From Zingiber officinale (Eukaryota; Streptophyta; Magnoliopsida; Zingiberales; Zingiberaceae), in contig NC_056005.1 in NCBI RefSeq assembly GCF_018446385.1, forward strand, positions 43,219,461-43,283,460: a stretch of 64,000 nucleotides of DNA, written 5' to 3'. Under the pieces are notes generated by a model. That model did no database searches. It was not told the DNA's origin and saw only the letters and a list, made by a program, of their open reading frames with translations. Below, piece by piece: positions 1-64,000 of the stretch; position 1 is the first letter of the stretch; the number at the start of each line of letters is the position of its first letter. Both the position numbers and the translations under genes were made by a program.

Positions 1-3
1 TAG

Positions 4-156
4 GCAGTTATCCATTCCCTTCCTGATTCTTGGGAAACGATGAAACAGAACCTGACCCATAGTGAGAGTATCAAGACTTTCACTGATGTCTCACGCCATG
101 TGGAACTTGAGGCGGAGAGGATTGAATCCGCAAGGATTTCGGGTCAAGCTTTGTAG
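4..156 (+). pseudogene. copia gag fragment (UBN2-like), C-terminal half
   Basis: The frame starting at base 4 reads a gag-like stretch: a bulky 'LPDSWE' motif typical of the middle of copia gag, then a charged helix ending in a TAG stop at 154-156. The zinc knuckle that should follow in the same frame is found at 282 in another frame, so a frameshift separates them. Gag would form the particle that packages element RNA. It is broken here and starts outside the window. Confidence 0.6.
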
Positions 157-281
157 CTGAAGGTTCTGGTTCCAAGAATAAGAACAAGTGGTTTAAGAAA
201 GGAAAGGAGGCTAAAGCTATTGCTACGAAAAACCAAATCAAGAAGAAAGGAAAAAAATATGGACAAAAACCTAAGAGCAGG

Positions 282-1640
282 TTGACTTGCTTCAACTGTG
301 GCAAGAAGGGCCATTTTGCTCGGGATTGTACTGAGCCTAAAAAGGTAAATCCATTTTTGTCTTCTTTCCACGAGCAATATGTTGCAAGTACAGTATTGTT
401 AGCTGATCCGTATCCTTTGTGGATTGTAGATTCAGGAGCAACAAACCACGTAGCTCGTGATCGAGCTACATATGTGGAGTACAGTCGGGTACCAGCTGGC
501 AATAAATGGATATATGTAGGAAACAATGCAAGAATTGAAGTCAAAGGAATTGACACTTGCAAGCTCAACCTACGTGGTGGAGGCAGCTTGTTTCTACATG
601 ATGTCCTGTACGCTTCTGAGATTCAACGAAATCTGGTTTCCGTTATTTGTCTTCTTGATTTAGGTTATAATGTAAATTTTTATAGCCGTTGTGTGGAACT
701 TCGAATTAATTCTATGTTAATTGGATATGGTTATGTAACAAATGGTTTTATAGTTCTTGATGTAGAACCAAATAATAATAGTTGTTTTTCAAACATTGCT
801 CTTACTAGTAATGCTGATGTTAATGATGAAATTTGGCATGCTAGATTGGGATATATAGGACAAGAATGAATGAATAGATTAGCTAAGGAGGGCCTCTTAG
901 GCACTCATGCTAAGATTAATTTATCTATATGTGAGCATTGTCTTGCTGGAAAGACGACTAGGAAACCATTTGGTAAGGCTATTAGGGCTGAATCACCATT
1001 GCAATTAATGCATTCGGATATTTGTGGTCCGAAGAATATGAAGGCTAGAAATGGGAGTTCTTATTTCATTACATTTATCGATAACTTCATATGTTTTGGT
1101 CATGTGTATTTGATTTCTCACAAATCTGAAGCATTGGATTGCTTTATTCGTTACTTGAATGAAGTTGAGAATGAATTAGAACGTAAGGTTAAAACCTTGC
1201 GCATTGACCGTGGAGGAGAATATTTGTCTGATCAGTTCAAGACAATGTGTAATGAGAAAGGGATTATTAGACAGCTAACTATCCCTGGAACTCCACAGCA
1301 AAATGGGGTTGCTGAAAGAAGAAATAGGACTCTTCTTGAAATGGTTAGGTCTATGATGGCGCAGGCTAATTTGCCAATCTCCTTTTGCGGAGATGCATTA
1401 TTAGTTGCGACCTATATACTTAACAAAGTGCCTTCAAAGTTAGTTCCATCTACCTCATATGAACGTTGGACAGGCAGAAAGCCGGATTTGAGTAATCTGA
1501 CACTTTGGGGGTCAGCTGCCTATGTTCATGATAAGACTCACGAATATGGAAAATTAGGACCTAGAGGTAAGAAGTGTATCTTTATAAGGTACTCTAAGAC
1601 TTCTAAGGGTTATGTTTTTATTGGTGAGCGACAAGATTGA
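282..1640 (+). pseudogene. copia zinc knuckle, protease and integrase region
   Basis: One frame, broken by a TGA at 867-869 and ended by a TGA at 1638-1640. It opens with a CX2CX4HX4C knuckle (CFNCGKKGHFARDC), then the protease active-site motif WIVDSGATNH near 420. It continues with the pre-integrase HxxxH/CxxC finger (H near 840, C-E-H-C near 930) and the integrase core. Core acidic residues are visible in HSDICGP (near 1015) and in DRGGEYLS (near 1206), followed by the NGVAERRNRT motif near 1303. The product would cut the polyprotein and insert element cDNA. The stop between finger and core makes it non-functional. Confidence 0.85.
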
Positions 1641-1775
1641 ACCATCTCTGAGATAGAGTCAAGAGATGCTACTTTTCTAGAAACTGAGTTCCCAACACGA
1701 GGTGAAGTTGATAAGACAATTTCTCTATATGAGATAGAGGGGGAGGATAATGTTCCTTTATCAACAAACCAGGAG

Positions 1776-2821
1776 ATGCCTGAATCTAGTCAACCGAGTG
1801 GGAGTAATTTGTCATTGAATGAGTCAGTTTCTCAACAGTCTAACCTTCGAAGAAGTAGTCGTCAGATTATTCCTCGGAGAAGGTTTGATATTGAGAATGA
1901 GGCATTGATGGTTCTCCCAGTTGATGATGAGGAACCTCAAACAGTTGAGGAAGCTTTAAGCAGCTCAGTTAGAAAAGAATGGAAAACTGCAATGGATGAA
2001 GAAATGGAGTCAATGAGAAAGAATAAAGTTTAGGATTTAGTCGATCTTCCTCCAGACCGAAGGGCTATTGGGAATAAGTGGATTCTCAAAGTAAAGAGGA
2101 AAGCAGATGGATCGATTAATCGATACAAAGCTCGATTGGTTGCAAAAGGATATACCCAAATGAAGGGTATTGACTTTGAAGAGACATTCTCCCCAGTTGT
2201 GAAGTTTGTGTCAATACATATCATCCTAGCTATAGTAGCATACTATGACATGGAATTACATTAGATGGATATAAAAATGGCTTTCCTTAATGGTAATCTT
2301 GACGAAGAAATCTATATGGTACAACCAGAAGGTTATGTTGCTGAAGGCCAAGAGAAAAGAGTATGTAGACTTTGGAAGTCTATATATGGGCTAAAACAAG
2401 CGTCAAGAAAATGGAACATAAGATTTAATAAAGTAATATTATCTTATGGTTTCGAAATGATCAATGAGGATCATTATATTTACCTAAGAAAGGAAAAAGG
2501 AAAGCTTGTAATTTTATCATTATATGTTGATGATATGCTAATAGCTGGAAGTGACATAAAGAGTGTGATAGAAGTCAAAAGTTGGCTTTATCACAATTTG
2601 ACATAATAGATATGGGAGAAGCAGAGTACATCTTAGGAGTGAAGATCGTTAGAGACCGATCAAAGAGGCTTTTGGGTTTGTCTCAAGAAGCTTATATCAC
2701 TAAGATGCTACAATACTTCAATATGTCAGATTGTAATATTGAACAGACGCCTATAGCAAAATGTACTGTTTTAAGTAAAAGTATGTATCTCAAGACTCCT
2801 GACGAAATAGCCGAAATGTAG
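1776..2821 (+). pseudogene. copia reverse transcriptase
   Basis: The region resembles RVT_2 of copia elements. Visible motifs are [12 protein letters not shown] near 2077, [10 protein letters not shown] near 2130, MDIKMAFLNG near 2265, YGLKQASRKW near 2386 and the catalytic LYVDDML near 2521. TAG stops at 2031-2033 and 2262-2264 interrupt it, and the frame shifts near 2580. After the shift an ILGVKIVRDRSKRLLGLSQ stretch identifies the end of the copia RT. The enzyme is dead but the family is clear. Confidence 0.88.
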
Positions 2822-2851
2822 AAAAAATCATATGCCAGCGCTATTGGTAGT

Positions 2852-3436
2852 TTGATGTACACTATGTTGTGTACTCGTCCCAATATAAGCTATGTTGTTA
2901 GCTTAGTTAGTCGTTTCCAGTCAAACCCAGGATCGAGACATTGGAAAGCGGTGAAGAGGATATTCAGATATCTTAAAGGAACAGCTGATTATTGTCTCTG
3001 TTTCCAAGGATCAGATATGAGCCTTAGTGGCTACTAAGATGCAGATTGAGCAGGGGACCTTGATGACAGGAAATCCATATCTGGCTATGTCTTCTTGCTG
3101 AATGGCGGCGCCATCTCATGGAACAGCAAGAAGCAGGCTTGTGTAGCCTTGTCGACAATGGAAGCTGAGTATGTGGCTTGTGCAGCGGCTGTGCAAGAGG
3201 TTATCTGGCTAAGAAGGTTCCTGAAGCATATGAAGATTGCTGAGGATAGTGGGAGTCCTGTTATTGTGTACTGTGACAGTCAAGCTGCGATAGCTTTTTC
3301 CAAGGATCCTAGATATCGCAGCAAAGGCAAGCATATAGAAATTAAGTATAATTTTGTAAGGGACATTGTTGACAAGAAAAAGGTTATTCTTGAGTACATC
3401 CCTACACGAAATATGCTTGCTGATCCTTTTACTTAG
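2852..3436 (+). pseudogene. copia RNase H region
   Basis: This follows the RT in the shifted frame. Recognisable pieces are CTRPNISYVVSLVSRFQS near 2873, a broken stretch with TAA and TGA stops near 3035 and 3046, [11 protein letters not shown] near 3104, STMEAEYVA near 3153, and a YCDSQAAI motif near 3270. The frame ends at 3436 with ADPFT instead of the usual continuing tail. RNase H removes the RNA strand during element reverse transcription. Several key acidic residues are still present, but the frame is broken. Confidence 0.85.
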
Positions 3437-4844
3437 CCATTGACTAAAGAGTCATTTCATGGGCATATGAAGTCTTTGGGACTTTGAAGAATGTAACAAT
3501 TGTAAAGACATTTTGATAAATGAAAAATGTCATGATCTATTCAGTGTATATGTCTTGGTTACATTCGAATAAAAGTCTCGATAAGCATGTTGGCAGATTG
3601 GGATTTGTCCACTCACATGGGTAATCATCTCTATTTGTTAAGTACGAATAGAGATAAGACCGTTGCTTATGGGACAACTTATGTAGCTGTGAATAGAGAC
3701 ATACCCATAAGTTAAGGTCGCCTTGATATTTGTGTCAAGATGAGATCATTTGTGTAATGATTGGAGTAAATGCACTCACCATTTACTGAATCTGCTTGAA
3801 GCCATATTAGAATTCATATGTTGAATTCAGGAATAGACATTGGGAATGCCTAGATCGAAATTTGTACGATGTTAAATTTGGGAAAAACATGCGCTCTTTT
3901 TGGTAAAGAGAATAACATCGTAGCATGTGATTCATACCACATGTGCTATGGCGACAAGAAGGGTAGTAGGAGAATGGATCCCTGCTTCTCTACTATGTGA
4001 GACCCTTGAGATTATAAGTTAATATCGATTTTATTCTAAGTGACTATTTAGCTGTCTACTTGAAGTTCTGATCAGTGTCTGCTACTTTAACATGTTTCCT
4101 ATTGGCTATGGATGATTCAGTCTATAGAGCATAACTAGGAAAGCGACTGCTTAGAATGAATAGATTCTAGCTAAAAAGGAAGATTAAGATTGATTTACAT
4201 CTGTGACATTTATTCACTGGTACCGGTTACATTTTTAGTTCAGTACGTAAAATGTAATTGTGAATAATTTGTTTGATTGGAGATGTTGAACATGCTCTTG
4301 ACATATGGTCAATATGAGGGATTAGAGATGTTCATGATGATATAAATAATTTAATCTGGGGTAAAAGCAAGCCATTTATGTCTTTGATTCGTTCTATGGA
4401 CATTTATGTCTCTGATTTGTTCTATGGAGCAGCTAAGTAAGGTGTGACAATCTTCTTAGCAATTGAATGCTCACTGTGCTTGCTGTTGCACGAACCATTT
4501 TCCCTAATGTATGGAATGGATGTTCTTATTTGGTCTTTGTGACTAAATTTTGCTCTGGTCTTCGTGACTTGATCCTCATAAAAGTCTACGTGACTTATTT
4601 GGTCTTTGTGACTAAATTTTGCTCTGGTCTTCGTGACTTGATCCTCATAAAGTCTTCGTGACTTATTTGGTCTTTGTGACTAAATTTTGCTCTGGTCTTC
4701 GTGACTTGATCCTCATAAAGTCTATGTGACTTATTTAGTCTTTGAGACTAATTTCGCTCTGGTCTTCGTGACTTGATCACCTTATAGTCTATGTAACTGA
4801 TATGGTCTATGTGACCATATGGATTGACTTGGACGAGTGGGAGA
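3437..4844 (+). other. copia 3' untranslated region with hairpin repeats
   Basis: No coding frame lies between the RNase H end and the LTR. From about 4530 to 4820 there are about four copies of a unit near 68 bases, built from GTC-loop-GAC inverted repeats. The region ends in a purine run (gtgggaga) at 4838-4844 that would serve as the polypurine tract priming plus-strand synthesis. Confidence 0.7.
4530..4820 (+). repeat. Tandem array of GTC...GAC inverted repeats
   Basis: Six short inverted repeats share a GTC-(5 bases)-GAC core with different flanking pairs: TTGGTC/GACTAA at 4530, AAGTC/GACTT at 4582, 4650 and 4718, TTAGTC/GACTAA at 4735 and ATATGGTC/GACCATAT at 4800. Copies near 4557, 4624 and 4693 pair less well. 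They are embedded in a unit of about 68 bases. Confidence 0.75.
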
Positions 4845-5203
4845 TGTTGGACGTTTAGGCGTTACTGGAGGCGAAAGGGTTCGTCCCTTTCGCTGCTGCA
4901 AACGCCAGGGAGACGAAGGGGTGTCCTTTCCCCTTCGTCTTCCTCAGCCTTCTTATTTAAGGTGCGTCCAAGCACAGATCCAAGTTGAGGGGAAGAGCGA
5001 GCAAGCGACCAAGGTTATCAGAGGAGTAGCGGAAGTGATCGTGTGCAAGCAAAGGGAGAACATCAGTAGGTTGGGATTTGGCTCGTGAACCTTGAAGCGC
5101 TTTCCGGCAGCTCCGTGATCGTGCTTCCGACAGCGGCAATCTCTTCATCGATATACGTCTTCGATTGCGGTTCTTCAGAAGATCACTATGAGTGATTATC
5201 ACA
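4845..5203 (+). repeat. 3' LTR of the copia element
   Basis: It begins TGTTGGACG directly after the purine tract and is GC-richer than the tail before it. It contains an A/T stretch (cttatttaaggtgc near 4950) that could be the promoter. The end is placed at a CA near 5203, where sequence composition changes to A/T-rich DNA. The 5' LTR is outside the window, so the right boundary is approximate. Confidence 0.55.
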
Positions 5204-5430
5204 TTATTTATTTAGGTTTAGTTTCATGCTCTAGCAGTGATTAAAGAATTAACTTACAGAAAACTTTTTATGAATGTTTAGAGACTCCTCGGAGTTTAAA
5301 ATAAACCAAAATGACATGTTTAAGGGGCAGAACAAGTAATATTGGTGGGGCATAGTTAGTAGCTAGGGAGTTAATTGAATTAATTTTTCCAAAGTTTTCA
5401 TGTTAGCCTAGGTATAAGATCCGGATCCGC
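5204..5430. other. Spacer between copia LTR and carA leader
   Basis: A/T-rich sequence with no coding potential. It should contain the carA promoter, but I see no clear TATA box. Confidence 0.4.
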
Positions 5431-5680
5431 TGATTTCTTTTCGCCTGCCCTAAAAACGCCGACGGCTTCACCACACCTGCCGATCTCGACGGAGCTGGCG
5501 ATCGTGCCTGGAGGTCCGGCCAAGCAACACACCACGCCGGAGGGGGGCACGGAGATCGGAAGCTGAGACCTTTGACGATCCTATCGGCGGCGCGATACAG
5601 AGGGCGAAAAGCCGCCGACGGGGGGCACGGGAAGGAGAAAGGCAAGTACTCCCCTCTATGATTGATATGAGATCTGTGAG
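5431..5680 (+). promoter_or_regulatory. carA: carA 5' leader exon (non-coding or partly coding)
   Basis: A GC-rich block abruptly follows A/T-rich DNA and ends at a strong donor, GTGAG|gtaagaa (intron from 5681). The matching acceptor is cttcacag at 7371-7378, two bases before the first coding ATG of exon 1. The transcription start is estimated from composition only. The first ATG of this leader (5658) reads through the splice in frame with the main start, adding 8 residues. Confidence 0.6.
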
Positions 5681-7379
5681 GTAAGAAATCGGTAACTAAG
5701 AGAAATTTCTAGGGCTGTGTTGTTGCCGATTGATGGAGCGTGAGATGATTCGATTTCTTTCCATGAGGTTCTTATTTCGGATTGAGGGATTCTGTGATGG
5801 TCTTGCTTCGTTTCGTGTTCCTATGAGGTTCTCGTTTTGATTTGTGCCTTCCTTGATGTTATTGATTCAGTTGGTGACTCTTAATGGATTTCTGCAAGAA
5901 TTTGGATGTTGCAAATTTTCTCTTTGCTTTGTTTCAGATTCGAGAGATGTTGTTTAGAATTGGTGATTGTTTTGCTTTCCTGTGTGGTTTTGATTCACGG
6001 ATTAATTGGTTTCCCCATGGTTTCTTGCACTATCCTTCAAGAGGTCTCTCCGAATGAGGTTGGGCTTTTACCTGAGCGGTATAGATTTGATGATTTAGGT
6101 AGGGATTTATGATGTTTTGCTTCTTCCTATTGTTTTCGGAAGTTTTGGAGCAGATCGTTGATAGATTAAGGTTTGATTGGAGAAGTTTTTCATTTTCTTA
6201 TTGCTTCTGATTAGTGGACTGATTGCTGATGGAAATATGACCTTGGGATGGAGATGTATGTTTTTTTGTTATTGGTTCTGAAAATCTGGATTGGGTTTAT
6301 GGGGACTAAGTTTTGATTGATGATGTATTCTTGGAATTTTCTCTAATGCTGTCGTGCGCAGATTTTTGATAGAATTAGACATAAGAATGAGGATGTTGTG
6401 CTCTTTGTTGTTGATTTTGGAATTCTGGATAGGGGTTTGATGGTTTCCTTGTGTTGCTGGAATTTCGGGACAGTTTTGGATATGATGAGTTGATTTTAAG
6501 CTGTGATGGTTTCTTGGTGTTGCTGGTATTCCAGGGACAAATTTAGGGGAATTTGAGTTAGAGTAGTTTAAGTTGTTGATGTTTTCATCGTATCCTAAGG
6601 ATGCTTAGAGGTCTTTACTGCTCCCTTTTGGTATTGGGATGTTTTCTTTGATTTTTGATGATATATGGATAGTATATGCACTACTTGGGTTTGAATTGTT
6701 GTTGAGCTTGTTTCTTTTGATTTTGAATTGCTAAAACATAACTTGGAAGTTTACGATTAGAACTGGTAGGATGCACCTCATTTTTTTTAATATATGTTCT
6801 AACGTGTTGTATCTAGCCAAATTTGATACTATGACCTAATGAAGACGTCAATGTGTGTAAGCTTAATTTTTGAAGGAATGGATTATGTTTCGTTTTCAAG
6901 ATTGCAAGGTTTACAAATAAATGGATGAATATATGCTCCTATTGGTTTCTCATGAAGTAAAGAGGTTTACAGAATAAAATGGAATGTGTTATAAATATCA
7001 TATGGATTGACTATGTTTTTTATTTATATGAGGCTAATTGGGTGAGTATAAGCATATGTGGTGATAGTACGGGTTGGGTGCCCCGGGATGAGCTCCGGGG
7101 AGGGCCCTTCCAAAACATGACTGATACTGTAAATCTATGGTTGATACTGTAAGTTATGACTGTTATTGTAATTTATGCTAGCTTCGGCTATATGACTGCA
7201 TGTTCTCTAGTTGGGGCGCCTCTAGGGTCATGAGACTGATTGACTGGCTCAAATAGTGGTTACCGGATGTGTGACATACCCACCCATATTAGCTATTTAC
7301 ATATTGTATTTTCCTTCTTTATTCCGTTTTGAGTTTACGCTCACGTGTAGTTATTCTTCTTTGCTTGCGTCTTCACAGT

Positions 7380-9716
7380 ATGATGTCGTGCCCTTTTCCA
7401 ACCTCCATTGATGCCCTTGCCAAACCAAGGGCGCTCCGTGCTGTTGCCATGGAGAATCCGCCGCTTGCCTTCCCCAAGGACAACTCGCTCCTCTCGCTTC
7501 ACACGTTCGTGAAACCGTATGCAACCCAGTCTAAAAGATTGGGCAAGGTCCGATTTTTGGACTCCATTCCTTTACCTTTTCCATTATGATGATATGTTAA
7601 TGATTTACATTTTTATTTCTTAACGTAGTTTCTTTTAGAATGAGCAATTAATTTTTTTCCTCCTTTGGCAGATGCAAATGCAGTGTCTTCATCAAGAGAT
7701 GGCAGGGAATAGTACACTGCATACAGATTATAAGGGGGGAGGTAAGAGATCAGTGGTTTGATGAATTTAGTGGTGGTTGATATTTCAATGCAATATTTAA
7801 GAAACTCAACATTTCTTGCGCGCTTGTTGCTTTATTGGTGTTCAAGAGACTTGATTTTTTTTTTAAAAAAAACCGTTTATGGAAAACAATATACAGAACA
7901 GAGGCCATGGACAAAATTTGATGCCAGGCTTGTACTTGAAGATGGTTCTGTATGGAGAGCAAAGTCTTTTGGTGCATCAGGAACACAAGTTGGTGAAGTC
8001 GTGTTCAATACATCTTTAACAGGGTAATTTGGCCATTTTTTGAAGGTGCATTTACACAGCAGTTGCAACCCTACAGCCAAGTTTTGAATTGTAGAACTAC
8101 CAACTTAAATGAGATCTCTTACATGTCTCTCTCTCTTTTGTTTAGTGATATTAATTATTTCTTTCCCAACTGCATTACACATGTTGAGTAGCAATATTCA
8201 ATTTAAGTAATATAAATTGTGTGGTAGGATTTGTAATGAGGGAACCCTCCTCACTTGTGAGCGCAGCTGATATGTTAAACTTGTTAGAACTGGTCTTTCT
8301 GGTTTAATTAGCATGTTTCAAGCTGGTAGCTGCTAGTAAGTTAAGTTCAAATGCACCAGGGGACTGTTGAAGTCAAATTTTGACTGTCAAATCTAACTTC
8401 ATTGAATATTTTTGTATGATTAAGTTTAAGTTATTCTTTGTTTGTCTTTTTGAGCTCAAATGTTATGTGCCTCAATTCTGAAACCTGGCAGTAGTAGCTG
8501 TATTAATGGATTCAAAATTTACAAAAGAATTAAATTATATTGATCACTGTTAACTAGTTGGGTCTAACTAATCTGAAGTATGCACTATATACGGACTAAT
8601 TCTTTCTCCAGTTAATATCCTTTTTCCTACAATGTGCTTGTTTTTTTTCTGTGTAATATTAGGAGAATAATGCAAACAGATGGTGGTCATTTTGTCCATT
8701 GATCCAAGAACATGATTTATTTACATTGAAATTAGTTGGGTTATTCTCTGACAAGTTGAAGTGCTTTTCGCCATTGTAATACTCTATATTGTTGTTTCCA
8801 TAATCTATAATGTTGTCAAATTATAGGCTTTTCATACTGATGCTCATGTTTCAATAGAAAATGTTATTTTGAATTGAATAGGTATCAGGAGATTCTCACT
8901 GACCCCAGCTATGCTGGTCAATTTGTTCTGATGACAAATCCTCATATTGGGAATACTGGTGTCAATCCTGGTGGGTGAATTATATTTTGAATGGTACTAT
9001 CCAATTATTTGGCATAATCTGCATCCTCAAATGTCAGGAATGTGTGATCTATGATCTTGCAGATGACGAGGAATCTAGTCAATGCTTCCTTGCTGGTTTG
9101 GTCATCAGAAACCTAAGCATTTGGTAAAATCCAATATATTGAATTTGTATGCATGTATTATTGATATAAGTATTAGCTCTTCCATTACTAATTTCTTCTA
9201 GATTTCTTAATTAGCACTTCAAACTGGCGATGCACAGAAACTCTCAGCGATTATTTGACAAATAGGAATATCATGGCCATATGTGAGAAATGTCTTACTC
9301 TCTCCCATTAACTTGGTCATGGCCATTTAATTCACTTGTGTGATGGTGCAGATGATGTGGACACTCGTGCCATTACAAGAAGGCTGAGAGAAGATGGGAG
9401 TCTTGTTGGAGTCTTAAGCACTGATGAGACTCAAACCGATCAAGATTTACTGGAAATTGCCCGCAAATGGAAAATCATTGGTAGGATTGTGCATCAGCTA
9501 TAATCTCATCTAGCTTAAGTAAATATTGTTCTTATTTCATTATCCATGAAAATTATTTATCTGATCTATATAAATCATCAGTTGCTTTTAGCACCTGTTG
9601 CTGTTATTTCATTCTTGTTTTTTAAATAAAGACATACTGATGCTCTAAATTATATATCTATGCTATTTTCCTTTTTTGTTTTTTATTAGTTTGATTACTT
9701 CATTCTCATGTTTAGT

Positions 9717-9771
<55 letters not shown>

Positions 9772-12145
9772 TTATTTATTTATTTCACACACAAAAAAAA
9801 ATACAAGTCAGCATGGTTCATGAAAATTCTTATGTTGTGTTGGAACCGATGTATTACATGCAAATGGATCAGTAGTTTGAAGTTTGCCTTTAGCCTAGAA
9901 ATAACTAGAATAGACCTTAATGTGGGAGACTCAGAAATGAAGGTTATATGTGTAAGTATAAGCTAATTCTTTTTTCTAGATTGCTTGCTCGCTGGTTTGA
10001 TCATACGCGATGTGTTATTGTAGTAAAAACAATGTTGAAATTGGAGTTAGTTTTGATGATAATGGGTGGCTACTTGATGAAATCAATGTGAGATGGATCA
10101 GTTTTGACTTTCAATTTCACGAATGGGAACAATCTTTTCTTTTGCAGGTGTGGATTTGATAAGTGGTGTTTCATGTGAGACCCCATACGAGTGGTCGGAG
10201 AAAACAAACACACAATGGGAATTCAACAAAGATCAGAATCTTGCCAAAAGCTTTCATGTTAGTGTGATTGTCTATACCCATGATATGAATTCATTGTATT
10301 ACTATTACTTCTTTTTTTAATTGTTTTCTGTCCACAGGTTGTTGCATATGATTTTGGAATAAAGCATAATATTTTGAGGCGGTTGTCATCTTATGGATGC
10401 AAAATCACAGTTGTGCCTTCGAAGTGGCCTGCCTCTGAAACACTAAAGATGAATCCTGATGGTGTTCTTTTTAGCAATGGCCCTGGAGACCCAGCTGCAG
10501 TTCCATATGCTGTAGAAACAGTGAAGGAAATAATTGGTAAAGTTCCTGTTTTTGGAATTTGCATGGGCCACCAGTTGCTTGGGCAGGCATTAGGTGGCAA
10601 GACATTCAAGATGAAGTTTGGTCATCATGGTGGAAACCATCCAGTTGGGAACCTTCGTCAAGGACGTGTTGAGATAAGTGCACAGGTTTGTTTATTGAAC
10701 CAAAGTTAAGTTTTAACTCTGTACTTTGCTTCTTGAAGTTATATTCATGATTTTTTTCCCCTCTTAGCATCTAGTGCTTTGATTTAAGTGCCGCATATCA
10801 TTTCAATTTTTACTATGGAGCTAGTGAGGGCCTCCTCTCCCTTTGGTTCACCTCTTGATATGCATGGAAAGGCCTTTAAAAGAATATAAGCTTCGCATAC
10901 TGTCCTATCCTTTTGGAGCCACCTCAGTTGTTTGGCAACTTGACAAATTCCACCTTCCAAGTAGAACTCAGCATCAGCGTGGCTCCTCGGCATTGGTTTG
11001 GCTGACGCCTTGTGTTCTGCTGACCAAGTCTCTCATTCCCAATTCCTACTTCGCTTGCAAACTATGGTACTTGAGGCGGAAGCTTACCTTTGTGTTGGCA
11101 CTAAATTTTTACTGTTCTTGTGCTTGTGTTTGTTTTTGTTGCTTGAGTTGCTATTTTTGGTTGCATGAGTTTCTTGTTTTTGTTTTCCTTTAATGGCTAA
11201 TACAGTTACTGCCTTCCTGGGTCTACCAGAAAGATGCTAGGTGAATTGGTAGAGAATGAATGACTAGTAAAGTAGATACTACATGTAAGACGTCTTCTTA
11301 CCACTTCCCGCTAGCTGCAATTTCATTTCTGGTTTGGTAGTTAGAATAAATTTTCTTTCTGGAGGAGTATTTATCTTTTTGTTTGTTGAATTTGAAGGTA
11401 GTATCTATAGTTGGTTTGAAAGTTTCTTTCCTTCTGATATCTGTTTTTTTTTAAATTTCCTGGCAGAACCATAATTATGCTGTTGACCCTGCATCCCTCC
11501 CTGTTGGAGTTGAAGTAACTCACATAAATCTTAATGACAAAAGCTGTGCTGGTCTTGCTTGCCCAGAGCTAAAACTGATGTCCCTTCAATACCATCCGGA
11601 GTCTTCTCCTGGGCCCCATGACTCCGACCCAAGTAAGAACTAAGCAAAATGTCTTTCTTTTCCTTAAAATCTTCAGTCGCTAAAATTTATGCCCGGTATC
11701 TTTAATAAAACTGCTGACCAGATATTGCATGACAGAACCAATCCTAATCAACCTGCAGGGGAATTATCTACAAGGAATCTGTCAAAATCATATGGATCGA
11801 AACCTCAAACTTCACTATTAAAATGTCAAATTCCTGTAGATATTAAGCTAGTGCATTGTGCATTAAAAATGCCGACAGCTTCAGCAATATGTAGAATCAT
11901 CTATTAGGAGAACAACAGTTTCAACATCTTCTATAAAAATGGATCAAATCTAAAATGACCATCAAACAAAATATCAATGCAAGACTTTAGGTTGTCTGGT
12001 CATGTTTCTCTCTCAGAAATGAAATTGTCCTTGAAAATGACATGATAAGAGATTCATCCACACAAATATTCTGAAATTTTGTTTTTTTCCTTGTGTGGCA
12101 GCTTTCGGGGAGTTCATTGAGTTGATGAAGGCAAATGAAACATAA
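7380..12145 (+). CDS. carA: Carbamoyl-phosphate synthase small subunit, plastid
   Basis: The glutaminase subunit hydrolyses glutamine and passes ammonia to the large subunit to make carbamoyl phosphate for arginine and pyrimidine synthesis in plastids. Eleven exons with GT/AG introns and consistent phases: 7380-7547, 7672-7741, 7897-8023, 8882-8970, 9063-9123, 9215-9282, 9352-9480, 10148-10257, 10338-10685, 11467-11632 and 12102-12145. They give 459 residues, normal for the plant family. Residues 1 to about 80 form a transit-peptide-like leader. The small-chain domain starts near [10 protein letters not shown]. The class I glutamine amidotransferase domain holds the nucleophile Cys349 (GICMGH, codon at 10560), His433 and Glu435 (QYHPE). 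Exon 2 is the least certain. A Cys replaces the usual Ser at the exon 5/6 joint. The start could also be 7383 or, after leader splicing, 5658. Confidence 0.95.
9719..9768 (+). repeat. (TA)n microsatellite in carA intron 7
   Basis: An uninterrupted run of alternating T and A of about 50 bases, followed by TTTA repeats, lies inside the intron between exons 7 and 8. A reading frame across it is an artefact of the repeat. Confidence 0.9.
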
Positions 12146-12414
12146 ATGTTCAATCATGCAATAATTCAGACGCGTAATCTTAGAGGAATCTTGGTTATCT
12201 TAAAGTACCACAACATGCGTGTGCTGAAAAAAGTCTCTTCTACTAGTACCATGTTAGTATCTATCTATGTTGATTATTTTCTGTTGTTTGAGGTGCTAGT
12301 TTTTTGGTTGTCTTCTCATGGGTTTTGTTTTCTCCATTAAAATTATTGACTATGAAGAATTTAATGAGTTTTTTACTGTGTTAATCTAAGCTATGTTCAT
12401 CTGAGTTTCAGTAG
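12146..12414 (+). other. carA 3' untranslated and downstream region
   Basis: T-rich sequence after the carA stop codon (TAA 12143-12145). I see no canonical AATAAA, so the transcript end is not defined. Confidence 0.4.
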
Positions 12415-12535
12415 ATCTGCAAGTTATATGACCAGAAAGTCCTGATATTTTAGTAAAATGTTCTTCAAAAAGCTTATTCCGTACCTTAACAAATCTAGTT
12501 CTCCTAGGACCAAAGTGCTCCTTTGCACCAGTTCA
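12415..12535 (-). pseudogene. Duplicate fragment of agenet/BAH gene exon 4
   Basis: About 120 bases match the stretch at 37139-37260 (GPRRTRFVK...NKLFEEHF, ISGLSGHIT) on the same strand. Here the frame reads GAA GAA at the point where the 37-kb copy has a GAA TAA stop, so this copy keeps an older, intact reading. It is cut off on both sides by unrelated sequence and lacks the rest of the gene. It lies downstream of the true last exon (15785-16063), so it is an extra copy, not a displaced exon. Confidence 0.8.
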
Positions 12536-13100
12536 GGACCTCAGTTATAGTAATCTTCGGCACCTTTGCCTTTCATGAGAGAAAATTGGAGGCTAAGTAT
12601 TAGAGATCTGATGGTTGTTTGTAATCTTGTGGCAGACTTTGGAGATCAACTTTGTTGTCGTTGTAGTCCCATTTTGCACATAGCAATTCTGCCTTTATTC
12701 CCATTTGGCCCTTGAGAATTTAACTTCCCCAAGTCTCTAACAGCTTTATCAATCTCACCATGGTGAAAAGAGCAGCTAGTGATTGCAGCCCTAAATGTTC
12801 TCTAATGAGTTCTCGTGCATCTGGGTTCTACCCATAACTGACTGGCCCAACAACTGTCTAGAGTAATCAGTGAAGGCAGCTATCAGCTTTTCTTCGTTTA
12901 TCCATGGTAACATTGTTCAACTGATTCTGATTTATGTCCATTTCAATTTCTAGTTGTTGCAACTTTATGAAAATGGGCAGTATCTTCATCACTAATCTTT
13001 GTCCAATTTTATTTTGAACCTTTGAAGCCGGTGGATAACTTTGTTCCTTTAATGTGCAATCTAATTTAGTATCGAGGGTAGAAATTTGCATTTGAGAAAG
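12536..13100 (-). pseudogene. Unidentified coding-like remnant
   Basis: The minus strand has codon-like stretches broken by frame changes. From 13091 a 74-residue frame begins MQISTLDTK and ends MDKRRKADSCLH. A second frame continues with EEKLIAAFTDYSRQLLGQ near 12890. A third has charged and helical segments near 12750-12650. Composition and the frame relay look like a decayed gene, but I do not recognise the family. It abuts the agenet/BAH duplicate fragment, so the two may have been moved together as a chimera. Confidence 0.35.
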
Positions 13101-14928
13101 GTTCCAAAGAGTAGCTATTTGCTGGTGAAAATGCCCCTATCCCATTTTTTTAATGAATATTTTAGAAATCTGATCTTGGTTTCATTTCAAGGGTATGTGA
13201 TGTCATATTTTTTTTTTTTATAATCTAAGTATTTGAGTTTCACATGATTAATTTTGAAAATAAATGACATTCTCCTATCGAGTAAATTTTAAGCACAGTT
13301 TATATACATTTAGAGCTGACATTATTTCTCTAAGTATTTTACAATTATATAACACTCGTGGGGCATCTATGATGCGTGCTTGTCAGCTTGTATGAACAGC
13401 TCATAGAAAGTGAGTGTGACCACTTATTCCCAAACATAAATAGTTTATTTTATTTAGTTCCACTAAACATATTCATTTAATCTAAAATAAAACCATCAAA
13501 TCTAAAATAAAGAGGCCTCACCTTTAATTTATCTTCACCCGACTACCTACCACTCTTCATTCCTTATATTCTCATCCCACCATACATCTCCTCGGAATTA
13601 AAAAGCGCACTTTCTTTTCTTATCAAAATAAGCTTAGAGCAAAAATGAAAAGACACCTTTTTTTATTATCATAAAAAATTATCTCATTTAAAAAAATATT
13701 AAAGGGGCACGTCATATTCTAAAAATTAATAATATAGCTTTTGTTAAATTTACTAATCAAGTTCTCTTTAATAGCAATTTTAATTAAAATTGTTCCACAT
13801 ATATGAAGTGTTTTTTTTATATTTTTTAGAAAATACAATATTTTTATAATAAACAATAAAGGATGTTCTTTTTAATGTTTTTTACTATAAATGAGAAAAT
13901 GGATGAAGTTCCGTTTTTCCAAGTAAGTCTAACACTTGAATCATTCCTCCACTAATAAAGCAAAGCATGCAAGCTAGAGTGGCATCCCAATCGTCTACAA
14001 ATCGAGTTTTAAGTAATAGATAAATTTTGCTTAAGTGAAAATATTAAGTTGATGCCCATTTAAATACTTCTAAATTTATTCTATTAATTAATAAAAAATT
14101 TATATGGAATTATATCTGTTATCTCATAATTAATCAACATAAATTGAATATTAAATGTCAACCAAAAAAATAATAGTTATTGGGTCAAATAGAGTCATTG
14201 GATCAATTGCCCCGACGGTGCAACTAATTCACCGAATTAGTATTCCTATGAGAATTCAATGTCCTTTTATCTAGAAGATTACTTGATTTATCTTCTTTCA
14301 TCTCGCTCTTAAGTCCGACAATGAAAGACGTTCAAGACGAGTGAAATCACCTTTTACTTCATAGAGATATCAGATCAACCTCAGATTATAGTGCAATGAA
14401 AAAATAGTTTCACAGTTAATCAGATATTTACGGATCAATTTTTAACAATGGCATACTGTGAAATTAATTAAACGCTAACGGTAGAGTAATGAGTCGTCTC
14501 AAAAAAAACTATCGTGAAATTGGACCTTTGAAATTAATACATTCAAAAAATAAATATTTAGATTATAGAAAATAAAATAAAATAAAATAGAGAGATAGGA
14601 AGACGTCAGATAGATCAGTGGCTGGAGACTGGGAACTACATGCATCATGCATGTTAAAGGCACGACCGTTACGTATCTCCCTGCCTCCACCTTGTCGCAA
14701 AACAAATTAAAATTCTCCAAACAGAGGTGCTAAGTGTCACTTTCGTTGAATGATGAAGAATGTTTTAAAACCTTGACTGGGACTGACGAGTACTCGAGTA
14801 TAGAAGAATTAGGAGGAGAAACGTAAGAAATAACGACAAAGTTCGCCTTTTCTAGAAGCTGATCATGGATTCAAACTCTGTCCACGGATAAGCTTTGACC
14901 AATCCACAATCGACCACAGCGTGAGGCT
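13101..14928. other. A/T-rich intergenic DNA
   Basis: No supported gene on either strand. It contains poly-T and poly-A runs and no recognisable repeat boundaries. Confidence 0.4.
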
Positions 14929-15058
14929 TGTTGTTAAAATCAAGCACATTCAGTTTCGTCAAGGATCCTGTAGGAAATTCAAGCAAGTAAAGTTTGTTGT
15001 CAAAATCAAGCACATTCAGTTTCGTCAGGATCCTGTGGGAAATTCAAGCAAGTAGCGT
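14929..15058 (+). repeat. Two-copy tandem duplication, unit about 65 bases
   Basis: Two adjacent copies share aaatcaagcacattcag, ggatcctgt and aaattcaagcaagta with few differences. They lie beyond the 3' end of the agenet/BAH gene. Confidence 0.8.
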
Positions 15059-15245
15059 TACATGATGCATTTGCAACAAATGTCAAAAAAGATCAATCGA
15101 CATGAATCATACATACGCAGTAAGATATTTTTAATGTTTACAGATGTCTGGTTGGATTTTTTTTTTTAATTAGAAAATTAGAAAGACAGTCTCATATTGA
15201 CATGACTTGAAATATGACCTTGGCTTCTACATGTAGTGTAGCTAG

Positions 15246-15590
15246 TCAATAGCCTGATATAGTCATAGAACTCACAGGCTGAGCATCAAGAAAACCAAAT
15301 GTAAGGAACTCGACAACTCGGATGGGTGCATCATCCATCCTTGAAAGATTTCCGTGAAAGGAAAGGACAAAAGCTCCAAACCAAAAATATGTACTTCCTG
15401 TACTACAAATCCTATTTTCTTGATCACCTTCCTCATCCAAATGAGAAAGAGTAACTACAAAGCCACTAACCAAGAGGAAAAAATGAATTGAAACGGAGAC
15501 AAGACAGAGAAACATGCTAATGACGTCCATTCCATATGATGCATGGTACCGGTAATATTGGGACACCATGACGGGGATGAGACAAAGCAA
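15246..15590 (-). CDS. Hypothetical hydrophobic protein, doubtful
   Basis: A 114-codon open frame begins about 195 bases past the stop of the agenet/BAH last exon on the same strand. It has two or three hydrophobic stretches that could span a membrane (around residues 22-50 and 68-82). I do not recognise it. It may be only the 3' untranslated region of the neighbouring gene or chance. There is no splice or promoter support. Confidence 0.15.
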   Translation of the reverse strand: MLCLIPVMVSQYYRYHASYGMDVISMFLCLVSVSIHFFLLVSGFVVTLSHLDEEGDQENRICSTGSTYFWFGAFVLSFHGNLSRMDDAPIRVVEFLTFGFLDAQPVSSMTISGY

Positions 15591-15784
15591 ACATTACTAT
15601 CATGCCTTCTGCATATTTTGGTTTAACCTAAATGCTAGGAATTACATTGTGACTACTTCAGTAGGTCAGAGTAAGATCAGGGAACATACTGCTAAAGTAC
15701 TGATTGTATATATACACAATAAAAAAAAACTACATACATCGAACATTAATACTGGTCCAACACTGATTCCTTCACCTTTATGAT

Positions 15785-16063
15785 TCACCTTTCAACCGCT
15801 TCCATAGTATGGCTCATTTCATTGTCGATTTCCATAGAAGCATTAGCGACCAGGCTGGCTTCAACTTGTTTACCTTGTTCGACTGAATTTGCCTGATTAG
15901 TGATGAACTCTTGATCGGACATTGCAGAGCCATGAGACTCGACCCTCTTCGACACAGGGTTTGTCCTTTGGCTAACTGAAGATATTATTGATAAGATATC
16001 AGGTTTGGAGGTGATATCAACCCATCTGTTCCCCATCCAATCTTTAGATAGTCTGAGTCTTTT
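15785..16063 (-). pseudogene. Last exon of the agenet/BAH-domain gene
   Basis: The frame opens at a splice acceptor (atcag, exon from 16063) and reads [17 protein letters not shown], the end of the second agenet repeat in plant agenet/BAH proteins. An acidic, low-complexity tail follows to a TGA at 15785-15787. It is in phase 0, matching the end of the agenet exon at 36903 on the same strand. It is collinear with the 5' exons at 36.9-38.9 kb but lies 20.8 kb away across a transposon nest. The exon that should come between, with the conserved double-Trp segment, was not found. Confidence 0.75.
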
Positions 16064-18122
16064 CTGATTGATTTAAACTGATGGCCAACAGTTCGAATGA
16101 TCCTTTTTGTTCACAAATGGAATTTATAAGGAATATATAACAACTATTCCTAAAGAATAAAATTGACAAGGAATGAAATAGTATGTGATACATAGAATGA
16201 GATAGATGTTTGATTTAAATTCCTATGTTTAGTTTGTAGGAATCCAAGTAGTAGAGAAGGATTAGGTTTCTTAATGATTATTTTATCCAACTCATCGATC
16301 GCACCCACCCTAACCAATTCACCCATCCCAACTGATACATCCATCCCACTTAGTTTACCCGGCCTGACCATCCTGCACAGCTTGATTGGTAAACAATCCC
16401 TATGGCCAACTTGATTCAGTAAGGCTTACCAATGCAGCTCAAAAATATCTTAACATTGTTCATGCATGTCAACATATTCTCAATTATGCTAATAGAAAAA
16501 TCTTTGTATGAAAAACCTATTACACACAAACACTAGGGGTTAATGGACAAAGTAATCAACCCAAATTGGGCAGCAGGGATGCTTCTAAAGCTAGCTTTTA
16601 ATTAATAGAATTATAAAGCTATTACAGTACAGTTTCAGGTAGTAGGTTTTGGAGTATCATTTGTCAAAGTTAATTGGCTAAATAATTATCTCAAAAGCCA
16701 AATGACTTTATCTAATGGACCCTCACACTTATCCATATGGGATGAATAGGCAAGGAGTCTCCTACCTTCAACATGCCTCTCTCTCTCTCTCACTCTGTCT
16801 CTCACATATGAATCATGACCGCATCAAGAATTTGAGGCACAGACCTTTTTTTTTATTTGACACAAGTAGCATTGGGACTCTAGACCACCTTTTTTTCATT
16901 CTCTCTCTCTCACACACATATGAATCATGACCACATCAAGAATTTGAGGCACAGACCTTTTTTTTTTTATTTGACAGAAGTAGCATTGGGACTCTAGGCC
17001 ACCTTTTTTTCATTTGACTCAAGTAGCATTGGGGCTCTAGACCTTCTGGTTTGATACCATATTAAATTAATTGGCTAACCACTTATTACAAAAGCTCAAG
17101 TTAGTAGGAAAATGGCTGATTTTATCTAATGGACCACCATACTTGTACATGTGGATTGAATGGGCATGGAGCCTTCTTGCTTCCATATGTCTATTTAGCA
17201 TTAATCTTATCTAGTAGGAACATAAAAGTGGTATGTACTTGAAGCATGAATACCAAAAATGAATGCATATTTTCTCTCTTGGGATGATGAAGATTAGGAG
17301 CATTTTTTAAACTTAAAGGTGTTTCAAGGGGGAAAAACACTTATTAGAGGCCTGTTGTCTGATTAATTGCATGCCATGTTACCACAAGTGGGTCTAAGAA
17401 TTACTTACATCAAGACAGTGTCCATGTTTCATTCCAGTTGTTTAATTTGATCCAGACGTCCATATCCAGTTGTTTTAGTTTGATCCAAGATCCAGATCAG
17501 TTAAAGTGAACTTTTGGAACAGTACCAGGTCAAAAGGCATAAATTCCAAGTACTAAATAAGCATAATGTCAGCCCCTATCTTAATTGACATAAATATGAA
17601 TTTCCGTTGCATGATTAAATAGAGCACTTTCCAAAATATTCGGATGCAGCCAACTGTATGTAGGCAATGATAAGCCATCAGGTGATTCTGACAAGAAAGT
17701 GCCTCTATGCCTCTTACTATTGTGAAGTCCATATCCAGTTGTTTAACTTTAATCCAAAATCCAAATGCAGTTTAGCTGAATTCTTTTCAACGGTAGGTTG
17801 TTATAAGAAAATCTAGATACTCAAGCTTTTGAAGAATGTTTTAGGCATTTAAAGCTAACAAAACTATGCATAGTAGGCACACTACCCAAGTTGACTAACA
17901 GTACTAAGTTAAATACAAATTACAATTATTGTCAAAGTTATTTACTCCTAATTACAGAGTTATTATCCCTTGAATATCTTGGTCTGAAGAAACAGCAGTG
18001 TATGTTTAGTCTATTAATTCTTTAGACAGAATGTCAATGGATTGAAAAATACCCCATGATTGAATCGACAGTATGGTACTGATTGCCAATGCTTGCTTGA
18101 GACAAGTCAACAGTGTGGTACT
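16064..18122. other. Intron remnant and repeats, no exon seen
   Basis: This would be intron of the minus-strand agenet/BAH gene up to the LTR insertion at 18123. I searched by eye for the missing agenet exon (Trp-rich core) and did not see it. Apart from a tandem duplication at 16783-17046 the region is ordinary A/T-rich DNA. Confidence 0.45.
16783..17046 (+). repeat. Tandem duplication with CT tracts, unit about 115 bases
   Basis: Two full copies and a partial third share a CT-rich run, atgaatcatgacc, gaatttgaggcacagacc, a poly-T run and agtagcattggg. A related stretch near 17108-17170 repeats the sequence that precedes the first copy. Confidence 0.75.
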
Positions 18123-19808
18123 TGTTGGTGCAATTGACCTTAAAGATTTTAATATCAGACAAATATGTTTAAGTATGTTTAAATATAGAACTTGATCAAG
18201 AGAAGTCCTAGTTGTAGACCAGGCAAGGGGAAAAATCTTGGTATATCGTGGAAGTCATATGGATAAGTCTGGAGGGCTTGATCCCTGGATAGGCGAATAC
18301 TGAATCTTGGTGAGTGAAGCCAAAAGGAGAAAATCCTAAGGGGTGGTAACCTTAGGTCCTGGTGAGTGAAGCCAGGTTGAGAAAACCCTAGGGGATGGTA
18401 ACCTTAGGTCCTGGTGAGTGAAGCCAGGTTGAGAAAACCCTAGGGGGTGGTAACCTTAGGTAACGAGAAGTCTTGGAGGAGTGAACTCCAAGCAAGGTTG
18501 TTCGGATCTCAGTAAATCTAGGTTTAGGTTTGCCATTATATTCTGTATTACTATTATTGTTGTTGGCTAATGTAGTATTGCAGGAAAAGTCTTAGTGGAT
18601 CGGGCGATCAAACACTAAGCAGGAAAAGTCCAAACATGTCTGGAGGATCGTGTTTGGCAGGTAAGTTGAAGTAAACAAACTGAAGAAGCGACAGTGAGGT
18701 CGGGTTCCCGAAGGGAACAACTTTAGGTCGCTGATCCAACTGAAGAAACCGGAGAGGTTTCCAAGTTGAGATCAAGACAGTTTTACTGTCTTTCATATTA
18801 CTCATGCATTTTATATTACTGTGCTAATCTCGATTTTGCAGGGTATTTTGCTTAACACTGTTTTGCAGGTTCTGCTCGATCGGTCGACCGAACCACTTGA
18901 TCGGTCGATCGAACTAAGCAAAATCAGTACAACATTCAGATTAGATCAGAACATATCAGAGTCCGATCAAAGCTTGATCGGTCGACCGAACCAGAGGGTC
19001 GGTCGACCGAACCAGAGGGTCGGTCGACCGATCCATGGTGACTCAGCACTGGCCAGCTCATTAGCACTGATCAGCAGGAAAAGGAAAAAGGCTGATCGGT
19101 CGACCGAATCGGAGGACCGGTCGACCGATCCAATCAGCATTAACACCATATTAATGAAGATCTCGGCTGATTTAGACGAACAGGGAAATAGTCTCTTCGA
19201 TCGACAAAAAAACGGGTTCGGTCGACCAAACCATTCATGAGCATTTAGTGCAAAAGATCGAGCCAGCTTCAGATTCCAGCCAGGAAGGAAGGGGGCGGGT
19301 TCGGTCGACCGAACAGAGGGATCGGTCGACTGAACCTCTAGTACGCCTATAAAAAGTGCTCGAAGTCAGAAGCTCAATAGAACAATTCTGATCATCAAAA
19401 AGATTCTTTTCTGCCTGCTGCTCGTGTTCCAAGCCTTCATCAAGCTAAGCAAGCTACTTCGTTCAAAAGCACCGACCACGCCTCAACCTTTTTTTATTAC
19501 TGTCAGTACATTTCTTATTGCACTTAATTTCATATAAGATAGTAGGGTTGTTACTATCTTATATTCTTGTAACTGTACGATCTACTTCTTTCTGAAGGAT
19601 TTCGGAAAGAAGAGTTATAGTGATTTGCCCATCGGTGCGGTCAAAGACCGCGGGCCTTCGAGTAGGAGTCAAGCTAGACTCCGAACGAAGTAAACAGACT
19701 TGTCTATTCTTTTCCGCTGTGCACGACTCTGTTTTTAAAAGATAAAGAAAAGTTTTAAAGCGTGATATTCACCTCCCCTCCCCTCTATCGCACGTTTTCG
19801 ATCTATCA
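18123..19808 (+). repeat. 5' LTR of gag-only element A
   Basis: It starts TGTTGGTGCAAT and ends TATCA. In order it holds hairpin units around GAGTGAA loops (18300-18492), a cluster of GGTCGACC palindromes (18880-19330), and a TATA-like cctataaaaagtgc near 19347 that probably drives transcription. It is alignable along its whole length with 35107-36640, with scattered differences and a roughly 40-base insertion in the 3' copy near 35510. Confidence 0.88.
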
Positions 19809-19810
19809 AT

Positions 19811-19825
19811 TGGTATCGTTAGCTC
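19811..19825 (+). other. Primer binding site of element A
   Basis: TGGTATCGTTAGCTC lies two bases after the LTR end. Its first seven bases match the initiator tRNA-Met complement (TGGTATCAGAGC) and then diverge, so priming by that tRNA is plausible but imperfect. Confidence 0.5.
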
Positions 19826-19970
19826 TGAAATAACTTAACTGTTTTTCAAAGCATTTTTAAAACCTTTTCTTTTCTTTCATTTATTCTCTTTTAGAATATT
19901 TTTTTTCTTATCCTTTCAAGTACTACTAACCCCAAGACGAAAGTCTTGGAAATATTTTTCCCTTAATTCT

Positions 19971-20213
19971 TTGATTGCAAGAATGTCAATGTCATATCAA
20001 GAAGAGCGAAGTATCTACGACCCTCCACCGTACGATCAAGTCTACTTCAATTCCTGGAGGCAAATGATGGAATGCTTCGTTGGAAGTAACAATTTCGACA
20101 ACTGGATCGCACTAAGACAACCTTCTCGAAACTCAGAATCGAACACAAAGGTAATGAATATGTTAATAGATATTTTGCCTAATGAAGTCTTGTGTCAATT
20201 AGAAGGTTATAAG
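19971..20213 (+). pseudogene. gag of element A, 5' part (split by insertion)
   Basis: Eighty-one codons run open from ATG 19971 to the nested element. A conserved WRQMMECF segment and a W further on match the N-terminal pattern of copia-type gag. The codon phase at 20213 is zero and continues exactly at 31003, after the ATAAG duplication. An in-frame ATG at 19983 is an alternative start. Gag would assemble the particle that packages element RNA. The chromovirus now ends it early with foreign codons. Confidence 0.75.
20209..20213 (+). other. Target-site duplication ATAAG (left)
   Basis: Identical to 30998-31002 on the other side of the nested chromovirus. Five bases is the normal length for LTR element integration. 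Confidence 0.92.
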
Positions 20214-23200
20214 TGTAAAATCCTGAAAATTAGCGAATAATGATAAGGGATTTTTCTGGAATTTTTGGAAATTTTTCGGGAATTTTTCGGAGCTCATATG
20301 GACGAGTTTACGGGGATAAAATAGGGCCCCGGGAAAAGCCTGTTTAGGCTACCCATTTAAGTGAGGAAATGTTATTTATAAATACATTTTCTTTTCTATT
20401 TCTTATTTCCTTCTTCCCCGCCGAAACCATGCGCCGACGCCAAACATTCTTCTCCCGATTTTCTGCCCTAACCGACGCCCCTTTCTTCTTCTCCACTTCT
20501 CATCTTCTCCGAGCCGATTTCCCTTCTCTGCCGGTTCTTCTCCTCCTCTATTTCTTTCTTCCTCACTGACGCCGCGACACCCAGAGCCTCTGTACAGCGC
20601 CGACGCCGCGTGGAACTGCCGCCGGTTGCCCTAGCCGACGCCTTCTCCCCTCTGTGCTGCCACTGACACCCTACAGCCGATGCGACTCCGAGATTTTACC
20701 CTAGCGCCGGCCACTGACCTTGAGCCCTAGATTTGTCTCGGCCGTGGAGATCAGGACGCGCCGCAGCCATCTCGCGTCGCTCCGGTTGCTACAATTGGTG
20801 CCGACGCCTGCCGCCCATCCGAGGCCTTCCTTTGATCACCGAGAAGAGCCCCTTCCTCTCCTCTTCCGCTCACCGATCAGCCGACCGAATTCTTCTGCTC
20901 TAGATCTAGTCCGCGTGGTCTTCACTGTGCCCTGCCGATGCTGCCATCTCTTGACCCGAACAATGCCGACCTCCTCCATGCTGTGTTCTAGTTCCAGATG
21001 CGGAGTCTGTTCTTCCACTGATCTGGAACAAAGATTTGGGCTTTTTAGTTTACTGAGGTGGATCTTGATGAATTGTTGATTTGGTTTGCTTGTTCTAATT
21101 CCAGCAGCAACTATCTCTTGGCGTGGATCAGTGAGTACGAGGGTAGTCTTGTGTTGTGGATTTTGGTGGATCTGGCAGTCATTGACTTCAGCAAGTTTCA
21201 GCAACTTCTTGTTCTTGAACAAGGCTGTAAATTGAGGTAAGTGTAGGGATTTGATATGTGTTGTGGATAATGGATTGATTTAGGTATGATTTGATTATGT
21301 GGTCATGTGTAGTTTGAATTGGAGGTTGTAAATGGTTGTTGAGTATAAATTAGGTATGTGTTGAATTGGAGATGATATGGATTGCTAGATGGTTAGTATA
21401 TCACTAGTCGATGCATGATTAGTGTGATTAGATTTAATTGCTTAGAATCTAGTCTTGTGGATTTTATTTAGCTATTTAAATTCTTATGAATTGTAGCTAA
21501 ATAAAATATATTTATATTGGTGACACAGGACTTTGACGCGAGACGAGTATCTTGACGTCGTGTTCGGAACAGATTGGACTTTTCTATTGGAGGCGGGTAC
21601 CTCTTGACTTATCTTTTATGATATTGTCATTTGGATATGCATAGTATTTTATAACTACAGGCAATGAACATGTTTGCCTTTGGTATGTCACTGTTTGATA
21701 TCCATAGCATGTTAGATTTGTCGCTTGTTAGGTATCCGTGCTTATATCTCGTGATTTGATACCATGAGTATCTTATTGCCATGAGTACTTTATTACCATG
21801 AGTACCTTAGTTCCTAGAGTAAGTGACATACTATGCTTTACTGAGGTCAGGACTAGGTTCTGGATTTTATTTCTGGCATGTGTATCTAGATTATCTGATA
21901 TCTAGGTTTTTATACCATACTTGGCTTGTATACCTACATTTTGTATATCATATCTGATTGGTGTACCTCGATCATTTTTCTTTGATCTATGCATATTGTT
22001 GGTACATATGTTACGGAGGGGGGATATGTTCAGGATCTAGGTTGTTATACCATAGAGGACCTGTATACCCTAGACCCGTGGATTTGACTTACTGATACTG
22101 TGGTACCCATATTATATATATATGAATTTTTCTATGCTGATCAGGATATTGTCATGCTTAGTGTCATGCATCATGATTGCATGCTGTGCGATAGTCGACT
22201 CCATTATTGTTGAGCACATCGCCAGTTACATGGATCTGCACACACCACCACTCATGGGTTAGTGGTCGATTCAGGCAGTGTGTGTTGCAGCAGGGACTTT
22301 GTTTGGCTACGTTGGTCCGCTCATGGGTAGTGTGACACAACGTGTTAGCCGGCAGGGATTCCTCCCCGTCATCGTGTACCGGGAGTTGAGAGCATTGTGC
22401 TCCCCCATTTATGATTTGGGGTAGGAGGATAGGTGTACTCCGACAGCATCCCGTCCACTCGGTCACTCATCAGGAGCAGTGACGTCAGAGTGCACGGTTG
22501 TTACAGCCCTACCCACTCGGACTCACCATTGTGTGTGAGATGGCTGACTGGCGTCAGGGGTGACCATGTCATTGGCATCATATGCATGATGCATTTATTG
22601 CTTGTGTTTGCTGCATTTACTTGTTGCATTTGGTTGGATGCATATGTTTGACATGCATACAGGATTTAGGCACTTCGGTTTGACGACCTTTTGTTTGGAT
22701 AGGAGTTCCTGGTGAGTACAACTTCCTTAGTTACCTTTCGGTTTTGCATCTTTCCTAGATATATGATTAGGAAGTTGTATTCCATGTTTATTTCTGTTAG
22801 ATATATCTTACTAGGCATGTCTATTGGTATTCATTGAGTTGTTGAACTCACCCCGTGGACTCTATATTTTTCGTACCGGGTTATTTATGGTGTCGCTTGG
22901 AGCATCCTGTCTGCTGGTCCCCACGTCTCATCGGAGGACTTATCAGTTTCACGTATGTTTTGCTTGTTTTATGTATCAGTTTGTTTAGCTCGGTACTCTG
23001 GTTTTATTTTTGGAGAGTTGATGTTGTTATGTGGTGTTTTGTATTTGTTATTGGTTGTGTAAGCCTAGCCGGCTAACAGTTTTGGTTTTGGTACAGCCGA
23101 GTGGGCTGCTTTATTTTTTTTACTGCGTGGTTGTGTCAGCCAGAGGCTGAATTTGATATTAACTGCGTGGTGTTTGTTTTCTTTTATTGTTATTATTCCA

Positions 23201-23311
23201 GCCGCATGTGGCTGAGGTATATAGTGCTTGTAGAAAAGTTTCAGATTGTCCGCCGTACAGGGGAGATGCTGCCGAAATTTCTTCGGACAGAGACTCCTCC
23301 GGGGCGTGACA
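20214..23311 (+). repeat. 5' LTR of the nested chromovirus
   Basis: It starts TGTAAAATCC and ends GGCGTGACA. A TATA-like tttataaatac near 20375 precedes a C/T-rich GC block that looks like the transcribed leader. Small open frames inside (for example 20720-21079) recur in the 3' LTR simply because the LTRs are copies. Confidence 0.93.
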
Positions 23312-23317
23312 ATTTAG

Positions 23318-23330
23318 TGGTATCAGAGCA
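23318..23330 (+). other. Primer binding site (tRNA-Met) of the chromovirus
   Basis: TGGTATCAGAGCA, six bases after the LTR end, matches the complement of the initiator tRNA-Met 3' end used by most plant LTR elements. Confidence 0.9.
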
Positions 23331-25380
23331 GGTATACGATACTTGCTATGTGTTTTGGATTTTCGAGATTTGTCTGATATCAATTTATTTGGTATCAGAG
23401 ATCGACTTACGAGTCTTATTTTTCCGGTGTTTCGGATTTTGTGTTTTGGTCTTCTCGATGTGACTTTTTGGATTTTGGGACCTGGCAGCAGCAGGACATC
23501 TCCAAGCTATAGGAGGTATGTTGGTATATACTGTTATCCTACCTTTCTGTTAGTATATACCCTGTTGACTATTACAGTTTATCACCTGTATTAGCATACT
23601 TTACTAGTACTTGTCTAGTTGAGATAGTAGATATTTTATGTATTAGGTAAAACCCTGATGATGATCGACCTTGATAGATGTTAAAGGTTACAGTTGCTGG
23701 TGATTTATCATATCATACACTAGTAGCTTTTAGCTTATGTTATTACTAGTTGGTTAGCAGATTGAGGCACATACCAGCCTCTGCTTTTATTAGCTGGGTA
23801 GTGGATAGTATCTATATCTTCATGTTGATCTAGCCAGTAGTATATCATTTTATATTAATTAATTACATCAGTAGATAACTGGTTTACTCTTGTTAGATGG
23901 GTCAGTGAAAGACTGACTTACGCTTGTCGACTTGGGTAGTCGTAGATTGATATACCTTAGTAGCTTATGGAGGATTAAGGTATTCTTGATTAGTTAATAG
24001 ATGACCGATTTAGCTTTATTGGTCCGATCTGAATCTTTAGGTAGTTTGTGCTTAGTTTGGTATCTAAAGCACATTTGAGTACATGTTTTGTACTGATGTG
24101 GAAAAGACTGAGTTGATCGTATATCATTGTCGATTTTGGTCAGTCTATGGAGGATCGATGTATCATATTCTATGGATACTTTAATTTTAGACTGTATGTA
24201 CCTGATTGGATAACTTAGAAGGTGGTATATGATTTGTGTGATAGATTGGATTAAATATGTTGATTATGCATATATATGAAGTGTACATATGATTGTTATG
24301 AGTTGAAGGAGTTCTATGATGGATAGTTCATTTGTGGATAGTGTGGGTATTCCCATCTAGATATGGTTATTGTAGGTTCCTTGTGGATTATAGCTATTTA
24401 GTTAGCTGTACGTGTCTGATTGACATATTGGAGGTATCTTGTTGATTATGTGTGATTTGTGAATGCACCTGGGTTTTAGTATGCCTTATTGGAAGTATAT
24501 GTTGATTATACTCTTGGCATATGTGTATATTTGTCATGTGAGTGTTGTTTGAGGGGTATTGTTGATTTTACCTATGATGGTATATGCACACGGGTTCGGT
24601 ATACATTGTTGGAGGTATCACGGTGATTTATACCTATGATGTGAGTATTTTTGGTGTGTACTAATTGGAGGAGTATGTCGATCATACATATGTTGTGTGT
24701 GCACGTGTGCCGGGTGTATGGTTGGTAGCATCATGATGATTCTACCTATGTTAAATGTAGAATGTTAAATGTCTACATTATGATATTAGTTGTTATACCC
24801 TGTCAACTAATTCTCCCATTAGTGGGTGACCGACCCACTAGGAGGATGATAGAGTTGACTATGGATTAGATTTGCTTACTGGGTGGTTATACCCTAGGCT
24901 ACCCACATTGATCTGTGGTAGAGAGATCTTGTGCAGTCTCTAGCAAGATAGTTAGGTGCTTTGGGCACTTATGTATCCACATGTTATGGATCGTTTGTGG
25001 TAGAGCGTAGCTCCCACATATTCTGGATTGTTTGTGGTGGAGCGTTGCTCCCACATATTACGGATTGCTTGTAGCGGAGCATTGCTCCCATATTTATTGT
25101 GGATATATATTCTGGATTATTTGTGGTGGAGCGTTGCTCCCACATATGGAGGATTTCTTGTGGTAGAGCGTTGCTCCCACATGTATGATATTTCGTGTGA
25201 TGGAGCGTTGCTCTCACATTGGAGGATCTTTTCCTTGGTGATTTATGTTATTAGTGGGTGATCAGATCTGTTTATTGTTGAGGATCTTATGGTTAGGAAT
25301 GTCTGTGATACAGACATGATGTGTCTTGGTTTTACCATTAGAGCTTACGGAGCCCTAGATGTTATCATGGACTCGATGAT
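23331..25380 (+). other. Chromovirus internal region without recognisable gag
   Basis: About 2 kb where gag and protease should be has no coding frame with family motifs. It contains a hairpin-type tandem repeat at 24985-25225. Confidence 0.6.
24985..25225 (+). repeat. Spaced repeat GTGG..GAGCGTTGCTCCCAC, six copies
   Basis: Six copies of a core near 23 bases are spaced 37-53 bases apart. Each can fold on itself (TGTGG with CCACA, GAGC with GCTC). The last copy has TGTGA with TCACA, a paired change. Between cores lies a variable ggattgtttg-type linker. Confidence 0.75.
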
Positions 25381-26100
25381 TTGGGTATCCCTAGAATGTT
25401 TGGATCGGTTTTCATTGTCTTTGTTGACGATGTTGTGATTTATTACAGATCCGAGGTGAGACACGTGTATCACCTTTGCATAGTTCTAGAGATGTTTCGA
25501 TGGAACATCTATATGCGAAGATCAGTAGTGCGTGTTTTGGGTGTCTTCTGTGAGATGTTTGAGACACATGGTCACCGGTAGGAGTATGCCATGGTTCCAC
25601 AGGAGATAGAGGTTGTTACCGTTGGGAGCAGCCGAAATCAGTGCAGGAGATTCGCAGTCCTTGGGACTGGCAGGATATTATAGACCTTTCGTCGAGGGTT
25701 TCTTTCGCATACTTATGCTACTTACACGCCTGACCAGGAAAGGCGTGAAGTTCAGTTGGACTGTGGAATGCAAGACCAGCTTCTAGGAGCTGAAGTGGTG
25801 ACTAGTGTCGATTTCGATTTTTGGTTTTACCTTCTGGAGAGGACGGATATGTCCTCTACCTCGACGCATCTATTCAGGGTTTGAACGCCGTTCTGATGTA
25901 GCACGATAGAGTATTCTCCTATGCTTTTCGTCGGTTGAAGAAGCATGAGAAGAACTGTCCTGTACATGATCTGGAGCTAGTCGCTATTATTTTTGCCATG
26001 AAGATTTGGCGACATTATTTATATGACGTTACATTTGAGATTCTCACTGACCATATGAGTCTCAAATATTTGTTTTACTTAGAAGGAACCTAATTTCCGA
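25381..26100 (+). pseudogene. Chromovirus reverse transcriptase / RNase H remnants
   Basis: The RT active-site block appears as FVDDVVIYYRSE near 25420 (from the family YxDD box). RNase H pieces follow: YLDASIQGL near 25857, FSYAFRRLKKHEKN near 25914 and FEILTDHMSLKYLF near 26033. Stops and frame changes lie between the pieces, so the enzyme cannot be made. Confidence 0.8.
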
Positions 26101-26112
26101 CAGAGGAGATGG

Positions 26113-27170
26113 ATGGAGTTCCTGAAGGATTTTGATTGTACCATTAGCTATCACCTAGAGAAAGCTAATGTGGTTGTCGACGCACTTAGCTGGAAGTCTA
26201 GAGTGACTTTGGCTTGTCACCGAGTTTCCGTTATAGACTTGGTTCAGGGTTTCGCCGAGTTAGACCTTGAGGAGCAGGGATCTACAGAGCAGGGTATTCT
26301 GGTTACCATGGTTGCTCAGTCGTCGATCAGGACGAGGATCCGAGAGGCACAGGCTGGTGATCAGCATTTGCAGTTTATTAGTAGCCAGATAGCTTCCGGG
26401 CAGCAGACCGAGTTCACACGAGACGAGGAGGGTATTATATACTTCCGAGGTAGATTATGCGTACCTCAGTCTCATCCGGTTTTATAAGAGTTACTTCCGG
26501 AGGCTCATCGCTCATGATTTGCTGTCCACCCAGGCGGTACCTGCGTGTACCAAGATTTGAGGTGTTTCTATTGGTGGAACGACATGAAGGAAGACATCAC
26601 GGATTTTGTAGCTAGATGTCTTGTCCGTCAGCAGGTGAAGGCCGAGCACCAGATACCTGTCGGTTTATTTCAGTGGATTCCTATTCCCGAGTGGAAATGG
26701 GAACATATTACCATGGACTTTGTGGTGAGTTTGCCGAGGACATGATGAGACCATGACGCGATTTGGGTAATCTTTGATCAATTACCCAAATCCGCGCACG
26801 TTTTGGCTAATCGGAGGACAGATTTCCTGGATCGATTGGTAGATCTGTTTTGCCGGGGGATCATCAGACCACGTGGTGTCCCGTTGATTATTATTTCGGA
26901 AGGAGACCCCGATTCATGTCTCGTTTTTTTTTGACAGAGTCTGCAGTAGGCCTTTGGGCACGCAACTCTGTTTCAGTACAACTTTCCATCCGCAGACGGA
27001 TGGACTGTTAGAGCGGACCATTCAGACTCTAGAGGACTTGCTGAGGTTTTGTGTATTGGATTTTAGGGGCAGTTGGGAGGACCATTTGCCATTGGTAGAG
27101 TTCGCCTACAACAACAGTTTTCATTCGCCTGTCTAGATGGCACCGTTTGAGGCGTTATATGGTAGACCTT
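26113..27170 (+). pseudogene. Chromovirus integrase remnants
   Basis: The RNase H/integrase connector ([15 protein letters not shown]) starts near 26155. The zinc-binding HHCC block is partly kept at 26500-26640 and the core begins with WEHITMDFVVSLPRT near 26698. A later core block has FHPQTDGLLERTIQTL near 26981 and VEFAYNNSFHS near 27098. Frames change between blocks and TAG/TAA/TGA stops occur near 26485, 26743 and 27135. Confidence 0.82.
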
Positions 27171-27467
27171 GTCGGACACCCAACCTCTAGGATGGGGTTG
27201 GGGAGGCCCAGTTGTTGGGACCTCATAGAGCTCAGCAGAACGAAGAGTTGGTCCGTATTATCAGACGGAGAATGTTGGAGGCGCAGGATCGCCAGAAGTG
27301 TTATGTTGATCGGAGACGCAGACCCCTAGTGTTCTCTATTGGCGATCATGTATTTCTGCGAGATTCACCCACGAAAGGAGTAAAGAGATTTGGCTCAGAG
27401 GTAAGCTAGCTCCGCGGTACATTGGCCTTTCCAGATCTCAGGAAGGATTGGAGCGGTAGTTTATCGG

Positions 27468-27806
27468 TTGACACCACCACCGTACTTGGCAGGAGTTCAT
27501 GACGTATTCCACGTATCTATGCTGAGGAGATACGCACTCGGCTCAACACATGTACTGTCAGATATCCCAGTTTCGGTTCAGCCTGACGTCACTGATGAGG
27601 AGATTCCGGTACGGATTTTAGACCGGAAAGAGCGTCAGTTGCGGAACAAGACTATCCGGCTGGTTAAAGTCGGATGGCAACATCATTCGGATGAGGAGGC
27701 TACTTGGGAGCTCGAGGATATTATCCGAGCTCAATACCCCATCTTTTCACTTGAGGTGTGTGATATTATTTACCGTTCAGCATTTATACTTTTTATCTGT
27801 TGTTAG
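27468..27806 (+). pseudogene. Chromovirus integrase C-terminus with chromodomain
   Basis: A 112-codon frame contains the GPY/F-linked tail VHDVFHVSMLRRY and then a chromodomain-like segment with conserved RLVKVGWQHH and EEATWELED. Chromodomains of these elements guide insertion toward heterochromatin marks. This is the best-kept part of the pol region. Confidence 0.85.
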
Positions 27807-27864
27807 TATTTGCTGATGGTAGATAACGAAATTTGGGGACCAAATTTTTATTAGTGGGGGAGAA

Positions 27865-30800
27865 TGTAAAATCCTGAAAATTAGCGAATAATGATAAGGG
27901 ATTTTTCTGGAATTTTTGGAAATTTTTCGGGAATTTTTCGGAGCTCATATGGACGAGTTTACGGGGATAAAATAGGGCCCCGGGAAAAGCCTGTTTAGGC
28001 TACCCATTTAAGTGAGGAAATGTTATTTATAAATACATTTTCTTTTCTATTTCTTATTTCCTTCTTCCCCGCCGAAACCATGCGCCGACGCCAAACATTC
28101 TTCTCCCGATTTTCTGCCCTAACCGACGCCCCTTTCTTCTTCTCCACTTCTCATCTTCTCCGAGCTGATTTCCCTTCTCTGCCGGTTCTTCTCCTCCTCT
28201 ATTTCTTTCTTCCTCACTGACGCCGCGACACCCAGAGCCTCTGCACAGCGCCGACGCCGCGTGGAACTGCCGCCGGTTGCCCTAGCCGACGCCTTCTCCC
28301 CTCTGTGCTGCCACTGACACCCTACAGCCGATGCGACTCCGAGCTTTTACCCTAGCGCCGGCCACTGACCTTGAGCCCTAGATTTGTCTCGGCCGTGGAG
28401 ATCAGGACGCGCCGCAGCCATCTCGCGTCGCTCCGGTTGCTACAATTGGTGCCGACGCCTGCCGCCCATCCGAGGCCTTCCTTTGATCACCGAGAAGAGC
28501 CCCTTCCTCTCCTCTTCCGCTCACCGATCAGCCGACCGAATTCTTCTGCTCTAGATCTAGTCCGCGTGGTCTTCACTGTGCCCTGCCGATGCTGCCATCT
28601 CTTGACCCGAACAATGCCGACCTCCTCCATGCTGTGTTCTAGTTCCAGATGCGGAGTCTGTTCTTCCACTGATCTGGAACAAAGATTTGGGCTTTTTAGT
28701 TTACTGAGGTGGATCTTGATGAATTGTTGATTTGGTTTGCTTGTTCTAATTCCAGCAGCAACTATCTCTTGGCGTGGATCAGTGAGTACGAGGGTAGTCT
28801 TGTGTTGTGGATTTTGGTGGATCTGGCAGTCATTGACTTCAGCAAGTTTCAGCAACTTCTTGTTCTTGAACAAGGCTGTAAATTGAGGTAAGTGTAGGGA
28901 TTTGATATGTGTTGTGGATAATGGATTGATTTAGGTATGATTTGATTATGTGGTCATGTGTAGTTTGAATTGGAGGTTGTAAATGGTTGTTGAGTATAAA
29001 TTAGGTATGTGTTGAATTGGAGATGATATGGATTGCTAGATGGTTAGTATATCACTAGTCGATGCATGATTAGTGTGATTAGATTTAATTGCTTAGAATC
29101 TAGTCTTGTGGATTTTATTTAGCTATTTAAATTCTTATGAATTGTAGCTAAATAAAATATATTTATATTGGTGACACAGGACTTTGACGCGAGACGAGTA
29201 TCTTGACGTCGTGTTCGGAACAGATTGTACTTTTCTATTGGAGGCGGGTACCTCTTGACTTATCTTTTATGATATTGTCATTTGGATATGCATAGTATTT
29301 TATAACTACAGGCAATGAACATGTTTGCCTTTGGTATGTCACTGTTTGATATCCATAGCATGTTAGATTTGTCGCTTGTTAGGTATCCGTGCTTATATCT
29401 CGTGATTTGATACCATGAGTATCTTATTGCCATGAGTACTTTATTACCATGAGTACCTTAGTTCCTAGAGTAAGTGACATACTATGCTTTACTGAGGTCA
29501 GGACTAGGTTCTGGATTTTATTTCTGGCATGTGTATCTAGATTATCTGATATCTAGGTTTTTATACCATACTTGGCTTGTATACCTACATTTTGTATATC
29601 ATATCTGATTTGTGTACCTCGATCATTTTTCTTTGATCTATGCATATTGTTGGTACATATGTTACGGAGGGGGGATATGTTCAGGATCTAGGTTGTTATA
29701 CCATAGAGGACCTGTATACCCTAGACCCGTGGATTTGACTTACTGATACTGTGGTACCCATATTATATATATATATGAATTTTTCTATGCTGATCAGGAT
29801 ATTGTCATGCTTAGTGTCATGCATCATGATTGCATGCTGTGCGATAGTCGACTCCATTATTGTTGAGCACATCGCCAGTTACATGGATCTGCACACACCA
29901 CCACTCATGGGTTAGTGGTCGATTCAGGCAGTGTGTGTTGCAGCAGGGACTTTGTTTGGCTACGTTGGTCCGCTCATGGGTAGTGTGACACAACGTGTTA
30001 GCTGGCAGGGATTCCTCCCCGTCATCGTGTACCGGGAGTTGAGAGCATTGAGCTCCCCCATTTATGATTTGGGGTCACAGGACAGGAGTACTCCGACAGC
30101 ATCCCGTCCACTCGGTCACTCATCAGGAGCAGTGACGACAGAGTGCACGGTTGTCACAGCCCTACCCACTCGGTCTCGCCATTTGTGTGTGAGATGACTG
30201 ACTGGCGTCAGGGGTGACCAGGACGCATCATTGACATCATATGCATTGATGCATTTATTTCTTGTGATTGTGTTTGCTGCATTTATTTGCTGCATTTTGG
30301 TTGGATGCATATGTTTGACATGCATACAGGAGATTTACTGCGTATCGGTTTGATGACCCTTTTTGTTTGGATAGGAGTTCCTGGTGAGTACAGCTTCCTT
30401 AGTTACCTTTCAGTTTTGCATCTTTCCTAGATATATGATTAGGAAGCTGTATTCCATGTTTATTGCTGTTAGATATATCTTACTAGGCATGTCTATTGGT
30501 ATTCGCTGAGTTGTTGAACTCACCCCCGTGGACTCTATATTTTTCAGGTACCAGGTTATTTATGGTGTCGCTTGGAGCATCCTGTCTGCTGGTCCCCACG
30601 TCTCATCAGAGGACTTATCAGTTTCACGTATGTTTTGCTTGTTTTTATGTATCAGTTTGTTTAGCTCGGTACTCTGGTTTTATTTTTGGAGAGTTGATGT
30701 TGTTATGTGGTGTTTTGTATTTGTTATTGGTTGTGTAAGCCTAGCCGGCTAGCAGTTTTGTGTTTTGGTTTTGGTACAGCCGAGTGGGCTGCTTTATTTT

Positions 30801-30997
30801 TTTTTTTACTGCGTGGTTGTGTCAGCCAGAGGCTGAATTTGATATTAACTGCGTGGTGTTTGTTTTCTTTTATTGTTATTTTTCCAGCCGCATGTGGCTG
30901 AGGTATATAGTGCTTGTAGAAAAGTTTCAGATTGTCCGCCGTACAGGGGAGATGCTGCCGAAATTTCTTCGGACAGAGACTCCTCCGGGGCGTGACA
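27865..30997 (+). repeat. 3' LTR of the nested chromovirus
   Basis: It follows the purine tract agtgggggagaa (27853-27864) and nearly repeats 20214-23311. I noticed only scattered substitutions and a few short indels (for example near 30075 and 30230). It is followed by ATAAG. Confidence 0.93.
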
Positions 30998-31002
30998 ATA
31001 AG

Positions 31003-31542
31003 AACGCATTCGAGATGTGGACCAAATTGATCAAGCTTCACGAGACTCCGTCGAAGCTAGAAGATCAAGATGAAAGTGAGTTCGAATCCGAGTCCGAATC
31101 CACAGAGCTATCCTTAGAGCCAGATCTAGAAGAACAAGACCAAATCAACTTTATCGCACTAGTGGCTGAGGAGGAGGTTGTTGGATCCGAACTCGAGTCA
31201 GAACAAGTGTCCAAACCTGAACCTGAGCCCAACCAAATATTCGAGCCTGAATCCGAAGTGGCAATGGTCAAGGGGGAGAATCCTAATAAGGATTCAGAAG
31301 GTAATATTGTAAATTCAAAATTTAAAGAACCCATAACATGTTTTAATTGCAGAGAAAAAGGACACTACAAAAATAAATGCCTGATGAATCGATCTGCACA
31401 ACCGGAGGCAAAGGAGGAACCGATGCCTAGAGTCCGGAAAAGGAAGGACCATATCGAATGTTTCAAGTGCAAAAAGATGGGACACTACAAATCTCAATGC
31501 CCGGAGAGAAGACCCAAGGATTTAGGGGAGCTAGTATGGTAA
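31003..31542 (+). pseudogene. gag of element A, 3' part with two zinc knuckles
   Basis: This continues the 19971-20213 frame in phase after the ATAAG duplication. It opens with NAFEMWTKLIKLHE, the end of the copia-type gag core, then a long Glu/Ser-rich acidic stretch. Two CX2CX4HX4C knuckles follow, at 31339-31380 (CFNCREKGHYKNKC) and 31459-31500 (CFKCKKMGHYKSQC), that would bind element RNA. It stops at TAA 31540-31542. Before the insertion the gene had 260 codons with no internal stop, so gag was intact until the chromovirus landed. Confidence 0.82.
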
Positions 31543-34150
31543 ATAAATTTAAATTATATGAAAATTTGTATGCTTTAGATCCTTCTTGTTTGAATATGAA
31601 ATAAAAAATGCATGAAAACCCTACATTAACATTACTTAATAGAAATAATAAAAACTTAATTAATTCAAATATAACTATAATTGACCAAATCAACCCAAAC
31701 CTTAATCAAGACCTAGATCTAGTTAATCAAAACTAATTTATTCAAGATAATTTGAATTTAAATGAAAATAACAATTATCTAAAATTAACTAACAATAAAT
31801 AGAACCTAACTAAAAATTTAGAAAATAAAAATAAGAAACAAAACTATAAATTAAATACAAAATCAAATTTTAGAAAACTAGAAAAATAAAATAATATTTT
31901 GAAAAATAAAATTGATAAATTAGAAAATATTATTAATAATTTTATCAACTCACAAAATTTAGATTTCAGTTATAAATCAAAACCAACTATGAAACAAAAC
32001 TTTCATAAACTTAATTTTAATCATGTACCCTTTAATTATGAAACGAATCAATATTGATAATAATAATAATAATAACAATAAAACAACAACAACAATAATA
32101 TAATAACAATAATAATAAATAATAATATAAAATAATAATATAAATAATAATATAATGACAATAATAAATAATAATATAAAAACAATAAAATAAAACAACT
32201 ATAACAAAGTAATAATAAACAATACTAAACAATAATAAATAAAAACAATAATAATAATATGACTTATTTGAATTGTTTGACTTGCTATGATCATGCATAT
32301 TTATCTGATATATATCTTGTCATGCATTTTTTTTCTACTAATTTAGAACGGTTAGTTAAAAAGGTTTACCAAACCCTAACAACATAGTATCAGAATGGAT
32401 TGGGATGATAGTACATCAAGGAAACTTTATCGAAGGCATGTCTAGGCTGAATATGGAATTCTACCTGGTGCACTAGACTTAGTGGATCTGACCGAAGTTA
32501 TCCCAGTCAAACATGGACTGGAAAGTCTTTAGCAAGTGGTCTACCGTTGATACACAAGAAGAGCATATGTCTCGCCACTGAATTGAAAGCTTATCCTCAG
32601 GATGCATGCTTGATTAACCCAAAGCTAAGTTTGAATCTAACATGGGTTTAATAACCTTTTTCAAGTTCAATCTTAAAAAAAAAACAATCAATTAATTTTA
32701 AAAACTTAATTTAAAAATTATTTTAAAACTTAATTAAAAATCATTTTAAAACTTAATTAAAATTACTTTAAAACTTATTAAAAATGATTTTAAAAGTTAA
32801 TTAAAAATTATTTTAAAATTTAATTAAAAAGTTTTAAAACTTAATTAAAATCTTTTTAAAACTTAATTAAAATCTTTTTAAAACCTAATCTTTTTTAAAA
32901 ACTTAATCATTTTAAAACATGATATTTAGAATCATTTAAAACTTAATTAAAATTATTTTAAAATTATTAAACATAATTATAATAACCTAATAAAATTTAA
33001 ATGTAAAATTAAAAACACCTAAAATTAGTTAAAATCCAAATTAATTACTACTTTCAATTAATTAAAATTTAATTCAAACATCATTAAAACTCAAATTAAA
33101 TTAATGACAAAAATTAAAATTAAAATAAACTTAATTTAAACTAAACTTAAACTTGAATTACCTCAAATGTATTTTAAAAAGGCAAACCAAAACCACTTTA
33201 AATTAAAACTAAATTAATTAATCAATAAATATTTACCTTAATAGACATATTTAATCTTTCATTAATTGTTAATTAATAATTTTAACTCAACTTAATACAC
33301 TTAATTAATTCTTAATGAATTTCAACTTGAAATCTTAACTTTAATCGTCAAATAAAATACTTTAATCTTAAACAAAATTAATTAAAACTAATTCTAAAAG
33401 TTTACCTAATTAATTCCTAAGAAACTAATTAATAATTCATAATTAATTAATCCATAACTATTAATTATGAAACTTATAATCAACCTTAATAGAAATAAGC
33501 AATAATCAATCTAACAATTATAAATAAAATTAAATTCAATTGAAACTAACTTTGAATTATTACAAATTAAGTTTACCTGGATCATTAATCTAAAAATTCA
33601 AATTATAACCATAACGATTACAATTAATTCTTAATCTAATTAATAATCATTAAATTATAAATTTACTTAATTGACCCTAAACTAAATATTTTTTAACTAA
33701 TTATCTATAACAAATACCTTTACAATTTCTTAACTAAAATTAATTTATAAATTCAATGTTATCATCAAATTAATTAAACAATCCATTTTAACCCAAAATT
33801 AATTTAACATAATTGATGTTCAAATACAACTCAATTTTTAACTTAATTACAATGAAACACACAAACAATAAGGTCATCTCACACAATTATAGGATTACCA
33901 TACTTGAAAATTTAGAATGGGTGAGATGCTAAAAAAAATTAAAATTTAAAATATTTTCAAACATGTTTTGAAAACTTATATATCTATTTTCTTAAGAAAT
34001 ATTTTTCAAATTTTGGTTGATGATTGATTGGGTGTATTATATATAAAGTATTGTTATTTACCACCTAAGTCTTGTAGATCTTTAAGTCAACCATGACTCT
34101 TAGACACATATAGAAATATCTTCCTTGTGGGTAACAAGGATATTTAAAAA
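31543..34150 (+). other. A/T-rich non-coding interior of element A
   Basis: No pol domain is visible. AAT-type simple repeats lie at 32050-32260 and TTAATTAAAA-type imperfect repeats at 32690-33000. Sequence near 32400-32640 is also found, reversed, near 43560-43880 in the minus-strand gag-only element. Confidence 0.65.
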
Positions 34151-34322
34151 CAGCCCAGATCCTCTGGACCGCAAAAAGCGGTCCAGGGGATGGTCCCTTG
34201 ATCTAGATTGGTGGGGATGAATGGTCCCCACCTATTTTATGAATGGGGACCATCCCTTGAACCAATCCAAGTCAAGGGACCATCCCCTGGACCGCTTTTT
34301 GCGGTCCAGAGGATCTGCCCTG
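34151..34322. mobile_element. 172-bp MITE with 9-base target duplication
   Basis: Nearly perfect terminal inverted repeats of about 50 bases start CAG and contain CAGATCCTCTGG. The flanks are identical 9-base copies, ATTTAAAAA (34142-34150 and 34323-34331). Nine bases suggest the Mutator superfamily, though A/T-rich flanks make the length slightly ambiguous and hAT (8 bases) is the alternative. Each terminal arm also folds on itself: CTGGACCGC, five A or T, GCGGTCCAG. Confidence 0.85.
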
Positions 34323-34331
34323 ATTTAAAAA

Positions 34332-35106
34332 AGGTGTATGGTTAAAGGGGAGAGACTTTACTGAAGGACATTTTTTAAAAAAAAATACTTAAAACAATAT
34401 TCTTTACAAATATTTTTGAAAATTATCTTAAAATCTCTTAATCAAATATTTTTTGAAAATCACTTTTACAAAATTATTTTTTCAAGCATTATCTTTTCAA
34501 AATCATATTATTCACACTCATACTTTCTAAAAAATCATAGTTTAAAAAAATATTTTGAAAACTCCTTTAGTACTTTATGTTTCAGACTTTGAAAAACTCT
34601 TTGTAAATCTTTTTGAAAATTATTTTTATGACATTCTTATTCCTTAATAAATATTTTTTGAATGCATTCATATCTTGGTTTTGCAAAATTTTTTAAGCCT
34701 TGGAATATCTTAGTAAAATCCTTGAAAATATTTTTCAAATTAGCCTTGAAATATTTTATCTTTATTCTGAAAATGATTTTGAAAACTTCTTCAAAAGAAT
34801 TTTTGACATAAAAATCAATATTTTCAAAATATAATTGATGCATGTTCAATTTCAAAACCTATTATACATCTTATTATTGTCTTTCAAAAGAATAAGGGAA
34901 TACCTTAAGGACCAACTTGAGAATGTTTCAGGTTTTCATCATTGTTGGTGCAAAACTTAGGGACTTCTTAGAAATCATTAATATTTATGAAAGATTCTTT
35001 TTGTTGTATGACAAAAGGAGGAGAAGAAGAGTTTAAGATAGAAATTTAAATATTTTTGAATTGACCTAACTTAAACATATTTGTCAAAGATCAAAAATGA
35101 GGAGAT
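34332..35106 (+). other. 3' non-coding interior of element A
   Basis: A/T-rich DNA with no gene, ending in a purine-rich tract (aaaaatgaggagat, to 35106) next to the 3' LTR. Confidence 0.6.
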
Positions 35107-36640
35107 TGTTGGTGCAATCGACCTCCAAGGTTTTAATGTCAGACAAATATGTTTAAGTATGCTTGAGTATGCTTAAGTATGGAACTTGATCAAGGGAAGT
35201 CCTAGTTGTAGGCTAGGCAAGGGAAAAAAATCTTGGTATATCGTGGAAGTCAGGTGGATAGGTCTGAAGGTCTTGATCCTTGGGTAGCCGAATACTGAAT
35301 CTTGGTGAGTGAGGCCAAGTGGAGAAAATCCTAGGGGGTGGTAACCTTAGGTCATGGTGAGTGAAGCCAGGTTGAGAAAACCCTAGGGGGTGGTAACCTT
35401 AGGTCCTGGTGAGTGAAAGCAAGTTGAGAAAACCCTAGGGGGTGGTAACCTTAGGTAACGAGAAGTCTTGGAGGAGTGAACTCCAAGCAAGATTATTCGA
35501 ATGGTTTTTGGTCGACTGTGCGCGGTCGATCAGACTAGCGGATCTCGGTAAATCTAGGTTTAGGTTTACCATTGTATTCTGTATTACTATTATTATTGTT
35601 GGCTAATGTAGTATTACAGGAAAAGTTTTAGTGGATCGGGCGATCAGACACTAAGTAGGAAAAGCCCAAACATGTCTGGAGGACTATGTTTGGCAAGTAA
35701 GTTGAGGTAAACAAACTGGAAGAGCGACAGTGAGGTCGGGTTCCCGAAGGGAACAACCTTATGTCGCTGATCCAACTGAAGAAACCGAGAGATTTTCAAG
35801 TTAAAATCAAGACAATTTTACTATCTTTCATATTACTCATGCATTTTATATTACTGTGCTAATCTCGATTTTGTAGGGTGTTTTGCTTAACACTGTTTTG
35901 CAGGTTCTGCTCGATCGATCGACCGAACTAGGCAAAATCAGTACAACATTCAGATTAGATCAGAATAGATCAGAGTCCGATCAAAGCTTGATCGGTCGAC
36001 CGAACCAAAGGACCGGTCAACCGATCCATGGTGACTCAGCACTGGCCAGCTCATTAGCACCGATCAGCAGGAAAAGGAAAAAGGCTGATCAGTCAACCGA
36101 ACCAGAGGACCGGTCGACCGATCCAATCAGCATTAACACCATATTAATGAAGATCTTGACTGATTTAGACGAACAGGGAAATAGTCTGTTCGGTCGACCG
36201 AAAAACGGGTTCGATCGACCGAACCATTCATGAGCATTTACTGTAAAAGATCGAGCCAGCTTCAGATTTTAGCCAGGAAGGAAGGGAGCGGGTTCGGTCG
36301 ACCGAACAGAGGGATTAGTCGACCGAAACTCCAGTACACCTATAAAAAGTGCTCGAAGTTAGAAGCTCAATAGAACAATTCTGATCATCAAAAAGGTTCT
36401 TTTTTATCTGCTACTCGTGTTCCAAGCCTTTATGAAGCTAAGTAAGCTACTTCGTTCAAAAGCACCGACCGCGCCTCAACCTTTTTTTATTACTGTCGGT
36501 ACATTTTTTATTGCACTTAATTTCATATAAGATGGTAGGGTTGTTTCTATCTTACCGAAAGATTTCGGAAAGAAGAGTTATAGTGATTTGTCCATCGATG
36601 CGATCAAGGACCGTGAGCCTTCAAGTAGGAGTCAAGCTAG
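35107..36640 (+). repeat. 3' LTR of gag-only element A, truncated
   Basis: It starts TGTTGGTGCAAT and follows the 5' LTR until gtcaagctag at 36640, where homology ends abruptly. The last 130 or so bases found at 19678-19808 are missing. Everything past this point is agenet/BAH gene intron, so a deletion took the LTR end and possibly host sequence. Confidence 0.85.
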
Positions 36641-36902
36641 CCTTTGAGGAAATTTTAGTTGAAGAAAGAAAAGCAAAGAAGGCTGATTAAGTAACATAAA
36701 GCTAAATTACGGTATCAGCCCCATTCTAATGCTGGCCATTATACCTCATAATTGTATGGATGAACAAAATGCAACTGAGGGTACATAAAGAAAGTTGCTT
36801 TAACTACATCGATGAAGAAACATCACCAGACAGAGTATTCATCGCGCTAACAACTAGTTCATGATTCACTTGAAGAATTCAAAAGAGAGAAACAACTCCT
36901 AC

Positions 36903-38913
36903 CTCTAAATTCCCATATCCATCAACATTTTGCACATCTAGATATCGGACTTTTAACTTCTTATGTGACAATTCCAAAACAGTACACCTGAACCAGCAGC
37001 CCCTGATACCACTATCTTGGCAAAGAAGCTCTATCTTCTCTCCCACCTTAAAAGGTGGGCTAACCAAATTATGAGATTCAACAAAATTCACTGGAAGTTG
37101 CCTTTGAACAATAAAATTGAACCCTGTATTCTGATAAGTAGATCTGCAGGTTGTTATATGACCAGAAAGTCCTGATATTTTAGTACTTAAATGTTATTCA
37201 AAAAGCTTATTCCGCACCTTAACAAATCTAGTTCTCCTAGGACCAAAGTGCTCCTTTGTAGAACCATAGCCTATCTCTTCGTCTCCTTTACCAGTCTCAT
37301 TACAAATACCAAAGCATGAAAGAACTGCTTGGTTAAAATAACCGCGCAAAGTTCTTAAGTCAAATGGCTTGAATTTATTTTTGCTGTATTGGCGGAAACA
37401 GAGACAAAGTCCAGCTGATGATGCAAATGACTCCAAGCATTTTTCATAGTGTTCAGGAGTCAACACAGTAGCTATGTCATCCACACATTATGCACTGATG
37501 ACCTGGGAGAAAGGTGTTATGAAGACTTCACAGGGATGAGGAGCAGGTGCCGGTATTGTGCAAGCAAATTCCTGATTTTGATGAAACCATCATACTTTAA
37601 CCTTCTTCTCCCCTCTTTTGTCCTCATACATATCTTCTAGGTAAGCAAGATATCTAGTTTCCTCCTCAGACATTACAAGAACAAAAGAATGAGCCTACCA
37701 AAAGCAAAGGCCAGTCATTGTGCACCAAACCATGACAGTGCTTCAGAAAAATGAGAGATATAATGTTGAAACTTACTACTATTGTAGTTCCGTTGCGTGA
37801 AAAAGCTTGGTAATGCTGGAGCTGCTTTCCACAAGTCCAAGAAGTACCAGACCAGGAAATTTCAGATTTATGATTGTTTTCCTGAGAGATAAGATTAAGA
37901 ATATTCTAAAAGAAAAAACATGAATCATGTAGAAATTATTAGGAGCAACTATTACCATATTAAGTAAGTTGCATCGAGTGTCACTGCATTTACTGACTTT
38001 CATCCCTGCTCTGAAAACATGCTTCATTGGAAATTTTGGCAACTCTGTGACATGAGATACTTATGTAATAAGTCCACTGACAATTCCCTATTCCTACAAT
38101 CTCTGAGAATATATACTAAGAAAAACCTTGAAATATCTCACATTAGTAAACTTCCTAAATTGCCAATTGTTTATCTCACAATTTCAGGACATATGCCCTT
38201 TATCAATATCAGCACCAAAGCAACAAAATCAATTTTCACTCATCCAATTTTGTTGAAGATATGCAAACTATAGTAGAAGAAAGAAAGTAGACTAGATTCT
38301 TAGATCAAACATGATTATGTGACAGTTTCCGGGCTACTTACATCATTGGAAAATAAGCTTAAAATTAAATTGCCCTTCAAAAACAATATCACACAATTAA
38401 AAGACAAATGATCCAATTGTATCAAAATTAATTGCAACCATAGCTTGTGTCAACACAAATCTTTATATCTGACAATTTATATTTATATTGATGTCATAAG
38501 AAAAATTTGGCTCAATTTAGATACAACCATCCAACAAAAATTTAAGAACCAAATCCAAGTTCTTAATCATATACACTCTGCATGCCATTGGTGCACAAAG
38601 TGAGAATAATACTTGAATCAAGAGGGCAGCAGACATCAGCAGGAAGGAATGAAGCGAGCCAGTCTACAACCTCTCTTCTCGATCTCCATTTGAGGGATGA
38701 TAACTGCAACTTATTAGCCCCGTACACCTGACAAAATTCCTCAGCAACAACATAAAGCATGTGCCTCAGACTCCTTTCGGTGCCAATGACTGCAAGGTAG
38801 GAATCCCCAGAAGAATCCTCAAGATAGTAATGAACAGCACGATCCCCTCGCTCCTGAGAAATGAACCTCTCGCTCCATTTCACAAAATCACGGCCACTGC
38901 CCGACATGATCAA
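36903..38913 (-). pseudogene. Agenet/BAH-domain protein gene, 5' exons, broken
   Basis: Exons on the minus strand: 38913-38613 (FVKWSERFISQERGDR, VVAEEF), 38044-37956, 37881-37777 (ISWSGTSWTCGKQL) and 37694-36903, all phase-consistent. The large exon holds a BAH domain (RYLAYLEDMYEDKRG, VLTPEHYEKCL) and the first agenet repeat (VGEKIELLCQDSGIRGCWFRC). Plant proteins of this type are thought to be nuclear chromatin or RNA readers. Three in-frame stops sit in that exon: TGA 37592-37590 where the family has Arg, TAA 37490-37488 and TAA 37196-37194, both after or within conserved blocks. The next exon is missing and the last one lies at 15785-16063. The gene cannot make its protein. The donor of exon 1 (gtatta) is weak. 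Confidence 0.85.
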
Positions 38914-39480
38914 GGTTCCAGATCAAAGTAGCACTCCCAACTGAAAAGAAAACCTAAGCACAGGAAGTACACCAATCTTTGCTGCTACACAACTCAGGGA
39001 AAAATAATTTTACGAAATTTCAACTTCCCAGAGACAATCCCGAAAAGGGTTTAGGTTCAGCCAGAATCTCTCCATGGACAGCTCGGCTGAGGAGTGCTCA
39101 CCGCCCAAACCGGGCCAAAGCTCGGGGGAGAGACACGGCGGCGCCGATCCAAGCCTCGGAACCCAAAGCCCACCCGAGGTGAGGGGGCGAGGGTTTGTGC
39201 GTGCAAAGGACCAAGGCCTTCTATGACAAGGAGAAGGAAGGCGAGGAGGCCACCAGCGGCACGGCGAGGTGAGAAAGGCTCCGTTGAAGAGGCCGGAGAA
39301 CAATCTGCGAAAGAAGAGCGACCACTCCTTTGCGAACAGGGGCTCAGCGAGGCGGCTGAAGGCGATAAACTAAGCACCGCTTGCTCACTCTCTCCCCTAG
39401 AGCTTTAGAGAGAGAACAAAAGAGAGAGAGAGAACAAAAGAGAGAGAAAGAGAAAGGAAGGTTCATTTATATGGGTGAGA
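38914..39480 (-). promoter_or_regulatory. Upstream/leader region of the agenet/BAH pseudogene
   Basis: A GC-rich block at 39050-39400, next to (GA)n runs at 39408-39455, looks like a plant gene leader and core promoter. Overlapping open frames in it on both strands are products of base composition. Confidence 0.4.
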
Positions 39481-39808
39481 GAGGAGAGCAGAGGAGACGA
39501 GATGGGTGGGTGGATGGTTGAATCGCTCTGGGAGATCAAAAATAGAAAATGTCAGAATTCGCTAAAGGATAGTTAAATAACGATTAAAAAAAATTTAACG
39601 AAATAAACATGAAAATAACAACACTAATATAAGTAAATTTTATTTTATTCGAAGCCTTCAGCGACTTTTACTCCATGACTCGTACTAGTTGAGTATTTTC
39701 ATTGAACAATTCACCAGTAATTCGAAAAGTTGATTATAAAAATAAGGTGCAGAAATACTAGTAAAAATAATATCGACAATAATTTAGAAAAAAGAATAAA
39801 ATAGTACT
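39481..39808. other. A/T-rich flank
   Basis: No gene seen. It ends in GTACT next to the minus-strand LTR at 39809. Confidence 0.4.
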
Positions 39809-40618
39809 TGTCGGAGATTCTTCGCAGCGCCGCAAGAGCATAGCAGAACAATCGATGGGAAATCTTATCGTGAATTGTATTTTGCTCTAGGCCTCACCCT
39901 CCTTATATAGGAGGCTCGAAGCGCCCTGATCCCTTCCGAGCGCCTGGAGTGTGACGTAACCTGTCCAACCATGAAACTCCACGTGGTGACGCACATTTGA
40001 GGATAAAACTTATCTCCGGGCGCCCGGATCCCTTCCAGGTACTCGGACCCTTGTTTTCCAACAATCTTTTTCTTGCAAGAAAACGTTAGTCCGAGGCAAT
40101 GTAAATTATATATCCTGGCAAACAAAGTGTTAACACAGTTTATAATCAAACAGAATAGTAATTAGATTCCATCTCATCGAGATCGGAATCTAGTCACGAT
40201 CTCGACTTAGATTTCCGAAATGGATCTAAGTCGGATCGACGCCTAATGTTCCCTTCCCAGGAACGTATCCTCACAGTCACTCCCCTCCCAGTGACTTACC
40301 TTAACTTTCCTGCCAGACGTCTGGACAACCCTTCAACTTGTCTGGACTTCGTGTCAGACGTTCGGTCAGCTCTTCGACCCATCTGGCCTTCATGTCAGAC
40401 GTCAGGTCAGCCCGTCGACCCGTCTAGGCTTCGTACCAACTATCCGGTCGACCCTTTGACCTAGCTGAACTTCGTGCCAGATGTCAGGTCAGCCCGTCGG
40501 CCCGTCTGGGTTTCTCCTGTACACTTCGTAGAAGTGTTAGATCAATATGAAACTAACTTAACCTACTTTGTCATTCATCAAAACTTGAGTTAGACCGTTA
40601 GTGCTAATTACACCAACA
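39809..40618 (-). repeat. 3' LTR of gag-only element B
   Basis: On the minus strand it starts TGTTGGTGTAATTAG after a purine tract (aaaaaaggggaaat) and ends CTCCGACA. It has a TATA-type TATATAAGG (minus, near 39908) and repeated CCAGAC...ATCTGG-type arms at 40310-40510. Confidence 0.75.
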
Positions 40619-43600
40619 ATTTCCCCTTTTTTGATGCAATGATAACTTGGGTTAAGTTAATGAAAACTTATGCAGGTAAAACAATCATTAATAAGATTTT
40701 TAAGTTAGTATTATTTGGTATTTTGTTGTTTGTTTTAACTAACTTAAGCCACCTAACCCTCCCCCTTTGACAATAATAAAAAATTATACAAAAAAATAGG
40801 TGATTAAGGAAGTAAAAGAAACACAAAGTCAGATTGACTTGGGGGAGTCTAAAGTCGAAAACATAGAATATGTTACTTAAAACCTTAGCATTTAGCTTTC
40901 TTAAAAAATTACTAAGTTTTAAACTTTAAGAAGATAATTTTTTGAACTTTGTAAAAAATTTTGAGTACTTTTTAAAGATAAAATTTGCAAATTTAATCAA
41001 ATTTTTGAAATAATCTTTGCAAGCATAATTTTCAAATATAGCATAAAAATGGAGATTATTAAGACTTAGTCTAATTTTAGAATCACATCTTCAAAACTAA
41101 GTAAAATTTTATTTTTCAGACCTAAGTTTGTAAACTCCAACTTTTTAAATCAATTTTTAAAACTATGTTTGGAAAATCCAACCAATTTTTTTTAAAACTA
41201 AGTAATATCTAAAACCAAGTTTGTAAAATCTAATTTTCAAAAATATGTTTTTAAAACCAATTTAAAAAAATTAGACCCAATAAAAATTTAATTTTATAAA
41301 AGTTAGTTTAAAATCAAGTTAAAAAACTATTTTTCAAACCTGAGGTTGTACAATCCAAATTTCAACTTAGTGAATAAAATTAATTTTCAAGATTAAGTTT
41401 ATAAAATTTAATTTCCAAAACTAAGTAAAAATTTGTTTTTCAAAATTAAGTTTGTAACATCCAATTTTCAAAACTAAGTAAAATCTATTTTCTAAAAAAA
41501 ACTTAGTTTTAAAATTATTTTTAAGGAAATATTTTTCAAAAACTAATTTCAAAATAAGTATGAAAGTAGTTAATCCTCCCCTTAAACCTGACATAATTTA
41601 AAATAAAATTTTTGAAAATATTTATCAGAAAAATATTTAAAGTAAGATTTTCAAAATATAAATATATATATATTAAAAAAATTGAGGTAGGAGTTTAGAA
41701 AGAATTGTTTAAAAAATCTTTGAAATTTTTAAATAAAAAAGATAAGGAAATAATATTTTAAGTAAATTTGATCCTCCTTTGAATTTAATACTCTCTTAAT
41801 TTATTACTCTCCCTTAATTTATCTCTCTCCCTTAAGTTAACACTAAACTTTGAGTATGTTAACGTTCAAGACCTTAACACATTTTTCTAACTAAGTGTTT
41901 AGGGGATCTAGAGTTAGTAACACTTACGTTGATAAAGTTTAAAAGTAGTTTATTGGTTAGCTTTTACTTAATTTAACAAATTAATATTTATTTGAATAAT
42001 TTAAATGAGTTAATGATTTAACTTTTCACTTACTTCATTCTGGATTTAAAGTTAATATTAATTCAAAGTTAAATTTATTCATGTTATTAAACCAAGTTAA
42101 ATAAGGTTCAATTTAAGTCAACATTTAATTAAGATAAATTATGATTTAATTAAAGTAGTTAACATTTTAATGTAAAATCAAGTTTGATTTAAAATAATTT
42201 AAAGTAGAGTTAATATTTTGATCCGGCTAAATCTAGAAACTAATCAAGTCAACTTTAGTTTTCGAGTAAGGTAAGAGATAATTTTTGAGATGTTTTTTAA
42301 CATAATTTTTAAGATAATTTTGAAATATTTTTTAATTTTTTTTAAAGTTAAAATATTTTTTAAAAGTCAAAATAATTTTTAAAATAATTTCTTAAGTTAA
42401 AATAATTTTCAAAATAATTTTTTTAAGTTAAAATAATTTTTAAAAGATTTTTAAAATGTTTTTTAAATAATTTTTAAAATATTTTTAAAATGATTTTTAA
42501 ATAATTTTAAAAAGATTTTTTAAAAGGATTTTTAAATTGATTTTTAAAAGGTTTTTAAATAAATTTTTAAAAGGTTTTTTAAAATAATTTTTTAAAGGAT
42601 TTTTTTAAAGTATTTTTAAATTTATTTTTTAAATAATTTTTAAAGGATTTTTAAAATGATTTTTAAAAATATTTTAAAAAAGTTTTAAAATAATTTTAAA
42701 AATGATTTTTTAAATAATTTTTGAAAGAATTTTAAAATAATTTTTAAAATGATTTTTTAAAATAATTTTAAAAAGGATTTTTATTTTTTAAAATATTTTT
42801 AAAATCATTTTAAAAAATGTTTTTTAAATAATTTTTAAAAGGTTTTTGAAATTATTTTTAAAATAATTTTTAAATAATTTCTAAAATAATTTTTAAATAC
42901 TTTCTAAAAATATTTTTAAATAATTTTTAAAATAAGTTTGAAAAATATTTTTAAAATGATTTTTTCAAAATGATTTTTAAAAGGTTTTTTAAAATAATTT
43001 TTAAAATGATTTTTAAATAATTTTTAAAAGGTTTTAATAATAATTTTTAAAAGATTTTTGAAACGAATTTTTAGTTAAAAAGATTTTTAAAATAAATTTT
43101 AAGTTAAAAAGTTTTTTAAAATAAATTTTAAGTTAAAAAGATTTTTTAATACAGAATAATTTAATTTAATTTAATTTACTTTAATTTAATTTATTTTAAT
43201 TTATTTTAATTTAATTAATTTAATTTAAGTTATTTTTAATTTGATTTAATTTAATTTAATTTGATTTAATTTAATTTTAATTAGATTTAATTTAATCTTA
43301 GTTAGATTTAATTTAATTAGATTTAGGTCGATTCGATTTGTTTCGATTCGATTCGATTTGGTTCGATTCGATTCGATTTGGTTCGATTCGATTCGATTTG
43401 GTTCGATTCGATTCGATTTGGTTCGATTCGATTCAATTTGGCTTGATTTGATTCGATTTGAAGTCCTTAGTCATCTCACTGATCTATGTTTTCAATTAGA
43501 AAACCTATAATTTTACTGAGATGAAGTTAAGTTCAATTTTTAGGGTTTGGTTTAACTTTGTGTTAGATTCAGGTTTAGCTTTTGGCTCAACAAATAGACA

Positions 43601-43892
43601 TTCTTTGGATAAACTTCTGGGCTATGGTGAGTCACTTGGACATCATTAGAGTAACCATGCCTTCGAGATTTTCCAAATAGTCCTATCCACTAAACCTAAT
43701 ACAAAATCTTGGTCTAACTAGTTAGGATCCGTAAGGAATAGCTTCGGTTAGTTCCACTAAGTCAAATACACCAGGTAGAAGTCCTATCTTCCTAGACATG
43801 CATAAACATAGTTTCCCTAACGTACTATCATCCAAAACTTCACCAGTACCATTGTTCATGTTAAACTATTTTCCCTTTGAACTAGTCCTAAT
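40619..43892 (-). other. A/T-rich non-coding interior of element B
   Basis: Long runs of imperfect TTTTTAAAATAA-type repeats (42250-43140) and TTTAATTTAA repeats (43150-43320) precede a GATTCGATT array. No coding frame is supported. Confidence 0.6.
43325..43460. repeat. Tandem array, 20-base unit GATTCGATTCGATTTGGTTC
   Basis: About six consecutive copies with few changes, decaying at both ends into the TTTAATTTAA repeats and unique DNA. Confidence 0.85.
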
Positions 43893-45503
43893 TGTTAGGA
43901 TCGACGGTCGCGGCTAGAGAGGGGGGGGTGTGAATAGCCGACCCCAAATCTTCGTTTCTTTCTACAAATCAAGGTTAGCGCAGCGGAAATAAACAATAGA
44001 AACGACAACGGAGAATAGCAAACCTCAAACTCGTCGATGTAACGAGGTTCGGAGATGAAACTCCTACTCCTTGGCGTGTCCGTAAGGTGGACGAAGCCTA
44101 TCAATCCGTCGGTGGATGAGTCCCCGAAAAATCGGCTAATAAGAACACTCCTTCTGGGTGGAGAAACCTCGCCACAGAAACTTCTTACAACAGCAAGAAA
44201 GGTGTACAAAAATACAACACAAAACAGAAGACAATATGAATGTACAAAACAAAGTTTGCCTACTGTTCTTGTCGACTGGAATCCAAAGCAGCAACTTCAG
44301 GAAACTCACAGCAGCAGCTGATCAGTCGAGGAAAGCTCACCCGAAGCTTCAAGAAGGAGCTCACACGAAGCTCAGTAAGCTAAGAGCTCAGCAAAGCTCG
44401 ACCACAGTCAGGAGTAGAAAGAAGAAGCAGATCGAAGTTCAGTTCTGTAGTGCCTCTCGATCCTTTTATAACCTCTGATATCCTGAGTCAACCTGCGAAC
44501 CTGCAAGGCAAAAAGGCCAGAGTACAGAAACCCGAAATAGCCTAGCCGTTGAGTCACAACGGCTAGGCCTGGACCGATCAGGCTCCACCCTGATCGGTCC
44601 AGGGTGCTGCTGATCGGTCATGGGGACCGATCAGACTCTATGCTGATCGGTCCCTAGACCGATCAGCTGTTCTTTCCCAGCTCTGTTGCCTTCTTCTGAT
44701 CGGCCTCCTGATCGGTCTTCAGTCCGATCAGATAACACACAGAAGCTCACTGATCACCCGTATCACTGGATCGGTCACCAGACCGATCCAGGTTTAGAGC
44801 TCCAGCCCTAAACCCTAAATGGTCCTGAGAACGAGCTACCGAGCCCTCTCTTGACCTAGTCCGGAGAACGAGCTACCGAGCTCTCTCCGACTTCGTCCGG
44901 TCCAGAGAACGAGCTACCGAGCCCTCTCTGACCACAGTCCGGAGAACGAGCTACCGAGCCCTCTCCGACTTTTCGTGCCATCTCCGTGCCAAGTCTCCAT
45001 ACTTGGACTTTTCCCGTGCCAAGCTCCCTGCTTGGACTTTTCACCAGATGTCTGGTCAACCTTGACCCATCTGGATTTTCCTTGCCTGGTTTCACTCACC
45101 AGGACTTTCCAACTGCCTGGCTTCACTCACTAGGACTTTCCCACTGCCTCGCTTCACTCACCAGGACTTTCACCAACTGCCTGGCTTCACTCACCAGGAC
45201 TTTCCCATTGCCTGGCTTCACTCACCAGGACTTTCACTTTCACCTAACTTCACTCATTAGGATTTTCACTCTGCCTAACATCCCAGTTAGGACTTCCCAG
45301 TCAAGTATCCGGTCAACCTTGACCTACTTGACTCTTCTTCATTCAACCTGATCAGACCCTGATCAGTATCTCTCCGCATGGACAACTACACCTGCATTGT
45401 CCATGTCTACATGTCTTTCTGTATTGTCAAACATCGAAACCATGACCAAGGTTTACGCTTGGTCAACTAGGTCAACCTTGACCCACTGGAAATTGCACCA
45501 ACA
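43893..45503 (-). repeat. Solo LTR of a related gag-only family
   Basis: On the minus strand it starts TGTTGGTGCAATTTCC and ends GATCCTAACA. It contains hairpin units with TGAGTGAAG loops (45080-45270), a cluster of GATCGGTCC/GGACCGATC palindromes (44570-44790), and no internal element sequence. The flanks CTAAT (43888-43892) and CTAGT (45504-45508) agree at four of five bases, as expected for an old target duplication. Gag of element B continues on its right side and non-coding interior on its left. Confidence 0.75.
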
Positions 45504-46022
45504 CTAGTTACCCTGCCGGGCAGATTGGTTTTGGTTACCCAGTCGGGTAGGTTAATTTTTGGAGGTGTCAGTTATTCTGGAGCTTCTCCCTGAATTATTG
45601 GTATGTTATTTTTAAGTTTTAATTCTAGGTTTGTGTCATTTACTTTTATAACTATATTTAACTTGATGATATTTTGATTTTTTATGGGTTCTAAGATATT
45701 TTGATTTTGAATTTGTTGTTCTAGATTTGTAATTTGGGTTTTGATTTGATTTATGTGATTTTACATAATATATTTTATCTTTGGGTATGTAATATTGGTT
45801 AATTTCTACTTGCGTGGTTAGGCACGCTTTCGGAACCCACGCTTTATTTTGTTGTTTATGTTGGGTTATTAGTGATTTAAATATTTTATTCGAACTTGAC
45901 TTGTAGCCAAGTCCAGTTTTGTTGTAAATTACTTTTTGATTATGTAAAATAAGATTTAAATTTTTAGATCTTGTTATAAATTTCTCTAGAAGATCTTTTA
46001 GTTTATTAATCTCTATTTTCAA
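45504..46022 (-). pseudogene. gag C-terminal fragment of element B
   Basis: A minus-strand frame reads MKIEINKLKDLLEKF, then segments (GLGYKSSSNK, KAWVPKACL, INQYYIPK) typical of the long tail of this gag group. The first part resembles the LRSRLDKLEKTLEK segment of element C gag. The N-terminal core and knuckles are absent, lost where the copia RT sequence starts. Confidence 0.6.
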
Positions 46023-46120
46023 TATTGAATTTTCCTCCTCAGTGTTAAGTCTTGAGTTGGATTAGAATTTATGATTTGTTCCTTGTGATTTTGATTTCCC
46101 TCCTCAAGTGTTAAGTCTTT

Positions 46121-46187
46121 ATGATTTATGATCTTTAGGTGAAGCATCCCGCATTCTAGGCATAAAGATCTATAGAGATAGATCTAG
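46121..46187 (+). pseudogene. copia RT fragment left of the CACTA insertion
   Basis: The frame reads LGEASRILGIKIYRDRS, a conserved copia RT block. The following conserved block (RLLGLSQSTYID) resumes at 57489 on the far side of the CACTA element. The left boundary, next to element B, is approximate. Confidence 0.8.
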
Positions 46188-46204
46188 CACTACAACAAAA
46201 TCTT

Positions 46205-46470
46205 CATTTAACAACACTGAAACGACAATGGTTTTATGCCAAATCATTGTTGTTTTGCCTTTTAACAACGGTTTTAACAAAAACCGTTGTCTTTTAGCAG
46301 TTTTTTTGACCTACGACAACGGTTTCTAAAAACTGTTGTCTATTTATGTTTTTTTGGAGCTACGACAACGGTTTTTAAAGACTACGACAACAGTTTTTGA
46401 AAACTGTTGTCTTTGTGCGCTTTTTTGGAATTACGACAACAGTTTTTGAAAACCGTTGTCTATTAAGTGA
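46205..46470 (+). repeat. Left subterminal repeats of the CACTA element
   Basis: Repeated inverted units of the form ACAACGGTTTTTAAA / AACCGTTGTC about 50-60 bases apart. They are the probable transposase binding sites and are mirrored at 57215-57480. Confidence 0.85.
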
Positions 46471-46474
46471 TATT

Positions 46475-46774
46475 GAATACCGGTGTTTTTTTCCTTCGTC
46501 GTTTTTTCCCCTTCGCCAATTTTTGCCGCCGCTTTTTTTCTTTCCCTCTCCCCGAAAGTTTTTTGCTGCCGCATTCCCCCCTTTACCTTCTCGATCCCTA
46601 AGCATTTCCGTCCCTCTTTTCTCACAATCTCTCGCTCACCGAAGCCGCGCAGGAGCAGCAGCAGCCGGGAAGAGCGATCGCAGGGTGACAACGAGGGTCT
46701 GGATCATGGGAGAGTGCATGACGGAGGCCAGGACGCAAGCGGACACCCCCCCCCCCCCCCCAGGACGGCTAAAT
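46475..46774 (+). other. CACTA interior, leader-like C/T-rich block
   Basis: A C/T-rich then GC-rich stretch like a plant 5' leader, ending in 16 C residues. It lies upstream of the AHP exon that resumes after the LTR insertion and may be its captured leader. Open frames here have no recognisable product. Confidence 0.4.
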
Positions 46775-47755
46775 TGTTGGTGCAACATCTCTCAGGTCAA
46801 GGTTGACCTGGTTGACTAAGCTTGAGTCTTGGTTTGGGTTTCGATGTTTGACAATACAAGGTTGATTGAACAAGAGTCAAGTAGGTCAAGGATTGACCGG
46901 ATACTTGGCTGGGAAGTCCTAACTGGGATGTTAGGCGAAATGAAAGTCCTGGTGAGTGAAGTCAGGTAGCGGAGAAAACCAAGAGCTGGATCAATTAGTG
47001 GATCGATCAGTGGATCAATCAGTGGATCGATCAGTGGATCGATCCAGGCAGTTTCCCAGCGCACAGAAAGCCTCTGGATCGATCAGTGGATCGATCCAGA
47101 GGTCCCAATCGATCAGTGGATCGATTGAGACGCTGCTGCTTCGCGCGATAAGCGCTGGATCGATCCAGGCATTTTTCCAGAGCACAGAGGCACTTTGGAT
47201 CGATCCGTGGATCGATCCAAAGCCTCCCCGATCGATTGGGAGCATTCCAATCGATCGAGATTCGACCGTTAGCGTCGATTTAAGCCGCAGGCATTCATTT
47301 CCTTCGAAAATTGCTTCCACGACAGCTCAGATCTTCACCAGCGACTCCACAGAGCTCTCCACGCTAGTTCTTCTTGGAGGTTCTTCCAAGTCAAGAGGTG
47401 GATCTATTGCAAGAGGAAGAAAGCTAGGGTTAGGGTTTTCTTGTACTCATTGTAAGCTTTGTGCTTGTATTTTTGTATCCTTTCCCCTTCTTCTTGTAGT
47501 GTGAACTTGTAGGGCTTCTCCGCCTTCGGTAGTTACCGAAAAGGAGGGTTTTATTAGTGGAGGGTGCGTGAGTAGGTGTGGATCTTTGGACTAGTCACCT
47601 CTTGTGAGGTGGATATCAAGTAAACCAACCTTGTTAGCGTTGTGTGGTTTGTTTCTTGTATTTCTGCTGCACATCTTTGAAGAAACAAGAAACGACGAGC
47701 ATCTAGCACACGATGAGCTATTCACCCTCCCTCTAGCTACTTTTCGATCCCAACA
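46775..47755 (+). repeat. 5' LTR of element C, array deleted
   Basis: It follows the 3' LTR closely except that the segment equal to 52289-52953 is missing between gtagcggagaaa and agagctgg. A cluster of ATCGATC palindromes (46985-47265) is kept. Confidence 0.9.
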
Positions 47756-47757
47756 AG

Positions 47758-47769
47758 TGGTATCAGAGC
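47758..47769 (+). other. Primer binding site (tRNA-Met) of element C
   Basis: TGGTATCAGAGC, two bases after the LTR end, is an exact match to the usual initiator tRNA-Met complement. Confidence 0.9.
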
Positions 47770-47888
47770 GAGACCGCTCTTCACCGGAATTATCACCAGA
47801 AGGGGCAAACAAAACAAGCAAAGCTAGAGGGTGAAGAAATTGGAGCAAATTCATTAAAGTCAAAGAATTCAAGAAGCTCAACTTCAAG

Positions 47889-49266
47889 ATGCAATTCCAA
47901 GATGGATTTGGATTTGACACAAGGGTGACTCCACCGTACATATCTACAAGCTTCGATCTTTGGAGATCAAGGATCGAGAATTTCTTAATGGTGGAGATAG
48001 AGCAATGGTTTGCTCTTATAGAAGGTTTTGAAGCTCCAAAGAACTCCAAGGGCAAAGCTCTCAAGAAAAGCAAATGGAGTAAGGAGCAACTCCAAAGATG
48101 TGAGGCCAATGACAAAGTGACCAAGCTTTTGGTCAATTTATTGCCAAGCAACATCTTGGAGCAAATTGGAGAGTTTGAAGATGCCAAGGAGCTTTGGAGC
48201 AAATTGGCAAGGATTCATGAGATCCCCTCCACTGTACCAAATCAAGGAGAATCCAAAGAGGGCGACTCAATGGATCAAAACCAAGAAGAGGAGGACTCCG
48301 AGGTTGAGAGATGTTCAACCTCCGAAGAGGAGGTCCAAGAAGCTTCATCCTCAAAGGAGAGCAATCAAAAGAGCAAGGAAGGAGTTTCATGTATAAGAGG
48401 ATGAAGATGAAGAAGAAGGTGAAGTCTCCACCTCTAGGATTGAGGGGGAGCAATCTTCATTGACACTGGAACAAGAGCAAGAAGAATCCTCCACATCCGG
48501 GTCAAGAGAAGAAGAGGATGAAGAAGCTTCCACCTCCACAAGTCAAGCAAAATCAAATGGAGGAATATCATCTTCGGATCAAGAGGAAGCTTCTACCTCC
48601 GGATCCAAAGGAGAAAGTGTCATCCCTACACAAAAAGGTATAAACATTTCAATTAATAATAAAAATCATATTATATGCTTTGAATGTAGGGAACATGGGC
48701 ATTACAAGAGCAAATGCCCTAAATTAGCCAAGAAGAAGGGCCAAGTGGCATTAAAGGGCAAGGAGAAGCCCAAGGAGACCATCCCTGGAACAAAGAAGAG
48801 CAAGGAGCACATTGTGTGCTTCTCTTGCAATCAAAAGGGGCATTACCGAAGTCAATGCCCTAAGGGGAAGAAGGTGGTCAAGGCTCAAGGAGGAAGCTCA
48901 ACTCAAGGGGGAGCCTCCAAGGTGAAAAGAAAGATAACCTTTATTGAGCCTATCCCTTTGAATAATGGTAAAAAGCATGATAGTTCAAGTTTATATCATT
49001 TTAATGCTATTTATCATGAAAATAGGAAGCATGATAGCATTAAGGAAAATCATGTAGCTTATCATGCCAAAACCTCTCAATCTAGGGTTAGAAAGGTAGA
49101 TAGAAACTTAGGTAAGAACCCTAAGGATTCTAGGTATGTACCTAAGAAGAAGAAAAATCATGATTTTAGTGAAAAATCTATGGTTGAGGGATTATGGAAG
49201 GAAAATCAAGTCTTGAGGTCAAGACTTGATAAATTAGAAAAGACCTTAGAAAAATCACAAATATGA
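47889..49266 (+). pseudogene. gag of element C with frameshift
   Basis: The first frame (47889-48404, 171 codons) has the copia-type gag core: FDLWRSRIENFL, a W near residue 40, LLVNLLPSNILEQIG and AKELWSKLARIHE. A small indel near 48390 then moves the reading to a second frame. That frame is Glu/Ser-rich and holds two knuckles, CFECREHGHYKSKC near 48679 and CFSCNQKGHYRSQC near 48820. It ends with LRSRLDKLEKTLEK and a TGA at 49264-49266. Gag packages element RNA. The frameshift leaves this copy defective. Confidence 0.82.
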
Positions 49267-49655
49267 CACAAGGGTCTAAGGGTAAAAATCTAAGTCTAGG
49301 AGTATCAAAGTCATCCAATGGTAATAGAGGTTTGGGATACAAACCTAAGGCTAAGAAGGATGAATTTTCGTACCATAGGGTTCCATATAGTTATGGAACT
49401 AACCCTAGGTCTAGTGGTCAAGTCAAGAATACTAGGGAAGTCATCCCTAAGAGTATTTTTGCAATAAATGTGACTAAGACTTCTAAGAAGTCTAAGAAAG
49501 TCACAAACAAGGTCACAAGGGAGGCTATCCCTAGAGTTGACCTAGAAAAAGTGACCAAGGTTTCCAAGAAGCCAAACAAGGTCACTAGAAAGGTATCTAG
49601 GGAAGTTATCCCTAGTGAATACCTAGAGCATCCAAGGAGCACCAATAGGTGTTGA
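49263..49655 (+). pseudogene. gag tail of element C, shifted frame
   Basis: Its ATG overlaps the preceding stop (ATGA). The frame is rich in Lys, Ser and Thr, has GLGYKPKAKK like the gag tail of element B, and then repeats a VTRE(A/V)IP-type motif several times. It was probably continuous with gag before a frameshift. It could instead be a separate small product, but nothing else supports that. Confidence 0.5.
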
Positions 49656-52088
49656 GTTCCTAGGAGCATCTTCTCTACCCCATAGATGGGTTAGAGAGTG
49701 TCAACTCTAAGAAGAAGGGTAGTTAACCCAACTTTGAAGAAATTGACACTCAAGGAGCATTTTCAAGGTTATTATTAACCTTTGAGAATGAAAAGGATTA
49801 TTGTTTACTCTTCGAAAAGAGTAAAATGTGCCAAATTTGAGAAGTCTTGATCTTATTTTAAAATGGCACTGTTTAGGAAAGACATAAGAAATACCAAGTT
49901 AGGATTTTGGTATTTGCTTAGTAATTTAAGGCAAATCTAAGCCTTAACTTAAAATGGTACTCTTGTGAAATATGCCAACATTTGAGGAATAAGCTTGATT
50001 TCAATTGGTATAAGTTAATCAAGAGAATTAATAATGCCAAGTTAGGTTTTGGCATTTTCTTGGAGCATTTAGAGGGCAATCTAGGTTTAAGTTTTAACTT
50101 AGCTAAGGTTTAAGGACACCTAGATAGGTAATCTAGGTATTTTATTTATGCTAAACCTTGCCATGATTGTTTGCTCACTATATGCCATGACATCATATTT
50201 AGTTTTATATTTTGTATTCATGACTTACTATAAAAAAAATAAATAATACAAAAATACCATGTCATGTCATACATACATCATGTAGTTATAGGAATCTTTC
50301 TTTTGAAAGCTAATCCATTTTGATGTATGCCAGAACATTATCATGCATTATGTTTATTTCCTTAAAATTAAGGACAAAAGGCATTTATAAACAAGTGAAA
50401 TCAACAAGTAACATCCTTGGTGGATGTTTACCACTCAAAATGCCTAGAAAGATATGCATGATCCCTAGAATAGGAAAAAACCAAAATTTACATCTCACAA
50501 AGACCTATAAGATGACTTGTATGTGGTTTAGTGCACATTAGATACAAGTGAGGTGTAAGGATGATGAACAAAACTCAAGATGTTGATTTAGTACATTCAT
50601 TTGAGTTTTAAGTTCATCAAAACACATAGTTATGTGTTTTTCCCATCATTGGGAAAGTTAATGTACAAATCATGTGCATTATGCCCAAGGAACATGCTGG
50701 GATATTGGTTTTGAAAATGGTTTTAAAATGATTTTGGAAAACCTTGGTGAAAGCTATCTTTTGATAGTAATCACCATTGCATAGTTAGACACAAACTTGA
50801 AGAAAACACTAAAGTTTTTGCAAGTTTTCAAGTTTGTGTCAATCTTTGAAAACATAAAGTATTTTCATAGAAAACTATTTTTCCATGATAATATATGCCC
50901 TAAACAATGTCTACACAAATTATCACAATTTTTGGAATTTTGTAGAATTTTTTAGGAGTTTCTGAAGTTGACTGAAATTGAATTTCAACAACTTTCAGAC
51001 CTCAATCGATCACCCGATCGATTGAAGGGTCTCAATCGATCGGGCGATCGATTGAGAGTAGGCGTTCTGCGAACAGAAGCCGTCTGGATCGATCCACCGA
51101 TCGATCCAACCCTCCTGAATCGATCAGTGGATCGATTCAGCAAGGTTCAATCGATTGGAACCCAACTCCAATCGATCCAAGTTGTTGATTTTGGCTGGGA
51201 AGGCCTGATTTCAGCATTTTGAACCTATGTTAGTCTAGGTAACCATTCCAAACCCCTCAAAATACATTTGTATACATAAAAAGGGAGTTTTCATGTTGAA
51301 AACAAGGATGGATTGGTTAAGGAAGACTATATTGAAGTTTAGGTTGAGGTTTGTTTCAAAGTTTTGAATATTTGAACCTCACAACTTCAAAATTTGGGTT
51401 TCCTAAAGGTTTAGGGATTCCAAGTCATTGTTGGTGCAATGACAGAAGTTATCACCATGTCTTTAGGGGGAGGGACTCTTTAAAGACATGAAAATTATTT
51501 TTCATGAACCTTGGAAGGTGGTTAACTTTCTGTGTGAGAAAATGCTCAAGGTTGAGCATTTGGACTTTACTGGGGAGTGGATATCCTCATTGTTCAACTG
51601 GTTTCAAGTGGATAATGCTCAAGGATGGGCATTTGCCTACATTGAGGAAGAATGTAGGGTTAAGGATAAATGAAGGGTATGAGACCTTCATTTGGGTCAT
51701 TGGACCTTGTTATTGCTCCAGGGCGAGCATTGTTGATAATGAAGGGAATGGGTCCTTCATTATCGTGTTGATCACAACGAGTGAAGTTGTGAACCATGAT
51801 GAGCAACTCTTCAGGGGGAGAGTTTTCAATTGGGGCATGGGTTGATGTGTGCTCAAAGATGGATTGATGTGTGCCAATAGGGGGAGAATGAAAGGACTTG
51901 TGAATGGGAGTAAGTTAGGCTTTCATTACCTAGAGGGAGTTTGCCCTCTTATGGGGAGAATGGAGAGCTTAACTTATGTGTTCATTACCTAGTGGCATGA
52001 AGAATAATGAGGCTATGGGATTAGCCTAACTTACATGTGGTATTGTAAGTGTTTTTGTGGTATTGTCAAACATCAAAAAGGGGGAGAT
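49656..52088 (+). other. Non-coding interior of element C
   Basis: No coding frame is supported. A cluster of ATCGATC-type palindromes (51000-51175) resembles the one in the LTRs. The region ends in a purine tract (aaaaagggggagat) before the 3' LTR. Confidence 0.65.
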
Positions 52089-53741
52089 TGTTGGTGCAAC
52101 ATCTCTCAGGTCAAGGTTGACCTGATTGACCAAGCTTGAGTCTTGGTTTGGGTTTCGATGTTTGACAGTACAAGGTTGATTGAACAAGAGTCAAGTAGGT
52201 CAAGGATTGACCGGATACTTGACTGGGAAGTCCTAACTGGGATGTTAGGCGAAATGAAAGTCCTGGTGAGTGAAGTCAGGTAGCGGAGAAATCCTAGTGA
52301 GTGAAGCTAGGTGAAAGTCCTAGTGAGTGAAGCCAGACAGAAGAGAAGTCCTGGTGAGTGAAGCTAGGCAGAAGGGAAATCCTAGTGAGTGAAGCTAGGT
52401 GAAAGACCTAGTGAGTGAAGCTAGGCAGGTTGAAAGTCCTGGTAAGTGAAGCCAGGTGAAAGACCTAGCGAGTGAAGTTAGGCAGTGAGAAAATCCTAGT
52501 GAGTGAAGCTAGGTGAAAGTCCTGGTGAGTGAAGCCAGGCAGAGGAAAATCCTAGTGAGTGAAGCTAGGTGAAAGACCTGGTGAGTGAAGCCAGGCAGAA
52601 AAGAAGTCCTAGTGAGTGAAGCTAGGCAAAATGGAAGTCCTGGTAAGTGAAGCCAGGCACGGGGAAAAATCCAGATGGGTCAAGGTTGATCAAACATCAG
52701 GTGAAAGTCCAAGTAGGTCAAGAGAGTGACCGGATACTTGGCACGATGAAGGAAAGTCCAAGTAGGTCAAAGGAATTGACAGGATACTTGGCAAGAGGAG
52801 AAAAGTCCAAGTGGGTCAAAGGGATTGACCGGACACTTGGTGAGGGAGTCCTAGCAGGTCAAGGAAGTGACAAGATGCTAGGCATGACGTACCAACAGGT
52901 TAAGGTTGACCGAATGTTGGTTTGGGAGGCTTGGGACTTGGTTTTGGGTAAAAACTAAGAGCTGGATCAATTAGTGGATCAATCAGTGGATCGATCAGTG
53001 GATCGATCAGTGGATCGATCCAGGTAGTTTCCCAGCGCACAGAAAGCCTCTGGATTGATCAGTGGATCGATCCAGAGGTCCCAATCGATCAGTGGATCGA
53101 TTGGGACGCTGCTGCTTCGCCCGATAAGCGCTGGATCGATCCGTGGATCGATCCAGGCATTTTTCCAGAGCACAGAGGTGCTCTGGATCGATCCGTGGAT
53201 CGATCCAAAGCCTCCCCGATCGATTGGGAGCATTCCAATCGATCGGGATTCGACCGTTAGCGTCGATTTAAGCCGCAGGCGTTCATTTCCTTCGAAAATT
53301 GCTTCCACGACAGCTCAGATCTTCATCAGCGACCCCACAGAGCTCTCCACGGCAGTTCTTGAAGTTCTTGGAGGTTCTTCCAAGTCAAGAGGCGGATCTA
53401 TTGCAAGAGGAAGAAAGCTAGGGTTTTCTTGTACTCATTGTAAGCTTTGTACTTGTATTTTGTATCCTTTCCCCTTCTTCTTGTAGTGTGAACTTGTAGG
53501 GCTTCTCCGCCTTCGGTAGTTACCGAAAAGGAGGGTTTTATTAGTGGAGGGTGCGTGAGTAAGTGTGGATCCTTGGACTAGTCACCTCTTGTGAGGTGGA
53601 TACCAAGTAAACCAACCTTGTTAGCGTTGTGTGGTTTGTTTCTTGTATTTCCGCTGCGCATCTTTGAAGAAACAAGCAACGACGAGCATCTAGCACGCGA
53701 CGAGCTATTCACGCCCCTCTAGCTACTTTTCGGTCCCAACA
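52089..53741 (+). repeat. 3' LTR of element C with hairpin array
   Basis: Full-length LTR. In order: long-loop inverted repeats at 52191-52249, fourteen short hairpin units at 52262-52657, further long-loop units at 52709-52920, an ATCGATC palindrome cluster at 52970-53250, and a leader-like end. Confidence 0.9.
52262..52920 (+). repeat. Hairpin array with co-varying stems in LTR C
   Basis: Fourteen units have five-base arms around a nine-base loop TGAGTGAAG (or a one-base variant). Ten have perfect arms (CCTAG/CTAGG or CCTGG/CCAGG), three pair if G-U is allowed, and one (52319) does not pair. Five larger units follow at 52709, 52758 and 52807 (CCAAGT/ACTTGG), 52850 (CCTAGC/GCTAGG) and 52892 (CCAACA/TGTTGG). 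Confidence 0.85.
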
Positions 53742-53751
53742 TAAATAATAG

Positions 53752-54486
53752 GCGGACTAACCTACAAAGGAGATATCTTGACTTCACATCTCCGCTCTTC
53801 CATGAGGTATGAAGAAGATTAGGACCCTGTGAGTGATCTGCTTCGAAACCCTACTCCTGTTCCATTCATTACATATGGCTTGGTCTTTGGATTTACCCTT
53901 CTGGATTTTGCACATTTTTTAAGAGATCAGCAGGTTGTGGACTTTAAGAAAGTGGATGCCCATGTTCACCAGTTCAAAGGCAGCAATGCCAGGTTTTCGT
54001 TCTTTGTTTTCTTCCTCCTTGTTCATTTTTAAAGCATATATGCTTTAGATCCTCAAGATTTGGCTTTTGCTCATGGAAACTAGCTAGTAACAAGATGATA
54101 CTTGCAACTGATTCAAAATCCCTTTTTTTTCCTTTGCCTTTCAACATTGGTGCCCAAAGCGTTAAACATGTCTGCATGGCCTTCCGCAATTACTGCGAGG
54201 AAATGGACCACGAAGGGTTAGTTTGTCTTCATGGTCACTCAATTTGAATCATCTAGTGACTTGCTGTCAAAAAATTTGTTTGTGTAGATGCCTGACATGT
54301 CTCCAGCAACTTAAGCAGGAGTATTTTCTGGTGAAGAACAAGTTGGAAACTTTATTTAAGGTAATGATCATGTAGCTTTGGTTGGAGGTATTCTTGGTAA
54401 TGTCATGAATCTTATACTAAAATTTTGTATGGTAGCTGGAGCAGCAGATTGTGGCTGCTGGTGGATCAATCCCCATGATGTGGTAG
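53752..54486 (+). pseudogene. Captured histidine phosphotransfer protein (AHP) gene
   Basis: AHPs relay phosphate in cytokinin two-component signalling. Exon-like pieces: about 53752-53815 (TNLQRRYLDFTSPLFHE), 53934-53992 (VVDFKKVDAHVHQF, phospho-accepting His codon 53967-53969), 54145-54216 (IGAQSVKHVCMAFRNYCEE), 54288-54360 (CLTCLQQLKQEY) and 54436-54486 (LEQQIVAAGGSIPMMW, TAG stop). Phases fit. The exon that should lie between the first two pieces, carrying the LQQLQDES-type helix, is missing. The acceptor before 54145 reads AA instead of AG. There is no clear start ATG. It is a broken genomic copy, introns included, inside the CACTA transposon. Confidence 0.88.
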
Positions 54487-56184
54487 TTCTACTTGCTGAG
54501 TGTCTTGTTAAGAGGTGGTGGTAGGAAGTGATGTTCAGGTTCTTTGTTCCTTACCATATGCTATGTGCTTTCTTTGTTGTTCTCCTGTTTCACTTGTCCC
54601 ACTCATGGGAAAAACATCAAACATCTCCTTTTAGTAGTGCATTTAAAGGATGCTAATTAATGTTGTTTATCTCCCTTCATGATGTAAATTGACTCTGCAT
54701 GCACCATTTTATGGCAAAAGCTCCATTTTCTGTAATGATGTGGTTGGTAAAACTTGTTTATCTTGTGTGCTTTTTGAATGATCAGGAGGTTTTCATGATA
54801 ATTCAAATATGGTCAGGCACTACACAAGTAAATGAGATAGAACTGACTGCTGTCCTTTCATTTGTGATCGCATGCCTCTCTATTCATATACAAGTTTTAA
54901 AGTAGACGCTTTCCTAGAGCTTTTGCAATATGTTTTTTTCCTACTACACTTTAGTTTAAAAACTTATGTTTTACTTATTTGAATAATAGGAATTTAATAT
55001 CAATCATTAAAACATCACATATAAAAAAATATCACTACTTATGATATATCAATGGATTATAATCAATTTACTCATCCAGTTAATTGATACCGAGAACATA
55101 ATTTAAATCAATTGGATCATATTTGGCATATATCAAATTTTTCCCCATTTATTTTATTTTTCATAATTTAATTTTGAATTGATATCTGTGGTTCCAGGTT
55201 GGTAAGCACATCCTTGTGTTGACTTTAGAGATTGAAAATTGATGTGATTAGCATGTTTTTCTGGTGCTATAATTCAATGATATAATTTATTCCTCCAATG
55301 CGAGTAAACATTGTCAGATTCCTTTATACTCCTTTATGTATCAGATTTCTTATGATTATTTCTAATTGCCTTCTCATTTTTCTGGTCGTAGAGATCGAGC
55401 GGATCGAAGAAATACTTGCAATGCCGAATGGAAAGGTTAGTTTGCATCTAGTTTAGCTTTTTCCCTCTTAATGGAACATTCTTGAGATAGAAATGAGTGC
55501 AAAATAAGTCTGTTAATATCTTAATTGTCTCGGAAGAAGTCAATTGTGTCACTTGTGCTGGGCTATTGTATAATTTGAATACTTAATTCTATATTTTTCC
55601 CTCTGCTTCACATTATAATTGTTTCTCTTTGAAAGTGCCCTTAATCTTAGTCCTTCATCTCCTATTGACTTTATTCAAAGATTATTAGTCTTGATGAAGC
55701 TCATACCTCTTGGGTGCTTAACAGATAAGTAGATTAGAAATCTTTGTTTTCTTAAACACACTAATGGTTTTATTTTGTTTCCAGAAACTTGATGGTGAAA
55801 CAAGACTTATTAGAGCTTAGTTTCTGCAATAATACAACAGATTTATCCGAGAATCCCTTATCCCTCCTTTGAGATAATAATTGTTGATTAAGAATCACCC
55901 ACTAGTGGGAATTACATGAAGCCCTTGATTAAGTTGTATCCGCTATTGCTTGAATAAGTTGATTAAAGTTGCAAGTTGAGCCTGCACTTTCACTAAGACT
56001 AGAAACTTTATCCTTTAATCAAGTAGTAGCTTCTTGATGGAGTTTATTTAGCACATGAAACTCATTTAAGATTTATGTCTGTTGTTTAATGTTTTTTTTG
56101 ACCTGATACTTGTTATAATTTTTGGTTTATAATGCATTGGACCTTATTTAACATTGTTTAAATTTTAAAGTGTGTATTTAAATA
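54487..56184 (+). other. CACTA interior, introns and unassigned sequence
   Basis: Mostly A/T-rich. A possible small exon at about 55391-55435 (EIERIEEILAMPNGK, flanked by tcgtag and gttagt) may come from a further captured gene that I cannot name. Confidence 0.35.
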
Positions 56185-56285
56185 GATATATAACAAGTAG
56201 CCTTATTGAAGAAACTACAGTGCCAAAGAGGAACATTATTGCAGTCATTCAAAGGTTCAATATCCAAGTTAGCAATTTGACTCAA
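56185..56285 (+). pseudogene. Captured SMC5 exon fragment
   Basis: The frame reads TTVPKRNIIAVIQRFNIQV followed by NLTQ and a gtaag donor. This is the conserved N-terminal half-ATPase region of SMC5 (VPKRD...VIQ.FNIQV.NLTQ). The SMC5/6 complex acts in DNA repair and replication. Only one exon is present and its neighbours are absent, so it is a captured fragment without function of its own. Confidence 0.75.
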
Positions 56286-56581
56286 GTAAGTTTTACAATA
56301 ACTTCTTTATATAATTATATTTACATGTTAGATTTTCCCTTGAACTGTTGTCAATCAATAGAATAATGATGCACTACCATGATCTCATCTACCAATTCTC
56401 TTTAAATGCTCTTTGATGTCGATCTCTCCATTCACTCATTTCAGCACCAACAAAGAGCTAGCTTCATATACATCAACAATCACCCTATTCTTCAGGTAAG
56501 ATATATAGATAGACTTTTATTTTTTTAAATTTTCATCTATACCTGTGCTATCGATGTTGTTTTCTTACATGTAGAACTACA

Positions 56582-56878
56582 ATGAACAGAAAGAAAGGTA
56601 GCAGTATTCAAATCGATATTTGCTTGCCGCCAAATGCAACACCACAATCAGAAAGCATGAAGAAATCTACCAAGGATTATAATGGCAAAGCCATGATACC
56701 AATAAGGAAATTGATAATGGAAGTGTGGGAGTTTGCCAGAGAGGACACAGACAGGGTGACCTTTTCCCTCAAGGTTGGCTTGGCTTGTCTCCTCGTCTCC
56801 CTTCACATTCTCATCCAAGCACCTTATCAAGTCTTCGGCACCAACTTCATATTGGAAAAGGTTGGTATGAAAAAATAA
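56582..56878 (+). pseudogene. Captured malate transporter (ALMT) first-exon fragment
   Basis: Ninety-eight codons from ATG 56582. After a polar N-terminus it reads VWEFAREDTDRVTFSLKVG, then hydrophobic ACLLVSLHILIQ and FGTNFI. This is the start and first membrane helix of the aluminium-activated malate transporter family. Homology stops after NFI, where the family would continue into the next helices. The last codons before the TAA are foreign. It could encode a short membrane peptide but not a channel. Confidence 0.8.
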
Positions 56879-57214
56879 GCAAGTGAGAAAGAGGAGTCCA
56901 ATGGAATCCTACAAATTAAAGATTGTGATGAGATTTGGGTTGATAATAATTAAGTGCAATCCTACATGGCATGAACCACCATTAAAAGTTTCTAGCCTTT
57001 TGGCTATTGTTCATTAGTTGTAAATAGAGTTTATTTATTTATTTATATTAGGATAAATTTTATTTGAACATGAGATATGTTTCTTCTTTTGTGATTGTAA
57101 TTCTTGTATAACTAACATTTTGAATGATATTAATGTGGGAATATTCTTTCTTGATTATGATTCTTTATTATATATTTAAATTGAAATATGATATATTGGT
57201 ATTAAAAGATAATA
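56879..57214 (+). other. CACTA interior, no gene seen
   Basis: A/T-rich filler between the ALMT fragment and the right subterminal repeats. Confidence 0.4.
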
Positions 57215-57480
57215 ATTTAAAAGACAACGGTTTAAACCATTATTGTTGTCTATCACCCTCAAAGACAACGGTTAAAAACCATTATCGTAGCCCCAAAAAC
57301 AATTATAACTTGCAGAAAAATACTCTAATTAACAACGGTTTTAAACCGTTGTCTTTTCATTCAAAGACAACGGTTTAAAACCATTGTCGTAGCCCGCCAC
57401 TTTTAACAACACTACCAATTACAACGGTTTAAAGGGCCTACGATAACGGTTTTTAACTGTTGTCTTTTAATGTTTTTGTT
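57215..57480 (+). repeat. Right subterminal repeats of the CACTA element
   Basis: Several AAGACAACGGTTTAAA / TTTAAACCGTTGTC units mirror the left end. The terminal TTTTGTTGTAGTG follows. Confidence 0.87.
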
Positions 57481-57486
57481 GTAGTG

Positions 57487-58033
57487 TAGGAGATTGCTTG
57501 GCCTAAGTCAGAGTACATATATTGACAAGGACTAAAGTACTTGATAGCGGTCAAGAATATTCTTAAGTACTTGAGAAGGACTAAAGAATATTTCTTGATA
57601 TATGGAGGCGATGACGAGCTAGCTGTAAAGGGTGACCAGGATGATTATCGATCGCAGTCTAGGTTCGTGTTTTGCATAAATGGTGGTGCTGTGAGCTGGA
57701 AGAGTTCGAAGCAGGACACAGTTGCTGGTTTTACAACAGAGGTCGAGTATATTGCTGTATCAGAAGCAACAAAGGAGGAAGTTTGGATCCCCAAGTTCAT
57801 TACTGAGCTTGGGGTGGTTCCTAGCATAGCCGATCCGATAGAGCTCTATTGTGACAACAAGGGAGCAATTGCACAGGCTAAGGAACCTCGCTCACACCAG
57901 CGGACCAAACACATACTACAGCGCTTCCATCTCATTCGAGAGATCATCGATAGAGGAGATGTGAAGATTTGCAGAGTACCCACAGAGGCTAACATCGCTG
58001 ATCCCTTGACCAAGGCTTTGGCACAGAGAAAGC
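57487..58033 (+). pseudogene. copia RT end and RNase H, right of the CACTA element
   Basis: It resumes the copia RT block broken at 46187 (LGLSQSTYID), then after stops reads an RNase H frame from 57541. Visible are NILKYLRRTKEYFLIYGG, GGAVSWKSSKQDT, EVEYIAVSEATKE and LYCDNKGAI. It runs to LTKALAQRK and directly into an LTR at 58034 without the usual tail and purine tract. Part of the RT/RNase H join is missing, so the enzyme is dead. Confidence 0.85.
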
Positions 58034-60336
58034 TGTTGGAGTGTATACTGAAAGCCTAAGCTTTTATAAACATTTATTTTGAATAAAGAATCACATTTGG
58101 TCAAATTGTCTACATTTAGTTGTAGTTGTTCAATTAATTTATATTGTAGATAACATAGTATGTGGTGCTACATACAGAAGATGATGTTATCAGTACCTTA
58201 TAAATTATAAACAGTAGCTCACGACCAAAATGGAAAGGAACAAACCATTGGAAGGTCGTAGTGTAATTAGGAATTAGTTTATCTTGACTATATAATTACA
58301 CTAGTACACTTAGAGTGTATTGAGTAGGATCATTTGAGGTTGTTTCTTTTATACTAACTTTATAAAGGAACAAATACCTCAGTTATTATAGAAGTGTGTG
58401 CTCTTAATCCTAATATAATAACAAGCACATATATTTGATATTTATTTCTTTAATTTATCAATGGGTGAGATTTAGTTCGATAAATCAATAAGCTCGATAA
58501 GTTGGGAAATGATATTACTTATAGTGTGTGTTGTTGATTATAAAAGGAAATTGTGTCCTAGTAATCTAGGTTGATAATGTCCCCAAGATGAACTCATAAA
58601 GATTGTCATGTTAAACCCTGCAGGTGGACTTAGTCCGACATGACAATGAGGTTGAGTGGTACTATTCTTGGATAAAGATATTAATTAAATGAGTTGTCAG
58701 TAACTCACTTAATTAGTGGACATTTGACATCTTAAACACAGGGAGACTAACATACTTATAATAAGAAGGAGCCCAAAAATGTAATTTGGGATTGGTGCGG
58801 TAGTTCAATAATAGTTCTCTAGTGGAATGAATTATTATTGATAAAGTTAAGTTGTGTGTTCGGGGCGAACATGGGATGCTTAATTTTATCGGAAGACCAA
58901 AACCAATTCCTCCTCTTGGTCCCTATCGTAGCCTCTTATTTATAGAGTACTATACCCACCTTCATACCCATGATAAGGGAACCGACCAAGCTAGCTTGTG
59001 GTTCAAGCTAGGGCCGGCCAAGCCTTAATTCATGGGTGGCCGACCCCCATTAAATTAAAAGGAGTTTTAATTTTAATTTTTATTATGTGGAAGATATAAT
59101 TTATTAAAGAGAATTAAAATTAAAATATCTCTTTTAAAAGGATCTACAAAAGATTAAAGAAAGAGATTAGATCTCTTTCCTTATTTGTAGATTGGAAAGA
59201 TATTTTATTTTTTTTCTCTTTGAAAATTATTCACATGATGAAAAATTAAAATTATAGAAATTTCTTTTATCAACCATGAAGAGATTTTAAAGGGAAATTT
59301 TATTTTTTTTAAAAAAAAATTCCAAAGACAAATAAGGAAGTTTTATTGTTGATTAAAAATTGTCTTATTTGCTCTCCATGAGGTGGCCGGCCATGATTAA
59401 TTGATTAAGAAATTTTATTTAATTTTTCTTAATTAATTGTTGTCAAGGAAAGTTAAGGAAATTTTATTATAAATTTTATTTGCAAAAGCCAAGGAATATA
59501 AAAGAAGGGTGGGGGTCTTCATGGAGACAACCTCTTATCTCTCTCTTTTCTTGGTGTGTTCGTAACTCTCTCTCTCTCTCTTCCTTTGTGGTGGTAATCC
59601 TTCCTCTTGCTTGGAGTTCTTGTGGTGGGCGGATACTACTGGAGAAGAAGAAGAAGAAGGAGAGAAAGCTTGCATCCCTTAGAGCTTGGTTTTTCTCATC
59701 CTTGGTGAAGCTCTTGTTTTTTGGCGAACCTAGCTAGGAGGAGAAGAAGGTGCATTGGTGGTTTCTCATCTCAAAGATCGCTGCCCACCAACGTCCGAGG
59801 TTAGAAGAGGAATGGAGAAGATCAAGAGGTCTTTCTAGAAGGTATAACTAGTAATTTTCTTTTCGCATCATACTAGTTATTTTTTGGAAATAATACCAAA
59901 TACAAGAGGCTTACGATTCTAGTATTTCAATTTATTTTCATGTAGTGTTCTTATGTTTATTTCTGTGATTTGATTGTTTTTTTTTTTAAAGTTATTTTAG
60001 AAATTAAATATTAGCTTTCCATAAAGGTTTTGTCTAGTTGGTGGTTGTCATATCCAAGAATGCCATGCTGCCTCGCCACGCCAAGATCGGGAACCAATTA
60101 TGGAAATTAATATTTAATGGAATTAATAACTTAAGGTGATTTGGTCGAACGTGTTAAGTTCCGCAGGAGATCCAAGTCAAAACCTAAAAGAACAATAGAT
60201 TAAGTTTTGGATCAAACGTTAAGTTAGGTGAGGCGATCCAAAATTTAATTTAATTTAAAGAACACATGGTAGCTACGAAGGTTCAGCTTTGTAAAATTTT
60301 GTGCAAAGGAACCTCTAGTTTTCCTAGCAACCAACA
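58034..60336 (+). repeat. copia LTR, about 2.3 kb
   Basis: It starts TGTTGGAGTGTATACT and ends CAACCAACA. A TATA box (TATAAAAG, 59497-59504) precedes a CT-rich leader. A degenerate primer site follows at 60338. It lies between the RNase H fragment and a gag-pol region, so it may be shared by two tandem copies. Confidence 0.75.
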
Positions 60337-61440
60337 ATGGTAGTATCGAGCTAGGGTTTTTGCCTCTGGTATTTGGTATTAGTTTAATTATGCATCATAT
60401 CATACATAATTTAAGGTGCAGATGTTATGTGCTAACTTGTGGGATGCAGGATCCAACTATTATGACTTATAGTTTTATGTGTGTGATTGGACCCTTGGAC
60501 ATGTCAAGGGCATTTATATGTGTGTGCATGATTGTATTATAAAATACAGCAGGAGCTGTATTTAGTTTTATTAGGATTTTATTTTTATCTAGATACATGT
60601 ACATTCCTTTTATGGAATATAGGATCAAAATTGTAAAATTCTATTTATGTCATGGATCGAATCTTGCAAAGCGTGAAACCTTCAGAGGACCAGAGGCGGG
60701 TGAACAAGGAGCAAGATGGATGCAACTAGACCCTGGCGGGTGGCCAAATATGGCAGCGATTGGGATGACAACACATGGAGGATAACATAGATAAAAGCCA
60801 TAATAGTTGAAAATTAGATTTTCTATTTATTGCTTTTATATTGTGTGTGTGTGTATGTTAGTATACATGTTTAGTAGGCTAGCATAGTTAAAATTCCTCA
60901 TTTATAAATAACTAAGTGGGAGAGGATTTTAAGTAAAACCCATGGTCTCCATTACTGATTTGTAAGTGATGCAAATAAGCTTGCGCATTGGCTCTAAGTG
61001 CCTTCCTCCATATCGGATGAGCTTGTTTGTGGATCACTAGAACAAACTTCCATTTCGGATGACTATAGGAAGTTAATTAAGAGCGTGATCTTCCCATCGG
61101 AAGGGCACAATCTTATTAATGGACTTAGTATTAAGTAATGGTATACACTTAGGCACAACTAATAGTATCCCGAGTCATTGCTATTATTTGTGTGACCGGA
61201 TACCAACTATTAATTTTATTTGTCAAAAGTTAGGTTGACAAGATAATAAAATTACGGGTTAAAAACCCTCCTTTTACAAATGTTGAATTTGTATCGTCCA
61301 CCACTATCGTGGCATACAAAATTCACGGTGGTTTGAGGTGTTGGTTAATTTAAAATAGTATTGTTTGAGGAATCAATATTATTCTAAATTTAGAGTTCTC
61401 ACCAAAAGTTATTTGTGATTCTTAGGATGACTTTCACCAA
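60337..61440 (+). other. copia 5' untranslated region
   Basis: From a weak primer site (TGGTAGTATCGAGC, 60338-60351) to the start of gag homology I see no coding frame. A short TG run lies near 60842-60854. Confidence 0.5.
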
Positions 61441-62057
61441 CATACTCGTCCTAACTACATAGATTGAAAAGGAACCTGGACATTGTTCTTACTTGAAAGC
61501 TATAAATTTGTATTGACCGAGCCTTGTCCTCAAGCACCTACCGGTGAATCTACCCAAGAGGAGATTGAATATCATAGGAAATGGGTAAAAGCAGATGAGA
61601 TGTGCGGTGTTATATTTTGGCTTCTATGTCAAATGTATTGCAACATCAAGATCAAGATTTACCAACATGATATTATGAACAATCTCAAGAAACTCTTTGG
61701 TCATCAAGATAGGGCTTCTAGGAGAAGCCATGAGAAAAATAATGACAACCATGCAAGAGGGTACTCTGGAGGATCATATCCTAAAGATGATGACTTATCT
61801 AAATGAAATAGAGATCCTTGGAGGAGAAATTGATGGAAACCCGGATCGATATGATCCTCCAAACACTACCTAGAAGTTTTGAGCAATTCCACCTGAATTA
61901 CAATATGAACAAAAGGGTATATTCATTGGCGGAACTCCTTCTTGAACTTCAGGCAGCAGAAGGATTGTTTCGTCACAACTCTCATATTCACTATGTTGAA
62001 AATGGTTCTACTTCTAAGCGGGAAAGAAGAAGAAGAAACAAGTTGGTTCGAAAGTGA
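61441..62057 (+). pseudogene. copia gag
   Basis: Recognisable pieces are FVLTEPCPQAPTGES near 61507, a W-A/K-D-E helix near 61590, KLFGHQDRASR near 61695 and, in the next frame, DMILQTLPRSFEQFHLNYNM near 61848 and SLAELLLELQAAEG near 61925. They follow copia gag order but switch frames near 61690 and 61810. No knuckle is visible afterwards, although GKCF near 62107 may be its remains. Confidence 0.75.
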
Positions 62058-62219
62058 ATAAATCTCTAGGTACAGGACCTAAAGCTGGAATGAAGAAGCG
62101 TCAAGGCAAGTGCTTCATCCTATGGAGGGCATTAGGGCGGACCGCCTCGTGGGAATCGACAACAAAGGTATATCTCATGCTCTAGTTGTTGAAACATGTT
62201 TAGCGGTGTTATCTACAAG

Positions 62220-62706
62220 CACCTGTGTGTAGACACGGAGCCACCGATCATGTCTGCAATTCTTTACAGGGGTTCTAGGAAACCGACTATCTCAAGGAGA
62301 GATTACCGTCTACATGGGCAATGCTACTAAGGTGGCAGCTGTTGTAGTGGGAGACATCTACTTATCTTTTAGTAGAAATAAAAATTTGGTTTTAAGAAAT
62401 TGTCTTTATGTACCCAGTTTTAGAAAGAATTTAATTTCAGTTTCTAAACTGTTTTCAGATGGATATTCAGTTTCCTTTAGTAACGATGTAGTTATTAAGA
62501 GAAATAAAGTGATTATCTGTTCTGGTGCATTAGTTGACAATTTGTATACTTTAAATCCAATTTCTCCCACAAAGCAAAACATGGAAATTTATAACTCATC
62601 TTCTAACTCAAATAAGAGAAAAGAACCTTCAGAAATAAACCAAGCATATCTTTGGCATCTAAGGCTTGGTCATATTAACTTAAGTAGGATTCAGAGAGGC
62701 TTATAG
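62220..62706 (+). pseudogene. copia protease remnant and pre-integrase region
   Basis: The protease active site is decayed: only GATDHVCNS near 62230 remains and the Asp-Ser before it is lost. The frame from 62314 reads CLYVPSFRKNLISVSKLFSDGYSV in family style and ends with WHLRLGHINLSRIQRG, the His pair of the pre-integrase finger. A TAG stop at 62704-62706 follows. Confidence 0.8.
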
Positions 62707-63525
62707 CCGATGGACTTTTGGGTTCATTAGAGTTGAAAAATTTTCCAACTTGTGAATCTTGCTTGGAAGGTAAAATGACCAAAAGGCCTTTCAAGGCCAG
62801 AATTGGTTCATTCTGATTTGTGTGGTCCTATGTCTGTCTAGGCAAGAGGAGGTTTTGAATATTTTGTCTCTTTCATAGACGATTATTCAAGATATGGATA
62901 CATTTACCTAATGCGCCGCAAGTCCGAGTGCTTTGATAAGTTCAAAGAGTACAAGGCTGATGTGGAGAAACGACTAAGTAAAAGTATCAAGACACTACGG
63001 TCTGATCGTGGTGGCGAATACCTCTTAGGAGAGTTTAGGAAATACTTATCGGATGGGATTCAATCCCACATCCCTGGTACACTCCCACAGAATGTGTGGC
63101 GAACAAGACTCTTATGGAGATGGTTAGATCGATGATGAGTTATTCGAATTACCAAATTTGTTTTGGGATACGCTATGGAAACCAGTGTACATTCCGAACT
63201 TAGTACCTTCTAAATCGTTCTTCTCCCACTGCATGTGGAATGGGTAAAGCCAGTCTAAGACATATTTGGATTTGGGTAGTCGCACATGTGACCAGATGCC
63301 TTGATAAGTTAGAATCTCGTAAAGAAGTTCGTGGGGTATCCCAGAGGAACGAAAGGTGGTTTATTTTATAGTCCTAAAGATCAGAAGGTCATTGTTAGCA
63401 CCAATGTCCAGTTTTTAGAAGAAGACTATATAATGGATCACAAGCCCAATAGCAAAGTTGTTTTAGAAGAACTTAGAGAGGACACGTCTACCTTAGTACC
63501 AACAATACAAGATGAAGTACCATAA
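62707..63525 (+). pseudogene. copia integrase
   Basis: Finger cysteines (CESCLEGK near 62752), the first core Asp in HSDLCGP near 62812, FIDDYSRYGY near 62874, then TLRSDRGGEYL near 62995 and a shortened PGTLPQN block near 63072 (the usual following GVAERRN is altered). Later GYPRGTKGGLFYSPKDQKV near 63334 is the C-terminal block. Frameshifts separate these pieces. Confidence 0.8.
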
Positions 63526-63689
63526 GAGACTGCAACACGTGTCACAAATGATGCACAACCACAGATAGTGCCTCGTCGTAGTGGGAGGGTTGTAAGGCAG
63601 CCTGATAGATTCATGTTTTTGGGAGAGTCTTCGGACTTGATCCCGGGTAAACATGAACCTAATCCCTGACTATATGTTGAAGCACTCCA

Positions 63690-64000
63690 AGATATAGATC
63701 GCAGATCTTGGCAAAAGGCGATGATCAAATAGAGTCTATGTACTCTAATAAGGTCTGGGAGCTTGTAGAACCAACCGATGGTGTAAAAGCCGTTGGATGC
63801 AAGTGGATCTACAAAAGGAAAAGAGGACGATGAAGGTAGAAACCTTAAAGCTAGGCTTGTTGCGAAAGGGTACACTCGGAAAGAGGGAATCGACAGGAGA
63901 CCTTTTCACATAGCTATGCTTAAGTCTATCGGATACTCTTATCCATTGCTGCTTATATGGATTATGAGATTTGGCAAATGGATGTCAAGACAACTTTCCT
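63690..64000 (+). pseudogene. copia reverse transcriptase, start
   Basis: VGCKWIYKRKRG near 63791, [17 protein letters not shown] near 63846 and a degraded MDVKTTFL near 63981 are the opening motifs of the copia RT. The rest is outside the window. Confidence 0.8.

Follow-up and report, generated by a model that had tools for sequence, protein, structure and literature searches.

Paired arm variation around a conserved loop in a hairpin array of Sirevirus-like LTRs of Zingiber officinale suggests that folded shape matters to the element

The 3' long terminal repeat (LTR) of a Sirevirus-like Copia retrotransposon in Zingiber officinale, here called element C, carries an array of 14 short hairpins (S units) whose two arms vary together around a loop that is nearly fixed, which suggests that the folded shape, and not the sequence alone, matters to the element. 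The arms pair across several arm types, the loop recurs on more than one stem, and pairing is lost after insertion. Because the arms vary in pairs, the loop is fixed and pairing is lost once a copy has been inserted, the evidence points to a structure that is used during replication. The reading that is tentatively preferred here, with a probability of about 0.4, is that the array is a cis-acting RNA element selected for its structure, with a function that we infer from the patterns described below. Element C lies in a stretch of 64,000 nucleotides (the window).

LTR alignment, the target duplication and Pfam place element C at 46775..53741 on the plus strand, between copies of the 5-bp duplication TAAAT (46770-46774 and 53742-53746), with LTR termini TG..CA. 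The alignment gives a 3' LTR of 1653 bp (52089..53741, +), which bears out the location of the array claimed in the preliminary description, and a 5' LTR of 981 bp (46775..47755, +; TGTTGG..CCAACA) without the segment matching approximately 52284-52950. About 670 bp, including 13 units and the longer hairpins, are missing from the 5' LTR at 46970-46990, and the 3' LTR keeps 52284-52950. A presumed tRNA-Met-type primer site follows the 5' LTR. Only gag was found in the element: reading frames at 47835..49266 (+; frames and Pfam) have two CCHC zinc knuckles (zf-CCHC, 34.1 bits, cut-off 20.8), Retrotran_gag_2 reached 22 bits, under its cut-off of 27, and a Pfam scan of the internal region, covering 12 plus-strand frames of at least 60 aa, gave no pol domain.

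Sirevirus features are seen at the 3' junction of the element. A motif search found the terminal polypurine tract (PPT) AGGGGGAG at 52079..52086 (+), followed by AT and the start of the 3' LTR (TG at 52089), and this octamer occurs four times in all (51465, 51813, 51879, and 52079). In the passages of PMC2829016 drawn on here, the Sirevirus PPT octamer starts 10 bp before the 3' LTR, with an AT/TG attachment site, and the linker has about four identical PPT octamers; element C agrees in the position of the PPT, the junction, and the repeated octamers. An inverted repeat recognized by eye also flanks the PPT/3' LTR junction (52060-52079, GTATTGTCAAACATCAAAAA, and 52153-52171, TTTCGATGTTTGACAGTAC), with a right arm that begins 64 bp inside the LTR, where the Sirevirus average given in PMC2829016 is 28. 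In these three respects (octamer number, attachment site, and inverted repeat) element C matches those passages. No TATAWA was found within 1100 bp downstream of the last array unit, and since no consistent TATA box marks the start of transcription, the U3/R boundary used here is a presumed one. A search for relatives in viral contigs gave 0 matches.

The array (52262..52657, +; script recount and sequence reading) consists of 14 units of the form CCTRG-TGAGTGAAG-CYAGG, the first at 52262-52280 and the last at 52639-52657. The preliminary description had reported ten units with perfect arms, three with a G-U pair, and one unpaired, and the scripted recount is in exact agreement: single G-U pairs occur in the units at 52262 (pair 5), 52350 (pair 4), and 52464 (pair 5), the unit at 52319 is unpaired (CCTAG..CCAGA), and 13 of the 14 have standard pairs throughout when G-U is counted as standard. 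The same description called the loop constant, which is nearly right, but three of the 14 loops differ by one base (TAAGTGAAG in two units, CGAGTGAAG in one). Since the first and last bases of this loop are predicted to pair U-G in the sense RNA, the S stem is taken to be 6 bp and the effective loop GAGTGAA. Matches to GTGAGTGAAG with at most one mismatch number 27 in the window, compared to 3.6 expected and a maximum of 7 in 100 shuffles. The 5' LTR has a lone S unit (46948..46966, +; motif search and script) with a G-U that it shares with the first 3' LTR unit.

Predicted stem-loops extend beyond the 14 units, both upstream and downstream in U3, and are also found in the minus-strand LTR of the window. 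Before the array there is one member of a longer class, the L hairpins (GTCAAGTA/TACTTGAC, 52190..52223, +), and, by predicted folding, the hairpin CCTAAC/GTTAGG (52232..52249, +). After the array there are an L-like hairpin with one A-A mismatch (CCAGATG/CATCAGG, 52671..52701, +; CCAGATG/CATCTGG elsewhere), four L hairpins (CCAAGTA/TACTTGG at 52709..52741 and again at 52758..52791, CCAAGTG/CACTTGG at 52807..52840, and CCTAGCA/TGCTAGG at 52850..52882, all +), and a second L-like hairpin (ACCAACA/TGTTGGT, 52891..52921, +). The L class has a common core, GGTCA..TGAC, and outer arms of 7 bp. GATC-type palindromes (GGATCGATC..GATCGATCC, 52960..53260, +) have the strongest predicted folding among the LTR parts tested. 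Long GATC palindromes of the type GGATCGATCAGTGGATCGATCC occur at 52960-53260 with similar sequence in the linker (50985-51177), and both intervals have sub-threshold miRNA-precursor matches in Rfam. The minus-strand LTR (44600-45503) is predicted to be mostly a chain of varied stem-loops, with repeats around GAGAACGAGCTACCGAGCCCTCTC; a motif search found six S units there, including CCTAA..TTAGG (45085..45261, -). Directly before element C, 46215-46470 has repeated palindromes resembling ACAACGGTTTT..AAAACCGTTGTC, possibly a small inverted-repeat transposon. Other Copia-like frames in the window are at 126-1640 (integrase and zinc knuckle in Pfam), 62233-62706 (Pol_BBD and gag-pre-integrase), and 57526-58059 (no Pfam match).

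Relative to shuffled sequences, the array of element C has a folding z of -5.8 in the sense and -3.3 in the antisense direction, while the corresponding values are -4.1 and -5.3 for the part with L hairpins, -11.7 and -11.5 for the GATC palindromes, and -1.7 and -1.6 for the presumed R/U5. Folding z alone is non-specific, because two stretches of gag reach -2.9 to -4.2. Of ten S-array stretches, each compared to its own shuffles, nine have stronger predicted folding as sense than as antisense, one of them (L075) marginally; L077 is the only one that favours antisense, and L014 and L040, the latter being the largest array with 22 units (G000:C1:2652100-2654800), are near the level of their shuffles. 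Rfam returned 11 matches over 46700-53900, all below gathering and none covering the array.

The pairing of the S arms extends to the whole genome. Exact matches on both strands of the window's own genome (3.09 Gb, 211 contigs) number 110,714 for CCTGG..CCAGG and 99,394 for CCTAG..CTAGG, with 0 for the reversed control of each; such genome-wide repeat counts may be lower bounds, and a phased assembly would double-count alleles. At pair 4, G-C (110,714) and A-T (99,394) are accompanied by 7,846 G-U and 4,783 A-C forms, compared to about 57,000 and 54,000 of these mixed forms under independence. The counts for T-A, C-G, U-G, and C-A at pair 3 are 110,714, 1,294, 8,858, and 1,242, those for C-G, T-A, U-G, and C-A at pair 2 are 110,714, 1,227, 4,083, and 3,364, and pair 5 has 8,123 G-U and 1,673 A-C. 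Coupled changes of the arms, as claimed in the preliminary description, are thus found genome-wide, with odds ratios of 293 at pair 4, 13.0 at pair 3, and 9.9 at pair 2, in counts that do not represent independent events because copies are kin by descent, both haplotypes may be included, and many loci were selected for variants. A sample of 101 sources yielded 895 S units, 606 of them perfect and of seven arm types. This sample is non-random: for 40 stretches the source was in most cases an exact copy of one of the two main units, while a further 60 sources were picked from lists of arm variants, 24 of these for CTTGG/CCAAG or CCCGG/CCGGG. At pair 1 the sample has fewer U-G than C-A (11 and 22), a direction opposite to the genome-wide excess of G-U over A-C at the other pairs.

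It had been suggested at the outset that duplication of two ancestral units, CCTGG/CCAGG and CCTAG/CTAGG, could mimic part of this pattern; on the strictest form of this reading the pairing would be an artefact. The two main arm types do account for 568 of the 895 sampled units, and the number of units per array ranges from 1 to 22 over 61 sampled clusters, which suggests growth by tandem duplication as well as loss. However, further paired arm types contradict the suggestion, since CTTGG/CCAAG and CCCGG/CCGGG occur 1,227 and 1,294 times genome-wide and CCAAG/CTTGG and CCTAA/TTAGG are also present in the sample, and so do the L hairpins, every one of whose seven pairs occurs in two or more Watson-Crick forms. 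Duplication of two units is therefore considered a highly improbable source of the pairing. Of 373 L hairpins, 271 pair perfectly and fall into ten types of 7-bp arms; 94.8% of the pairs in the 373 are standard, compared to 71.6% between arms of different hairpins. For the 80 distinct L arm pairs the Watson-Crick fraction is 0.764, compared to 0.509 with right arms shuffled (1000 shuffles, maximum 0.580); with arms slid by one base it is 0.24. Mismatches in L hairpins have no G-U preference overall (43 G-U, 55 A-C).

The loop GAGTGAA is the most copied of the 18 sense-strand loops listed, present in 537 hairpins, in 98 of 99 sequences, and on three stems. Between perfect arms the 9-nt loop is TGAGTGAAG in 534 of 612 cases, a count that leaves out 61 loops in which position 4 is C, almost all of them reverse-strand copies. 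The closing bases between perfect arms are T-G in 582, T-A in 22, and C-G in 8 units, with C-A in 53 (almost all reverse-strand copies) and other combinations in 8. A scan for the motif with a stem found the S loop on an unrelated stem in the linker, TCACAAC-GAGTGAA-GTTGTGA (51772..51792, +). This hairpin, including variants, is present in 13 of 99 scanned sequences, many of which end short of the linker; its variable pair is C-G in 9, T-A in 2, U-G in 2, and C-A in 0 (n=13), and in the 8 of 13 with the junction matched it is 236-344 bp upstream of the 3' LTR polypurine tract. The third stem is CTTGGAG-GAGTGAA-CTCCAAG, which may descend from an S unit and is found in related LTRs in the window, once following three S units in 52-bp repeats (18306..18492, +; hairpin at 18472-18492) and once with three partly decayed S units (35301..35487, +; hairpin at 35467-35487). 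The 52-bp repeats (18306-18460 and 35301-35456) join an S unit to a second hairpin, CCTAAGG/CCTTAGG in the best-paired copy. Among GAGTGAA words outside S units in the window, 3 of 8 have 7-bp stems, compared to 0.3% of all 7-nt loops. A kissing partner for the loop was considered and rejected, as the sense strand of element C contains neither TTCACTC nor TCACTC.

When a copy inserts, its two LTRs have the same sequence. From 47 LTR sets paired by orientation, distance, and similarity, 45 were used; the two dropped sets, one of which is element C, had an identity below 0.93, and four of the used sets, with spacings of 8-13 kb, are presumed to represent outer elements that contain nested inserts. 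The comparison included 255 S units (1275 pairs), with 16 excluded as matching the mismatch pattern by which their locus had been selected. Inherited pairs, which are the same in both LTRs, are Watson-Crick in 1170 of 1195 cases, with 17 G-U, 2 A-C, and 6 other. Changes after insertion affect 80 of the 1275 pairs (39 G-U, 27 A-C, 14 other), and none of these is a Watson-Crick swap; two apparent swaps in L010, seen in a looser run with 17 sets, came from misaligned units of unequal number. Because the arms decay uncompensated after insertion, pairing is taken to be kept in the replicating lineage and not by cruciforms in the chromosome, the upkeep of which is rejected on the basis of 0 of 80 compensated changes. 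The preliminary description had proposed selection on a folded RNA or a cruciform; the cruciform is not supported, since arms mutate independently once inserted, and the folded RNA is weakly favoured by a lean towards G-U among inherited states.

This lean goes beyond the mutation spectrum when inherited G-U is compared to A-C in S units (Fisher p=0.014; stratified one-sided p=0.02), is non-significant when G-U is compared to all other states (p=0.17), and has p=0.046 when S and L are pooled without stratification. In the L comparison, which drew on 44 of 46 LTR pairs and 157 hairpins, 1034 inherited states are Watson-Crick, 11 G-U, 7 A-C, and 15 other, with G-U not favoured, and 9 of the 33 inherited unpaired cells belong to two hairpins that are out of register; changes after insertion are A-C in 11, G-U in 10, other in 10, and a swap in 1 (1 of 32). 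The genome-wide excess of G-U was rejected as proof of RNA because it has the same direction as the post-insertion changes in S units, where G-U:A-C is 8:5 at pair 2, 7:5 at pair 4, and 16:1 at pair 5, and this wobble excess is largely mutational. At pair 3 G-U exceeds A-C by 7.1 to 1 genome-wide, with post-insertion events (3:2) too few to judge. The changes at pair 5 are strand-asymmetric, with C to T in the right arm, beside the loop, 16 times and the mirror change once. Taken together, these comparisons weakly support RNA rather than DNA.

Pairing that is kept in the lineage could also arise without selection, if strand switching at hairpins during reverse transcription copies one arm onto the other and palindromes in this way correct themselves. 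Such a process predicts that paired changes occur in the replicating lineage but hardly ever once a copy has inserted, as is seen in both S units (0 of 80) and L hairpins (1 of 32), and the absence of G-U preference in L hairpins fits it as well. However, the conservation of TGAGTGAAG in 534 of 612 loops is left unexplained, and the lean of inherited S mismatches to G-U beyond the mutation spectrum, 17:2 (one-sided p=0.02), is not expected from such copying. Strand switching without selection is considered unlikely.

Although the preliminary description knew of no account of such a structure, palindrome arrays in Sirevirus LTRs have already been described. Bousios et al. (2010) reported palindromic repeated motifs (RM) in these LTRs and proposed them as regulatory boxes (PMC2829016). 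In the portions of that paper used here, there are at least eight RM boxes per element, starting 200-400 bp past the PPT/LTR junction and running for 300-500 bp, with a CGG-CCG core except in Tnd-1 (ACAATCGATTGT) and, as tabulated, few middle bases; a TATA box is found downstream, and the boxes form a CpG island. Both RM boxes and the S array consist of many palindromes that are almost alike and are situated upstream within the LTR, in its first half, with RM boxes occurring also in the linker in envelope-containing Sireviruses (PMC2829016, same portions). The S array has 14 units, spans 396 bp, and starts 173 bp past the LTR start, just under the RM range. The CGG-CCG core is absent from all 14 units, which have CCTGG or CCTAG and their partners as arms, and the array is unlike RM boxes also in having no TATAWA in the 1100 bp after it, and in its 5-6 bp arms, its conserved loop, the variation of arms within one array, and the several hairpin classes in a row. 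By eye, the GATC palindromes beside the array resemble the RM of Tnd-1, as printed there, more closely. The S array is thus a variant, without the CGG-CCG core, of a known kind of array, to which it adds paired-arm evidence. In the literature searched, no paired-arm evidence for such arrays was found, and the top-ranked matches listed contained the 9-mer only and not the longer S unit.

By analogy with RM boxes, each S unit may be a dyad site for a transcription factor, making the array a set of enhancer boxes in double-stranded DNA. The copy number and symmetry are those of RM boxes, with a position close to theirs (PMC2829016, in the portions used), the fixed 9-mer could be a binding site, and the mixed evidence for RNA or DNA leaves room for DNA. 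A dyad site would be expected to have fixed arms, however, while here the arms vary in pairs and the spacer is fixed; moreover, one class of L hairpins has ten arm types, and the hairpin with the S loop is also found in the linker, outside the LTR. Enhancer boxes are accordingly regarded as rather doubtful. The tandem palindromic boxes BI and BII in U3 of the Tnt1 LTR are protein-binding DNA and, like S units, are short symmetric U3 repeats; to our knowledge, variation in paired arms has not been reported for them. Box I of Tnt1 is cited in the text of PMC2829016 used here.

The hairpin palindromes of maize Sirevirus LTRs were reportedly identified as hotspots of small RNA by Bousios et al. 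in 2016, a study cited in PMC10760457, and they resemble the LTR of element C in being a palindrome-rich region predicted to fold. The array could accordingly be a small-RNA source, in which the host would dice the folded LTR for silencing and the structure would persist for some other reason or through a benefit to the host, as sections of PMC10760457 describe for maize Sirevirus palindromes. These include long palindromes (CACCGGACNNNGTCCGGTG, in the same sections), and the GATC palindromes adjacent to the array have 19 of 21 110-nt windows below the -40 kcal/mol mark used there. The S array, with stems of 6 bp, has 0 of 31 windows past -40 kcal/mol per 110 nt, the lowest being -36.4, and dicing alone would not favour the retention of pairs; a small-RNA source is thus an improbable reason for the array.

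If the array is instead a structure-selected RNA element, it would be a block of stem-loops in U3 of the LTR, beside the other predicted U3 stem-loops, with stems that in replicating copies are kept for their pairing and not their letters, and with the loop GAGUGAA conserved in sequence. This would most likely be because the folded RNA acts at the 3' end of the genomic RNA of the element, where a span of about 1.2 kb contains three polypurine tracts as well as the linker hairpin and the 3' U3 hairpins. The best guess is that the array offers many sites to one loop-reading protein, whether supplied by the host or by the element itself as its zinc-knuckle Gag, the putative binding of which would help packaging or reverse transcription. 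Retroviral packaging stem-loops are RNA hairpins that are read by their loop, with a fixed loop and stem letters that may vary; the S array differs in having many copies per element, and a binding protein or packaging role for it would be putative. That RNA is what folds, how far U3 extends, what binds the loop, and which step is served are all points that we infer. A more specific proposal, which is possible but on balance doubted, is a loop code, in which a single RNA-binding protein or RNA would recognize the heptaloop GAGUGAA repeatedly within each element, at the 3' end of the retrotransposon genome. The stems that bear this loop would need to pair but would otherwise be free in sequence, and its two main forms number more than 200,000 exact copies in one plant genome.

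The palindromes of Sirevirus LTRs have so far been interpreted either as enhancer boxes or as sources of small RNA, and the reason that elements keep a structure prone to silencing is posed as a question in the sections of PMC10760457 cited above. Since the arms are free but paired, the loop is fixed, and LTR pairs provide a test before and after insertion, whether structure or sequence is what matters can be asked directly in this family, which has more than 200,000 units in one genome.
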